Assembly: GCF_019059575.1 (NCBI RefSeq)
Contig: NW_024882905.1
Location: forward strand, 116,631 to 180,630
Source of the DNA: Amphibalanus amphitrite
Taxonomy: Eukaryota; Arthropoda; Thecostraca; Balanomorpha; Balanidae
Direction: 5' to 3'
Length of the DNA stretch: 64,000 nucleotides
Both the position numbers and the translations under genes were made by a program. Numbering within the stretch: the stretch's first letter is position 1; the number at the start of each line of letters is the position of its first letter. A model generated the notes under the pieces. That model ran no database searches. It was not told the origin of the DNA and was given only the letters and a program-made list of their open reading frames with translations. Of this stretch, positions 1-64,000 are shown piece after piece.

Positions 1-481
1 GCCGCCGCCGCAGCTCAGGCGGAACTCTTATACATATGTATGTATATGATAGGCAGGTGGTACGAAAAAGCGCGCAGATCGACGATGCACAAGAAATAAC
101 CGAGCCGAAGATCGGGAATATAGTTATTTAAATGCCATGGGCTAGTGTGAATGGGCAAAAAAAAAAGACTGACAAAAATGACTGAAAATCAACCTGCTTC
201 GGCACGTATATACCCCGCTTCCTATCATTTTTTTTTTTTTAAATAAATTTAGTCCGAATGGCTGAATGGGCGGATTTGAGGAATCAGAGCCCGCACATAG
301 CTTGTTGTGCTGACCCTGACCCCACCACCCGATCGCGCAATTCCAGTTGTATGGCAGAATTTTGTCCGAACGTTTTACGTGCCCTCACGACTGGACACGG
401 TCCCCTCCGCTCACTCACGTTACCTGGCTTCTGTGCGGCCCCTGCCACAGACACGCACGCCATTACACGTAGGAGCTAAAT

Positions 482-566
482 GTGGCCGCCCGCACCGGGG
501 CTTGAACCGGGCTCTCACTTCCGGCTAAGCGTCGAATTCCGGCGCATTTATCCACTCGGCCACGGA
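482..566 (-). pseudogene. tRNA-derived segment (degenerate type II tRNA or SINE head)
   Basis: Read on the minus strand, the segment has an A-box-like TGGCCGAGTGG and a B-box-like GGTTCAAGCC at tRNA-like spacing, with a near-complete T arm (CCCGG, 7-nt loop, CCCGG). The A box resembles Ser/Leu tRNAs. The acceptor strands pair only partly and the anticodon arm is unclear, so it is more likely a tRNA pseudogene or SINE head than a working tRNA. Confidence 0.4.
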
Positions 567-574
567 GAGGACGA

Positions 575-640
575 GGATGGGTGACGAGCACCAAAATTTA
601 GAAATCATGATGGGTGACGAGCACCAAAATTTAGAAAACC
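575..640. repeat. Two-copy tandem repeat of about 33 bp
   Basis: The phrase GATGGGTGACGAGCACCAAA followed by ATTTAGAAA occurs twice in direct succession, just 5' (in plus coordinates) of nothing coding. It adjoins the tRNA-derived segment. Confidence 0.6.
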
Positions 641-1073
641 TGTCACGATAATTTACGTCAGGACATTGCTGTAAAAACCTTAAAGCTGGTTTTTGGAACG
701 ATAACCACAGACCTTCATATTGCGACCCCGGATGGGTAGGTATTATACTATCCCCTATTAAAATGTCCACAATGTTCAACACAAACCCGTGCCGTCAACC
801 TGAAATCGCTGGCTCGGCGGGCGCCAATTTTTCGCGCGTAGTACCTACACTGAAATCGCGTGTCTCAGCACCATTTATCCAAGGTGCTCAATGCGAATTA
901 GCCGCGGCTAAGCGACAGCTCATAGCTGCGACGCTGAGCAGAAGGCACGCAACGCGCCGCACAGATTGGGGCCGAAAATACGGCGAGCCCAATGACAAGC
1001 GATCATATAATTGGATTAGTCAAATGAAGAGTTAAATACGTCCGGTAAAGCAAGAAGGGGATACTGAGACTAA

Positions 1074-1240
1074 GGGTCTGTTCCAGTCGCACTTCCTAAC
1101 ACCTCTAAACTCGTCCAAGACTGCTTCCTTGTTCCAGTGGCAGCTCTAGCCCCTACAAAGCCAAGGAGGGTCCTGCTCCAACCTCCTTTATCTTGCTCTT
1201 GGAGTTTAGAGGTGTTAGGAAGTTCGACTGGAACAGACCC
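1074..1240. mobile_element. Harbinger-like MITE, 167 bp, TSD TAA
   Basis: Inverted termini of about 40 bp begin GGGTCTGTTCCAGTCG on the left and end with its near reverse complement on the right, with one or two mismatches. Both ends are flanked by TAA (1071-1073 and 1241-1243), the TWA target-site type of PIF/Harbinger elements. The interior has no coding capacity. The termini resemble those of the larger element at 50951-51450. Confidence 0.65.
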
Positions 1241-2154
1241 TAAGGGTCATAGCCACTGAATTGAATTTGAAGTTAGATGCTAACACTTGGTGTACACTAG
1301 ACACAAACAGGCTCTCCTCTCCAACTCGCTCTCCAAGTTCAGGTTCTGACATTTACTTTCACAGTTTCAGCTCACCCTTTTAGTCCATACGTTTATTGAA
1401 GTGCGGTAACAACAAATATTTGAATAAAATAAATGCAAAATTTAAAATTAGACTTCATATAAATTCATTTCCGCTGAACTGCATCAACTTCATGAGCCAG
1501 CCCCCTCGAATGCAATGCGAAGGCGACGCGATACCAAATTTTTGGACCCAGTTGCGGCATTCAACAGTGGGCGAAATTATATAGGAGCGGTAGCCTTTGC
1601 AAAATAACCGAAGGTTTGTTGTCAATAGTTAAAACACTATTCTTTAGAATTGTTTTTCTATTGAAAAACAAATCTGAGTTCCCTGAAAATTTGGCAAAAG
1701 CTGCCTGAGATCAGTACAACTTGATGCTCGAGAACACGGCTGTTCCAAAAATTCTGATTTTTTCAGGATTTCTAGTGGGCCAGGTGATCTACGTTCTGGT
1801 ATGGGTCTCTCCTCCGCGGACAATCTGGTGCACGTGCCACGGGACTTTGAAAATTCCCATGTTAAACCAATGGGGAAGATGAAAAAATGCGTTCCGCGGC
1901 AGATTGCACGAAAACGATCCAAACGACCCCCTATTTTCTTCCATGCGGATCAACCACCATTCGGTGCAACCCATGGGTATGTCGCAAAGTGGCCGGAAAA
2001 GTCCAGAACCACGTGCCACGTGCCGTTGAAAATGACCCTGGTCACCCTGCACACCGGAAATTTGGATTTTGGAGTTTAGGTCATTTCGGCACACCCGCGA
2101 AGCAGACTATGACGTGGGTGACCAAACAATGGGTGTCATCTGGTCGGCAACTGT

Positions 2155-2629
2155 TTAAAGGGACCCTCCCACCTTCAAAAAAGTTAATGAATTGGCACGA
2201 AAGTGATGTCGCTCGGTTCAGAAAGAGCGAAAACGAATATCTACCAAATTTCATCGAAAAATATTCACCGGTTTTCAAGATATTAGACTTTTACTTTTGT
2301 TTACTTTTTGGGATCTCCGCTGTTCCTACCGACTTTATTTGAAAGTGCGGCATTTGTTGCGCGCAAAGCAGCATATACCACCGCGTGCTACCAAACGTTT
2401 TAGTAAAAAATTTAAAAATCGTTAGATCTCCGCTGACGTCACAAATTCTAAGGGGGCATACCAATGCACTAGCCCCTTAGAATCCGAAAACTGCAAGTTT
2501 GAAATTCCATATCTCCGAATTAAAGCATTTGTCGATGTTGTGAGTGCCCAAACCGGTATTTGCAGGCCATGGCCACCAATTTGGCTATCTCAACTCAAAA
2601 CTAATGTTAAGGTGGGAGTGTCCCTTTAA
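2155..2629. mobile_element. Kolobok-like MITE with TTAA ends
   Basis: Both ends carry TTAA followed by AGGGACMCTCCCACCTT in inverted orientation, about 20 bp. TTAA target sites plus AGG termini fit the Kolobok superfamily. No ORF of note lies inside. Related elements occur at 27248-27800 and 32643-33158. Confidence 0.55.
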
Positions 2630-3086
2630 GGTGTCGTCCAGTGGGTCAAAGTGATAGTTCCAAACTTTTGGGATCCACCATTCTGAGGATTCTCTTTGAC
2701 AATTACCTACGTGTCTTGTTTTCAAGCTGCGCGATAACTTCGTTCGAAATCATGCAATGCCTTGATGGATTTTCAGGACGATGCGCTCAATATCGCCGAT
2801 AACCTTTGCGTCACCAAAAGCTCGGCTTTTGACAGATTCGCGGCTCAAGTTGATACACAATTCATTTCGATAAAGCCGCAAACAGACATGATTGATTTCA
2901 GATTAGGCCACCCAAATATGGATCATTGCGCACACAGCGCCGGCGAAATCAACCAGATACGGGCGGCGGGCGCAAACACCCAGTGAATCCATCGACAGCA
3001 GCGCCAAGAAATTGGAGCCGATATGCAGTGCCGGGTGAGCCCGCCCAGTGAATGACGCCGCCCCGTGGCGACTGTCCGCGTCAGAG

Positions 3087-3139
3087 TGACGTCACGGGCG
3101 CCACCGCACGTGACGTCACGACACAGGAGCGTGACGTAC
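3087..3139. promoter_or_regulatory. Cluster of cAMP-response-element motifs
   Basis: Two perfect palindromic TGACGTCA sites (3087-3094 and 3111-3118) and one TGACGTAC variant (3132-3139) lie within 53 bp in GC-rich sequence. A TGTATAATT stretch follows about 10 bp later. This could be a CREB/ATF-bound promoter or enhancer, but no gene start is visible beside it. Confidence 0.4.
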
Positions 3140-3585
3140 ATACACGCCCCTGTATAATTTCCCCGTCACACGACGGTGGCCGGTGCCGCGGCCAGGCCAT
3201 GCGTCGTGAACGACAGAAGCCAACGGCCAGCGTACCGTCGCATGACAAGGCGCGTCATAAGTCGCATGTCAAGCCTAATAGCAAACAATTAAACGGACAC
3301 GTCAGGCGCCAGAGCCGTTGCTACATAGTTCCCAGGTCAATGCAATTACTCTGATCGATCGAAATGAGTGACCATTAACCAAAATAATAGTAGTAAGCAA
3401 TAGGTGTAGAGTAGATTTGTGCAACTCATTTTCCAATGCGCAAACCTGCTTATCAACATAAGGCAAATGAAAAGCCAACAAATTACAAAAAAAGAGCGTA
3501 AAGTCCCGTAGATAAGCTGGCAGAGCGTTGCCCAGTTTTGAGTCGCTCCCGCGCTCTTTACCATAAAACTATAAACTCCTAACGG

Positions 3586-4604
3586 CAGGGATGCGGAGCC
3601 GGAGCCGGAGTCGGAGCCGGAGCCGCCGGAGCCGGCATATTTTGCCCGGAGCCGTGAAACAATATAGCCCGGAGCCGGAGCCGGAGCCGGAGCCGCCAAA
3701 AAAGGGGGCGACTCCGGCTCCTTTTTATTTTTTGAAGAGGAAAAAAAATTGACCTAGTTCGGTTTGACAGTACAAGGCAGTAAAACATATGGTACTATTG
3801 GTCTCAAGATAAGGGCCCAGGCGACCTGTAGTTTTGGTGCGGTGAATACCCTCACCCTCGCCACAACTCGAGTGGGGGTGGCGCTGGCTGGGAGAAGGGG
3901 TGCACTCGGCCCGAGTTGTGGCGAGGGTAAGGGTATTCACCGCATCAAAACTACAGGTCGCCTGGGCCCTTATCTTGAGACCAATAGTACGTCATGGGCC
4001 ATCAAGTGAATGAAAAAAGCCGAATATCCCCAGTATCCCACAGTACGCAATCAACTTCCTGTCTGCTCCTCCCCCCCCCCCACGTCTACTACATCCCCCA
4101 GAACATGCCCAGAACATGAGGACCGGTCATCAGGTGACGGCCATTGTTTTGAAGCTAGTGCAGTGGACTGCGACTCCCAGCACCGTCTCTTCCCACCCCA
4201 CCCTCACCCCACCCCCCAATGCAGCCGAGACGGGTGTCAGCTTACGATGGTTCAGTGAACTCCGATTCGCGGCGACTGCGTTTCCAATGCCATCGCTTCC
4301 TAGTCCTTTGTTCTGCCTGTTCTCTCCGAGGCGCGTTTGTGCGGGGACGCGGTGAACCGGTCATGGCAAAGAGTAACGCGTATAACCAATCCAATTTTTC
4401 TTCCACCCGTATTTAATTGATTGCATAGGGGATGTACTGAGTCGGAGCCGGAGCCGCCGGAGCCGGACCATTTTACTCGGAGCCGGAGCCGGAACCGGAG
4501 CCGCCATAACATTTCACCCGGAGCCGGAGCCGGAGCCGATTTTTTTCTCCGGAGCCGGAGCCGGAGCCGGAGCCGTCTGAAATTTCCACGGCTCCGCATC
4601 CCTG
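3586..4604. mobile_element. hAT-like element with terminal GGAGCC arrays
   Basis: Inverted ends read CAGGGATGCGGAGCC and its complement. The flanking octamers CCTAACGG (3578-3585) and CCCAACGG (4605-4612) match 7/8, like a hAT target duplication. Next to each end is an array of GGAGCC hexamers (about 3593-3712 and 4442-4577). The centre holds a long hairpin. There is no transposase ORF, so the element is non-autonomous. Confidence 0.6.
3792..3990. repeat. Near-perfect 79-bp inverted repeat (hairpin)
   Basis: Arms 3792-3870 and 3912-3990 are complementary with about two mismatches around a 41-nt loop. The structure lies inside the hAT-like element, so one DNA strand or a transcript could form a long hairpin. 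Confidence 0.75.
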
Positions 4605-4670
4605 CCCAACGGGGATGGTCCGCAGTTGGTAGCAGTCACCGAAGCCAGTTGAATAGACGGACAGACAGTA

Positions 4671-4813
4671 GCGGCGGAACACCTTCAATTAAGGGGGGGG
4701 GGGCACTGCCGACTTTTGGTCCCATTCTTTCCATGCAGCGCCCATAAGGCTAATGTTAAAATGCCAAAATCAAAGGGGGGCACGGTGCCCCGGTGCCCTC
4801 ACCGTTCCGCCGC
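4671..4813 (+). mobile_element. 145-bp MITE with GCGGCGGAAC termini, copy 1
   Basis: A short element starts with GCGGCGGAAC and ends with the reverse complement. Its interior contains poly-G tracts and the phrase GACTTTTGGTCCCATTCTTT. Copies occur at 36361-36501 (opposite strand) and 61341-61499. Confidence 0.6.
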
Positions 4814-5933
4814 CTATGCGGACAGAGTGTGTCCGAGTTCAACGTATATCAAAAGTAGGATGCAACTTGAACTGATGCTCATACCATAGGTCAAAATAAT
4901 ATGAAATTCATCATTTTGATACATTGTTGGAGGAACGAGATGAGGTCAATTTTCATCCCACCTTTGATAATCATGCCCAAAGAAACGTCGCACTACATAA
5001 ACTGTACAAATCATCAACTAATTAGCCTATTAGTGGATAATTTTCAGCGCAGCGAACTTCTGATCTTGCTACCAAGTACTCTTGAAACCATTCCAAGCGA
5101 GGCCACCGCACACTATCCATCCGGCCGGGTTACTCGGCTGTCGCATGCGATTTTGTCGCGCGAGTTCTGATTCTAATTCAAGCAGAATATTTCACCGTGA
5201 ACATGTTGGTACCGGCTGAATTCCAAGAAATTATATTTTTGAAAGAATAACTAAAATTATTATCAGTGTGCAATATTACGTGACACACGGAAGAGAGTCA
5301 AGCAGACTACAGTTTGAAATATAAAACTACTCATAACTTGTACACATATCAGTAAAAATGCAAAATCAATTCATAATATTGCAACTTGAGTACAATAACT
5401 TAAAAGGTTGACGACTCTAAAACAGCCTTAACTTGAAATATTTACTTAATAAAGAATATTCACCTCATACGACACAAGCTTATGGCATTTCGAATTGTTA
5501 GCAACCCTCATAAAGGTTGCATTACGGAACGGCTGCGGGTTTTCTCCTGCTCAGACGGAAAGTTCTTATTCGGTCATTGCGTAAATATCGTTAAGGGTTG
5601 AATCCTTAATAATCATTTCACAATATGCGATGAATGCGCCTACAACTCTGAGACATTCGGTTGGTTATTCGACCGTGCGATGTAGAGACTCGCACTAGAC
5701 AACCGCTCCTGTAAAAGCCGAACGAAGCGGCCGAATGGCTAGTGCGCGGTGGTCAATACTAATTACAGTGCGTTTTCCCCAATATTTTGCATTCACAAGA
5801 TGTCACTGCTGACGAAGGTGCAGAGCGAGGTGCGTTTCATACAGAGCCCCCCGCTCAGCCGTATGGGTACTGACCTGGCATGAGGCGCTCAGACCCGGGC
5901 GGGGGCCTGCGAGCCCGCACGGCCGTTCCTGTC

Positions 5934-6448
5934 TCAGGCCTCCGAGTAGTCCTTGCCCTTGTGACCCAGTCGCCGGGCCAGGTCGCACATCACCTCGCTG
6001 AAGATGACGGCGTCCATGTTCTGTCCGAGCATGTAGAGCAGAAACCAGTCTCCGATACGCGACCGGCGGATGATGACGCTGATGGCGTCCCGGCTGACGA
6101 ACCGCAGCCGCATCTGCAGCGAGACGGCGCGCAGCTTGGGGCTGACCATGAGCAGCAGGCGCGCCATGCTGTTGAGCAGCGTCAGGCCGGCCAGGATCAG
6201 AAACCAGAACCACAGGAACAGGTACAGCTTCTCGTTGACGATGTTGAGCGGCAGGATGCAGAGCACGTCCAGCACCTCGATGTTGCTCGACGGCCCGTAC
6301 TTGCGGAAGATGCACTTGGTCATGCGTGGGAAGACGCGGACGAGCGGGTCGATGCGCAGCTCCGGGTCCTGCTCCGCGTAGGCGATCACGTCCAGGCCCA
6401 GCGTCAGAAACTCCCCGTCAAAGAACCGGTCGATCAGAAATATCTGAC
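5934..6448 (-). CDS. Innexin exon 3 (C-terminal half)
   Basis: The acceptor is TTTGTTTCAG at the 6449 side. The exon encodes residues 199-369: the second extracellular loop with Cys244 and Cys262, the fourth membrane segment, and a cytoplasmic tail containing [13 protein letters not shown]. It ends with TGA at 5934-5936. Confidence 0.95.
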
Positions 6449-9400
6449 CTGAAACAAACACACGAAAATGTAAGCTACACTGTTGTAGCCACAACAGCAC
6501 TATGCGTCTACGACAGTACAACGTGAATAATGGATGCGCTGAAAGTCCAAGGTCCCAGCTGACCGTCTGCGTGTTTGTTCACTGTTCGCCTAGCCAGTGT
6601 AGTAAAGACATTGCCTGATAACTGCTCATAATTACCCCGGTTAGTCAAGACAATGCAAAAATCCGTAGCTGTTTTCCGACAGGTAAGTCGTCAAATTCAT
6701 TTATGGGGCCACCGGTCCTGGTTCACTGGGGAGGTAGGTGGAGGTAGCGAGGGTGTCCGAGACCGACACGTAAAACCACCCCGACTTGAAGGAGCCGCGG
6801 CTAGTTAGCAGGGATGATCTTCTTACACCGACTACACACCAGCCGTCCCCTTCATGGTACGCCAGCGCGGCGGCGAAGGTGCGCGGCGGAGGTGCGGATC
6901 GCAACGTGCGTCGAACCAGGGCCAGGGACGCACGGGGCCGTGGTGGGTCAATGCGACAGCACCGTTGGCCGTCGCTATACACACACAAGCCCACGACGTA
7001 ACTGCACGGCCGCAGGCGATTACCGAGCTAACCCGTCCCGCGTACGAGAATGGTTTGATATATGTGACCATTTGTCACAATGACATAATGCCACACGCCT
7101 GGATACATATAACGAAGGGGGTTAGGGTATCGCCTCATATCGTCAATGCTCTGAGCGCTATCTGTGCTGATGCATATTTGCGATCCAATTCGGGCCTATG
7201 CTAGTCACAGAAAAAATAATTATTCAAACGAAGGCTAGGCGCTGGGCGGGCGGCGATGGAGCCCATCAGCCGGTTTTAGGTCAAATAGGTACTTGAGCGA
7301 CCGCCTTATCAGACCTTAACCGCCTTTTTAGCTGTTATCCAGGTGCGCATAGGTCCGTATGCCTGAATTCATCATACATGCATCCACGCATAAGCATGCA
7401 CATTTCACACAAACGGTAGCCTTGACGAAAGTGAAAAGTGTCGTCAGTAACCACTAATTACATAGAAGTGACTTCCGACAAATTCACAGCGGACCTTTGA
7501 TGTGAAGGGTCAACACTGAAAATGAGCGGACCAAACGAGCAATCTAAAGCACTCGGTCGTGCCCAGTTGAAAAAAAGCTCAGTGACGTATTTGTTGCCGA
7601 CAAACTGCACTAGGTAGTTGGTGTTGCGGCTCATTTCGGCTCTGATCGTAGCTGCCGGGCCGGGCCGACTCGTGATCCCGGCCGGCGCCGCTCCACGCCG
7701 CCGCCGCCCCCATCCCCCTGCCATGCCGCCGGCAGATGGGCCGTCCTCGAGAGAGTTTATGGCAGTGATCGGGTGACGGGACGCTTCTCTCTCCCTGCGA
7801 CCGTGTTCTACAGCTGCAGTTGTATGAAAGGATGCGCTGTTACCGGAGGGACTGACCCGGGGGGAGGGGGTGGGCTGGTGTGGCGTCGCACGTGGAACTG
7901 TGTCCCCGGCGGGCCGGAGCCGTTATGCCGACATGTGCCGACCGCGTGGTAGGGTTACCAGGACGCTGTGTAGTGTGTAGCTTCTTTGTTATTTCATTAC
8001 TTCCGTCGCCATCTGTGTCCTCCCGACCCAGTATATAAACGAGGCGGGAGCAACCCTCGCTCTCACTTCTTTACTTTTCGGCGCCGAGAGAGCACTGCCT
8101 CGCTCTCTCTGGCCAACTCTTCTTGTCAGTGATACTGTGTTGTCATCGCCTATTCGCCATCTGCAATACTCACCAGTTCGGAAGAATCTTGTGTTTGTGA
8201 ATGGTGAAGAGTGGAGTGCAGCGGCGGATAAGAGCACGGGGAGAGTGGCACACAGTTCGCACAGTCTTCTATTTCACGGTGACCGGGTCTACTTATCATT
8301 CCTATCTGATTCCTTATTTTCCTAATACCTCTTGCTCTCTGAAAAGAGGGTTCCTTTGTCTCTCTGTAAAGAGGGCTCTATATCTAGGTCTTAACATACT
8401 CTCTGTAAAGAGGGTTCCTTTGTCTCTCTGAAAAGAGGGCTCTGCATACCCTTTTAGGTCTTAACATGCTCTCTGTAAAGAGGGTTCCTTTGTCTCTCTG
8501 AAAAGAGGGCTCTGCATACCCTTTTTAGGTCTTAACATGCTCTCTGTAAAGAGGGTTCCTTTGTCGCTCTGAAAAGAGTGCTCTTAAACCTTGATCCAAA
8601 ATTATATTCATTCATATAGCATCCACTTCTGATATTATAAATTCCCAATTTCACCTCATTACCATATCAACCTATATCCTGTCAGGCCCCGGTCGCCACA
8701 CCAAATGATGCGAGACGTCAACACACACACAGTTATACAGTCCACTGAGTCAAGTTGAAGAACGTCTGCAACATTTTCTGGTCCTCCGGGCCGGATGATC
8801 CCGGCCAGAGGTGAGAAGTCAGAGGAAGAGGCCCAGAGGCACAGCCCGCAGTAGCAACCCTCGCCAGTGTTCGTCAAGTGGTATCAACTCGCCCCCTGCA
8901 GGATCTAAGTGAAGACTAATGGAAGATTCAAAGGAGGGAGAAGACAGAGAGATGATGCTACGGAGCGGCGACGGCGCTGGAGCAGAGAATGGACGTGCTG
9001 CTGGAGAGTTGGGAGCCCTGACGCCTCAAGACTCAACAGAGGAAAGCAACGGGATGGCGATGCCGCAGAACAGAGTCGATGGCGGAGTGAAGGAAGTAAC
9101 AGCCACCGGTGAGCTGAAGACCCTGAAGCTGCAGCGTGGTCGCAAGGCCGCCCTACTCACCCGTGCCTGTAACACGGCTGAGGTACAAATCGATCGCTGT
9201 GCAAGTGAAGAAGAACTTAGGAAGCGGCTTGAGTCCCTGAACACGGCCCTGGAAGGCTTCCTGGATATAAATGGTGATTATGTTGAAAAGGTACATGAAG
9301 TGGGTGAGCTAGAAGAGGCGGAAGAGTATGCCGCCCGGTTGACGGCACGGCACGCCTCAGCAATCAAGGCGATTAAAGAGGCCATCAAGTTGAAGTCCTC

Positions 9401-12400
9401 AGGCTGCTCAGCGTCCGAGACAGAGGGGAAGCCGATGTCGCTCGCTCCACGGCGAGACGGAAGTAAGGTCAGTGGGTCCCGGGCTTCAAAATGCTCAAAG
9501 GCCTCAACAGTGGCAAGGGAGGCTGAAATAACTGCAGAGATGAAGGCCCTCGAGCTGAAGCATCTCAGGGCAAGAAAGGAACGAGAAAGGCAGAAGAAAG
9601 AGCAAGAGGACATGCTGAGGAAGCAAGAGGACATGCTGAAGGAGCAAGAGGACATGCTGGAGGAGAAGGCTATGGAGGAAGAGGTTGAACGAGCGCTTGT
9701 GAAGGCACGTCTCTGCAAGGCAGCTGAGAGCGACCTTGAGTGGGAGAGACGGCACGATTTCGATGGCGAGAACGTCGCTCTGGTCCCTAGGGAGTGCAAT
9801 GTGGCGGAGGGTCCAGTAACGGTCGACCTGCCTCAGCGTAGACCACCGCCACAAGAACAGCGCCGAACACTGCAACCTGAGCAGCAGACAGCCGCAAACA
9901 ACGCCGAGCTGCCGAGCAGCAAGAACGAACAGCATCCCGCTAACTGGGTGACAGATGTTCGCTCTGAGCAACAGCCTTTGTTTCATCAACAATCGGCGTT
10001 TGTGAAGAGCATCCCACGTCTTACCCTACCGACGTTCCGAGGAAGCGCTCAAGAGTGGCCACGCTGGATTGGGCTGTTTAAAGCTTTGGTGCACAATCAG
10101 CCGTCGTTGTCAGACTCCGAGCGCATGGCACACCTTCAGAACGCGGTAGAAGGACCAGCTGCTCAAGCAATCAATGGCATGCTCTTCGACGGGGAACTCT
10201 ACCAGGAGGCTCTCAAGACCTTGCAGGAACGCTTCGGCAGAGAGGAAGACATCATACAGGCCCACCTGCGGAAGGTCTTCACCTGCACCCCGCCATCCCT
10301 CATGGATCTCCCAGCCATGGAGCAATTCTACTCAGTCGTCCACAACACGGTGACAGTTCTTCGTAATCTGGGCTACTCAAGCGACCTAGCGAGCAGCGAA
10401 AACTTGAGAAGAGTGGTGGAGAAGCTACCAGTCGAGCTTTGTCGAGAGTGGGGCCGAGAAGTGCATAGGCTCCGGCCAGTGCGACCCACTCTGGAGGCGT
10501 TTAGCTCATGGTTGAAGATAGAAGTCGATGTCCTTAGCCACTCTGGCAGCCAGTTTGTCACAAACGACAGGACAGAAGCAGCCAAGTCCAGGGACGGTGG
10601 GACGGCAAGAAAGTCGGCATTCGCGACAGGCGTCACTTCTTCGGCAGATCCAGAATCCCGACGGGCATGCGTGGTGTGTGAGGACACGCACAAGCTCCCA
10701 GACTGCCCGACGTTCAAGGCCAAAACTACCGAGGCCAGAATAAATATCGTGAGCGCTAAGACACTGTGCTTCTCGTGTCTCGGAAAAGGGCACTGGAGCC
10801 GAAGGTGCAGGGTGGCCAGAAGGTGCGGTATCGAAGGCTGCAAGTTCAAGCATCATCCCCTGCTTCATGGCAACAAAGGACAAGCGGTACCCGACAAACC
10901 TCGCAAGGAAGAAGGCAGTAACAGCGCGCCGTTCGTGGCGGCTTCATTGAACGAGGAGACGGACACCCTGCTTCAGGTAGTTCGGGTCCAAGTCCATGGC
11001 ACCAGAGGCTCGAAAGAGGTTCTTGCGCTGCTCGATACCGGGGCGCAAACATCCCTCTGCCGTGAAGACGTTCTGCGCGACCTGGGGATCACCGGACACC
11101 GTCGCCAGCTCCGAATTCAAAATGTGGAAGGAAGTGGCGTCCAGAAGCCCTCGCAGTGCGTCTCACTGACCATAAGCGCACTGGACCCTGATGGAAGGAA
11201 GAGCGAAATCCAAATCCCGGAAGTGTGGTCCGTTCCAGCTCTCAACGTGACTGCCCCTGTGGTGAAAGGAAGCCAGCTCAAGGGATGTGAACACCTTCAC
11301 GGACTTGAGTTCCCACAGTACGACGGTGGGCAAGTGGAACTACTTATCGGAGCGAACGTCTTAGAAGCGGTCCTGCAAAGAGAGACGCGTGTCGGACGCC
11401 CGAATCAGCCAGTAGCAGTGAAGACCGATCTCGGATGGGCACTGACAGGATCGGTCTCGGCCATCGTTCACAGTAGCTTGCGCCAAGTCATGTCCACGAA
11501 GCTGCTGCTGACGGAACAGGAGGACGAGCGGTCTGCTGCTGTCAATGAAGGGCGGTCTACCGAGCCTTTCGGGACTGAGCGCTGCCAGACTAAACCCAGG
11601 TCAAAGGAAGGAGAAAGAGTGGTCAAACCGTTGGAGGAGAGCACAATCAGAAGTCAAGGACGATATAAGACCGGTTTGCTGGGGGCTCGATCGTCACCAG
11701 GCATCGCCAACTATGTCCTCAAAGAAACGCCCCAAGAGCACTGGAATGAAGGATGGACAGCGCCTCCGAGAGAACCCGAGCAGATCCAGCAAAGCTTCTG
11801 CATGGATGATTTATTGCTGTATGACGCAGATGTGGATACCGCCAAGCATCTGAAGCAAGGAGCAATCCGAGCCCTCTCTGATGGGGGATTCAAACTGACT
11901 AAATGGAGGAGCAGCCGGCACGAAGTTCTGGAAGGCACTTCGACCAGCGATCTGGCCTCCGCCTGGGTGCGCCGACGTTTGCAGCGGAGGAAACCTCAGG
12001 AGTCGTCTGGAAAGAGAACCTACAGCGGCACCAGGCGGCACGTCCCAGAAAAGATGAACCCGGCCGATGACTGCTCGAGGGGACTGTCTGCATCCGAAAT
12101 CACGTCCGAGAGCCGGTGGCTGAGCGGCCCAGCGTTCCTGAGCGACGATGAAGAGAACTGGCCGGCGCAAGCGCCACCGCCACCGCTGACGGACGACATG
12201 GAGGAGGTGAAGTCAAACATCCTGGCCAGCGTAGTGAAGGGCGGCGGCCAGCCGGAACGTCTTCAAGGAGCGCACTACTGCCGCTGTCGCCGTAGAGCAG
12301 CGACGGCGGTGTGATGAGATGCAGTTAGTGGATGTGCCGGAACGTTTGTCGTCTCCTTAGTGTGTGTGTTTAGAATGCATATCTAAACACAGGGGGGAGT

Positions 12401-15400
12401 GATGTTGCCGACAAACTGCACTAGGTAGTTGGTGTTGCGGCTCATTTCGGCTCTGATCGTAGCTGCCGGGCCGGGCCGACTCGTGATCCCGGCCGGCGCC
12501 GCTCCACGCCGCCGCCGCCCCCATCCCCCTGCCATGCCGCCGGCAGATGGGCCGTCCTCGAGAGAGTTTATGGCAGTGATCGGGTGACGGGACGCTTCTC
12601 TCTCCCTGCGACCGTGTTCTACAGCTGCAGTTGTATGAAAGGATGCGCTGTTACCGGAGGGACTGACCCGGGGGGAGGGGGTGGGCTGGTGTGGCGTCGC
12701 ACGTGGAACTGTGTCCCCGGCGGGCCGGAGCCGTTATGCCGACATGTGCCGACCGCGTGGTAGGGTTACCAGGACGCTGTGTAGTGTGTAGCTTCTTTGT
12801 TATTTCATTACTTCCGTCGCCATCTGTGTCCTCCCGACCCAGTATATAAACGAGGCGGGAGCAACCCTCGCTCTCACTTCTTTACTTTTCGGCGCCGAGA
12901 GAGCACTGCCTCGCTCTCTCTGGCCGACTCTTCTTGTCAGTGATACTGTGTTGTCATCGCCTATTCGCCATCTGCAATACTCACCAGTTCGGAAGAATCT
13001 TGTGTTTGTGAATGGTGAAGAGTGGAGTGCAGCGGCGGATAAGAGCACGGGGAGAGTGGCACACAGTCAGTTCGCACAGTCTTCTATTTCACGGTGACCG
13101 GGTCTACTTATCGTTCCTATCTGATTCCTTATTTTCCTAATACCTCTTGCTCTCTGAAAAGAGGGTTCCTTTGTCTCTCTGTAAAGAGGGCTCTATATTT
13201 AGGTCTTACCATGCTCTCTGTAAAGAGGGTTCCTTTGTCTCTCTGAAAAGAGGGCTCTGCATACCCTTTTAGGTCTTAACATGCTCTCTGTAAAGAGGGT
13301 TCCTTTGTCTCTCTGAAAAGAGGGCTCTGCATACCCTTTTAGGTCTTAACATGCTCTCTGTAAAGAGGGTTCCTTTGTCGCTCTGAAAAGAGTGCTCTTA
13401 AACCTTGATCCAAAATTATATTCATTCATATAGCATCCACTTCTGATATTATAAATTCCCAATTTCACCTCATTACCATATCAACCTATATCCTGTCAGG
13501 CCCCGGTCGCCACACCAAATGATGCGAGACGTCAACACACACACAGTTATACAGTCCACTGAGTCAAGTTGAAGAACGTCTGCAACAGTATTGACAGCGC
13601 TCTGAGACAGTCTGCAAAATACAGGGTGACACAAAAAAAAACGGTCATCACCAAAATTCGAATAACTTCGGAAGTTTTATTCAGATCATCACCAAACTTC
13701 AGCCACTTTAGGTCACACCTATGTAGCAGACATCCACCAAGTTTCAAGTCTTCACTACGAATACTTTTAGTACAGTGTGTGTTTTACGGACGCTCCACAA
13801 TGTGCTCCAGGTGAGCGCCCCGGCGCTGCAGGGCGTAGGCACACCTGCATCTGGCGGGCAAAGTTGCCGATAACCCGATAAGAATAACGTTTCAGGGGTA
13901 GCACACTCCCTGAGCACTGTCTCCAGAGGCCATTGCACTCTGTAAAATGCACAGCCATCGGGTTATCGACAACTTTGCCCGCCGGATGCAAGTGTGCCTA
14001 CGCCCTGCAGCGCCGTGGCGCTCACCTGGAGCACATTGTGGAGCGTCAGTAAAACACACACTGTACTAAAAGTATTCGTAGTGAAGACCTGAAACTTGGT
14101 GGATGTATGCTACATAGGTGTGACCTTAAGTGGCCGAAGTTTGGTGATGATCTGAATAAAACTTCCGAAGTTATTCGAAATTTGGTGATGACCGTTTTTT
14201 TTGTGTCACCCTGTATGACATACAAAGTATCAGCCACCAGCCGTAAATGGGATGCTGCTAGTTCCGCGGGCCCATCGTCAGCTTCTTTACACGCAGCATG
14301 TTGGATATGTAACTGTAATTAACGAACGTTTATGTGCGCATGTAAGGGCTGCGCACCTGCTTGGCATACAAGAGATACAAGTCATTTCCTCAGCAATTTT
14401 CTCGTTTCCTGTCGGGACGGGCTGTAGTTAGCACTCCAGGGGACGCATTATGAGCCCACCAAAACCAGGTGTACTCGATTAACCGCTAAATCCCGGCCCG
14501 GACAGCCGCCGTTCGGCGATAGCATCGTACCGCGCCGCACACGGACCGCCGATGGGCGCGCGGCGGGCATTTGACACCGGCAGTGCCCGTGGGGCCACTC
14601 GGGCGTGCGTAAACGACATCGGCGGCGCACTGTGGCCATTAGCGGCCGCCGGTGCCGGTCGGCGGCCCCTTCCGTATTTATAGTGTGGCCGGTCGATGGC
14701 CAGCACAAGGCCCGACCCACTTCAGGCACTGTATGAATGGCGCACCGCGACACACGACACAGGACACACAGTGCCACAGCGGCACACGGCACCGGCCCGG
14801 CCGTCCCAGTCCGTCCCACCAGCCGGGCCGCCCGCTGGTGGCGCCCAGCAGACTGCCGCTCGGAAGGAATTGATTGATCCAACAATCCTGTGATTTCAAT
14901 CCAATAGAAATATGAATCCGGAGGCTTAGCGACTCTGTGCTGTGCAATTTTCAGCAAATCACTTTCTGAGACGTTGAAACCGTATTTGAAGCCAAGTGAT
15001 TCATATTTCCCCTGACCTTATTCCCCGCTGGGTACCACTCAACTAGCTGGCTACTGTTAGCGGGCCAATTCCATTATCTAGAACACAGTAGGTACGTGTT
15101 CCTGAGAGCAACTAAATTGACCGAACCTGCAGCAGCTGTAGTAAGTGTGTCGACTGAATTTTGTAACCGTTACAGCTCCAGTTATGTAAAACATGATTTA
15201 TTATGGAATGCTGCGATTTGACTCAGGTTGATGAATGCATTTTCAAGGCGAAGATTAGAAGCAAAAGATCACCGGAAACAATGTGAGTGGCTTTCAAATA
15301 ACTCACTGGAAGCATTAGAAGCCACTCAAGCAAGCCGCCAGTAGTTCAGTGCCGGAAAAGTGAACACATGTCAGTCTTTACAAAATAGCACCCAATGACA

Positions 15401-18400
15401 ACAATCACTCTCCTTTTAATTTGGAATGCATGTTTCAGTCCTTTCCCAATAATTAAATGTTTATGTGATTGTTTTAACCCGCGCCGGGCCGGTGCTCTGA
15501 GATTCCGCGCCGGGCCGGGCGGGAGTCTGAACACCCCCCCCCCTTCTAACTCGGCTCCTGGGCCACGTAGCGGCAATCGAAAGAACGTCCAAAATAAGGA
15601 CGAAAACACTTCGGTCATTTTTTGGGTCAAGTGAAAGGTCAGGTCACCAGAGGTCACCAAAGGTAAAATGTTGACTATTTCAACATTTTGGAAACTGCCA
15701 ACGGCTATCTCGGGAACCGATAGAGCTACAGCGCCGCGGAAAGCGCATTCGATAGCCCTTTTACAGACCTTTCTAAGTTATGTTCTCAGATTTGACTCAG
15801 GTCAACGGTTTAGCCTCCAGAGGGCAAAAACTCCAAAAATAGCCGTTTTACCAAAAACGTTTTTTTTCGGCAATAGCTTTTGACTCAAAAGAGCCATGAC
15901 ATTACTTTTGCCACCATCGTGTTCCTCTCGTCGAGACGCGTCGAATGACCTATAATTTGACCTTGAAATGTCAACTTGAAAATTTGACCTCAGGTCAAGG
16001 TCATGAGCTGACCGGATAAGGTCATGTTGCATATCAGTCGATCCGCAACGTCGAGCCGAACACATCTAAGGCGTCGTTTTCAGCGCTCTAGCACGCCTCT
16101 ATCAGAAGTTATTAGCGAAAAACTGTTAGATTATGTTCGTGACCTGAGATGACATCGGGGACATAACGAGGGGTCACAGTTGCCATTTTCCGGCTCAGTG
16201 TGTCAATTTTACCTACATCTCGATGTTTGAGAGTGTCTAGAATAGTGCTCTTGCAAAAGAGACGCTTTTCAATTTTCTCCCCTTGACTTATACCTAAATA
16301 TATGGAGAGGCCGCAAATTGACCTGACCTTAGGTCACTGATATCAAAATTCCGAGACATAAATTTTATAGATAATGTTGCTCTTATCAATCGCTGAAAGT
16401 TTCAAGGCAATCGATCAATTGGTGTAGCTATGACGAGCATTCTTATTTTTTTTTATCAGGGGAGGTCACTTGGCGTGACCTGGTGACCTGACCTAAGGCG
16501 ACCTGGGTCTGAAATCTTCACAACATGTGTGGAAAAGATGCACGAACAAGTGTGCAAAAAACGGCGGCGCGATATCTGCGAAAAACCGCAGGGGGGGGGG
16601 GGTGTTCAAACACCCCCCCCCCCCGGCCCGGCGCGGGTTAATGTTCACATTAATGATTTTATCCACCGTGTTGGAAATACACACAAACCCGTGGAAACCG
16701 CACATCCGAACGAAACGATACATTAGAAGGCATTAGAGGGCAAAAGCATTGTAACGGCAACATTTAAACTCTTCATATTCCACTCTCTCATACCGCCCTT
16801 TTTAAGTCATTATGGACTTTCTTATGGACACCCCGACTCAAGTGTTTCTAGAACATTATACCTACCCATCAACATATCAATTCGGTATCGCCATGGCCTG
16901 AATGCACGTCCGGGCACAGATTTAAAAGGAGTCCCACTGACAAAAGGAGTCTCGACCTGCGAGTGGCGTCTCAAGACGGCGACCCGATGACACCGCCGAC
17001 ACCCTCGTATGGGGTCAGATCGCTGCATAGAGCGGACACCACCACGACAAAGGGCTCCACATCAGATAACGGGCTGCCAGCTCCCTTTCAACAAAAACAC
17101 TGCGTGCCTTTTCAGAATCTCAGTCAACAAAAAGCTGGCCGAGCACTCGCCGAGCACTCGGCCATTTTACCAAGCCTTCATTACTCATCACTCATCAGGC
17201 CAGTCAGCACATATCGAACGGTCGATTCCTATACACGGCTCGGGCGTGCTCCGTCAACTGCGGGGAACGAGCCCCGGCCTGGATAATCATCTACTAATGG
17301 GGAGCGCCGACAGCGCTGATTGGAGGCCCAAACCGCGGCAAAAGGCGTCACATCGCGTGAGAAATAAAACGCCGCCAGACATCCTCCGGTCCACGGTCTT
17401 GGGAACGGCGATCACCAAAGGGTGGCACGAAATGGGGCGACAAGACTGCGGTCGGGGCATATTAGGATGAGCCGAATCGAACTCTTAGCACGCACAAGCT
17501 GGTCAGCATTATAGCCAGGCTCGTGGCACATAACCAATAACTGCACCATTCCTTACGTCATAGAGAGAAGATTTATCTTAAAATTGGGCACTAGTGGGAA
17601 GGTATCTTACTTTTCAGATGCATGCCCCAACAAGTCGAAGAGGAGAGAATGCGTTTTTGACAAGCAGCTTTGATTTCTGACTAAGCATTGCAGCATTGGT
17701 AAAAACAAGCATTAAATCATAAATGTAACTATAGCGACTAAAAAAATATATTGTAAATGTTTTAGCTCATAATTGACTCCAACTAAATAAATTGAGGAAA
17801 GATAATTAATCTCGCAATTACGCCTGTTTTGTCTCAAATAAAACTTGTATAATTAAAAATTGGACAACGAACATCGCCGATTGATGAAAGATACTCCGCA
17901 CTCGGGCAGTTGGCAGCGTACTCACCTACGACATTTGCCAGGGCGAGCAGCTCACAGAAGAAGTACTTGTAAAACCACCAGTTGTGATGGCACAGGTTGA
18001 TGTGCAGGTAGTCGAGAAGCATCTTCTTCTTTTGTTTCTTTTCTACGTCTGCCACGAGGCCAATGTCCATGTCGAGAAGCAGAGAGTGGATCTTCCCGCC
18101 TTCCCAGTTCTTCCAGAGCCATCGCGGGATGTAGAACAGGATCGCCTGTCGGGAGGTACAGGCCACGTCACCGAGCATTCACCGGTAACACAGAGCTGAG
18201 GGGATGCACCGCCACTGGAACACTCCGTCCCAAACAAGAGTTAGAAATAGGAGCGGATTCCCAGCCAGACGCGACGAGCCATCCGGCACAGGTGCAATGT
18301 TTGTTGAACGGACCGAATCAATCACAACTTCACCATTCTATCAAACGTAAACTGTCAATGATGTGAAAAACGAATTGTTTACATTTGAGCCTGCTTCCGA

Positions 18401-21400
18401 AAGGAAACAAACATTTGCACAGAGTCTCTAACAAGCTGTGACAGTTAGACGATGCGCGAACGGCTGACGCGAAATTAATGAATCGGCTCCGCACGGGGCA
18501 CAACTGTTTAGATTTCGTGTGAAGCATTGCCAAGGCATACAAACAATGAGCTACATAAGCATGGGCGATGATCGTCCACGTAAGTTATCAGAGAGCATTG
18601 ATCAATGGTAGATAGGGTGCAAATCACAGAGACATTCTTAACAGACAGGTCAGTCTACTTCAAAAGACTGTACCATTTGTTTTATAAAAAAAATGAATAA
18701 TTGTCACCTTCTCAGCAGTGTTTAGTTATGTTTGAGCTGATTGGCTACCTGGGCTTAATCAGCAAAAACTTATCGCACGCGTTGAGAGGGTTCAGCACAA
18801 GGTTCTGATGTGGTCAACGGACAGCACGAATCCCCCTTCCCCGTCCGACTCTCTGTTAAGCACCTGCACTCTTCAACGGGCGACCATCGAGCGCCATGGG
18901 ACTTAGCAATGTTGGAATTGTCGTTTTCGATTCTGGTCCCGGAGAATAAAATCTGTCTGGAGAGCCGTCCAGCTTTTAGAAGAACCAACCGTACCATCAT
19001 ATGTTTTGCTTATTGAATGTACTAACTGATTAGTGATTATATATGTGACTTAGAATGCTGTTACTGCGCATTTTAGGTGTAATAATAACAATTTTTATCA
19101 CAAAAGATGATTTTTTTAACTTTCAGCTGCTGAAGTACAAGTTTGGAAAGGACGACGAAATCTTTTGGACCCGACCAGGACCAGAAAAGGGCCTTAGTTC
19201 CAGCATTAATGTCATGCGACTTGATTTAGACGACCCGTATCAATTATCATCTTAGGTATTTACGAATATGAAAGTTAGGAGAGAACCTGGGAGATGAGAT
19301 TTGCGTCAACGTCGACGTCTCCACTTTGTATTTGTCGCTTGGCGTCAGTTCATCATCCTGAGGTATCACTGTTGACGTCTACCACTTGATCTTGAAACTC
19401 CTGGTTACCGGATGGCCACTGACCACTGCCACTGGCGCCACTGCCATCCCATCCCATCCCTATGTACACGTTCGGCGAGCAATGACCGCCGAAGCGAAGC
19501 AATTTGGTTCAGGTTCCCACTACCGAATTTCATGAGGTAACCTACAGCATTCTAATAAACACTAGAATTTTACCAACAACGGTAAAGACAGCCATATTCA
19601 GCCCGGATTCAGCCCAGATTCGGATATGGGGCATCTCGGATATTCATAAAACCCGCACGCAGAAGAACGCTTGTGGCAGGAAATAAGTGGCCCAAACCCT
19701 TCGGCGGCACTTCCAGCCGTTTGACCTACCTAGAGCAGTCAACAATAGCTACGGCCCCTTAATTTGCACAGCAGTGAGCAGATTGTGACCGATCACCCAC
19801 CATCGCAGCTCGCTATCCTCAATCCTCAGGATAAACCCATCCGCATCCCCCTAACACTCCCCCTGTCCGGGCTGGCGGTCACCCCACCTGACAACCGGCG
19901 CGGTGGGGTCGGGTCCCACACCAGGACTCGTTACAATCCTCTCCGGGGTGACCGTTTGGTACGCGGGCGGACTGTCCCAATGGGGCAATCCGGTCCTACC
20001 GGGACGGTCTCACCTCCGCGTATCACTGCCAGTGTCCCGCACAGGTGAGTGTCTACGCCCTATCCAAATATCCCATAGCTCTGCATTGACCTTAGGCCGA
20101 AAGAGCTCCCAACAAACCAAAGAAGTAGCCCACACAGTGGAGCTCCCGGGCCAGGGACAGGTCGAGCGGGGCCTGGAATCAGCGGTCCAGTAATAAGTCG
20201 AATAACAAGTAAGGAATAAGTGGAGTAAGACGATAAAAAACCCTTGATTTTTTCCAATATTCGAGCAGGAAAAAGTGCGATTCAAGAAAGGGAATGGCGA
20301 GGGACATCATTCGATGGCCCACAGACCGTAGCAACTCTCCTGGCAAATGGGCCGTGCTCTTTGTTGACCTCTTTATGTCAAACAAAGGTGTCGCCGAATG
20401 GTTTGAGCCAGGCCTTCCCAACACAAGGGCTCTTTCATGTGCGAGTTTCAAGCCGATGAGAGCCATTCTAAATCTGGGGTGACTGCTGAGTCCGGGTTTG
20501 GGCTTCAAGCACATGCGTCGGTTTGTTACCATTTCACGCTGCCCAGATCAATTGAGGTTTCATAGTCGCCAGCGGTTTACAGGAAAGTTATGTACTACGG
20601 TCTATGAACTGTCGAATGATGTGCTGCGGATCGCCATTATTCCTATTCGTATCTAAGACTATATAGTTGCATACCTATTACCTAATCAGGAACTGCTGTA
20701 TAAGCGTTTTTTATCTGACACTTCATTGATCTTAGGTCATCACGTGACATTTAGAGATAAAATTCATAGTTTCAGGTCATGGCACGTCGTGCGGTGCCAT
20801 AGGTAAAAGCATCCCAGCCAATCCCCTCATGGGATTTTGCGATGCATCCCTTAACTGAAGCCTCCAGAGTCGAAATCGGGAGAGTAGAAAAACATTGGAA
20901 AACGACCCATGTCCCTTTGCTTTACATTCAACATCGGCACATAGATAGGTAGCGAATACCTATTCCGATCAATGCATAATTATATGTGTCAGAACCCCCC
21001 TCCCCCCACCTCCCAAGTTCAGCAGCCAACAAAGAGGAAAACGACCCAGCCCAATCCGCAATCAGCAGACTTTGGTAGTCGTTTCATAGCCTTGGTCGTT
21101 TCGATCAGCTCGTTCAAACCCCCCCCCCCCCCGGCCCCCCTTCCTCCACCCGGCCTCGTGTGAAATGATATGCCGCCAGGCGCCACTGCATTGGCATTAC
21201 CTGAATGACTAATGAGCTGTGACACGCCTACTAAACGTTTATCGATCTTTCATACTGTCTAGCATCTTGGAAAAGTGACATTCCAGCTGATCCAGCACCT
21301 GCACAATTAAAGTCATGGAATACGCTGAGCTGAGGATCACGACCAGCCGACACGGACAGGCTAGCAGGGACCTCGATCGTCACAGTTATTAAGTAAAAAT

Positions 21401-21788
21401 TAAGTATACTTACTTGAAAGAACAAGCAGAAGCAGACCCACTGGTAATACTTGATGTACCTCACGTCGTCTGGATCTTTTGGCTTGCCGATACCTGGGTA
21501 CACGATCTCGCCCAGGTCTCCTGGCGTTTTGCCAACTTTGAGGTTGAACGCAGACGGAACATGGTATGTTGTATGAATCCAGCAAAAAGTGTTGACCACA
21601 TCTTCAGGAATGTCCTTGGAGTGTATGCAGTTGATTGGATTTCCGACATACTGTCGCGTGGTCACCAAAAGTGAAAACGATATCAAAATTAACACGGTCA
21701 CCGAGTAGTGTATCCGAAACACTGTAGCGTCCGTTTTAACATGGCTGACTTTGATAAAACTCTTGAGCCCCCGAAAGATATCCAGCAT
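5934..21788 (-). CDS. Innexin gap-junction protein (3 exons, 369 aa)
   Basis: Innexins form invertebrate gap junctions and hemichannels in the plasma membrane. The CDS joins 21414-21788, 17926-18145 and 5934-6448 with GT-AG introns and matching phases (0, then 1). The protein starts [10 protein letters not shown]. It has the first membrane segment at about residues 27-47, extracellular-loop-1 cysteines 54 and 69, the family signature YYQWV at 114-118, second-loop cysteines 244 and 262, and the last membrane segment at about 273-295. The length is normal for the family. Similarity looks split between Inx1 and Inx2 types, so no orthologue is named. The start was chosen because it matches the conserved innexin N terminus; the frame is open further upstream. 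Intron 2 is 11.5 kb and full of transposons. No obvious AATAAA was found just downstream. Confidence 0.95.
7592..8773 (+). repeat. 5' LTR of the Pao/BEL element
   Basis: The LTR is 1182 bp, starts TGTTGCCGACAAACTGC and ends TGCAACA. It has a clear TATA box, TATATAAA, at 8032-8039. Downstream lies a tandem region (about 8330-8585) of about 68-bp units containing CTCTCTGTAAAGAGGG and CTCTCTGAAAAGAGGG, each able to form a small hairpin. Confidence 0.9.
8032..8039 (+). promoter_or_regulatory. TATA box of the LTR promoter
   Basis: TATATAAA lies in the 5' LTR and is repeated at 12843-12850 in the 3' LTR. It probably directs transcription of the element. The 3' copy could also drive antisense transcription into innexin intron 2. 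Confidence 0.6.
8919..12314 (+). CDS. Pao/BEL Gag-protease polyprotein with collapsed RT
   Basis: This 1131-aa ORF is the internal coding region of the retrotransposon. A charged coiled-coil-like N terminus (about residues 190-260, rich in KQEDM repeats) is followed by a Pao-type Gag domain (about 362-480, including LPTFRG). Next come Cys/His knuckle motifs (about 583-648) and an aspartic protease with the catalytic motif LLDTGAQ near residue 704. Then only pieces of the polymerase remain: LGWALTG, a catalytic-loop-like FCMDDLLL near 960, and the downstream PEKMNPADD block near 1041. The RT palm is largely missing, as are RNase H and integrase, yet the frame stays open. The element would need proteins from an intact relative to move. 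Confidence 0.88.
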   Translation: MEDSKEGEDREMMLRSGDGAGAENGRAAGELGALTPQDSTEESNGMAMPQNRVDGGVKEVTATGELKTLKLQRGRKAALLTRACNTAEVQIDRCASEEELRKRLESLNTALEGFLDINGDYVEKVHEVGELEEAEEYAARLTARHASAIKAIKEAIKLKSSGCSASETEGKPMSLAPRRDGSKVSGSRASKCSKASTVAREAEITAEMKALELKHLRARKERERQKKEQEDMLRKQEDMLKEQEDMLEEKAMEEEVERALVKARLCKAAESDLEWERRHDFDGENVALVPRECNVAEGPVTVDLPQRRPPPQEQRRTLQPEQQTAANNAELPSSKNEQHPANWVTDVRSEQQPLFHQQSAFVKSIPRLTLPTFRGSAQEWPRWIGLFKALVHNQPSLSDSERMAHLQNAVEGPAAQAINGMLFDGELYQEALKTLQERFGREEDIIQAHLRKVFTCTPPSLMDLPAMEQFYSVVHNTVTVLRNLGYSSDLASSENLRRVVEKLPVELCREWGREVHRLRPVRPTLEAFSSWLKIEVDVLSHSGSQFVTNDRTEAAKSRDGGTARKSAFATGVTSSADPESRRACVVCEDTHKLPDCPTFKAKTTEARINIVSAKTLCFSCLGKGHWSRRCRVARRCGIEGCKFKHHPLLHGNKGQAVPDKPRKEEGSNSAPFVAASLNEETDTLLQVVRVQVHGTRGSKEVLALLDTGAQTSLCREDVLRDLGITGHRRQLRIQNVEGSGVQKPSQCVSLTISALDPDGRKSEIQIPEVWSVPALNVTAPVVKGSQLKGCEHLHGLEFPQYDGGQVELLIGANVLEAVLQRETRVGRPNQPVAVKTDLGWALTGSVSAIVHSSLRQVMSTKLLLTEQEDERSAAVNEGRSTEPFGTERCQTKPRSKEGERVVKPLEESTIRSQGRYKTGLLGARSSPGIANYVLKETPQEHWNEGWTAPPREPEQIQQSFCMDDLLLYDADVDTAKHLKQGAIRALSDGGFKLTKWRSSRHEVLEGTSTSDLASAWVRRRLQRRKPQESSGKRTYSGTRRHVPEKMNPADDCSRGLSASEITSESRWLSGPAFLSDDEENWPAQAPPPPLTDDMEEVKSNILASVVKGGGQPERLQGAHYCRCRRRAATAV
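12403..13587 (+). repeat. 3' LTR of the Pao/BEL element
   Basis: The LTR is 1185 bp, nearly identical to the 5' LTR, with a 4-bp CAGT insertion in a CACAGT stretch and a few substitutions. It ends TGCAACA, directly followed by the target duplicate GTATT. Confidence 0.9.
13622..14213. mobile_element. 592-bp foldback element with TA target site
   Basis: The termini CAGGGTGACAC and GTGTCACCCTG are flanked by TA on both sides (13620-13621 and 14214-14215), the pattern of Tc1/mariner-type elements. Nearly the whole element is an inverted repeat: arms of about 258 bp (13622-13880 and 13956-14213) around a loop of about 75 nt, with a few mismatches. It has no ORF and lies only 34 bp from the 3' LTR. 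Confidence 0.75.
14214..15473. other. Innexin intron 2 sequence without recognised features
   Basis: A GC-rich block at about 14480-14870 contains a TATTTATAG stretch near 14675, but no coding motif or conserved exon was found on either strand. Confidence 0.4.
15474..16641. mobile_element. TTAA-flanked element rich in AGGTCA half-sites, copy 1
   Basis: Perfect inverted termini TTAACCCGCGCCGGGCCGG bound a 1.17-kb element with TTAA at both ends, the piggyBac target-site pattern. The interior is non-coding and full of AGGTCA/TGACCT motifs, including AGGTCA-CCAG-AGGTCA near 15643 and TGACCTCAGGTCAAGGTCA near 15985. Related internal sequence occurs at 34950-35965, 37785-38530 and 38957-39978. Confidence 0.65.
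16642..17925. other. Innexin intron 2 remainder
   Basis: No exon, RNA gene or clear repeat structure was recognised in this stretch. The moderate ORF at 16963-17286 has no family motif. Confidence 0.4.
17926..18145 (-). CDS. Innexin exon 2
   Basis: The exon starts after TCCCGACAG and ends before GTGAGT. It encodes residues 126-198: the conserved [15 protein letters not shown] stretch after the second membrane segment, the cytoplasmic loop (KKQKKK) and the third membrane segment around [10 protein letters not shown]. Confidence 0.94.
18146..21413. other. Innexin intron 1
   Basis: This 3.3-kb intron shows no recognisable exon or RNA gene. Short G/C homopolymers occur near 21120. Several frames of 60-117 aa lack any family signature. 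Confidence 0.45.
21414..21788 (-). CDS. Innexin exon 1 (start codon, TM1, EL1)
   Basis: ATG at 21786-21788 begins [10 protein letters not shown], the expected innexin N terminus. The exon ends CAA before the donor GTAAGT, immediately after [12 protein letters not shown]. It encodes residues 1-125. Confidence 0.95.
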
Positions 21789-24052
21789 TGCGCCTATGAA
21801 GGGAAAGTGTTCTAACGGCCTCAGACAATAAAATCTCAAATCCACAGCAACACAGATCTCTGGATCAGCCAAAATCACAAACGACTCCCTTCCCACGCAA
21901 TATTTTTCAGTGCGTCGGTTTTCTGCTTTACAAACATTCCCGGTAGCCTCCTTCATTCTCATTGGTCGCTGGCATTATCAAGAGCATAAAGAAAGAAAAA
22001 ACGCTGCATAGATAATGTTCTTGCTGTTTGAGATCAAGTACGGGCTAGTAAATGTTTCCACGTAAATCGACGTATCAAAACGAGTGCAAAAGCGTGCTTT
22101 TTCACCAGGATGATGAGAGATTTAGCAATGTGGTTTGTTCAACACAACTATTCACTCTTTCACATGAAGAAACACACGCTCGAATGCGTATGGAGATCAG
22201 TCGAATGTGGTAGTCGCTGTCCCGTGTTAGCACACCTGACACACGGCCGCTGCCACCGACCGATCCGGCCCGCGCGGCTGCCGCCGGCCGACTGAGTGCC
22301 AGGAGCCCGGCACGCTACGGGAGCACCTATTCAGCGGCAAGGTAATAGGCATCCGCATCAATAGCACTGATGAAAATATGACATAGTAAGCGTATTAATG
22401 TTTGGTCGATACGGTATTGTAAGAGCAGAAGCGCAGAGGGCAGCCGGCAGATTACGTATCTATCACGGCATCTTATGGCTTCTGTTCAGAGCCATTCAGT
22501 GTGGCTGTGCAGTGTGCACCAACATAAAAATAAATGCAATACATTATCTGTTTCGAATCCACCCACGCTATCAATGTGTCAAACCACAACTCTTCTCCAT
22601 TTTTTTTTTCTGGGTCTAGTGTCACTGCAGAACACCAACTCAGCCAGCAATTTAGTCTGGCTAAAGTCCGTTTTGCCCCGGTAACTCAGACATGCCAAAT
22701 TTGGGCCAGTGTAAACGGAACACCGCCAGGGCCGGGGTTTGGGTGGAGTTCGATATGGCTCTATTCCGGCTAGTCAGCCTTTGCTGTAGCACTCCCGAGT
22801 TGGTATGGTTTCGGACCGCCAAGTCTGGCTCAAGTCCGGCTCCCTAGCTTACTGTGGCTGGAGTACGGTTAAGGTATGGCACGGCTGATACGGCTTACGC
22901 CCGGCTGTGGTGCGGGCGAGCTCCGGGATCGTGTGTCAGCTCCAGTAGAGCCCCAGACCTTGCCCGTACCTGATACCTCGGCCGGAGTAAGATGCCGTGA
23001 GCTAGCCAGAGTAAAACCAGCTACGGCCCAGGCCAAATTTGCTGGCTGGGAAGCGGAGGGTCTCAAACGTAGGAGACTAAGAGAACACGACTGTAGAGAG
23101 ATGGGGGATGGCTGTTGAGTGTTGGCATCCCCGCTACCCTTGCTCCAGGCCCACATAACGACGAGGATGAACGGCGATGTTGAGTAGGTCAGATTTTGTC
23201 TCATACGTAACTTAGTGATTTTTAGTTCAGCTAGCCGATGTCATCAACAATCAAGTTGAATTGTATCGATTGACAATGATAAATATCGATTTCATATATC
23301 GATGTCTCATTTTATCCAGGGTTGCGAAGCCGATGAATTTTCCGCGACCACGACTCCGAGTCCGGCTTCGCTTTCAAAATCGACTCCGACCGACTCAGAC
23401 TCCTAATGCTTAAAATGTTAAAGGTGAAAAACATTAGCTAAGTTTCGCAATTCGCATACCAATATTCATTCCAATAAAATTACAAATCCGAATTCCGAAA
23501 TAACAGTTCCAAATCCGTTACCAATTCTGTCAATTCTTCATTATTCATATAGTCAAAAATATAAAATAGCGAAGTTTTATTTCCGTTGTTTAATACGGTG
23601 TGGAGAGGAAGTGGCAAGAAGTAGGTACACAGAGACGTCGACGACTTTCACACGGATGGCAAGTTGTAATTTATATTCAAGTTACTTTTGAGAGAAGACC
23701 TGGCAGAACGCACCAGCCACAAGCTTTGGTAAGCCATGATGTTCGGTATGCCAGTGGAATGAGCTGAGGAAAAGTCAAATATATTCCCACACGCAAAACC
23801 TGAGCGTCTCCGAGGCTCTAGCAATAGCCGAGCCCGCTTGCTAGATTGCTCTGAGATGTTTGTTAGAACTAAAGAGTAGCCTACACGCATCCATAAGAAA
23901 TGTCAAGATGACACTCGAAACTGGACATCACACGTTACGCCCTCACGGCCTCGGAGCTGGATAGGAGAATGCGTTAGACCCCGGCCAATGGCGGGTCCGC
24001 CCTGAGCGCTCCATCACATCAGTGCGCAGGTTATCCCCAGGCGCCAGCGGTT
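21789..24052. other. Intergenic region between innexin and TTLL2-like gene
   Basis: The stretch upstream of the innexin ATG probably contains its 5' UTR and promoter; a GC-rich patch at 22250-22330 is a candidate promoter area. A degenerate fragment of the GACTCCGA/GAGCC repeat lies at about 23320-23405. Nothing else was recognised. Confidence 0.4.
23576..23581 (-). terminator. Candidate polyadenylation signal of TTLL2-like gene
   Basis: The minus strand reads AATAAA, 472 bp downstream of the TAG stop codon at 24053. It is the first canonical signal seen in that direction. Confidence 0.3.
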
Positions 24053-25637
24053 CTACATGCAGGGCATCCACAGCTCGCTGTGGCGGCAGTACTTGGTCTT
24101 GAATTGGCGTGTCAGTGCGTCCGGCTCGTAGCGCGGCGCCTGCAGCGCGATCTTGCGCGCGAACCGCAGGTAGGCAGACACCTCGTTGACGATGGCCTTG
24201 CTGTCCACGGGGTCCTCGCAGGCGTGGCGCGTCTCGCCGTTGAAGGGGAACGTGCGACACCAGCCACCGACCTTCGGCGGCGCGAACCGCCAGTCGCGAC
24301 CGTTGCCCCACTTGTTGTGGAAGGCGTGCCAGTTGTAGGCGAGCATGAGCATCTCTCGCTCCTCGCCGCCGGGCCGGCCGCACAGCGGCTCGGAGGCCGG
24401 CTTTGTCTGCGACAGTTTGACCCAGGGCGAGGTGGGCGCCGGCTGCGGCCCCTTGGGCACCAGGTAGTGGGTCTGGCAGGTCAGGTAGGAGGGCAGCCCG
24501 TTGCTGACCGGCCGCAGTGTGGTGATGATGCCCAGCTCGTTGACCATCACGGTGACCGCAGAGGCCATCGACTGGCCGCCCTCCTCGCCGCCCCAGAACG
24601 GGTTGCGCTTGTTCTGCCGGCGCGTCCTTCGCGCCTGACGCTCCGAGCGGCTGCTCTCGAGGGCGCGCGCCTGACAGCTCTCCTTCTCGGCGCGCAGCTT
24701 GTCTAGGAAGGAGCGCACCTTCAGCGGGATCTTCGGGTCGGACTTCTCCAGTTCCCTGGCGGCCTGTAGCTGCGAGCCGCGCTGGCCCGCCTCCACGGCC
24801 GCGCCCGAGTCGGCACTCGGCTCCGGGTCGGCGCTGGAGCCCACCGTACGGTCGCTGCTCAGCGTGGTGGCGCTGGAAGTCCGCTTACCCCGCGACCGAC
24901 AGCCCTCGTCCGACGGAGCCTTTCTGGCTCTCTGGTACTTCCCGCCGGCGCCGTCCTCTCTCCTGAACTTGTCCTTGGACTTCCTCCTGCGGGCCTCCAG
25001 ACTGCCGCTCTCCAGAGTGTCCGAGCTCTTCCCCCATTTAATGCTGGCCGGGCTGTGCAGCAGGTCATCCACTGAGGCGGCCCGGGCCGACCCGCGCCGC
25101 GCCGGCCGGCCCTCGCCGCCGGGCGGCTGCGGCCGAGCCCCGCTCCCCCGCAGCAGCACCTCGCTGCCCTCGCGTGACACGCAGCGGCGCGCGCGCAGCT
25201 CAGTCCACGACCCGGCGCCGGCCGGCGGCCCCAGCTCGGGGTCGGAGCCGGCGGCGGCGGCGCACGGCTCCTCGACCAGGCCGGGCTCGGAGCCGGCGCA
25301 GGTGGTGTCAGAGCGCGGCGTGCTGTCGCCGTCGGCGCGCCGCCAGCAGTCGAGCGCCACCGAGCCCGACGACATCTGCCGGTCCGAGCTGTAGATCACT
25401 GTCAGACAGTCGTCCGAGCGGCGGCGCCCACAGTCCGGCCAGGTGTCCGTGTCGCTGGCGCTGGCCGCGTCGTCGGCCCGATCCGAGGCCGTGCGCTGTT
25501 TGAGGCGCTTCTGGCGCACCGAGGACGAGCTGGCCTCCTTGGTGACCGGCTGTGCCGCCTGCTGCTCATCCGCCTCCGCCTCCTTCCTCCGCCGGCGGGC
25601 GGCGTTCTGCTCACGGATCTCCTGCACCGTTTTCGGT
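24053..25637 (-). CDS. TTLL2-like exon 9 (C-terminal tail)
   Basis: The acceptor TTGTTTGCAG joins in phase 2 to give TRPKTVQEIREQN. The exon is 1585 bp, GC-rich and encodes Arg/Ser/Glu-rich low-complexity sequence, then a Trp/Cys-containing segment (LAYNWHAFHNKWGNG). It ends TAG at 24053-24055. It is outside the catalytic core. Confidence 0.85.
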
Positions 25638-28600
25638 CTGCAAACAACACAAAGGTCACCAGTATCAGAGGTTGTTAGCCGAATCGACTGTCCTTACCGA
25701 CGATGACTCAATGCCAGCAGTCCCGGCAACACTCCATGCTGCGACATTTAGCCTGGTCATTGCGTTGGCTATCGAACGGTCCCCTGAATACACGTAACGT
25801 GGCTTACACACTCAGTTTGTTTGCATACTCCAGGCCACCACACAATGTTGCACTCGTATATGATGTTCTATGTGTGCTGAGTCCATAAGGTGATACGAAT
25901 GGAATGACAAGACGAACTTTTGGAAGAATATTCTTAGAACGCTTACTGTCTTCCAACTGCGAGTCAAGTCCAATAAATCATTATTATGTTCTAATAGTTG
26001 GCAACAAATCGTCTTTTAACTACCATATTACATTACGATCTAATCTAGCCAGCCTGACGTCGGCCGTCACAGGGTACTCTCAAACAGACCGCTGCCAGTG
26101 AGACCGCCGGCGGGTCCCACCTGGCAAATAGTTTCTCGTCTGGCGCCCACCTGGTGAAGAGTTTCTCGTCTGGCGCCTCACCTGGTGAAGAGCTTCTCGT
26201 CGGGCACGGGCCACTGCGGCGAGACGGTCGGGTCGTTGAGCGAGGTCGGCAGTCCGATCAGGTCAAACAGGTCGTTGAGCAGCGGCTTCTTGACGTAGAT
26301 GTCGACGTCGCTGTCGGCGGTCAGCGACGGGCTGAGGTTGACCTCCATCAGCCAGGGGCGCAGGTCCGAGTCGATCTGAGCCAGTCACACACAGACAGGA
26401 GGCCGGGTCAACAGACGGAGACACTGACACTGCAGCACTGCATCGCACTGCGTCACACATTCACTGGATCTCAGCTGTAAACAGCGCCATAAACAGCGCC
26501 GCTGAACTCGCTGATTCACGAAGTTATCGGTGCCGAATAAAACACGTGATCAAACTATTGTTAACACGGAAAAGAGAACATCATTTTCTAAGGACCTTTG
26601 TGCCTTTGTGTAACCTTTGTGCATTTAGTTATCCATAATATTCGACCGGCATCTGACATTCCTTTCTGACTTTACGATGCTCCGGAGGGAGGCACCGACC
26701 ACATTTACCAGTATGTCGAACCCGTAGAGTTCGTAGCAGTTTCGGGTGACGGGCACGTCCTGTATGTGGCTGAGGACCGTCAGCGAGATGATGGTGTTGA
26801 CCCGCTGCCAGAGCAGCCAGTCCTCGACGCCCATCTGGTGGAAGTAGTGGCGCAGCTGCGACAGAGTCCACTTGCTCCCTGGCGGCGGAGCGGCGCACCG
26901 GTCAGCAATCGAATATGCATGGAGTGTCTCCGGTCAGCGACCAATGGCATCGCTATTACACAATGACCTACCGTCTAAACTTGAGGTGTTCGATATCCAC
27001 ATCCAGTCATCGATATACTATTCTTGTCAAAACCAGTAACCACATCAGTCGTATGACGGAAGCCCTGATACCAACCTGCGCCAATTCGTTCCTTTTCTAC
27101 AAAGTAGGCAGGTCCCAGCTTGTTTAGAGACGTATTGGTTAAATGTGAGAACTTGTTATCCAGGTACATCATTTGTACTTCTCTGTGCTGAATCTGTGGG
27201 CAGCATAAGGCGATGGACATTGTAATTGCGACACGCAGCAGTAATTCTTAAAGGAAATAGTTCACTTTTTTTTAACATGGGTTTTGAACTGGAATAGCAG
27301 TTCCGTAGCTTGGGCTGAGACGAGCATAAATCGGGAGCTTTTACAGCCCAACGATCACCCTAGGCAAAGATATTCTATTTTTCGTCCCGAAAAAGGTGTC
27401 TTCCGTTGAGGATGTGTGCCTTGCATATATTTCCATCCAGTATGAAAAGAGCATGGGTCCCGAAAATTATTCAGAAACTAGAGAAATTATCTACGAGAAC
27501 TCTAGAGAAATTCTCGTACTGATCAATTAGGACATTCAGGGGAACATTATCAGATCGAGCAGATCGCCCAAATGCCGGTGGCTGCGATAATTTCTCTGTT
27601 TCTGAAGAATTTTCGGGACCCATGCTCTTTCATACTGGATCGACTGTGCCTTACAGAAACTGAAAAGTTCTTCCTATATCAAAATATAGAAAATAATCTT
27701 TTGTTATAAAAGGTTTTATTTTCTTTGCTGATTATTTGAACATAAAAAATAAATCCGTTGCAAAAAAAATAATTTCGTGAAAGTGAACTATTTCCTTTAA
27801 CGGTTCTCGACAGAGCAGTTTATATAGTAACCGTCACCCATTCTCGACTATTCATTGAGAGAGAAACATTTTTCCATACTAAGGACATATCAAACCTCGT
27901 TTTTGATCACCCACCCCTGTTTCGAGCTGGCGAGGTCAGCTCTCGATGGGGAAGCGCCCGAGAAGCGATAAAGTTAAATCCCGCCGGATTTATCGTTAGC
28001 GCGGCTCATTAGCCTGTCTCTCAGGACGGGCTGAGACGCAGCAGCGCGTCATCTGACGGCCACTTGACAGTAGCAAACTTCACAGCTTCAGAAATTATCC
28101 CACAATTAAACTAAAGACAAACCGTCGTGGCTGGGTACATGAGGTATTAGTGGCTATAAAAATTCAAACAACGTCACCGCGTGCCGCAGCCGATCGCAAA
28201 TCATCAAGGCGGGAAGCAGGGTTTTCACGAATCATTCTCTTTGTTTTGTTTTGTTTTGTTTTGTTTTGTTTTGTTGGGTTAAGTTCTTTCGGCTGGGCGG
28301 GTCCTTTCTCTTAAGCGAATGAAGCTTGAAGATGCTGGAGCAAACACGCAAAGCACTTTCGGGGTAAAATAGTCACGTATCTCCACTTTTGGCAGTGCCT
28401 AACTGCTAAACGCTAACGCTGGCCGCTGGGAACCTTATCTACAGGCATCTCCAGCAGGTCATCCGTTCGATATGTAATGCGGCACAGCATAGTTGCAGGC
28501 GTTGTACACTAGTGACATCTAGCGGCGAACAGGAAAACCTTAGCTCCGTGCGTAAAAAGGAAAGATGAGCGGAAAGTTGATTATACCTTAGGTCAGGAGT

Positions 28601-31600
28601 TAGGAGTCGATGGATTTTTGGTGACTCCGACTCCGGCTCCAGCTTCAAAAATCTACTCCGACTCCAGCTCTGACTCCGAATATTTCGCTAGTCAAGCTCA
28701 AGCTCATGTCGAAGATCTTTCTTTTGCCCGTGAAACAATCCTTTGTGCTTTCCAAAGCCTTACATTTAAAACAAACTTTATAAATAACCTACAAAACTAA
28801 AAGCAGGTTCTGGCGTATGGGCCAGCTTGTGCTTCTTTTTTCGCTGAAAACGCTCGTCAAAAACAGCAGTAGGTACCTATGGCCTAAGCTTCGACAAAAG
28901 CTATTTTGGAAAGGTCAACAAGCTAACTATTCTCTAGGAAAACATGTATAGGGCATGTTATGTTAACTCCGACTCCGCAGTCGGAGTTGGTTTTTTTTTT
29001 TGCGGCTCCGACTCCTACTCTGACACATTAGCCCTGCTTTAGGTCGCATTTTCCTGGCTTTTTTCATTATTTTCCTTATCAAATTTGAGGAAAGTACGAC
29101 GGCAGCAAAAATCCATTCGTTCCGGGTAATAAGACCCAATCCAAATAAAATCAGACGTTTTATCACAGGCCACTATTTTTCACACCTCCAATAATCCGTC
29201 GGAGGGCCAGAAAAACTATTTCTGTCCTGGGTGGCGCGGCGTTTGGAAGGCGGCACCGTCACGCAGCCCCTCGGCCGGCCTCATTCGCCTCATCCATTTG
29301 GGTGTCGTTGCCGGGCCAGTGGGTGCTCGCGTGTCGCCGCCGGCACACCGCCGGTGTCACGTGACAGCCCCGTGTGCCGGCCGGCCGGCGGCGCGCACCG
29401 GTCACGTGACGGCCGGAGACCGTCCGTCGGCCGTGCGTGACGGACGGTCGCCGGGCGGCCGCTCCACTTTTGGGAGCCGCCGTGTCGAATACGACAGCAA
29501 AACCGTCAGAAACCAACGGTCGCAAATGGCCCCAGGTAATCTCAGAGAGCCGCCGCCTTCTGCATACTGCATTGGGTGGAGGCACGTTTTTGAGCTGCTG
29601 TCGCATTTCATGGAAAGGTCGTACTTCAGAGGTCGTACTTCATGGAAAATTAACTTCACCAATATTGCAAGAGTGAGCGCTGTTGCGTGTTCAAAATTGC
29701 TGATGAAGTGGCAGGCTCATTTGACATGCAAAAGGTCCGCGTAATCACTGCGAAGTACCTTTGATGCTAAAAATAATATCACAACGATGCACTGTTCATC
29801 AATATAAGAACCCCACCAGATTGCACGAAAGGAAAATAGTGCAGCAGAGTCCGGTGTTTTTCACAAACACACACCTTTCTCCACCCAATGTGTCATTTTC
29901 CCGCTCACCTGGCCAGCCCCTCCTCGTAGAGGTAGACTGTAAGCGGGTGGTAGGAGGGTATGCAGGCGTAGATGCGCAGGTCGAACTTGTAGCCGGCGAT
30001 CAGCAGCGGATTGTGGATGTAGCGCTGCACCACAGCGTTCGAGTCGTACTGCAGCGTGGACAGCTCCTGTCGGCGCGACACCACGCTCATCAGCGTCACT
30101 CCCGGCTCACGGTAACAATTGTAGGCATCGAATGACTTTTGGACGCGTAACTCACATCAAAATATTTAGAGGCATGTATGTGTGATGAATCGCAAAACCT
30201 ACATCCTGAGCCAGCGGCCATCCCACTCCATATTCATAAACCCCACGACATTCACGTCGCACGGCGGTCGGCTCGGTCCGCAGCCCCGCCTGCCTGTGCG
30301 TCCGCTCAGTGGGCGCCCCCTTACCGAGAATATGGTGATGCCCTTGCCCTGGCTGGCGCCGACCGGCTTGCAGATCCAGGTGGCCTTGTCGCCCTCCTCC
30401 AGAATGCGCGTGTACTCGGCCACCAGTTTGGTGTAGTCGAGCGGCAGGTTGTACGTCTGTGGACTGCAGAGCGGCGGTACAGGGCTGTCGGCCGCCACCG
30501 GCCTTACACCGATCACCGCCTACATATTATATACCTAACCACAACAGCGTGACTCACTCAAATCCAGGTCTATCTATCTCCGAAACAAATACCTACTATG
30601 CAACACAATGCGAATCCGTCAGCAGTCACCAAACAACAAATGCTATGAAAGCTGTATGACTATGGAAAGTCGATAACAAACACATAAGCATTTATAAGTG
30701 TTTTTATTGGTCATTGTGGCATTACGTTTTCACCTGTAGTTGTAGATGTTGCCGTAGACCTTGTTCATCCTCTGCAGGTGCCTCGCCAGACAGTCCTTCC
30801 GACAGATGGAGTTGGCTCGCGGAATGTGGTTGACAAACTGAAAAGACAACCGCTGCGTAAAGAAACGGTGACATGCACACTGGTTTATGTTCGAGATGGG
30901 TAATTCCTGACAAAGAAGCGCCCGATCAACAAAACTGCAGCCCAGGGATTTATCATGGATTAACTCATGAACGCATCATCCATGATCAAACTAACTGAGT
31001 ATCTGGACTGAATTGTTCGTGTTCGGTTATGCTGCCGGGAAATCCCGATCCTGCCCCTTACCTGCCACGGCTGGAGCAGCCGGTGCTGGGATATGGAGTA
31101 ATGAGAGTAGAGTTACCAGATGCTGCCCCTTACCTGCCACGGCTGGAGCAGCCGGTGCTGGGATATGGAGAAGTGAGAGTATAGCGTTACCAGATCCTGC
31201 CCCTTACCTGCCACGGCTGGAGCAGCCGGTGCTGGGATATGGAGAAGTGGGAATTGCGCCACCAGATATTCCAATTATCCACGTGATGGGCATCCTCGTC
31301 AAATAAAATCCAGCCGCGATCCAGACAAACCTGAAGGAAAGAGAAGCATCACACTTACGCGAAACCTGAATTGAGCGTAGGTACGCACTTATTTGAGGTT
31401 TGTCTAAAAAGTAAGTGCACAATCAAGACACGATGCAGTCCAGTGGCGGATCCAGGGGGGGGGGGCAAAATGGGCATTTGCCCCTCCCAAACAGCATAAT
31501 TTTAACAATACGCCATGGACGAGGCATGGAAAGAATCTAAATTGTTATGGTTTGCCCCCCCCCCCCCAAAAAAAAAAAAACTCTGGGCTGGATCCGTCTC

Positions 31601-34311
31601 TGATGCAGTCTGCTAGCTCACTTCGCTGCGAAAAAGGCGCTCAACTGCGGTAAACATTACCTACATGCCAAACGTCAGCCGGTCTCGCTAATGTTTCCGT
31701 AAGCCCTAACATGTCAATTTATTTTGTTCGCGACCACACCAGAATTACCAGACGCTATGTGATAAAAGGGTCACACGTCACAGACCACTTTTAATACACC
31801 AAACTGAGTTTGTAGTGTTCAAGTTGTTCCGTGAAGCAGCCCACAGGGACCCGAGATGCCTGGCGGGATCGATCCTTGCTATCCATATTGCATGCATGCA
31901 CTTTGTGTACCCAGCTCACGCGGAACTGGTTTCCGTTCAAACCAATATATGGACCACTCAGCTGTTTTGGACAGCAGTGAACTTTTGAGAATTGCGACCT
32001 ACTTCTAAGTTTATCGACAAAACTTGAAAACCTGGCTGCCGGCGCTGACGGACCGAAAATGCCAGCGGCGACGAGCATTAATAAGGCCGCATTAGCAATT
32101 AGTCACCTCGAGGTATTCACCGTCTTCGTTTACGCCACATCAAAGGCGTTTGGATGGTTCGGGGAGAATTTACTGGGGCGCCAAGACACTGTCAGCGCCT
32201 GTTTTACTGGCACGTTCCGGGAGCCTTTTGCAGGGAATTGACGTCTGAGGGCCGATGTGCTTCAGCGCTGATCGCCAGCCCAGGCGGCAAAACACGTAAT
32301 GAAGGCGGCACATTTGTCAAAATATAAACTTATTTATTTCTTCGCTGCAAATCAAGTTTACCAAGCAGCTGCATATATGTGCTTGGCCGAGGAGCCCACA
32401 GAGGCCGGACCCAATGACCTCGGGTCTGGCTCCGGCGTAACCTGTTGAATCGCCGTTTTAATTTTAGCTTCTTTCCGTTTAATCTACAGCCCATGGCAAC
32501 ACGATGGGACCGTTCCTCCATATCACAAACCAGATGAAGGCGGTAGCCAGTGCTGCAAGAAGCTGTCGGTTTCAATGACAATACATATGTCAAGCACAAC
32601 GGCAACCGTTTTCGCATTAACAACTGTAATTGTGTGCCTTCTTTAAAGGAAAAGGGCCACCTTTAACATGGGGATTGAAACTGAGATAGCCATCTTGTAG
32701 CCCGTGTCTGAAAACCAGTCTGTCTACCTCCTTACGGCCGATTTCGGCCTCCATTCGTAGTTATCGGCAATTTTAAAAGAAAATACGCCAGGAATGCGTC
32801 CTTATCCCAGGAATGCGTTCTTATCCGACAACACAGCCACCCGCGGCGAGGCTTTGGTTTTTTACTAATCAGCTCCAACCAGCTCAGCTTAAACCAATCA
32901 GCTTATCTGAATTCTGACACAATCCGACGAGTCTGTTCTGAATGCTGATTGGCTTGAGTGTGACGTCATCGCTATGCCATCATACAGTAGGTGCCGTAGA
33001 GAGTATCAACATAGTACCAATATGTTAAATGGTTTTAAATACTTTTTCGCGAATTGTGCACTTCTGGCACCAGTTTTAAAAGAAAATGAAAAATAATAAT
33101 GTCAAAATGAAAAACAACGATATCTTCATATTTCACGAAGGTGGCCCTTTTCCTTTAACTCGGCTGCATTCGCCAACAAACGGTTCCGAAGCGGCTCGTG
33201 CCTGACAATTACGAAAAGTTATAATATTGCTGCCTGGAACGGGAATCGCAATGAGATGATTATACTGGCTACCGTTTGGTTGAGCTTAAATCGATCATAA
33301 AATTGGGGAATTCGTAACTGGCCACCAGCTCAACATTTCCGTAACTTTAATATCCGGCAGGACCAGCCCGAGACTCCTGAGACACGGACTTAACCATTTA
33401 CTTTAGCATGCATGCATAACAATCCATTTCTTTTTTAATAGCTTAGTCGTCAGCGGATCAAACCAATAACCATCATACCGCCGTTAGGGGCATTGCTCAT
33501 TTGAAAATAGGAGTTGACTGCTGAATGATCGAGGTACTTACCTATTTCCCCACTAAAGGACAATCTTATTGCCAATATGTAGAGGATGCCTAATTAATAG
33601 TGCAATAAGATTGATGTAATAAGGACCTTTGCCTAATACCTAAGAAAGTAATAGGTACGGATAACTTACCACTTTTGGGAATAAGCTGGCTTTAAAGAGC
33701 AATGAATATGTTAATTCCCGGAGTGAACGAAATTATGCGCGTAGTTAGATATAAGTAGGTAAGAACCAAGTGTTTTAATAAGCTAATAATCAAAGGCCTA
33801 ATTTGGAAGGAAGACGGTGTACGCCAAAACACCGAATAATTTCATCACGAATCGCAATTAACCAGTTTTAGCATGCCTACAGTGATTATCATGGCATATA
33901 ACGTATAACGCCGTCTCATTGCCAGCCCAATCCCCCTTCCTAAACTACACTTAGCAGGACCGTCACCTTTGAATTATCTCCTTCAAAACAATCCTCTAGC
34001 AGTAGCTGGCAGCAAAACTAAGCGTTCGACACTGGCAGACTCTAAGAGCAAGTGAATGAAAGACTGTGAGCCTATTGGCAAAGGTAGCAGGCACGTAAAT
34101 GGTTACATGTCAATTTGAATTGGATGACTAATCAGACCACGCTCCTACTCACCTGAATAAGCAGGTCAGGTCCATTCAGCTCCGTCCTTCCCGAAACGCG
34201 GAACACAACCGGACGATCTCCAGCGATGGGACCCGTTAGAATCATGGGTCCACGGTTGGAGGGCGAGGCGGCGTCTGGTCGCTCACCGACGAACGGACCC
34301 TCCCTGCGCAT
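24053..34311 (-). CDS. TTLL2-like tubulin ligase-like protein (9 exons, about 912 aa)
   Basis: TTLL enzymes add amino acids, usually glutamate, to tubulin tails in an ATP-dependent reaction. Exons: 34153-34311, 31208-31330, 30734-30837, 30325-30463, 29909-30066, 27076-27182, 26709-26878, 26182-26375, 24053-25637; all phases agree. Family blocks in order are PVVFRV, NIWWRNSHF, RKDCLARHLQRM, the ATP-binding WICKPVGASQGKGI (about 157-170), VVQRYIHNPLLI, YKFDLRIYAC, FSHLTNTSLNK, CYELYGFDIL, and the metal-binding PWLMEVNLSPSL (about 327-338). The order and wording resemble TTLL2 most. A long, low-complexity basic tail of about 527 aa follows, ending in a conserved-looking NPFWGGEE...YLRFARK region. 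The ATG is preceded in frame by TGA 18 nt upstream. Exon 6 shows an apparent frameshift (listed separately). Confidence 0.85.
26119..26210 (-). repeat. Triplicated splice-donor segment at TTLL2-like exon 8
   Basis: A 30-31-bp unit reading (minus strand) GACGAGAARCTMTTYRCCAG followed by GTG occurs three times in tandem. The exon's own end at 26182 (GTGAGG) is followed by two copies ending at about 26151 (GTGGGC) and 26121 (GTGGGA). Each copy repeats the DEKLF-coding end and a GT donor. Confidence 0.75.
26182..26375 (-). CDS. TTLL2-like exon 8 (catalytic EVN block)
   Basis: The acceptor GACTGGCTCAG starts the exon in phase 0 with IDSDLRPWLMEVNLSPSL, containing the Glu and Asn that bind metal in TTLL enzymes. 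It ends PDEKLFT + AG before GTGAGG. Confidence 0.9.
26709..26878 (-). CDS. TTLL2-like exon 7
   Basis: It begins GSKWTLSQLRHYF and ends CYELYGFDIL before GTAAAT. The stretch DWLLWQRVNTIISLTVL is especially like TTLL2 among the family. Confidence 0.9.
27076..27193 (-). CDS. TTLL2-like exon 6 (frameshift or alternative acceptor)
   Basis: It encodes FSHLTNTSLNK and ends before the weak-looking donor GTTGGT. Two acceptors are possible. Using AG at 27194-27195 gives the family-typical RFSTEKYK but then hits TGA; one extra A in the AAA at 27172-27174 would restore FSTEKYKMMYLDNKFSHLTN. Using AG at 27183-27184 (exon 27076-27182) keeps the frame open but loses FSTEKYK. The CDS count above uses the second. 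Confidence 0.75.
27248..27800. mobile_element. Kolobok-like MITE in TTLL2-like intron 5
   Basis: Both ends carry TTAAAGGAAATAGTTCAC in inverted orientation with TTAA as target site. Inside lies a second inverted repeat (about 27435-27490 versus 27590-27640, containing GAGCATGGGTCCCGAAAAT). It is non-coding. Confidence 0.65.
28241..28275 (+). repeat. (TTTTG)n microsatellite
   Basis: About seven perfect pentamers lie in TTLL2-like intron 5. Confidence 0.85.
28590..29035. repeat. Diverged GACTCC/GGAGTC repeat element
   Basis: Arrays of GACTCCGACTCCGGCTCC type flank a 300-bp spacer, in inverted relation (about 28618-28680 and 28965-29022). The layout resembles the hAT-like element at 3586-4604, but the ends are unclear. 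Confidence 0.4.
29909..30066 (-). CDS. TTLL2-like exon 5
   Basis: It starts ELSTLQYDSNAVVQRYIHNPLLI after CGCCGACAG (a pyrimidine-poor acceptor) and contains YKFDLRIYAC and YLYEEGLA, core nucleotide-binding and substrate residues of TTLL. The donor is GTGAGC. Confidence 0.88.
30325..30463 (-). CDS. TTLL2-like exon 4 (ATP-binding lysine block)
   Basis: It encodes PQTYNLPLDYTKLVAEY followed by WICKPVGASQGKGITIFS and ends before GTAAGG. WICKP is the family's ATP-binding lysine motif. Confidence 0.9.
30734..30837 (-). CDS. TTLL2-like exon 3
   Basis: It encodes FVNHIPRANSICRKDCLARH and ends NIYNY + AG before GTGAAA. RKDCLAKH-type motifs are typical of TTLL2. Confidence 0.9.
31045..31270 (-). repeat. 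Triplicated exon-2 end with splice donors
   Basis: Three tandem copies (offsets 72 and 74 bp) of the distal half of TTLL2-like exon 2 plus its donor, each reading CCGTGGCAG|GTAAGGGGCAG on the minus strand. Donors lie at about 31207, 31133 and 31061. The two downstream copies have decayed (NIWWR has become IW-stop). Confidence 0.85.
31208..31330 (-). CDS. TTLL2-like exon 2
   Basis: Forty-one codons in phase 0: VCLDRGWILFDEDAHHVDNW followed by NIWWRNSHFSISQHRLLQPWQ. The acceptor is TTTCCTTCAG and the donor GTAAGG. The donor is the first of three near-identical copies. Confidence 0.88.
31441..31602. mobile_element. hAT-like MITE, 162 bp, perfect 8-bp TSD
   Basis: The ends CAGTGGCGGATCCAG and CTGGATCCGTCTCTG are imperfect inverted repeats flanked by ATGCAGTC on both sides (31433-31440 and 31603-31610). 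Poly-G and poly-C/poly-A tracts lie inside. Confidence 0.7.
32643..33158. mobile_element. Kolobok-like MITE in TTLL2-like intron 1
   Basis: The ends TTAAAGGAAAAGGGCCACCT are inverted at both sides with TTAA target site. It is 516 bp, non-coding, and related in its termini to 27248-27800. Confidence 0.65.
34153..34311 (-). CDS. TTLL2-like exon 1 (start codon)
   Basis: ATG at 34309-34311 follows an in-frame TGA 18 nt upstream. Fifty-three codons end DRPVVFRVSGRTELNGPDLL + IQ before GTGAGT. PVVFRV matches the start of the TTLL2 catalytic region. Confidence 0.8.
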
Positions 34312-34949
34312 GCTGGCTGAGTTCGTTCAGCCAGTCAGCGTAGCGCCTATCATAACGCTCGTACACTGGCTTCCCCGCCCTCTTACGCTATTGCATTATA
34401 AATGCCATCACATCAGGAGAAAATAGGGAGCTCGCAAATAAAGACACCACAGATAGCGGTCATTTAGTGGCGTCAATTCGTTTCGTTGATCGTTTTTAAC
34501 GCAATAATTTTGATTTTATGCATCAAACAAATGACTTAATTGTAGATCCTCGCTCTTTTTGTCTACAAAATAGTGCAAAAATGCAAAACATGTATTTCAA
34601 AAACGACAAGACGCCAACGCACGTGAATTAAGTCGAAGGAACTCTCAAATGAAACCGAATGAAAAAAGGAAACTTGATTTACCTACACTTTGTCCTAAGC
34701 AAGAATAGGTACACGGTACCAATAGGTAGTTGTTTCTAGTGTTGAAAATCATAAGCCTAGATTTAAAGCACAATTACACAAAGCTGAAACGAAAGGAGAT
34801 TACAACAAATGGGATGATAAGGTTGAAATATACGTCAATATAAACTAGTTTCCAGTCAGAACATATACGTTAATTGTCATGTTGCACTTGGTAATACGAG
34901 CAACATTCAACAGCGGACACTAGATGGTTTCTACACTGTTCGGACACTA

Positions 34950-35965
34950 GGGTGTCTGAACACCCCCCGTCTAGCTCGGCTCCTGGGCCACGTAGCGACA
35001 AGCGGTAAGCGGCATTCGAAAGACCGTAAAAAAATAATGACGGAAACACTTGTCATTTTTTAGGTTAGGTCAAAGGTCAGGTCGCCAGAGGTCATCAAAT
35101 GTCAAATTTATTCCATTTTAACAATTTTGGAAATTACCAACGGCTAACTCGGGAACTAATAGAGCTACATTGTCGTGGAAAAGCGCATTCGATAGCCATT
35201 TTACGGAACTTTTTGAATTTGTTCTCATATTTGACCTCAGGTCAATGATTTAGCCTCCAGAGGACCAGAGAGCAAAAACTAAAAAAGTCCGAAAAAAAGT
35301 TTTTTTTGTAATAACTTTTGACTCAAGGGAGCCACGACATTGGTATTGCCAGCATCGTGTTCCTCTCGTCAAGACGCGTCGAATGACCTAAAAGTTGACC
35401 TTAAAAGGTCATTTTGAAAATCTGACCTCAGGTCAAGGTCATGACTAGACCGGAAAAGGTCATGTTGCAGATCAGTCGATCCGTATAGTCGACCTGAACA
35501 CATCTGAGGTGTTCTCATTGCTATACTATGCGTCTATCAGAAGTTATTAGCGAAAGACTGTTAGACCCCCATTTGTGACCTGAGATGACCTCGGAGATAT
35601 AAGGAGGGGTCACGGGTGCCATTTTCCAGTTCAGTGTGTCATGTTGACTTGACTTGTTATTAGGTGTTTGAAAGTGTTCAGAATGGCGTCCGTCCAGAAT
35701 CGACGAACTTCAATTTTCTCCCATATTGGGGAGATCGCAAAATGGACCTGACCTTAGGACATCGAACTTCAGAGATAAACATTTTGTACAGACTGTTAGT
35801 CTGATCAATCGGTGAAAGTTTCAAAGCAATCAGTCACTTGGTGTAGCTATGGCAGACATTAAAACTTTCAGGAGGTGAGGTCACTCAAAGTGACCTGGTG
35901 ACCTGACCATGAATGACCCAGGTCTACAATTTTCACAACATGTGCGGAAAGATGCAGGAACAGTG
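34950..35965. mobile_element. AGGTCA-rich element, copy 2 (termini lost)
   Basis: The sequence parallels 15530-16560 in the same order, including the stretches GGCTCCTGGGCCACGTAGCG and CAGGTCAAGGTCATGA, but the CCCGCGCCGGGC termini and TTAA sites are absent. Confidence 0.55.
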
Positions 35966-36360
35966 TGCCAAAAACACAGGCGCTCCGCGCCGCCGCACCG
36001 GCTAGATATTATGACTGGTTTGGTCATCCGTCGAGTCGGTAACGCGGTGTATGGCGCAGCGTCAGCAGCTCTGCCGGCGCGATCCGGCCGGATCGCGGCT
36101 ATGCTGTCCCGCCCGACGGCCGTGTGGTGCGGTACAGTATACCTCCCAGGCAGCGAGCCGCGGTCCGCCCGCCGCGCCGCGGCCGATCGGGGGTCTGCCG
36201 GCCGGGCGCGGCGCTCGCCGGTCGGCATATACCTGCACATTGCAGTGTGGATCGCGGCCAAAAGCCTAATGTGCTCTAGCATGATATCCCGCCGGTTTTG
36301 CGTTTCATTTCCGGTTTCTGAGGGCTTCGGGTCACGTCGTAAAGTTTATCTCATAGCACA

Positions 36361-36501
36361 GGCGGCGGAACGGGGTTGGCACCGGGGCACCGTGCCCCCC
36401 TTTGATTTTGGCATTATAACATAAGCCCTATGGGCGTTGCATAGAAAGAATGGGACCAAAACTCGGCAGTGCTCCCCCCTTAACTGAGGGTATTCCGCCG
36501 C
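36361..36501 (-). mobile_element. 145-bp MITE with GGCGGCGGAA termini, copy 2
   Basis: This copy is the reverse complement of 4671-4813, with the same TIR, CACGGTGCCCC block and CCATTCTTT phrase. Confidence 0.6.
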
Positions 36502-37784
36502 CACTGTCTCATAGCGATGCGTAGCGCGACCTACACTGCCACAGTGTCCCAAAATTGAGTTTTGTCTTGGGTGTCAGAGGGGAAATTACCCACCAAAAAG
36601 AGGGGAGAGAGTGAAAAACTGCTGATTCGATTAGATCCAACAAGTGAAAAACGTAGGATGCTTGATGCTGATCTGGGCATCCACCCAACTGAGGCCTCTT
36701 GCACCAAAATCCTCTTGCACCAATGCTTAGATTATTTTGCATCGCATAACCAGTCCAAGTCTCAAATGTAACAATTTGCGTGCAAAATTTAGCAAGCACA
36801 TGTAGGATAATGTATTGGGCTATTGCAAACAAATTTACCACCGTTAGATTAGCTTATTCTGAAACCGGTTTTTCGATTTTACCTAGCTAGGTAGTTTGGT
36901 GCAAGAGGCCTCTGCTCTTTCTATAGGTAAAAAATCTAGTTTTTTTTTTTTTTTGGTGGGAGTGGAAAATTGTTCTTAAAAATTGGTGGTGTGAGTGGGT
37001 AAATGAATTTCATTTGGATGTCGTTTCCCACCCAAATCGACAAATTTTGGGACATTGCACTGCCAGTCTATCATCCCGATAGTAGTTCAAACCTCGGTGT
37101 ATCGCCTGAGAGAAGCAGCACCAACAATTCGCCTATTCCCGTTTTTAATAGGACTTTGGATACATACATGTGACAATAAATAATGACATGGAGTTAGGAC
37201 AGATTTGTGACCTCACCTTATGAGGCAAGGATAAGTGTAGATAAGTGGATAAGGTAAAGTGATAAAAGCATCTGGAAGGTTTTCAGGTCAACAATTCGGA
37301 TAGATTGACCTTTTCCGGTCACGTAATGACTTTGACCTTAGGTCAACTTTATAAGCCGGTATTATAACCCGCGCCATGTGGCCGATCTCATAAAGCTTGG
37401 TAGTATTTCACATTAAGGCGTATGTTACGCCCTAAGAAACTACCCCCTCCAGAGATGCGGTGGTTCTACTACGATCGAAGGCGTACTCGTATTATGCGCC
37501 CTCCCATGGTCACACCCGGAATTGCTTTGTGAACCGTTTGGGCGTAAAATGAAACCAAATGGTTGAAAAACCGTCAGTCGCATTTTACGCCCTTTTATGA
37601 ATCTGCCGCTGGTGGGAGTTTCAGCAAACTTTACAACAGGGTGGGAAGGGGTGGGTGAGTGAGTGAGTGGGGTCATGTATTTGGCCACATCCGATGATCT
37701 TGAAAACTAAGGAAGCTTAGAAAGACGTGGCAAAAAGCAATAGCTAGCTAGCTATAAGAGCTTCAAAATTAGCAGGAGTCATTG

Positions 37785-38530
37785 TTTGATCAGGTCACCG
37801 CTGAAATCACCGGAGGCCACGAAAAAAAATTATCACGAAATAAATCCTGTTTTTGACAATTTTCATAAATCGACGTATATTGTATAACTCGCAAGCCAAC
37901 GGAGCAAGAGTCGCAGAAAAGCGCATTCGATAGCTCTTTCAAAACTCTTCCATGACCGTGTCCTTAGATTTGATCTCAGGTCAACGGTTGGGCCCAAAGA
38001 CAGCAACAACCACCAAAATAGACGAATTTATCGAATAATTCTTCAAGTAATTTTTGCAATAACTTTGGTGTTAATGATAGTATGAAGTTTATTTTGCCAC
38101 AATTGTGCTTCTCTCGTCGAGAAGCATCGAATGAAATAAAATTTGACCTCTAATGGTCAACTTCAAAATATGACCTTAGGTCAAGGTCATGACCTGAATG
38201 GAAAAGGCCATGTTGCATACCTATCCATCGATCCGTATTGATGACCTGAACACATTTTACGTAATTTCAGAAGTTATTGTCGAAAAACTGCTGGCGATCT
38301 TTTATGACCTGACATGACCTTTTGAGTGACCGCTGACCATCAGCCGCACCCTGTCCACTGCGTATCGGTAGAATGATCATATTTCTGTAAATATCTTGTA
38401 GTTTTGGCGTTCGTTCAAAGCAGGAGGCATCTGCACTTTTCCCCATTGCCTTATAATGGTGAAGTCACAAATCTGACCTGACCCCAGGTCTCGAAAAGAA
38501 ATATCTGAGATCGACAAATTGTTGATATTG
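37785..38530. mobile_element. AGGTCA-rich element, copy 3 (diverged)
   Basis: It shares ordered phrases with copy 1 such as GCGCATTCGATAGC and CTTAGGTCAAGGTCATGACC, but is more diverged and has no visible termini. Confidence 0.45.
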
Positions 38531-38826
38531 ACACTTTCGTGCAATTCACTGAGCTTCAAAGTTCTAGAACATAAGCTGTATTCTTGACTTGACGGGATCG
38601 CACGATTAGAACTAAAGGTTGTGAAATTTACGGATAACATTTTTCAAACAATCTATCGATTTTCCCGAAATCTGCTCAAACCGTTCCACTCACTGATTCA
38701 CCATAAGGATTGCTTCATGCCGGCGTTTAGACGGCTCTTGAACCTGTCGCGCACATTGACCAGAGCTGCACATGACCCGAATTTCCGCGTCACACGCTCA
38801 CACGAAATTTCCGAGAACTCGGAAAC

Positions 38827-38860
38827 GTACGCTAGATGCTAACCTTAGCATCTAGCGTAC
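38827..38860. repeat. Perfect 16-bp palindromic hairpin
   Basis: GTACGCTAGATGCTAA and its exact complement are separated by two bases (CC). No neighbouring gene explains it. Confidence 0.85.
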
Positions 38861-38956
38861 ACAACTGGTGAAAATGAGTAAATTTTATGCCTAAGAACCA
38901 ACATGGAAAAGAGATTGAAATAAAGCAATGGCATATCCAAGCCTGAGGTCAAAGTC

Positions 38957-39978
38957 TTAACCCTCGCCGGACCTATTGGTTTTCTACATACCTACGCGCC
39001 GGCCGACGGGGGAGGGTACGACCCCCCTCGCCGTTTCGCCCCTAGTGGAGCTAGCGCTAAGCGCGTCACGGAAAAGACGAGCGTGTGCGCCGTTACGAGA
39101 TGCAGAGGTTGATACCCGATTTTAAGGTCCTAGGTCAACCGGTGACCTCTGAGGTCAGGTCAAGTGTCCCAAGGTACGGTTCAGTTTTTGGTGAATAACT
39201 TCGCAAAAACGGCCGCAGAGCCGCGATTTTGGCAGCATCGTGTTCGTCTCGCTCAGGCGCGTCGAATGATATACTTTTTGTTTGGGTGAGGTCAACTTAG
39301 AGTTTTGACCTCAGGACACGGTCAGGTCAGCGCCCCAGGTCACGAAGTTGGTCGAAGGAGGTCATGTCGCATATCATTCGATTCGGCAGGTCTTCCTGAG
39401 TCCATTGGTGGCTTTCCCGACTCGCTAGCTCAATTTGATCGGGAGTTATTGACGACAAACTAATATGACCCTCATGACGTCATAATGACGTCACGCAGGG
39501 TCAGCATTGTAAAAGACCTTGCAAGGAGTGCATCAAATCACGATTCTGTGTGCTTGAGGTAGTTGGAGATCGTTCCCGGCGCCAGAATAGCAGTTTTCAA
39601 TTTCCCCACAATGCAGGTGAGGTCACGAAAATGACCTGACCTCATATGACCTTAAGGAAAAATCCGAGATATACAAGTTGTGAGACTCGTAATGGATACT
39701 AGATCCTGCAAGTTTCATTTCCCTGTGAAAGCTCCTGTGGCAGTGAGGGCGTTGCGAAGTTGCGACATCTGAAGACCGTGCGGAGGTTCACTTATGACGT
39801 CATAGGTCAGTGACCTGACCTGACCCGAAAATGTGGTTGGTGTAAAAAAAAATCCGGCTTGAATCAAAGGTCAGGTATGCCAAGTTTTAGCTGTCTATCG
39901 CCAGCGTGTTCGGAGCTATCGCGAACAAACCCTATGGGGGGGGGGGAGGGGCGGCACCCCCCGGCCGGCGAGGGTTAA
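38957..39978. mobile_element. TTAA-flanked AGGTCA-rich element, copy 4
   Basis: Inverted termini TTAACCCTCGCCGG bound a 1.02-kb element with TTAA at both ends. It contains many AGGTCA/TGACCT half-sites and three TGACGTCA or near-identical CRE motifs (near 39476, 39487 and 39794). Its termini differ from copy 1, so it is a sister subfamily. Confidence 0.6.
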
Positions 39979-42844
39979 CGATTTTTATGTTTTCGACTGT
40001 GACGATGGCTAAAACTGTCGTCGACTCCGGTCGATTCCAGCTTCAGTCATTTGCAGAATACCTACGTATTAATAATTATACCATCGCCATTTTCCCGACC
40101 TCAAAATCTCACTGGATCTGTATCGCTGTATCGATCTCAGGGCGTGCCCGGTCGGAGGCTGGTGGGGGGGGGGGGGGGCGAGCTGTCCTGCTCTACCCCC
40201 TCCCCCCGGGAGACACTAATACAGTTATTATTTTGAAGCCTAGTGTTAAGCCTTTGGTAAGTTTTTATTTGCATTTACATTTGAAAAATATGTCTTAGAC
40301 GCCACGGAAAGAAGATTTGCCACTTCTTGCGCGAATCTAATGAATAGCGACACAATGTCGGTCATATAAATCGAAGCAATAGTTTTAAAAGACTTAAGAA
40401 AAAAGAGTTGATCGAGATAGTAAAGAAATTTCATGGCGATTGCATGATGAATTCTTAGGCTATCGCCAACAGTTGGCAGGAGCAGGCTCCAGCCAAGGCT
40501 CCAGCCAACGGAAAGGATAAACTTCAAATAGTCTCAGAAAGTTTGGTAAAATCGGAGGGGTAGGTTCAATATGGTCATTCTTCGGTCCACTTGACACGGA
40601 AACCAAGGTTTTGAAAACTGAAATAGGTATTACTGGTGCCCTGTATCGCAGGATACCGGTCACACTCAATAGCAGTCTGTCAGTAGTTCCCACTTTCCAT
40701 TGAACTACTGACAGGCTGTGATGCTGTGTCATGTTCAGTAATGTCTCCAGTCCATGCGTGGATATTTTAGAAGCAATATCAAAATTTTGCTAAACGCCCA
40801 TTGAATTAAAAACTTTATTGCATAACTTGCAGGAGTCAAGGGTTTCTACATATGATTATTATCCAGAAAACTGATTGGTTTTGGTAAGCTACACAACGGA
40901 ATAAACAGCAATACCAGGCAAGCGGCCCTTGCAAATAAAGATAAACAAGCAAGAATAGATTATTATCGATGCCACCATTAACGACGCAAAAACGACAGCA
41001 CACCTACGTAACATCTGCTGCCCTTCTCACTGGCACTCACAAGTCGGAGCGAGAATCGACCCCTTCAGCGAACCGGGAGCACAGCCACACCACTCGACTG
41101 GCGGGCTCATAGGCGAGCCGGGACGACCACCGCACCACCGACTGGCGGTTTAACATCATCATGAGCATCCCATTTATCAAGAAAAAAAAAACGCGAATCA
41201 ACATAAGTTGGAACTGGTGCAAAAGCACTTCATGAGCGAACCGCGCAATCGGTATTAGCGTAACGGTAAGCACACAGAGCTCTTAAAACCATAGGATGCC
41301 AATGCTAGATATAGTGACGTTTCATCGACAGACGTCAAAATGATAATCTGACTGTGTCGCAAGTGAATAACATTCGATCGGAAATTTATTGACGCCATGT
41401 GAGAGTAGAGAGGTAGGGTGTAGGGATCAATAGGGTGACGATGTAGGCATTGGCTATTTTTGCCATGACATTTTGGTTTCATACCGTAGGTGTTCTCTCG
41501 GCGAAATTTCTGAACATAGCATAGGACAGCGGCATTCAATTTCTCATCTGTACGGGTAACACCGCCGCCGTTATCGAAATGGTTACAGCGGACCAAAGGA
41601 TGTTACAGCTAACCAAATCTGCCAGTTTTGCCTGTCGTGAACCGACGAGAGCAGCGACATTGCCGTCTCACCGTCAGTTTCGCACCGGGAAACCACGACT
41701 GCCGAGTCAGGAGCCCTCCAGCAGAGCGGGGAGCCCCTCCAGCCGATACGGGAGCCCTTCCATTGAGATTAGTAGTCACATCTCTAGCGGTGGAGGCTCG
41801 TTGGTCAACCACCTCCTACAGGCAATGGCTGGTTAACAAACCTAACAGAAATCTTCGATAAAACGTCACGATATCCAGCTGTTGACATCATCCGGGCGTA
41901 TCTGCACATTTAGGATCTCTAAGTTCAAAAGAAACGACAAAGAATTAGGTACTTGTTTGCAAATCTTCACAGACTGAGGGATTGTGGTTGCCTTGGGAGG
42001 CTCAGCGCTGATAAAAGCAGCAGGAGCTGAACTTCACACAGTTGGTTGGACACTCTGGCGCGACCTTCGCCGTCAGGGCAAACGGCCGCGAAGACTGACG
42101 GCGACCGGAACATGTGACGCGAATGGCAGTTGGCTGTGCACCGGAGCGCATCGGTACTAACCACCAGAGGTGGAGCCCGCCGCGGGAGGGGGAAACCGCC
42201 TACAACTTTCCCTAATTAGTGACTTATTAGGCACAACAGCACCTACCTATAGCTAAGGCTTAAAGTACTGTGATTAACAGCAAATCATCCAAAGCAATCA
42301 TGGTACTACCTACTAGTAACCGCCTCTTGAACACGCGCATTCAGCATAAGAATAAATAAACGAACTAGCGTTTTACACATAGCCCTGCCAGTATGCTGAC
42401 TTAGTCACTATATATTAATGAAAGATAGTTTGTGAACTTATCGGATAAGCACATATTGCGTAACTGCTTGGCCAACATCAATAATCATAACTGTAGCCTA
42501 ATGGAACAGTCGATTCCAAGAGGAACAACCGTTCGAAGGTCTCATGATACACGAAACACTCCGCTCCCTGCAATCATCCAGCAACGACACTGTGCGCCGA
42601 ACACCCGCCCCCATGCACCGAACGACGCGAAAGCGTAAGCGTACTAAGCCATCTACTCTAGCCGAACTACTGGCGAAATCGCGTAAGGCGCAGGGCGCTT
42701 CGTCTACTACCACTACCGCTAAGGCTTCTAGCAATACGCTATAGTTATCCGTGCCTCCCCCCGTGTAACAATAACTCGGTCCGGCGGCGGACGGCACGAA
42801 CTCGCCTGGCGTCGGCTCCCCGGGCGCTCCCGCCGGCCGCCGGC

Positions 42845-43990
42845 CTAGGCGGCGCTGTCTCCGGCGCCGCTGTCGGCCGGCCCGCCCAGCCACTCGGCCA
42901 TGGTGTCGGTGTTGGACGGCTGCCCGGCCGCCGAGGCCAGCAGGCGCAGCAGGCCGTCCGCCGACTGGGCCGGCGGCGGCCCGTCCTCGCCGCAGCGCAG
43001 GCTCGGCTGCTCGCACGTCAGCAGGGTGCGCAGCACGCGCAGAAAGTCGCCGATACCGCCCGACGACGCCATGCGCGGGAACATGGCCTGCAGGAAGCTC
43101 TGCAGCAGGCCCAGCTTGTTCATGCACAGCGTGACGCAGCACGGCTCCGCGGCCGAGCGTCCCAGCAGCAGACTGTCGTGCAGGCAGGGGCCAGTCGTGC
43201 TGCCGCCGCCGCCGCCGCCAGCGCAGGCCGTCGTGCCGCCAGTCGTGCTGCCGCCGCTGTCGCCGCCAGCGCAGACCGCCGTAACGCCACTGCTGCCACT
43301 CCCGCCGCTAGCGCAGGCCGTCGTACCGCCACTGCCACTGCCGCTGCCACTGCCAGCGCAGACCGCCGTGGCGCCACCGCCACTGCCACCGGCGCCGCAG
43401 GCCGGCCGCGGGCCCGGCAGCGGGCTATCGTGCGAGCCGCCGCCGGTCGTCGCGCCCCTGGTCGCTGTACCGCCGCCACCGCCGCTTCCGCCGCCGCCGC
43501 AGACCGGCCCCTCGCCTGGCGGACAACACTCTGGCTGGTTGGGGCCGCAGCAGGCCTGGGCCGGGCGGGCGGCGGCCGCCGGCCGGGCTGTCTCGCACGT
43601 CTGCACCGCAGTGCTGGTCCGCCGGTTGGCGATGGCCGTCAGAAGGGCGGTGGCGGACAGGTCGGACGGGCTGAGGCCCTGAGAGCCGGCGGCCGGCGGC
43701 GGCGGGCCGCGCGGGCCGGCCGCCGCGCCCGGCGCCGTCACCGTGACTGATGCCGGCGGCTCGTCCTCGTCCTGTACGCCCGGCTCGGCCACCGTCACCG
43801 TCAGGTCCTCCCCGATCGGCACGATCAGCGGCGTGCCCCAGTCGACAGAGGACACCCCCGGGACAGCGGACATCCCCGGGACAGCGGACACTGCTGGGGC
43901 GGCGGACACGTCCTCCTGGACCGCGGACACCTCAGGGGTCGTTGAAGCGGACGGCGCAGCCGACTCTGTGCTGGGGCCGGCGGAGACACC
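42845..43990 (-). CDS. MTF-1 exon 6 (transactivation and Cys-rich region)
   Basis: It begins after TTCTGTCCAG with [10 protein letters not shown] in phase 0 and ends TAG at 42845-42847. Very GC-rich, it encodes Ala/Val/Pro repeats, a CC...CC...C cluster, about five Gly/Ser repeats each with a cysteine (AVCAG, TTACAG), and the conserved-looking [20 protein letters not shown]. Confidence 0.9.
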   Translation of the reverse strand, partial: GVSAGPSTESAAPSASTTPEVSAVQEDVSAAPAVSAVPGMSAVPGVSSVDWGTPLIVPIGEDLTVTVAEPGVQDEDEPPASVTVTAPGAAAGPRGPPPPAAGSQGLSPSDLSATALLTAIANRRTSTAVQTCETARPAAAARPAQACCGPNQPECCPPGEGPVCGGGGSGGGGGTATRGATTGGGSHDSPLPGPRPACGAGGSGGGATAVCAGSGSGSGSGGTTACASGGSGSSGVTAVCAGGDSGGSTTGGTTACAGGGGGGSTTGPCLHDSLLLGRSAAEPCCVTLCMNKLGLLQSFLQAMFPRMASSGGIGDFLRVLRTLLTCEQPSLRCGEDGPPPAQSADGLLRLLASAAGQPSNTDTMAEWLGGPADSGAGDSAA

Positions 43991-46900
43991 CTGGACAGAA
44001 CAAACATATGTCAGGGTCGGTCACTGGGCACATGCGAGCAAATAATTTACATGCCGGCAGGAAAACAAGTTCATCATTTTAGCACGTCTATTGTCTTATT
44101 CGATGTTGATGAACTGACATTTAAAAATCAAAGGGTTGAAGTTATTACACTACCAGTATAACGCCTTTTGGGGCGACTAACGGAGCGAGCGAGAGGGTGA
44201 GCCTTGCACGTGCGAAATTACGAGGGGGTACCTCCAACTGAGTTGTGCACGGCACCCTACTAACCGGTCTCTAGCGATGTGCCAAATTTGAGCACAATCG
44301 GCCCAGCCGTTCTCGAGATCTGGAAGCGGCACCCTGCACGTGCGCACGTGCAAAATGGGTCCCAACTGACTTTTGCACGGCACCCTACTAACCGGTCCCT
44401 AACCATGTACCAAATTTGAGCGCCATCGGTCCAGCCGTTCTCGAGATCTGGAATCGACCCCTGCACGTGCGCACGTGCAGCAGCACCTCAACTCTGGCAC
44501 ATGGATATGCATTGCATAGTGGGTGCCTACCTACATGCCAACTTTCAGCGCAATCGGCCAAGTAGTTACCGAGATATTGCAACAATTACAAAAGTGACAC
44601 CTCTTCGTTTTGCACGTGGCACGTGCATAAGGGGTCACCCACATGCATCGGGAATAGTCCAATACTTGGTAGAAGGAATGAAGCTACCCTACAAAAATTA
44701 CCGCATGTAAATCGGTCAAGCGGTTGCTGAGATATAAGCCTCGCAAAAGCGTGACCACGGCCGGCCGGCCGCTCATACTCAGAAATTTCAAGGAAAGACT
44801 ACGCTCGCTTCGCTCGCTCCGTAACCAAAACAAAGTCCACATTCAAACTCCACATTTTGAAACTCCACATTCACCACACCAAATTTCACATTTCCACTAC
44901 TGCGCCATACTCATGACAATGTGGACCTAATCGTCCTATCATATCCGATGGTCGGCACCGCACATGCCAGTACCACGGTACACAGTGCCGTCAGTGCTCC
45001 TACCTTGTGGTGGCGCAGCACGTGCATTCGCTGCGCGGACCGGGTGAGGAAGCGGCGCCCACAGTCCGGCTGCCGACACACGAACGGACGCTGCTTGGCG
45101 TGGGTGCGCTCGTGACTGCGCAGGTGGTGGGCCAGCGCGAACGAGCGCGAGCAGCCCGGCACAGAGCAGCTGGGGAACGAGAGGAGAGTGGTCAGAGTGT
45201 CATCTGGGGGGTGGGGGGGTAGAGCAGCCCGGCACCGGGCAGAGCGAGGGAGGAGAGTGGTCAGAGTGTCAGCTGGGGAGGGTGAGAGTGGTCAGAAGGT
45301 CAGCTGGGGAGGGAGAGAGTGGTCAGACGGTCAGCTGGGGAGGGAGGGAGTGGTCAGAAGGTCAGCTGGGGAGGGGAGTGGTCAGACGGTCAGCTGGGGA
45401 GAGGAGGGAGTGGTCAGAAGGTCAGCTGGGGAGGGACAGAGCAGACAATAGTCACTAAACCGGGCATGCGCAGCGGCCAAAGAAGGTTAATTACTGGGCA
45501 GCCGAGAGCCAAGGCCATTTTCTATGCTAGCGGAATACGGAAAAGCACTCCCTTCACATTGAAAAACACAATTAATTTAGACACAACGGCGGATTATTCG
45601 GACATTTACAGACATGAAATGGTGATGGAGCTCTGAACGTACCTGAACGGTTTTTCGCCCGTGTGAATGCGCTTGTGCTTCTTGAGATCGGAAAGTGTGG
45701 TAAAGAACTTCAGGCAGTCTTGCTCCGAGCAGTTAAACGTAGTGCCCTCGTGAATACGCTTATGAGAGTTCAGCCTGAAACGAGGCAACAACAGCAAATT
45801 ACACTCACGCAGTCCATCGAAGTAAAAATGGAAAAGACTTATCAAACAACCGCAGTCTTCTACAATGAAACAAACGATAAAACAAAATAACGAATCTATC
45901 AAATAAAGCATGAAGATTGAAGAAGCCCGGTCATATAACGACAGCATTCTTCCAAAACATAATAAATCAAATGAATACATGGCATCCACCAATAAATACA
46001 AAAATACCGTTTATAACACATCAGAAATCAACCAAATCAACCAAACAGTTGGCACACACACAGGTGTTCGTTTGCCGGTCTCCCGCTGCCCGGCTGGACC
46101 ATTGGCAGTGGACGGTGGTGCTCAGTTGGGACGGGGTGACACGTGTACTGGCCTCAGTGTGGGACAGGCGGCGTCTGACCACCTGCCCGCCGGCACTCTC
46201 CGCCGCGCTGGACCGCCGCCGCCGGCTCCGACCGCCCGCCGCCGGCTCATAGCGAGAGCAGCGATCGTACGAGCGCAACCATCGACCGGGCCATACACAT
46301 GACCATGTGCTAGCTACCATCATCCATTTTCATGACTGCAAAAGGTTTACCCGTCACTCATTTTATCGATCAGCAAACAAAGTGTTCACAAAACGGGTTC
46401 ATAAGTCTGAAGCGCCAACAATCACAAAAAACACGCCCATGACATGATCCGCTGCAGCGACAGATCCCGCGCCCACCCGCCCCGTGTCAGCGTTACCTGT
46501 AGAGCGTCCGGAACGTTTTCTCGCAGCCGGAGATGTCGCACCCGTAGGGGCGCTGCTTCGAGTGGACGCGCAGGTGCACCTTGAGTCGGTAGGACGTCAT
46601 GAACATCTTGCCGCAGCTCGGGTCCGTGCACACAAAGTTGTACTCGCCTGCAACGGTGCGAGTCAGAATCAAACACGCGAAAAAATGCCTCAACAGCAGG
46701 TTAAAAACTTATTTTGAAAAGATAACAAAAATGTTGTAAATGTTTTTATAACGATATCAGTGCCGATTCTAAAAATTCTCGAAAGTGGTTAAATCTGATA
46801 AAAACGTAACGTGCGAATAACGATAAGGATATGTACTAGGTAGCGTCATGTACAGTACGACAAAATTTATTGCACAATATGGACATACAGTGACAAAAAT

Positions 46901-48476
46901 GAAAGCATGTTTGGTTTCATTTCTCATTTCTAAACATCTAACCGTTGTTATATAATGGTCCTGGTCACACTGCACGTGTTTTATGACCGCTTATCGCGAG
47001 ATGTCCTCTTTTCAAAGATATGTGCGATGCGATAACGATAAACAGAGTAAAAAAGTGGTCGGGTCCAGACAAGATAAGCCGCGTCAAGCGGTAAAAACTG
47101 ACTTTATGAGCTTGATAATGTCCTTGCCAATATGAATCAAACAGGGAAAGTGATCAGACACCTGACCAGATGTCTAATCCCCAGAATTTTATTACCAGTG
47201 CACACCCCAGTAAACTACTGACAGCCATAGGAAGATGTTTGTGCTGAGCTGGGGCTGCCTGGGCGCAGCAAATCCGCCGCCGCCCTAACGGTGACCTTGA
47301 CCTCCACCGTCTGCTGCGGCTCCAAAGCCAAGCCAGAGTGGAATTGGGAGAGCTCGGGCACCCCCAGCTCGGCAGTCGGCACAAACCTTTACTTATGCTG
47401 ACAGATTCCCGACAGTACATAAAACAGCATGGCACAGCACAGCACACAACTGACAGCACAGACTTACAGCACATCCCTGCTGACAGTCTGACCTGTGCGC
47501 CCTCCGGCCGGCAGTCTGACCTGTGTGCTTCTTCAGGTGGGTGGTGAGGTTGCCGCGTGTGCTGTAGGAGCGCGTGCAGCCCTCGTAGGTGCAGTGCAGC
47601 CGCTTCACCTCTGTCAGGTTGGTGTTGGGGTCGCGCGAGGTGAGCGTCATGGTGGCGTGGCTGGGGTCGGACGGCATCGCCTGCAGGCCCGGGTGCACCT
47701 TGATGTGCACCTTGTCCGCCTGCACCGTGTGGTGGACGTACCTGACGGCGGCGCGCACAGTCGGCCACGTCAAATATACACACACAAATGTACTGTCAAA
47801 TTATGTTGTTACCACTCAAGTCAATGAGACCCAGGTTGTAAAAGACAAAACGTCAAATACTCAGAACTTTTACATCGCAGTAGGCAAAGTCGAAAAAAAT
47901 GAGAGGTTCATTTTGGGAAACTATTCTAACGATATCACTTTCACTCACTACTTTTTGTGAAAGAAAGCACAGTCCCGCAGCTCAGTCAGTAGAGCGTTGG
48001 ACTGCGCGTGGTGAGAGCACGCGTTCCCGGTTATAATAGACCGTGTTCGAAGCGCGACGGGCGCCTGGCGTTTATGGGCCTCCTGACAGGTATGGTTGCG
48101 GTTGGTGGCAGGCCGTAGTCAGGTGAAGTCAGTGAGGGGACCGGCCGTGCGCGGCTATGTGCGCACGCTAAACTTTGGGCTCCAATTTCTGCCATAGAAT
48201 TGGAATTGCACAATCGGAGGGTAGAGGGCAGGGTCAACGCAGCAAGCTTCGCTTAGCGGGGACTCTCTCCTTGTGAATTCTTCCATTCAGAAGGTTCGGA
48301 CTAAAAAAAAATCTAAATCAGAAAAAGCATTAATGGAATTTCGATGAGCCATGTTTTACATCTTACCCCATGTTCTCCTGTGATCCGGATGAGCTACCTT
48401 CCTCATACTTTGCTTCTTGCTGAGAAATATCTTCATTTTCCAAAATAAGAAAAGTTTGCATATCTTTGTCACTCAT
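42845..48476 (-). CDS. Metal-responsive transcription factor MTF-1 (6 exons, 641 aa)
   Basis: MTF-1 is the zinc-sensing nuclear activator that binds metal response elements and drives metallothionein and metal-transport genes. Exons: 48367-48476, 47521-47741, 46497-46647, 45643-45774, 45004-45169, 42845-43990, all with GT-AG borders and compatible phases. Six C2H2 fingers lie at residues 87-109, 117-139, 147-169, 176-198, 206-228 and 236-259. The non-TGEKP linker GEYNFV between fingers 1 and 2 is an MTF-1 hallmark. The C-terminal half (261-641) is Ala/Pro/Gly-rich, with a cysteine cluster [10 protein letters not shown] (407-416), periodic cysteines in a Gly/Ser repeat, and [10 protein letters not shown] near the end. 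RpS4 starts 1.6 kb away head-to-head. Confidence 0.93.
44150..44821 (+). mobile_element. GCACGTGC-rich MITE in MTF-1 intron 5, copy 1
   Basis: The element is about 670 bp, with ends related as ACGGAGCGAGCGA inverted repeats. It holds internal repeats of about 130 bp, each with GATCTGGAA, ATTTGAGC and the palindrome GCACGTGCGCACGTGC. A highly similar copy lies inverted at 57848-58531 in RpS4 intron 5. No target duplication is clear. Confidence 0.6.
45004..45169 (-). CDS. MTF-1 exon 5 (zinc fingers 5 and 6)
   Basis: It starts [20 protein letters not shown] after GTTCCCCAG and ends MHVLRHHK before GTAGGA. It encodes fingers C-x4-C...H-x3-H at 206-228 and 236-259. Confidence 0.93.
45170..45440 (-). 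repeat. Minisatellite of splice-acceptor-like units
   Basis: About seven copies of a 28-37-bp unit, on the plus strand GAGTGGTCAGAAGGTCAGCT + GGGGAGGGA. On the MTF-1 sense strand each unit reads TCCCTCCCCAG|CTGACC, mimicking the true exon-5 acceptor (CGTTCCCCAG|CTGCTC). A fragment of exon 5 (AGCAGCCCGGCAC) is copied at about 45222-45234. Confidence 0.8.
45643..45774 (-). CDS. MTF-1 exon 4 (finger 3 end, finger 4)
   Basis: It starts [16 protein letters not shown] after AACGAGGCAACAG-side sequence CGTTTCAG and ends TGEKPF + AG before GTACGT. It completes finger 3 and encodes finger 4. Confidence 0.93.
46497..46647 (-). CDS. MTF-1 exon 3 (finger 2, finger 3 start)
   Basis: The phase-1 acceptor GTTGCAG gives the linker GEYNFV, then [20 protein letters not shown] + RVH and [14 protein letters not shown]. 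The donor is GTAACG. Confidence 0.93.
47484..47525 (-). repeat. Duplicated splice donor of MTF-1 exon 2
   Basis: CAGTCTGACCTGTG occurs at 47484-47497 and 47512-47525 (offset 28 bp). On the sense strand both read CACAGGTCAGACTG, so a second donor-like site lies 28 nt inside the intron. Confidence 0.75.
47521..47741 (-). CDS. MTF-1 exon 2 (pre-finger region and finger 1)
   Basis: It starts in phase 2 with [20 protein letters not shown] and ends with finger 1, [20 protein letters not shown] + KKHT. The acceptor is GCCGTCAG and the donor GTCAGA. Confidence 0.92.
47969..48063 (+). pseudogene. tRNA-derived segment in MTF-1 intron 1
   Basis: It has an A-box-like GCAGCTCAGTCAGTAGAGC and a B-box-like GTGTTCGAAGC, but the spacing between them is too long and the arms do not close properly. 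It is likely a SINE head or tRNA pseudogene. Confidence 0.45.
48367..48476 (-). CDS. MTF-1 exon 1 (start codon)
   Basis: ATG at 48474-48476 begins [20 protein letters not shown]. The exon ends ATGGG before GTAAGA; the trailing GG plus the first G of exon 2 make Gly37, an exact phase match that supports this assignment. Confidence 0.75.
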
Positions 48477-50072
48477 CTTTATCAAATGGCGTTAGAATCT
48501 GTGAAATAAAATCGGTTATGATCAGTTGCTTCTTAGCACTTCCTGGTAGTGAGTCAGAAATAAATTAAATCTGTAACAGATAACAGCTACTGTAATCCCT
48601 GACCATCCCCAGCGACCCCAGGGAGGTCGGACTCTTCTCCATGCTTCCACTCTCTGATCCGGGATGACCGGTCACCTTTATCCAACGTGACCTGGGAACT
48701 TGGGAACAAGCTCCGCGTCGGCGGCGCATTAAAGTGGCAGCCTTTTTCATTTCAACCTCCCTTGGCAGGGGCGTATGTAGAAAACCAACCCCCTCCCCCC
48801 TGGTGGTAACACCTATGCATATATGGGCAGAGGTTGTTTATTCATGAATAATTCATGTAAAAAATGTCAGATCACAACAGACTGTATTGTATTGTATTGT
48901 ATTGTATTGTACAATCATGAGCGATCCACATTCTGAAAGTGTGTGGCGATTATTGCTCAGAATCCTTATCCGCGATTACTAAACTGAAACCTGACTTGTT
49001 TTGCGATAGAATATGCAAAACATTTCAATAATTAAATTGTGTGCCCTTTCACACGCCTTTGCTTTCTCTTTCTTTATCTGGGTCTTTCTCATCTTTACCA
49101 TTATTATTGCTGGAGACGCTAGCAAATTTATACTTCATGCCAATGACAAAAAAACATGCTGTGACATCAACATTATCATTTTAACTGGAACCAAAGTGTC
49201 TGCTATAATGCTTCATTGCTTTATTCAACCATTGGCATAGAAAATACAGTTCACAGCAGCAAAATGCTCATCTTGGGCCCGAAACCTGGTCTGTGATCAG
49301 TCACCCCGGGTATCATTGTCACCCCGTTTTACGGTACGCTCCCATGCCCCTAAGGGAATCTTGCCCTAAGGCACCCACACTCACACAAAGCAAACTATTT
49401 CAACCGACCAAGGCCGTGTATAACAACCGACTGATGCAAGCGATGCAAGTTACAAATAAAATAAAATCAAATCAAAATAAAATGTTTGTTTCCTATTCGA
49501 TTTTTGGACGCCGGTGAAAACAGGGCGCCGGAGGGCATATTGGTCACGTGACATTTGGAACTGCTCCCGCTCCAAGGGCCTTCTATACCTATGCCAAACG
49601 TCACGTGTAAAATTCACGAAACTTGATCAAATCGCCCCAGGCGCCCTGTTTTCACCGTCGTCCCGATTTTTCCTCTGCGCCATGATGAGCATATGTGCGC
49701 CTTTTTCATCTTATTTGTATGGAGCCTATTTCACTGCAGAACGTTGAAATATGCTTAGGCAATTTTTTGTTAAAGTTTTCATCTTAAAAGTCAAAATATT
49801 TTCAAAATAGAAGAAAAGAATATTTCTCTCCAACAATTCGGTACAAACAAACAATTCAACATGAAACTTTTCATCGAAAGCAACAAAACAATATTGCATT
49901 AGAATAAAACAAAACAAAAAATGAGGTGTATTTATGAGATGAAAAGTGAAGATGAATTGTGTAAATGTTTTAAAAAAATAGAAGTGACAAAAATTTCCTG
50001 ACAGTTTAAAAATGATATTTTAAATTCCTTTCTTATTGCTTGTGAGTTTGTTTTTCTGGCAACGCAGCATGT
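48477..50072. other. MTF-1/RpS4 head-to-head intergenic region
   Basis: About 1.6 kb separates the two start regions and should hold both promoters. A (TATTG)n microsatellite lies at 48883-48910. No CpG-rich core or TATA box stands out. No exon was recognised. Confidence 0.45.
48883..48910 (+). repeat. (TATTG)n microsatellite
   Basis: Five to six perfect pentamers lie between MTF-1 and RpS4. Confidence 0.8.
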
Positions 50073-50097
50073 CCTTTCTGTAAGCGCCGCAATCATG
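50073..50097 (+). promoter_or_regulatory. Candidate RpS4 transcription start with 5'TOP and ATG exon
   Basis: CCTTTCTG (50073-50080) looks like a 5' terminal oligopyrimidine tract, the translational control signal of ribosomal protein mRNAs. Seventeen bases later comes ATG (50095-50097), directly followed by a donor GTGGGT. Exon 2 begins with the second codon, so an ATG-only coding exon is required, and this is the best match upstream. Confidence 0.5.
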
Positions 50098-53000
50098 GTG
50101 GGTCGACAATCGTCGTTTTCTACATTTACTTGTTGTTCTCGCAAGCAAAACTGGTTGTTAGTCACGATTACTTTTAAGATGAAGATCATTATTTCTTTTA
50201 AATCGTTCAAGTAGGCTTTGCTGGTGCCAGATGTCAAGTTTCTCATGTAGGTAACTCAAACTCGTCTCGTCACATCTCTGTTCGGATCCCTGTTGCCGTG
50301 GAAGGGTACCTAAAGGTTATCCATTATTACTTATGTGGTTAATGTCACACTATTTTTTGATGTGTTGTGCCATGCATTTGATGCTTGTGTGGGTAGTTTT
50401 TAGAATTATCACTAGATTTGCAACATTAACCCCATTTGGGCTTGGTCTGTTATTGTTTCCTGGCATGTTGACTTTAGATGCTATGATGCTAGGGTTTGAA
50501 GGAATATGCTCAGAATGTACGGATCTTGCGACTGCGAGATTGAGCGGTAGGTTTTGCACATTAACATTATGGTTATATCTCAGAAACAAATTGTTCTACG
50601 ATGAAGCCATTTTACATGATCATGGCCGGCTTGTGAACCAACAAGTCGATCGCATCTTCAACACTTAAAGCTGACGAAGATATAGACTGAAGTACACTAA
50701 ATTTTCTAGGTGCAAAACCTATAGCTAAAACCTGCTAGACCTTTACCTCAATTGGGCTGGGAGTAGGTCATATTAATTTCTAAGCTTTGTGAATTGGTCC
50801 TAAAGCCATTGAGACCTGAACTAAGGAGGATATTGAGATGGTCAAAGCGATTGAATTGAAGGATTATTGTTGAAAAATGAAAATAATTGTGTGCTGATAG
50901 TAAAGGAGTTGACCTATGGTTGCAACAAGTTAGTAAAAGTAGAATGTTTAGGGTCTGTTCCCGTCGCTCCTCCCAAAAAATCTCGGATGAGGTTGGATGA
51001 GCTTGGAGGAGAGCCGTTTCAGAGGAGCCACGGGAACATTTTCGCGAGGAAATCAGCTGTTTGCGGGCTGTAACGGTCGGCGATTTATGGCGCGCAAACA
51101 TAAATCAGGAGATAATTATCGCTTTCTTATAAAATAACCTTAGATTTATATCAAGCCTTACTATTTAAAGATATCCAATCGTCATCAATCTCTAAAATCA
51201 TTTCCACTTCCCTCAAATCTCATTTATAAACAATTCACTTTTGTATTACGTGCGCCAAATATGTCTACGCAAGAGCCTCCTCCAAAAAACCAACTTTCGT
51301 TTGGGATGAGGGAGGAGGCAAATAGTGGTGGTGAGATGTGAAATCAAGATGAGCTTGGAGGAGCTTGGAGGAGCGACGGGAACGATTTTTTGAAACGAGA
51401 GGAGGTTAGAGGAGCTTGGAGGAGGTTAGAGGAGCGACGGGAACAAACCCTTAGACAGTTAGCAAACTGTAACAGAGGGTAACTAAATAAGGTAGGTAGC
51501 TTATGTTGTCCACTGGCCTTATGGTGTTCCATCCACCACCACTAGTCAGTAAGAAAAAGGCTTGATGGATATATGTTTAGATTAGCTATGGATTAGCTAT
51601 TTTTGTTTAGTCAGGTTGATAATGTCACTTAATTTGTAGTGGCATTACTGAAATTTCATTAAATTTGTTAGTGTCATTGATATGTTAAGTGATTAGAGAA
51701 GAAAAATTCAACACTTCCTTTTAAACAAAATGTTACATTCTATGGATGGCTGGTCAGCTATGCTTTCTAGTCTACTTTAATTGTATAGTTACTTAGCTTA
51801 TTTAATGTTAGTATTGAATCATATTTACATTTATTATCAGGGATTTAAAAGTAACTTCTTTTAAATCCCTGATACTTCTTTGTTAAATAAAACACACAAG
51901 CGGCATTTATCATCAAGACTGAAATATCACTTATGAGCTTGAGTTATAGATTTTACTGAGAAGGCATTGTAGGAACAATGTTAAGTGCAGAGGCTCTATA
52001 CAAAGCACCAAACTCCATGCTTTAGGCCACAAAATTGGGCTGCTGTTGGAAGAACTAGCTTTAGTGTAAGGTGTGTTGCATAACTGGAGACAGTGTTCTA
52101 AAATTGAATTCTGGTTGAATATGCCAATGAAGAAAAAATCCTAGGATAAAAAAGGAAATACCCATAGTATTTTTGCTGAAAGGGCATTCCTCCATTTTCA
52201 AAGCAAATTGATAAGAGCAGGATTTAATCTAAGAAACTTGACAGGATCTGAAAGCAAAGGATGTGGATTCAACCATCAAGTGATAAGCTGTTTTATAGCT
52301 GATCAGCTGATAGCTGATTAGCTGTCAAATAGCTGTTTGAATACATAATAAACTTTCCAAAGATTAAATCATGCCACTTTTTGTTATTTTGGGGATGAAA
52401 ATATTTTCCTCATTAAGTGTGATTTTCCACCCTAAGTTCCCGTGCCATTTCTTTTCATTCCATTCCATTTCAAAATTCCTTAGGTAGTAGGTACTTGTAG
52501 TCACATGCCAATTGTAAACTTTTCTTTTGTAAAATCCTTTTAGTTAAGACTGCTGAGCTTGAGTCATTGCCATCAATGTGGCTTTAGGCCAGTTTTATTT
52601 AGGAAAACCTTCAGCAGCAGTCATTTTTGCCTGAAGTCTCAGTTGGATTTTTTCTAGTCCTCTTATTTTCTCGTATAAGTAGTTCATATTCAGCTGTTTT
52701 TCAGATTACCAGGAATAGCAGCTCACAGCTGGTATTTTTGTTTTTCTTTTCTTTAGGTGTCCACTGGTCTTCCTACCATATTTACCATTTAATATTTTTC
52801 TTTACCATTTATTGTTTTTCTACCTTTCTTGCCTTTACTTTTTTAATCGGTTTTGACATATGTATCAAAGGCGAGATGCATTGCTATTATATGTCAGTAC
52901 TAATGACAGTGGCTTTTTCCAGGCGAGAGGACCGAAGAAGCACTTGAAGCGTCTCAATGCCCCCAAGGCATGGATGCTGGGGAAGCTCGGGGGCCCGTTC

Positions 53001-56000
53001 GCCCCGCGCCCGAGCTGTGGCCCCCACAAGCTGCGGGAGTCGCTCCCGCTGCTCATTTTCCTGAGAAACCGTCTCAAGTACGCCCTGAACGGCACAGAGG
53101 TGAAGAAGATCCTGATGCAGCGATTTGTCAAGGTTGACGGCAAGGTCCGCACTGACGCGACCTTCCCCGCCGGATTCATGGGTGAGTTTCATGTTTGCAA
53201 ACTTGTACAGACACACTCATACACCCATCTGTACACTTGTGCAACATTACTCGAATCAGTCAGTTACCTACTTCTCCGGGCGCCCAAAAACCCCATTTCA
53301 TCATCATCATCATCAGTCAGTTACTTCAACATTGGGTTCAATGCGCTAAAGTCGTTACTTTGATGATCGTCGCTGGTTTCCGACGACTTTGGTCTGGTCC
53401 GTGTCGTTGCTCCTGCTGGGGGTGCAGTGGAGGTAGCAAGTAGTTGAAAGGGGTGTCCAAAGTGTTTGTTTTGCCTCGTTTGTTGCTGGCCATGTTGAAA
53501 ATGTGGTGTTGATGATCTTTCTCATCATATTCTCCCATGGCAACATGAAATGACCTAAACCAAGTGTTTTGTTCCTTTGAGCATCTCACTCCTAACTGGT
53601 CAGACATTCTGAGGCCCGTGTCTGTCGTGTGGTGGTCGTGTATGGCGTTGTATCACCAGCCTCATCAGCCGGTGTCTCTGCCCCCAGACGTGATCACCAT
53701 TGAGAAGACGGGCGAGAACTTCCGTCTCATCTACGACGTGAAGGGACGGTTCACCGTGCACCGCATCACCAAGGAGGAGGCATCGGTGAGTGAACCGGCC
53801 GGCCGGACAGCGCACCGTCGTGTTGAAAACGTGGGCACGATATACCACTTCTGTCCATGTTCTCCCGCGACTACAGAGAAGCGACCATAACCAAGTGGTG
53901 TGCTCCGCTGATCACGTCACTCCTAAACGGTCGGACATTGCTCAGCGGCTATGAACCTTTTTTAATCGATTAGCGTTTTGTATCGGCGACAGTGGGCTTT
54001 GGGTACTGTCTGCTATCGTCTCATCTATATTACTATTTGAGGAGGGTGCGTCTGTCCGTTACCGAGGTCCCGACTTGGTGCTGCTTTGCGTGGACTACAG
54101 GCCAGACCGTTGCACCTAGCCCGGTGAAATTTGCACAAATCATAGATCAAGGATGCGCGACGTGCCTTTGAGGGGTCTGACCTCGATCGGGTCGATAGGG
54201 AGCGCGTGGCGCGTGCCCAAAAAGTGCAAATTCGCGTCATAGACTTTACATGTATAAATCGGCTTGCGAAATCAGTCGAAAATGGCCAAATTTGCCCGAC
54301 ACGCGCCACGTCCCCGTGAAATATCTCGGTAACCGTGGGCCCGATCGGCACGGGGAAAACAGCATCGTGTAGATAATTGAACGGGCTATCGAATGGTGTG
54401 CGGTGCAGGGGATGGCACGCGCCACGTGCACTGGGGAGGGCACTTTTATTTGGAAAATTGACGTTTTGGACGGATTTCGGAATTTATATTATTTTCAGGT
54501 GACCGTCAGACGGAGCGAGTTGAAACAACGCCTATTAGCAATAAAAATGTACCGCCTCTCATGGAAAAATGTGAAAAGCTGATTGATCCAAATCAAGGTG
54601 GTACAAATCACGGGAGAAAATGGTGTTTGTCAATTTTGTGCCACTTTATTTATCACACGGGTTTGCTCCATGATCTGATATCTCTGGCAATTAAAAATTA
54701 GCACCGTTGGAAAGAGCATTCAATTCTGTCCAATATTCACTCTTCATTTTTGCATGACGGGCTACAGTATTCTTAAAAATGTAAATGTTCCAAACCATTA
54801 CATCGTCATTTTTAGCGAAATTCATCGATGGCCCTCAAAAGACTTCACGCCAGTTTTCGAATCATTCTTAAGTAGAACGCATGATAATACGACACGGGCA
54901 CCTCGATGCGATGGATCTTTTTTGTTTCACTACAAAATGTTTGGCCGTCAAAAAGCAATCGAACGAAATGGACACCAACCAAATCGACACAGACCAACCC
55001 AATACCCACGGGTCAAAAATAACCCTTCTTTGCGTTGCGGAGCACGCGGGTAACCCTAGTCTTCCCTGTATTCTGGGCTCCTCCATACCATCATACTACC
55101 AGGCTGTTGCATGAAATAATTCGTGTCAGGCACCTGGAAACCTCGAGGCTGATTCACGACCCGCTCGGTAACGTCTCTCCGTCTGCCCGCCCGCAGTACA
55201 AGCTGTGCCGCGTCAAGGAGCTGCGCGTCGGCCCCAAGGGCATCCCCAACCTGCTGACCCACGACGGTCGCACGATCCGCTACCCGGACCCGCAGATCAA
55301 GGTCAGCGACACCATCCAGCTCGACCTGGCCACCGCCAAGATCAAGGACTATCTCAAATTCGACACCGGTGAGTTCCGTAGGGCGGCTAGGTGTGTTAGG
55401 GTCGGTAGGGTGGGCTGTGAGCGCGTGGGACACAAAGCCAGTTCGAAGACGCGCGGCTGTGCACTGCGGCCGCGTGTTCAAAAGCTCGGCGACAGTGATG
55501 GCTCGCCGACGGTCGCTGGCCCCGGCCCACATCTGGGGTCAGCATTACCAATGACGAGTACAATTCGTTTGAGCTGCTATGCTACCTGCTAGGAGAGTTT
55601 GCTGATCAACTACCAGTGTGTTTGTGTCTGTGTCTCAGTGTCTGAACTGTAGGTAGACCACCAACCGGGGAGTTTCGCCCGATACCGTGTGTCTGTGTGT
55701 CAGTGTCTGTGCGGCTAAACTGCCAATGTGTGCATGTGGCGCTCGACTGCCACGGATTGTGTGCGGTGTGTTCTGGTATACTAATGGTGTGGGTATGACA
55801 GCAGTGCACAATGCACCTGTCCTTTACATATGTTACCATGAGTGTGAGCAAGTGTGGAGTTTGTTGGATGGGCGAGGGGACGAGAGGTGGGAGACTGCAC
55901 CCGGCCATTTTGTGATTCGGTCGGTGGCATTCACACGAAGCCATTGTTTATCAGGACTGTGCAACAGTTGGGGAGGCTGGTCAGCCTCGGACGTTCGAGC

Positions 56001-58899
56001 TCCGAGTCCGGACCGGCCGAATCCATATTACGTCTTGCGTCCAGAAGCCAGTCACAAGCCGTTCAGTCGTCATACTCCAGCGTAACTTACTCAGCTCGAT
56101 TCTTAGTTGAGCAGCAGGCTGTGGTTACCTTTAGATTGTGCATAGTTTTACGATTATGTTACTCAGCTTCTTTTTCGGGCAAAGCTTTTGCAGATGTGGA
56201 TATGATTGTGGAGCTTCTCATTTCTGTCGAACCATGGGATCGTTATAATGCGCATATCATGCCCAGGGATAAGTCTAGGCTACAATCTCAATGTTAGGAA
56301 TAAATTTGTGCGCATTCCAGGGTATATCGCCTGAACAGATGATCCGTCATAAATTCGTCGCATTATACGCCGGTGTTCGTAAACTGAGGCAAATAAGAGG
56401 GCTATTATAAATGTTATGCATAGCAGCTCATAGATGACAGTGGACTTGATAGACCTGCGGCAGAAGTCTACTGTTATCGATTATTGCACAGCTTGATAAA
56501 TACCGATGCCAGTTCGAAGACGCGTGTTCATATTTTCAGTGGACGCGTGTTCAAAAGCTTGGCTATAGCATCCTCTTTCCAACGGTCGCTGGCCTCTGTG
56601 CCCGTCTGAGGGCAGCATCACCAATGGACAGGACACGCGCAGACGATATTTTGTCCTCCCGAGGATCTAGGGTTGCAACGGTGATAGATTGTCGGCGGTG
56701 TGTAACATCACTTCGCCCTATTCACTACAATTCACGAAACTCAGAGAAATAGTCTGACTGAATTTTATCAAATGAAAATGTTTGCAAAACCGTCAATTGG
56801 TTGAACTTGAGAAACGTCTGTTCTTCAGCTTTGGCCTTGTGAAAAAAAAAACTTAAAATATTTCCGGATATGCGGTGTATAATATGATCCATGTGCTAGG
56901 ACGTGTCGGCTAACACATGGTCGTAAGCCAGAAACATTTTACCTACAATTTGTATGGAGCTTTATTTGTTGCTTATTGTGCTGTTAGCTGTCGTTCTCCT
57001 ACAGTGAAGTATGTTATAAAACTGCAGTATACATACACACTTCATAGGCAACAGTGGACCTACAGGGTATACATCTATGCAGGGGTCTAGCTGTTGTCGA
57101 TGCACAACTTGACAAATGTCATTTGCCAGTTCGAAGACGCGTGTTCATATTTTCGGTGGACGCGTGTTCAAAAGCTTGGCTATAGCATCCTCTTTCCAAC
57201 GGTCGCTGGCCTCTGTGTCCGTCTGAGGGCAGCATCACCAATGGACAGGACACGCGCAGACGACGCGCTGCCGACCTTGATGACTGCTTTGTGTTTTGTG
57301 GGCGTCTGTCTGCTAGTTATCTGTGGTTTCGTGTTAGCATTGCGCCGTGGCTTTGACGTTAGATATAAAGCGTTGTCAGTGCCTGTTGTCACTGTTAGCT
57401 AGGACCAGTTGCACATTGTCCGTGAAATGTTCCTACGTAAACTAACGCTCCTCTCCGTAACTGTCGGCAGGTAACCTGTGCATGATCACCGGCGGCCGTA
57501 ACTTGGGTCGTGTCGGCACCATCATCCACCGGGAGCGTCACCCTGGCTCGTTCGACATCGTGCACGTCAAGGACACGGCCGGACACAAGTTCGCCACCAG
57601 GTACGGTCCCCCCCCCCCCCTCCGCGACACACGGGCTAGTGACGCCAGACCGAAGACGCGCCGCCACCAACTCTGTGGAGGCGCGTTCAAAATCTTGGCA
57701 ACAGAAACGGCTCTCCAACGGTCGCTGGTTTTGTGATTCTCGTCCAAGAGCAGCATTACCAATGGAGTGTACAATTAGCATTTTTGTTCAATTTCCTGTA
57801 TATTTCTGTTAATGTCACCGTGAACAGTGGTGTATCGTTGCTCTCATTACGGAGCGAGCGAAGCGAGCGGAGTCTTACGTAGAATAACGGAAATTTCTGA
57901 GTATGAGCGGCCGGCCGGCCGGCCGTGCGGACGCTTTTGCGAGGCTTATATCTCAGCAACCACTTGACCGATTTACATGCGGTAATTTTTGTAGGGTAGC
58001 TTCATTCCTTCTACCAAGTATTGGACTATTCCCGATGCATGTGGGTGACCCCTTATGCACGTGCCACGTGCAAAACGAAGAGGTGTCACTTTTGTAATTG
58101 TTGCAATATCTCGGTAACTACTTGGCCGATTGCGCTGAAAGTTGGCATGTAGGTAGGCACCCACTAGGCACTGCATATCCATGTGCCAGAGTTGGGGTGC
58201 CGCTGCACGTGCGCACGTGCAGGGGTCGTTTCCAGATCTCGAGAACGGCTCGACCGATTGCGCTCAAATTTGGTACACATTTAGGGACCGGTTAGTAGGG
58301 TGCCGTGCACAAGTCAGTTGGGACCCATTTTGCACGTGCGCACGTGCAGGGTGCCGCTTCCAGATCTCGAGAACGGCTGGGCCGATTGTGCCCAAATTTG
58401 GCACATCGCTAGAGACCGGTTAGTAGGGTGCCGTGCACAAGTCAGTTAGAGGTACCCCCTCGCAATTTCGCACGTGCAAGGCCCACCCTCTCGCTCGCTC
58501 CGTTAGTCGCCCCAAAAGGCGTTATACTGGTGTTATTTCACGGTAGGCACATTGCCTTTCTGAGTGCATTTTTGAAGGTGAACTTATATGCTCGAATTTC
58601 GATCTTTTATACTCATGATGTATTTTATCGCAGTTTTTTATTCAAAGCCATTTTTATTCTGTTTAGTGTTCACTTTTTCTGGTTAGTGTCCGTGTAGCGT
58701 CCTCGTTGCGTGTGGTGGCTGGTGGCAGCCACCTCTCGCAGCACATGTGTCGCTAACTGCGCTCTGTGCCGTCGGCAGGCTGCACAACGTGTTCGTCATC
58801 GGCAAGGGCACGCGCGCCTACGTGTCGCTGCCCAAGGGCAAGGGTGTCAAGTTGTCGATCGCCGAGGAGCGCGACCGGCGGCTGGCGCAGAAGAGCTAG
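50095..58899 (+). CDS. 40S ribosomal protein S4 (eS4), 6 exons, 260 aa
   Basis: eS4 is a structural protein of the small ribosomal subunit that binds 18S rRNA. Exons: 50095-50097 (ATG, probable), 52923-53181, 53688-53785, 55197-55368, 57471-57600, 58779-58899. All phases agree, giving 260 aa, the family's usual length. Hallmarks in order are [42 protein letters not shown], the S4-type RNA-binding region, [32 protein letters not shown], the KOW-like [20 protein letters not shown], and a C terminus ending [11 protein letters not shown]. It ends TAG. Introns 2-5 contain six H/ACA snoRNA-like segments, and intron 5 also has a MITE. No AATAAA was seen close downstream. Confidence 0.95.
50951..51450. 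mobile_element. Harbinger-like MITE, 500 bp, TSD TTA
   Basis: The termini GGGTCTGTTCCCGTCGCTCC and its near complement are flanked by TTA (50948-50950 and 51451-51453). GGAGGAGC-type subterminal repeats lie at both ends. It is non-coding; the termini resemble those at 1074-1240. Confidence 0.65.
51836..51873. repeat. Perfect 16-bp inverted repeat with 6-nt loop
   Basis: ATCAGGGATTTAAAAG and its exact complement flank TAACTT. It lies in RpS4 intron 1. Confidence 0.8.
52923..53181 (+). CDS. RpS4 exon 2
   Basis: It starts [11 protein letters not shown] after GGCTTTTTCCAG, in place of the second codon, and ends GFM + G before GTGAGT. It encodes residues 2-87. Confidence 0.96.
53489..53609 (+). 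ncRNA. H/ACA snoRNA-like, family A copy 1 (RpS4 intron 2)
   Basis: The 5' hairpin has an outer stem GCCATG/CATGGC (53489-53494 and 53535-53540) and an inner stem ATGTGGTG/CATCATAT. The H box is ACATGA (53543-53548, ANANNA). The 3' hairpin has outer TGACC/GGTCA and inner AGTG/CACT plus TGTTC/GAGCA. ACA sits at 53604-53606 with three bases after. Both hairpins have unpaired pockets as in pseudouridylation guides. The RNA target was not identified. Confidence 0.65.
53688..53785 (+). CDS. RpS4 exon 3
   Basis: The phase-1 acceptor CTGCCCCCAG gives [20 protein letters not shown] followed by [13 protein letters not shown]. The donor GTGAGT is only about 31 nt before a snoRNA-like segment. Confidence 0.96.
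53817..53940 (+). ncRNA. H/ACA snoRNA-like, family A copy 2 (RpS4 intron 3)
   Basis: It is homologous to 53489-53609 across its length (shared GTTGAAAA, ATGTTCTCCC-like, AACCAAGTG, TCACTCCTAA, GGTCRGACATT). The 5' hairpin has outer GTCGTG/CGCGAC and a 9-bp inner stem ACGTGGGCA/TGTCCATGT. The H box is AGAGAA (53875-53880). The 3' hairpin has outer CGACC/GGTCG. ACA is at 53935-53937 plus three bases. Many stem changes are compensatory, supporting a conserved fold. Confidence 0.65.
53941..55196. other. RpS4 intron 3 remainder
   Basis: From about 54040 to 54480 lies a repeat with ATATCTCGGTAACC and several CACGTGC-type motifs, distantly like the MITE at 44150-44821. The rest shows nothing recognisable. 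Confidence 0.4.
55197..55368 (+). CDS. RpS4 exon 4
   Basis: It starts [15 protein letters not shown] after CCCGCCCGCAG, contains [18 protein letters not shown], and ends FDT + G before GTGAGT. Confidence 0.96.
55437..55565 (+). ncRNA. H/ACA snoRNA-like, family B copy 1 (RpS4 intron 4)
   Basis: The 5' hairpin closes GCC/GGC with an 8-bp inner stem (55450-55457 with 55469-55476). The H-box position reads ACAGTG (55492-55497), one base off ANANNA. The 3' hairpin has outer CTCG/CGAG and a 9-bp inner stem GCTGGCCCC/GGGGTCAGC. ACA is at 55560-55562 plus ATT. It is the most diverged family B member but keeps the fold. Confidence 0.65.
55566..56507. other. RpS4 intron 4, spacer between snoRNA copies
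   Basis: A TG/TGTC-rich stretch lies at 55615-55720. Nothing else was recognised. Confidence 0.4.
56508..56638 (+). ncRNA. H/ACA snoRNA-like, family B copy 2 (RpS4 intron 4)
   Basis: The 5' hairpin has outer GCCA/TGGC and an inner palindromic ACGCGT stem. The H box is ATAGCA (56565-56570). The 3' hairpin has outer TCCA/TGGA plus CCT/AGG and inner GCTG-CCTC/GAGG-CAGC. ACA is at 56633-56635 plus CGC. It differs from copy 3 at about two positions in 131 nt. Confidence 0.68.
57125..57255 (+). ncRNA. H/ACA snoRNA-like, family B copy 3 (RpS4 intron 4)
   Basis: It is near-identical to copy 2, with the same hairpins, H box ATAGCA (57182-57187) and ACA at 57250-57252 plus CGC. Some flanking similarity upstream (ACAGTGGAC...) shows a recent local duplication. 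Confidence 0.68.
57471..57600 (+). CDS. RpS4 exon 5
   Basis: It encodes [20 protein letters not shown] followed by [20 protein letters not shown] and ends FAT + AG before GTACGG. The acceptor is CTGTCGGCAG. Confidence 0.96.
57644..57776 (+). ncRNA. H/ACA snoRNA-like, family B copy 4 (RpS4 intron 5)
   Basis: The 5' hairpin has outer GCCA/TGGC, inner CGCGCC/GGCGCG and a CCAC/GTGG tip. The H box is ACAGAA (57701-57706, perfect ANANNA). The 3' hairpin has outer CTCCA/TGGAG and inner GCTG/CAGC. ACA is at 57771-57773 plus ATT. It is the best single example of the consensus. Confidence 0.7.
57848..58531 (-). mobile_element. GCACGTGC-rich MITE in RpS4 intron 5, copy 2
   Basis: It is a highly similar, inverted copy of 44150-44821, with the same ACGGAGCGAGCGA end, the TTTTGGGGCGACTAACGG end and the internal GCACGTGCGCACGTGC palindromes. 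Base differences are scattered. Confidence 0.65.
58779..58899 (+). CDS. RpS4 exon 6
   Basis: It encodes [20 protein letters not shown] followed by [20 protein letters not shown] and TAG at 58897-58899. The acceptor is CCGTCGGCAG. Confidence 0.96.
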
Positions 58900-59386
58900 A
58901 CGGCCATCACGCAGGGCGGCAGAGCGCTATTTCACATCGCCCAATACACGACCAGACAGAACGTGAGATGTGTGTTAGTGGAGATGGGCTCAGTGGCTAT
59001 AGGGTGGGTCTGCTGTGGGGGTGTGGCAGTCCAGTCGAGGACCGGGACTCCGGGCCTGGGTGACCGGAGAAGTGGAGGCTCGACAATCGCTCGGTTGGGA
59101 ACACGTGGAACGTGCTCCTAGACACGGCAGTGGAAGGGATCTGACGTGAGACGAAGGAGAGTTGAAAGTAAATTAGGGTGGGTGGAGTCCCAGCTGAGAA
59201 GCCAAGTTCATTCTACAAAGGCATTGCCTCTTTACGATATGTATATTTGTACAGTATTTGTTCACGCATTTGGTAGGAACACTAGCATTGGTACACACGC
59301 ATTTGTACGAACAGTTTGGCATTTCTGAGATCACCTGAGTGGCTGTATCGACTCGACACCGTTCCGAGCGCGTTAGCCCGGCTGCG

Positions 59387-64000
<4,614 letters not shown>

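Follow-up and report, generated by a model that had tools for sequence, protein, structure and literature searches.

The H box of canonical box H/ACA snoRNAs reads ANANNA, and as a rule the guide pocket of these RNAs lies 14–16 nt before the box. Clusters of H/ACA genes in Drosophila introns were reportedly described by Huang et al. in 2004, and, judged by that title alone, they resemble the locus reported here in having several H/ACA genes in introns. In Drosophila, 27 ribosomal protein genes host snoRNAs (PMC2246290), and in just 7.3% of the human H/ACA families with at least two expressed members are all of these found in one gene (PMC8178906). Among the closest described systems is SNORA16/ACA16, represented in human by SNORA16A and SNORA16B, and 28S U4412 is the sole target that PMC3766210 gives for SNORA16A. 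Yeast snR46 (25S U2865) and ACA16 (28S U4412) are listed as counterparts in PMC3542256. According to PMC1766470, snR46 belongs to a set of guide RNAs acting around the peptidyl transferase centre, and yeast that lacks it is hypersensitive to sparsomycin, shows increased nonsense suppression and binds aminoacyl-tRNA more tightly.

Organization of the snoRNA array in RpS4

The window under study, the whole 64,000-nt stretch of Amphibalanus amphitrite DNA, carries coding exons 2–6 of RpS4 (eS4) with their introns at 52923..58899 on the forward strand, as located by tblastn. The best solved relative of the protein encoded by the joined exons is chain AE of 4v6w, 40S ribosomal protein S4 (E 4.7e-142), in a Drosophila structure. 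Four segments lie in two introns of this gene, all on the forward strand: intron 4 (55369..57470, 2102 nt, GTGAGT...CGGCAG) carries copy 1 (w1, 55437..55565, 129 nt), copy 2 (w2, 56508..56638, 131 nt) and copy 3 (w3, 57125..57255, 131 nt), and intron 5 (57601..58778, 1178 nt, GTACGG...CGGCAG) carries copy 4 (w4, 57644..57776, 133 nt). The flanking exons were placed by tblastn and the splice sites were read from the sequence; the intron numbering counts a presumed first exon with the start codon. Intron 5 also holds a tandem repeat of 128-nt units (58204-58447, 1.9 copies, 88% matches).

These segments are intron-encoded box H/ACA snoRNA genes and form a four-copy family. In 4/4 cases the sequence begins with GCCAG, folds as a pair of hairpins and closes with ACA followed by three bases. 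Our re-reading of the sequence bears out the preliminary description, which had placed four such segments of 129–133 nt in introns 4 and 5 of RpS4. A genome search with copy 3 as query, which may miss more diverged copies, returned nine matches, four on the window contig and five on contig C172 (copies labelled h). The element ACGGTCGCTGG of the 3′ hairpin, already claimed as invariant, is the same in all four window copies and in 5/5 copies of the second locus, and the ACA box is present in 9/9 copies (in copy 1 at 55560..55562). In respect to the H box, the motifs listed earlier stand for copies 2 and 3 (ATAGCA twice) and copy 4 (ACAGAA), whereas the ACAGTG proposed for copy 1 (55492..55497) departs from the canonical ANANNA; overall, ANANNA is found in 7/9 copies and ACAGTG replaces it in w1 and h1. 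In the 5′ pocket, the guide arms of which correspond in copy 1 to UCGAAG (55443..55448) and UCAAAA (55478..55483), the first base of the right arm is followed by the H box after 14 nt, as read from the alignment.

Probable relationship to the SNORA16 family

At the curated Rfam cut-offs the whole window yields zero matches. When the whole-window cmscan is relaxed to E values up to 10, SNORA16 (RF00190) becomes the top match of the entire window, on copy 4 (31.5 bits, E 0.025; E 0.0021 in a 5.5-kb search), and the SNORA16 matches listed window-wide are three array copies and none elsewhere, copy 2 being absent from that list. At relaxed thresholds the model matches 4/4 window copies (21.9, 19.8, 21.7 and 31.5 bits for copies 1 to 4) and 5/5 copies of the second locus (20.3–26.8 bits). 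With 19.8 to 31.5 bits, 9/9 copies stay below the gathering score of 35, and most single-copy matches are weak, with E values of 0.1 to 3.6 in eight of the nine. A search of the whole genome with Rfam families returned no SNORA16 match, but as the controls likewise matched nowhere, this search is uninformative. In view of their scores, we name the array copies likely homologues and functional counterparts of SNORA16/snR46, and not Rfam-grade members of the family. The family, which the preliminary description did not recognise, can be recognised by covariance-model search as of the SNORA16 kind, though below the Rfam cut-off. A near-palindrome elsewhere in the window (51831-51878) matches mir-1544 with 26.2 bits on one strand and 23.7 bits on the other, also below the respective cut-off of 46.

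The likeness to SNORA16/ACA16 comprises the two-hairpin H/ACA anatomy, the 5′ arms CGAAG and UCAAAA, the 3′ element ACGGUCGCU and a full-length model match (1-135). The differences are that all nine array copies score below the Rfam cut-off and that several copies occur within one gene; also, the host is RpS4, whereas human SNORA16A resides in SNHG12 (PMC3766210). Yeast snR46 is related through its printed standing as the ACA16 counterpart and through sharing, by numbering alignment, the same target U. A partial likeness is found to trypanosomatid TB11Cs5H3 (RF01544), whose model matches the 5′ hairpin of 4/4 window copies at 19.4–24.6 bits (24.6 for copy 2 and 23.7 for copy 3), below cut-off; the match covers model positions 1-65 and the consensus arms UUCGAAG and GUUCAAAA are the same. 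Unlike SNORA16, this model matches the 5′ hairpin alone, at 30.1 bits or less against a cut-off of 50, and it is listed for 3/5 copies of the second locus.

Other repeats lie close by, such as the 128-nt repeat in intron 5, and one could thus regard the segments as a structured repeat element without snoRNA function. Yet 9/9 genome matches to the copy-3 query fall on two RpS4 loci, a count that diverged copies could escape, and the H/ACA anatomy, the family match and the target pairing described below also speak against a mere repeat, so that we find this reading hardly credible.

A candidate target in the large-subunit rRNA

The preliminary description had left the target open after considering the 3′ pocket. 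A candidate emerges instead from the 5′ pocket, whose arms UCGAAG / UCAAAA face the 28S sequence UUUUGA-U-C-CUUCGA: the left arm pairs with CUUCGA and the right arm with UUUUGA of human 28S, and the target U and the base next to it remain unpaired, as an H/ACA pocket requires. Pairing with human 28S (UUUUGA[U]CCUUCGA) is complete (12/12) in copies 1–3 and in 6/9 copies overall, and amounts to 11/12 in the remaining w4, h4 and h3, the first two having one left-arm mismatch and the third one changed guide base. The human sequence scanned was the 209-nt segment printed in PMC12477938. Among dinucleotide shuffles of this segment, 0/2000 equalled the 12/12 pocket, 4/2000 the 11/12 pocket of w4 type and 0/2000 that of h3, a comparison made after the fact because the segment was located by looking for the suspected target motif. 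The covariance-model match does not depend on this pairing, and the family it indicates has an established site. On our own numbering alignment with the yeast sequence, we take the target U to be human 28S U4412 and yeast 25S U2865. The name 28S-3327, that of a fly counterpart, did not occur in the papers listed by a literature search.

We consider, with a probability of roughly 0.93, that each segment belongs to the SNORA16/ACA16 (yeast snR46) type of intron-encoded H/ACA snoRNA and would guide modification of this 28S U. As judged from sequence, this predicted U of the large-subunit rRNA is probably modified by the snoRNAs of the array.

The rDNA of the barnacle is present in the assembly, as evidenced by 14 matches to an 18S pattern. 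The three rDNA stretches that were fetched contain long N blocks, and in one of them (L024) such a block stands right after the 5.8S, in the expected place of the 28S. The 16-base core GATCCTTCGATGTCGG has 0 matches in the 807 Mb assembly, a zero that carries no weight in view of these N blocks. Scans for 28S on viral and prokaryote contigs found nothing. The 28S of the species presumably shares the human target sequence (UUUUGAUCCUUCGA). A piece of 28S rRNA of about 95 nt is seen at L012 5468-5563 (contig C223) and near position 1500 of L010, with an Rfam LSU score of 35.7 bits, below cut-off; by eye it lies between inverted flanks, like a small mobile element with captured rDNA.

Target readings on the small subunit

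The earlier lead to the 18S sequence GGCCGU amounts to a different interpretation, namely a new H/ACA family with its main target in the 18S, addressed through the 3′ pocket. In its best-fitting register the left arm AACGGU indeed pairs with GCCGUU adjoining U1341 of the barnacle's own 18S, giving a score of 7.0/12; however, the right arm is mismatched beside the U, and 35/150 shuffled 18S sequences score equally or better. Considering also that the 5′ pocket fits the known SNORA16 site with 12/12 pairs on human 28S, we regard this 18S lead as abandoned and such a family as very improbable. In total, nine pocket readings, of which seven concerned the 3′ pocket and the other two the 5′ pocket, were scanned on the own 18S and 5.8S, each with 150 base-composition shuffles of the 18S, and none came out clearly above chance. 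For the 5′ pocket the best score on these two rRNAs was 6/12, with 35/150 shuffles as good, nothing beyond chance. The two that came nearest to it, the 3′ readings GGUCGC/GCAUUA (8.0; 11/150 shuffles) and ACGGUC/UACCAA (7.0; 14/150), were discounted considering that seven were tried.

The 3′ pocket, made up of the left arm ACGGUC and the right-hand side CAGCAUYACC, is nearly constant across the copies. All nine copies share the left-arm element ACGGUCGCU of this pocket with the SNORA16 consensus, while between lineages 51/87 sites in loops and further unpaired regions differ. Against the 209 nt of human 28S the best of three readings of this pocket scores 5.0/12. A role of the 3′ pocket as a second working guide with a target of its own would be a tentative reading, and we consider it somewhat doubtful.

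Conservation of the fold and of the pockets

The fold z-scores of copies 1 to 4 are −3.64, −4.21, −3.29 and −4.58, and shuffles folding as well number 0/200, 0/200, 1/200 and 0/200, respectively. The shared two-hairpin structure, itself derived from the four window copies, was evaluated on the nine-copy set formed by these plus the five from C172: standard pairs occupy 96.5% of 315 cells, a level equalled by 0/500 shuffles, and when the same structure is slid along the alignment 33.9–42.9% is paired. Changes on both sides occur at 9/35 pairs of the nine-copy alignment (0/500 shuffles equal), in agreement with the former claim that stems are kept while their sequence changes; this covariation draws on three lineages (copy 1, copies 2/3 and copy 4) and hence on few events, copies 2 and 3 contributing little as their bodies are 98% identical. 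The number of further pair types in the nine copies is not above that of shuffles (16 versus a mean of 15.1; 197/500 as high).

Contig C172 is collinear with the window from 63994 down to 20370, with diagonal rows of more than 400 nt that are 84–98% identical and separated by gaps, and with two further rows, off the diagonal, that are about 79% identical. The RpS4 exons compared between the two loci encode an identical protein sequence. The second locus is probably the other haplotype, which is the simplest reading; the alternative is a segmental duplication. Intron 4 holds four copies on C172 (L011, C172:284600-294500) versus three in the window, likely a haplotype polymorphism.

Between the two loci, the snoRNAs have diverged less than their surroundings. 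Bodies differ at 20/527 sites (3.8%) and the 100-nt flanks at 101/772 (13.1%; Fisher P 4.8e-9), counts that were summed by hand over four matched pairs, leaving out the partnerless copy h2x and gapped sites, and in which the upstream flanks of copies 1 and 4 include some exon, lowering the flank divergence. An exception is the downstream flank of copy 1, which is as conserved (95/99 alike) as the body (123/130). By site class, the loci differ at 10/123 positions in loops and unpaired regions, 8/256 in stems, 1/48 in the 5′ pocket (where the columns for the right arm are one base off, in an invariant stretch), 1/24 in the H box, 0/64 in the 3′ pocket and 0/12 in the ACA box. The lower divergence of the bodies would fit purifying selection. 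Copies 2 and 3, which are 98% alike in the body, retain 65% and 42% likeness in the flanks, and this fits either constraint or gene conversion.

These comparisons bear on the possibility that part or all of the array consists of pseudogenes in decay or of retroposed snoRNA copies, and not of working genes. Certain features would be compatible with decay, since a guide base has changed in h3, upper-stem pairs are broken in h4, and the H box of w1 and h1 is non-canonical. Nevertheless, bodies have diverged less than flanks, and between lineages differences amount to 2/36 sites in the 5′ pocket, 4/48 in the 3′ pocket and 0/9 in the ACA box, in contrast with 51/87 in loops and other unpaired positions. 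Moreover, all copies are sense-oriented in a ribosomal protein gene, and the repeat unit of copies 2 and 3 extends about 48 nt upstream of the snoRNA with 91% identity, a pattern more in keeping with tandem duplication than with retroposition. Overall, we hold such decay to be unlikely and favour working guides of the SNORA16 kind.

Proposed biogenesis and significance

We infer that the array is expressed and processed and that it modifies rRNA. RpS4 transcription would supply the RNA, splicing would free the intron, and trimming to a protein-bound core would yield the snoRNA, the released RNA being packed with the H/ACA core proteins. The 5′ pocket UCGAAG / UCAAAA would then hold the large-subunit sequence UUUUGA-U-C-CUUCGA, so that the U, which by the numbering alignment lies close to the peptidyl transferase centre, would be converted into pseudouridine. 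The copies may have arisen by tandem duplication within the gene and would be largely redundant. As three copies share one intron, at least one internal cut would be needed, or else not every copy would mature.

In biological terms the array is largely ordinary, being a known kind of snoRNA with a predictable target; its annotation is new as far as we have seen, the discovery is modest, and the tandem arrangement is unusual. Through this array, a conserved guide for modification near the peptidyl transferase centre is extended to a genome in which the Rfam cut-off misses SNORA16. The locus is also an easily read example of H/ACA genes that have seemingly multiplied inside a single intron by tandem duplication, in a number that differs between two collinear loci.

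Upstream of the middle copies a spacer hairpin is partly kept (window 56438-56507 and 57040-57124; L011 3735-3815, 4324-4400 and 4941-5020). In its consensus 3/20 pairs have changed on both sides, many are broken in one or two sequences, and the covariation term is unfavourable; the hairpin may be part of the duplicated unit only, or may act as a release signal. Farther away in the window, at 8919-12314, an open reading frame of 1131 aa contains zinc-knuckle-like and protease-like stretches and resembles, by eye, the gag/protease region of a retroelement.
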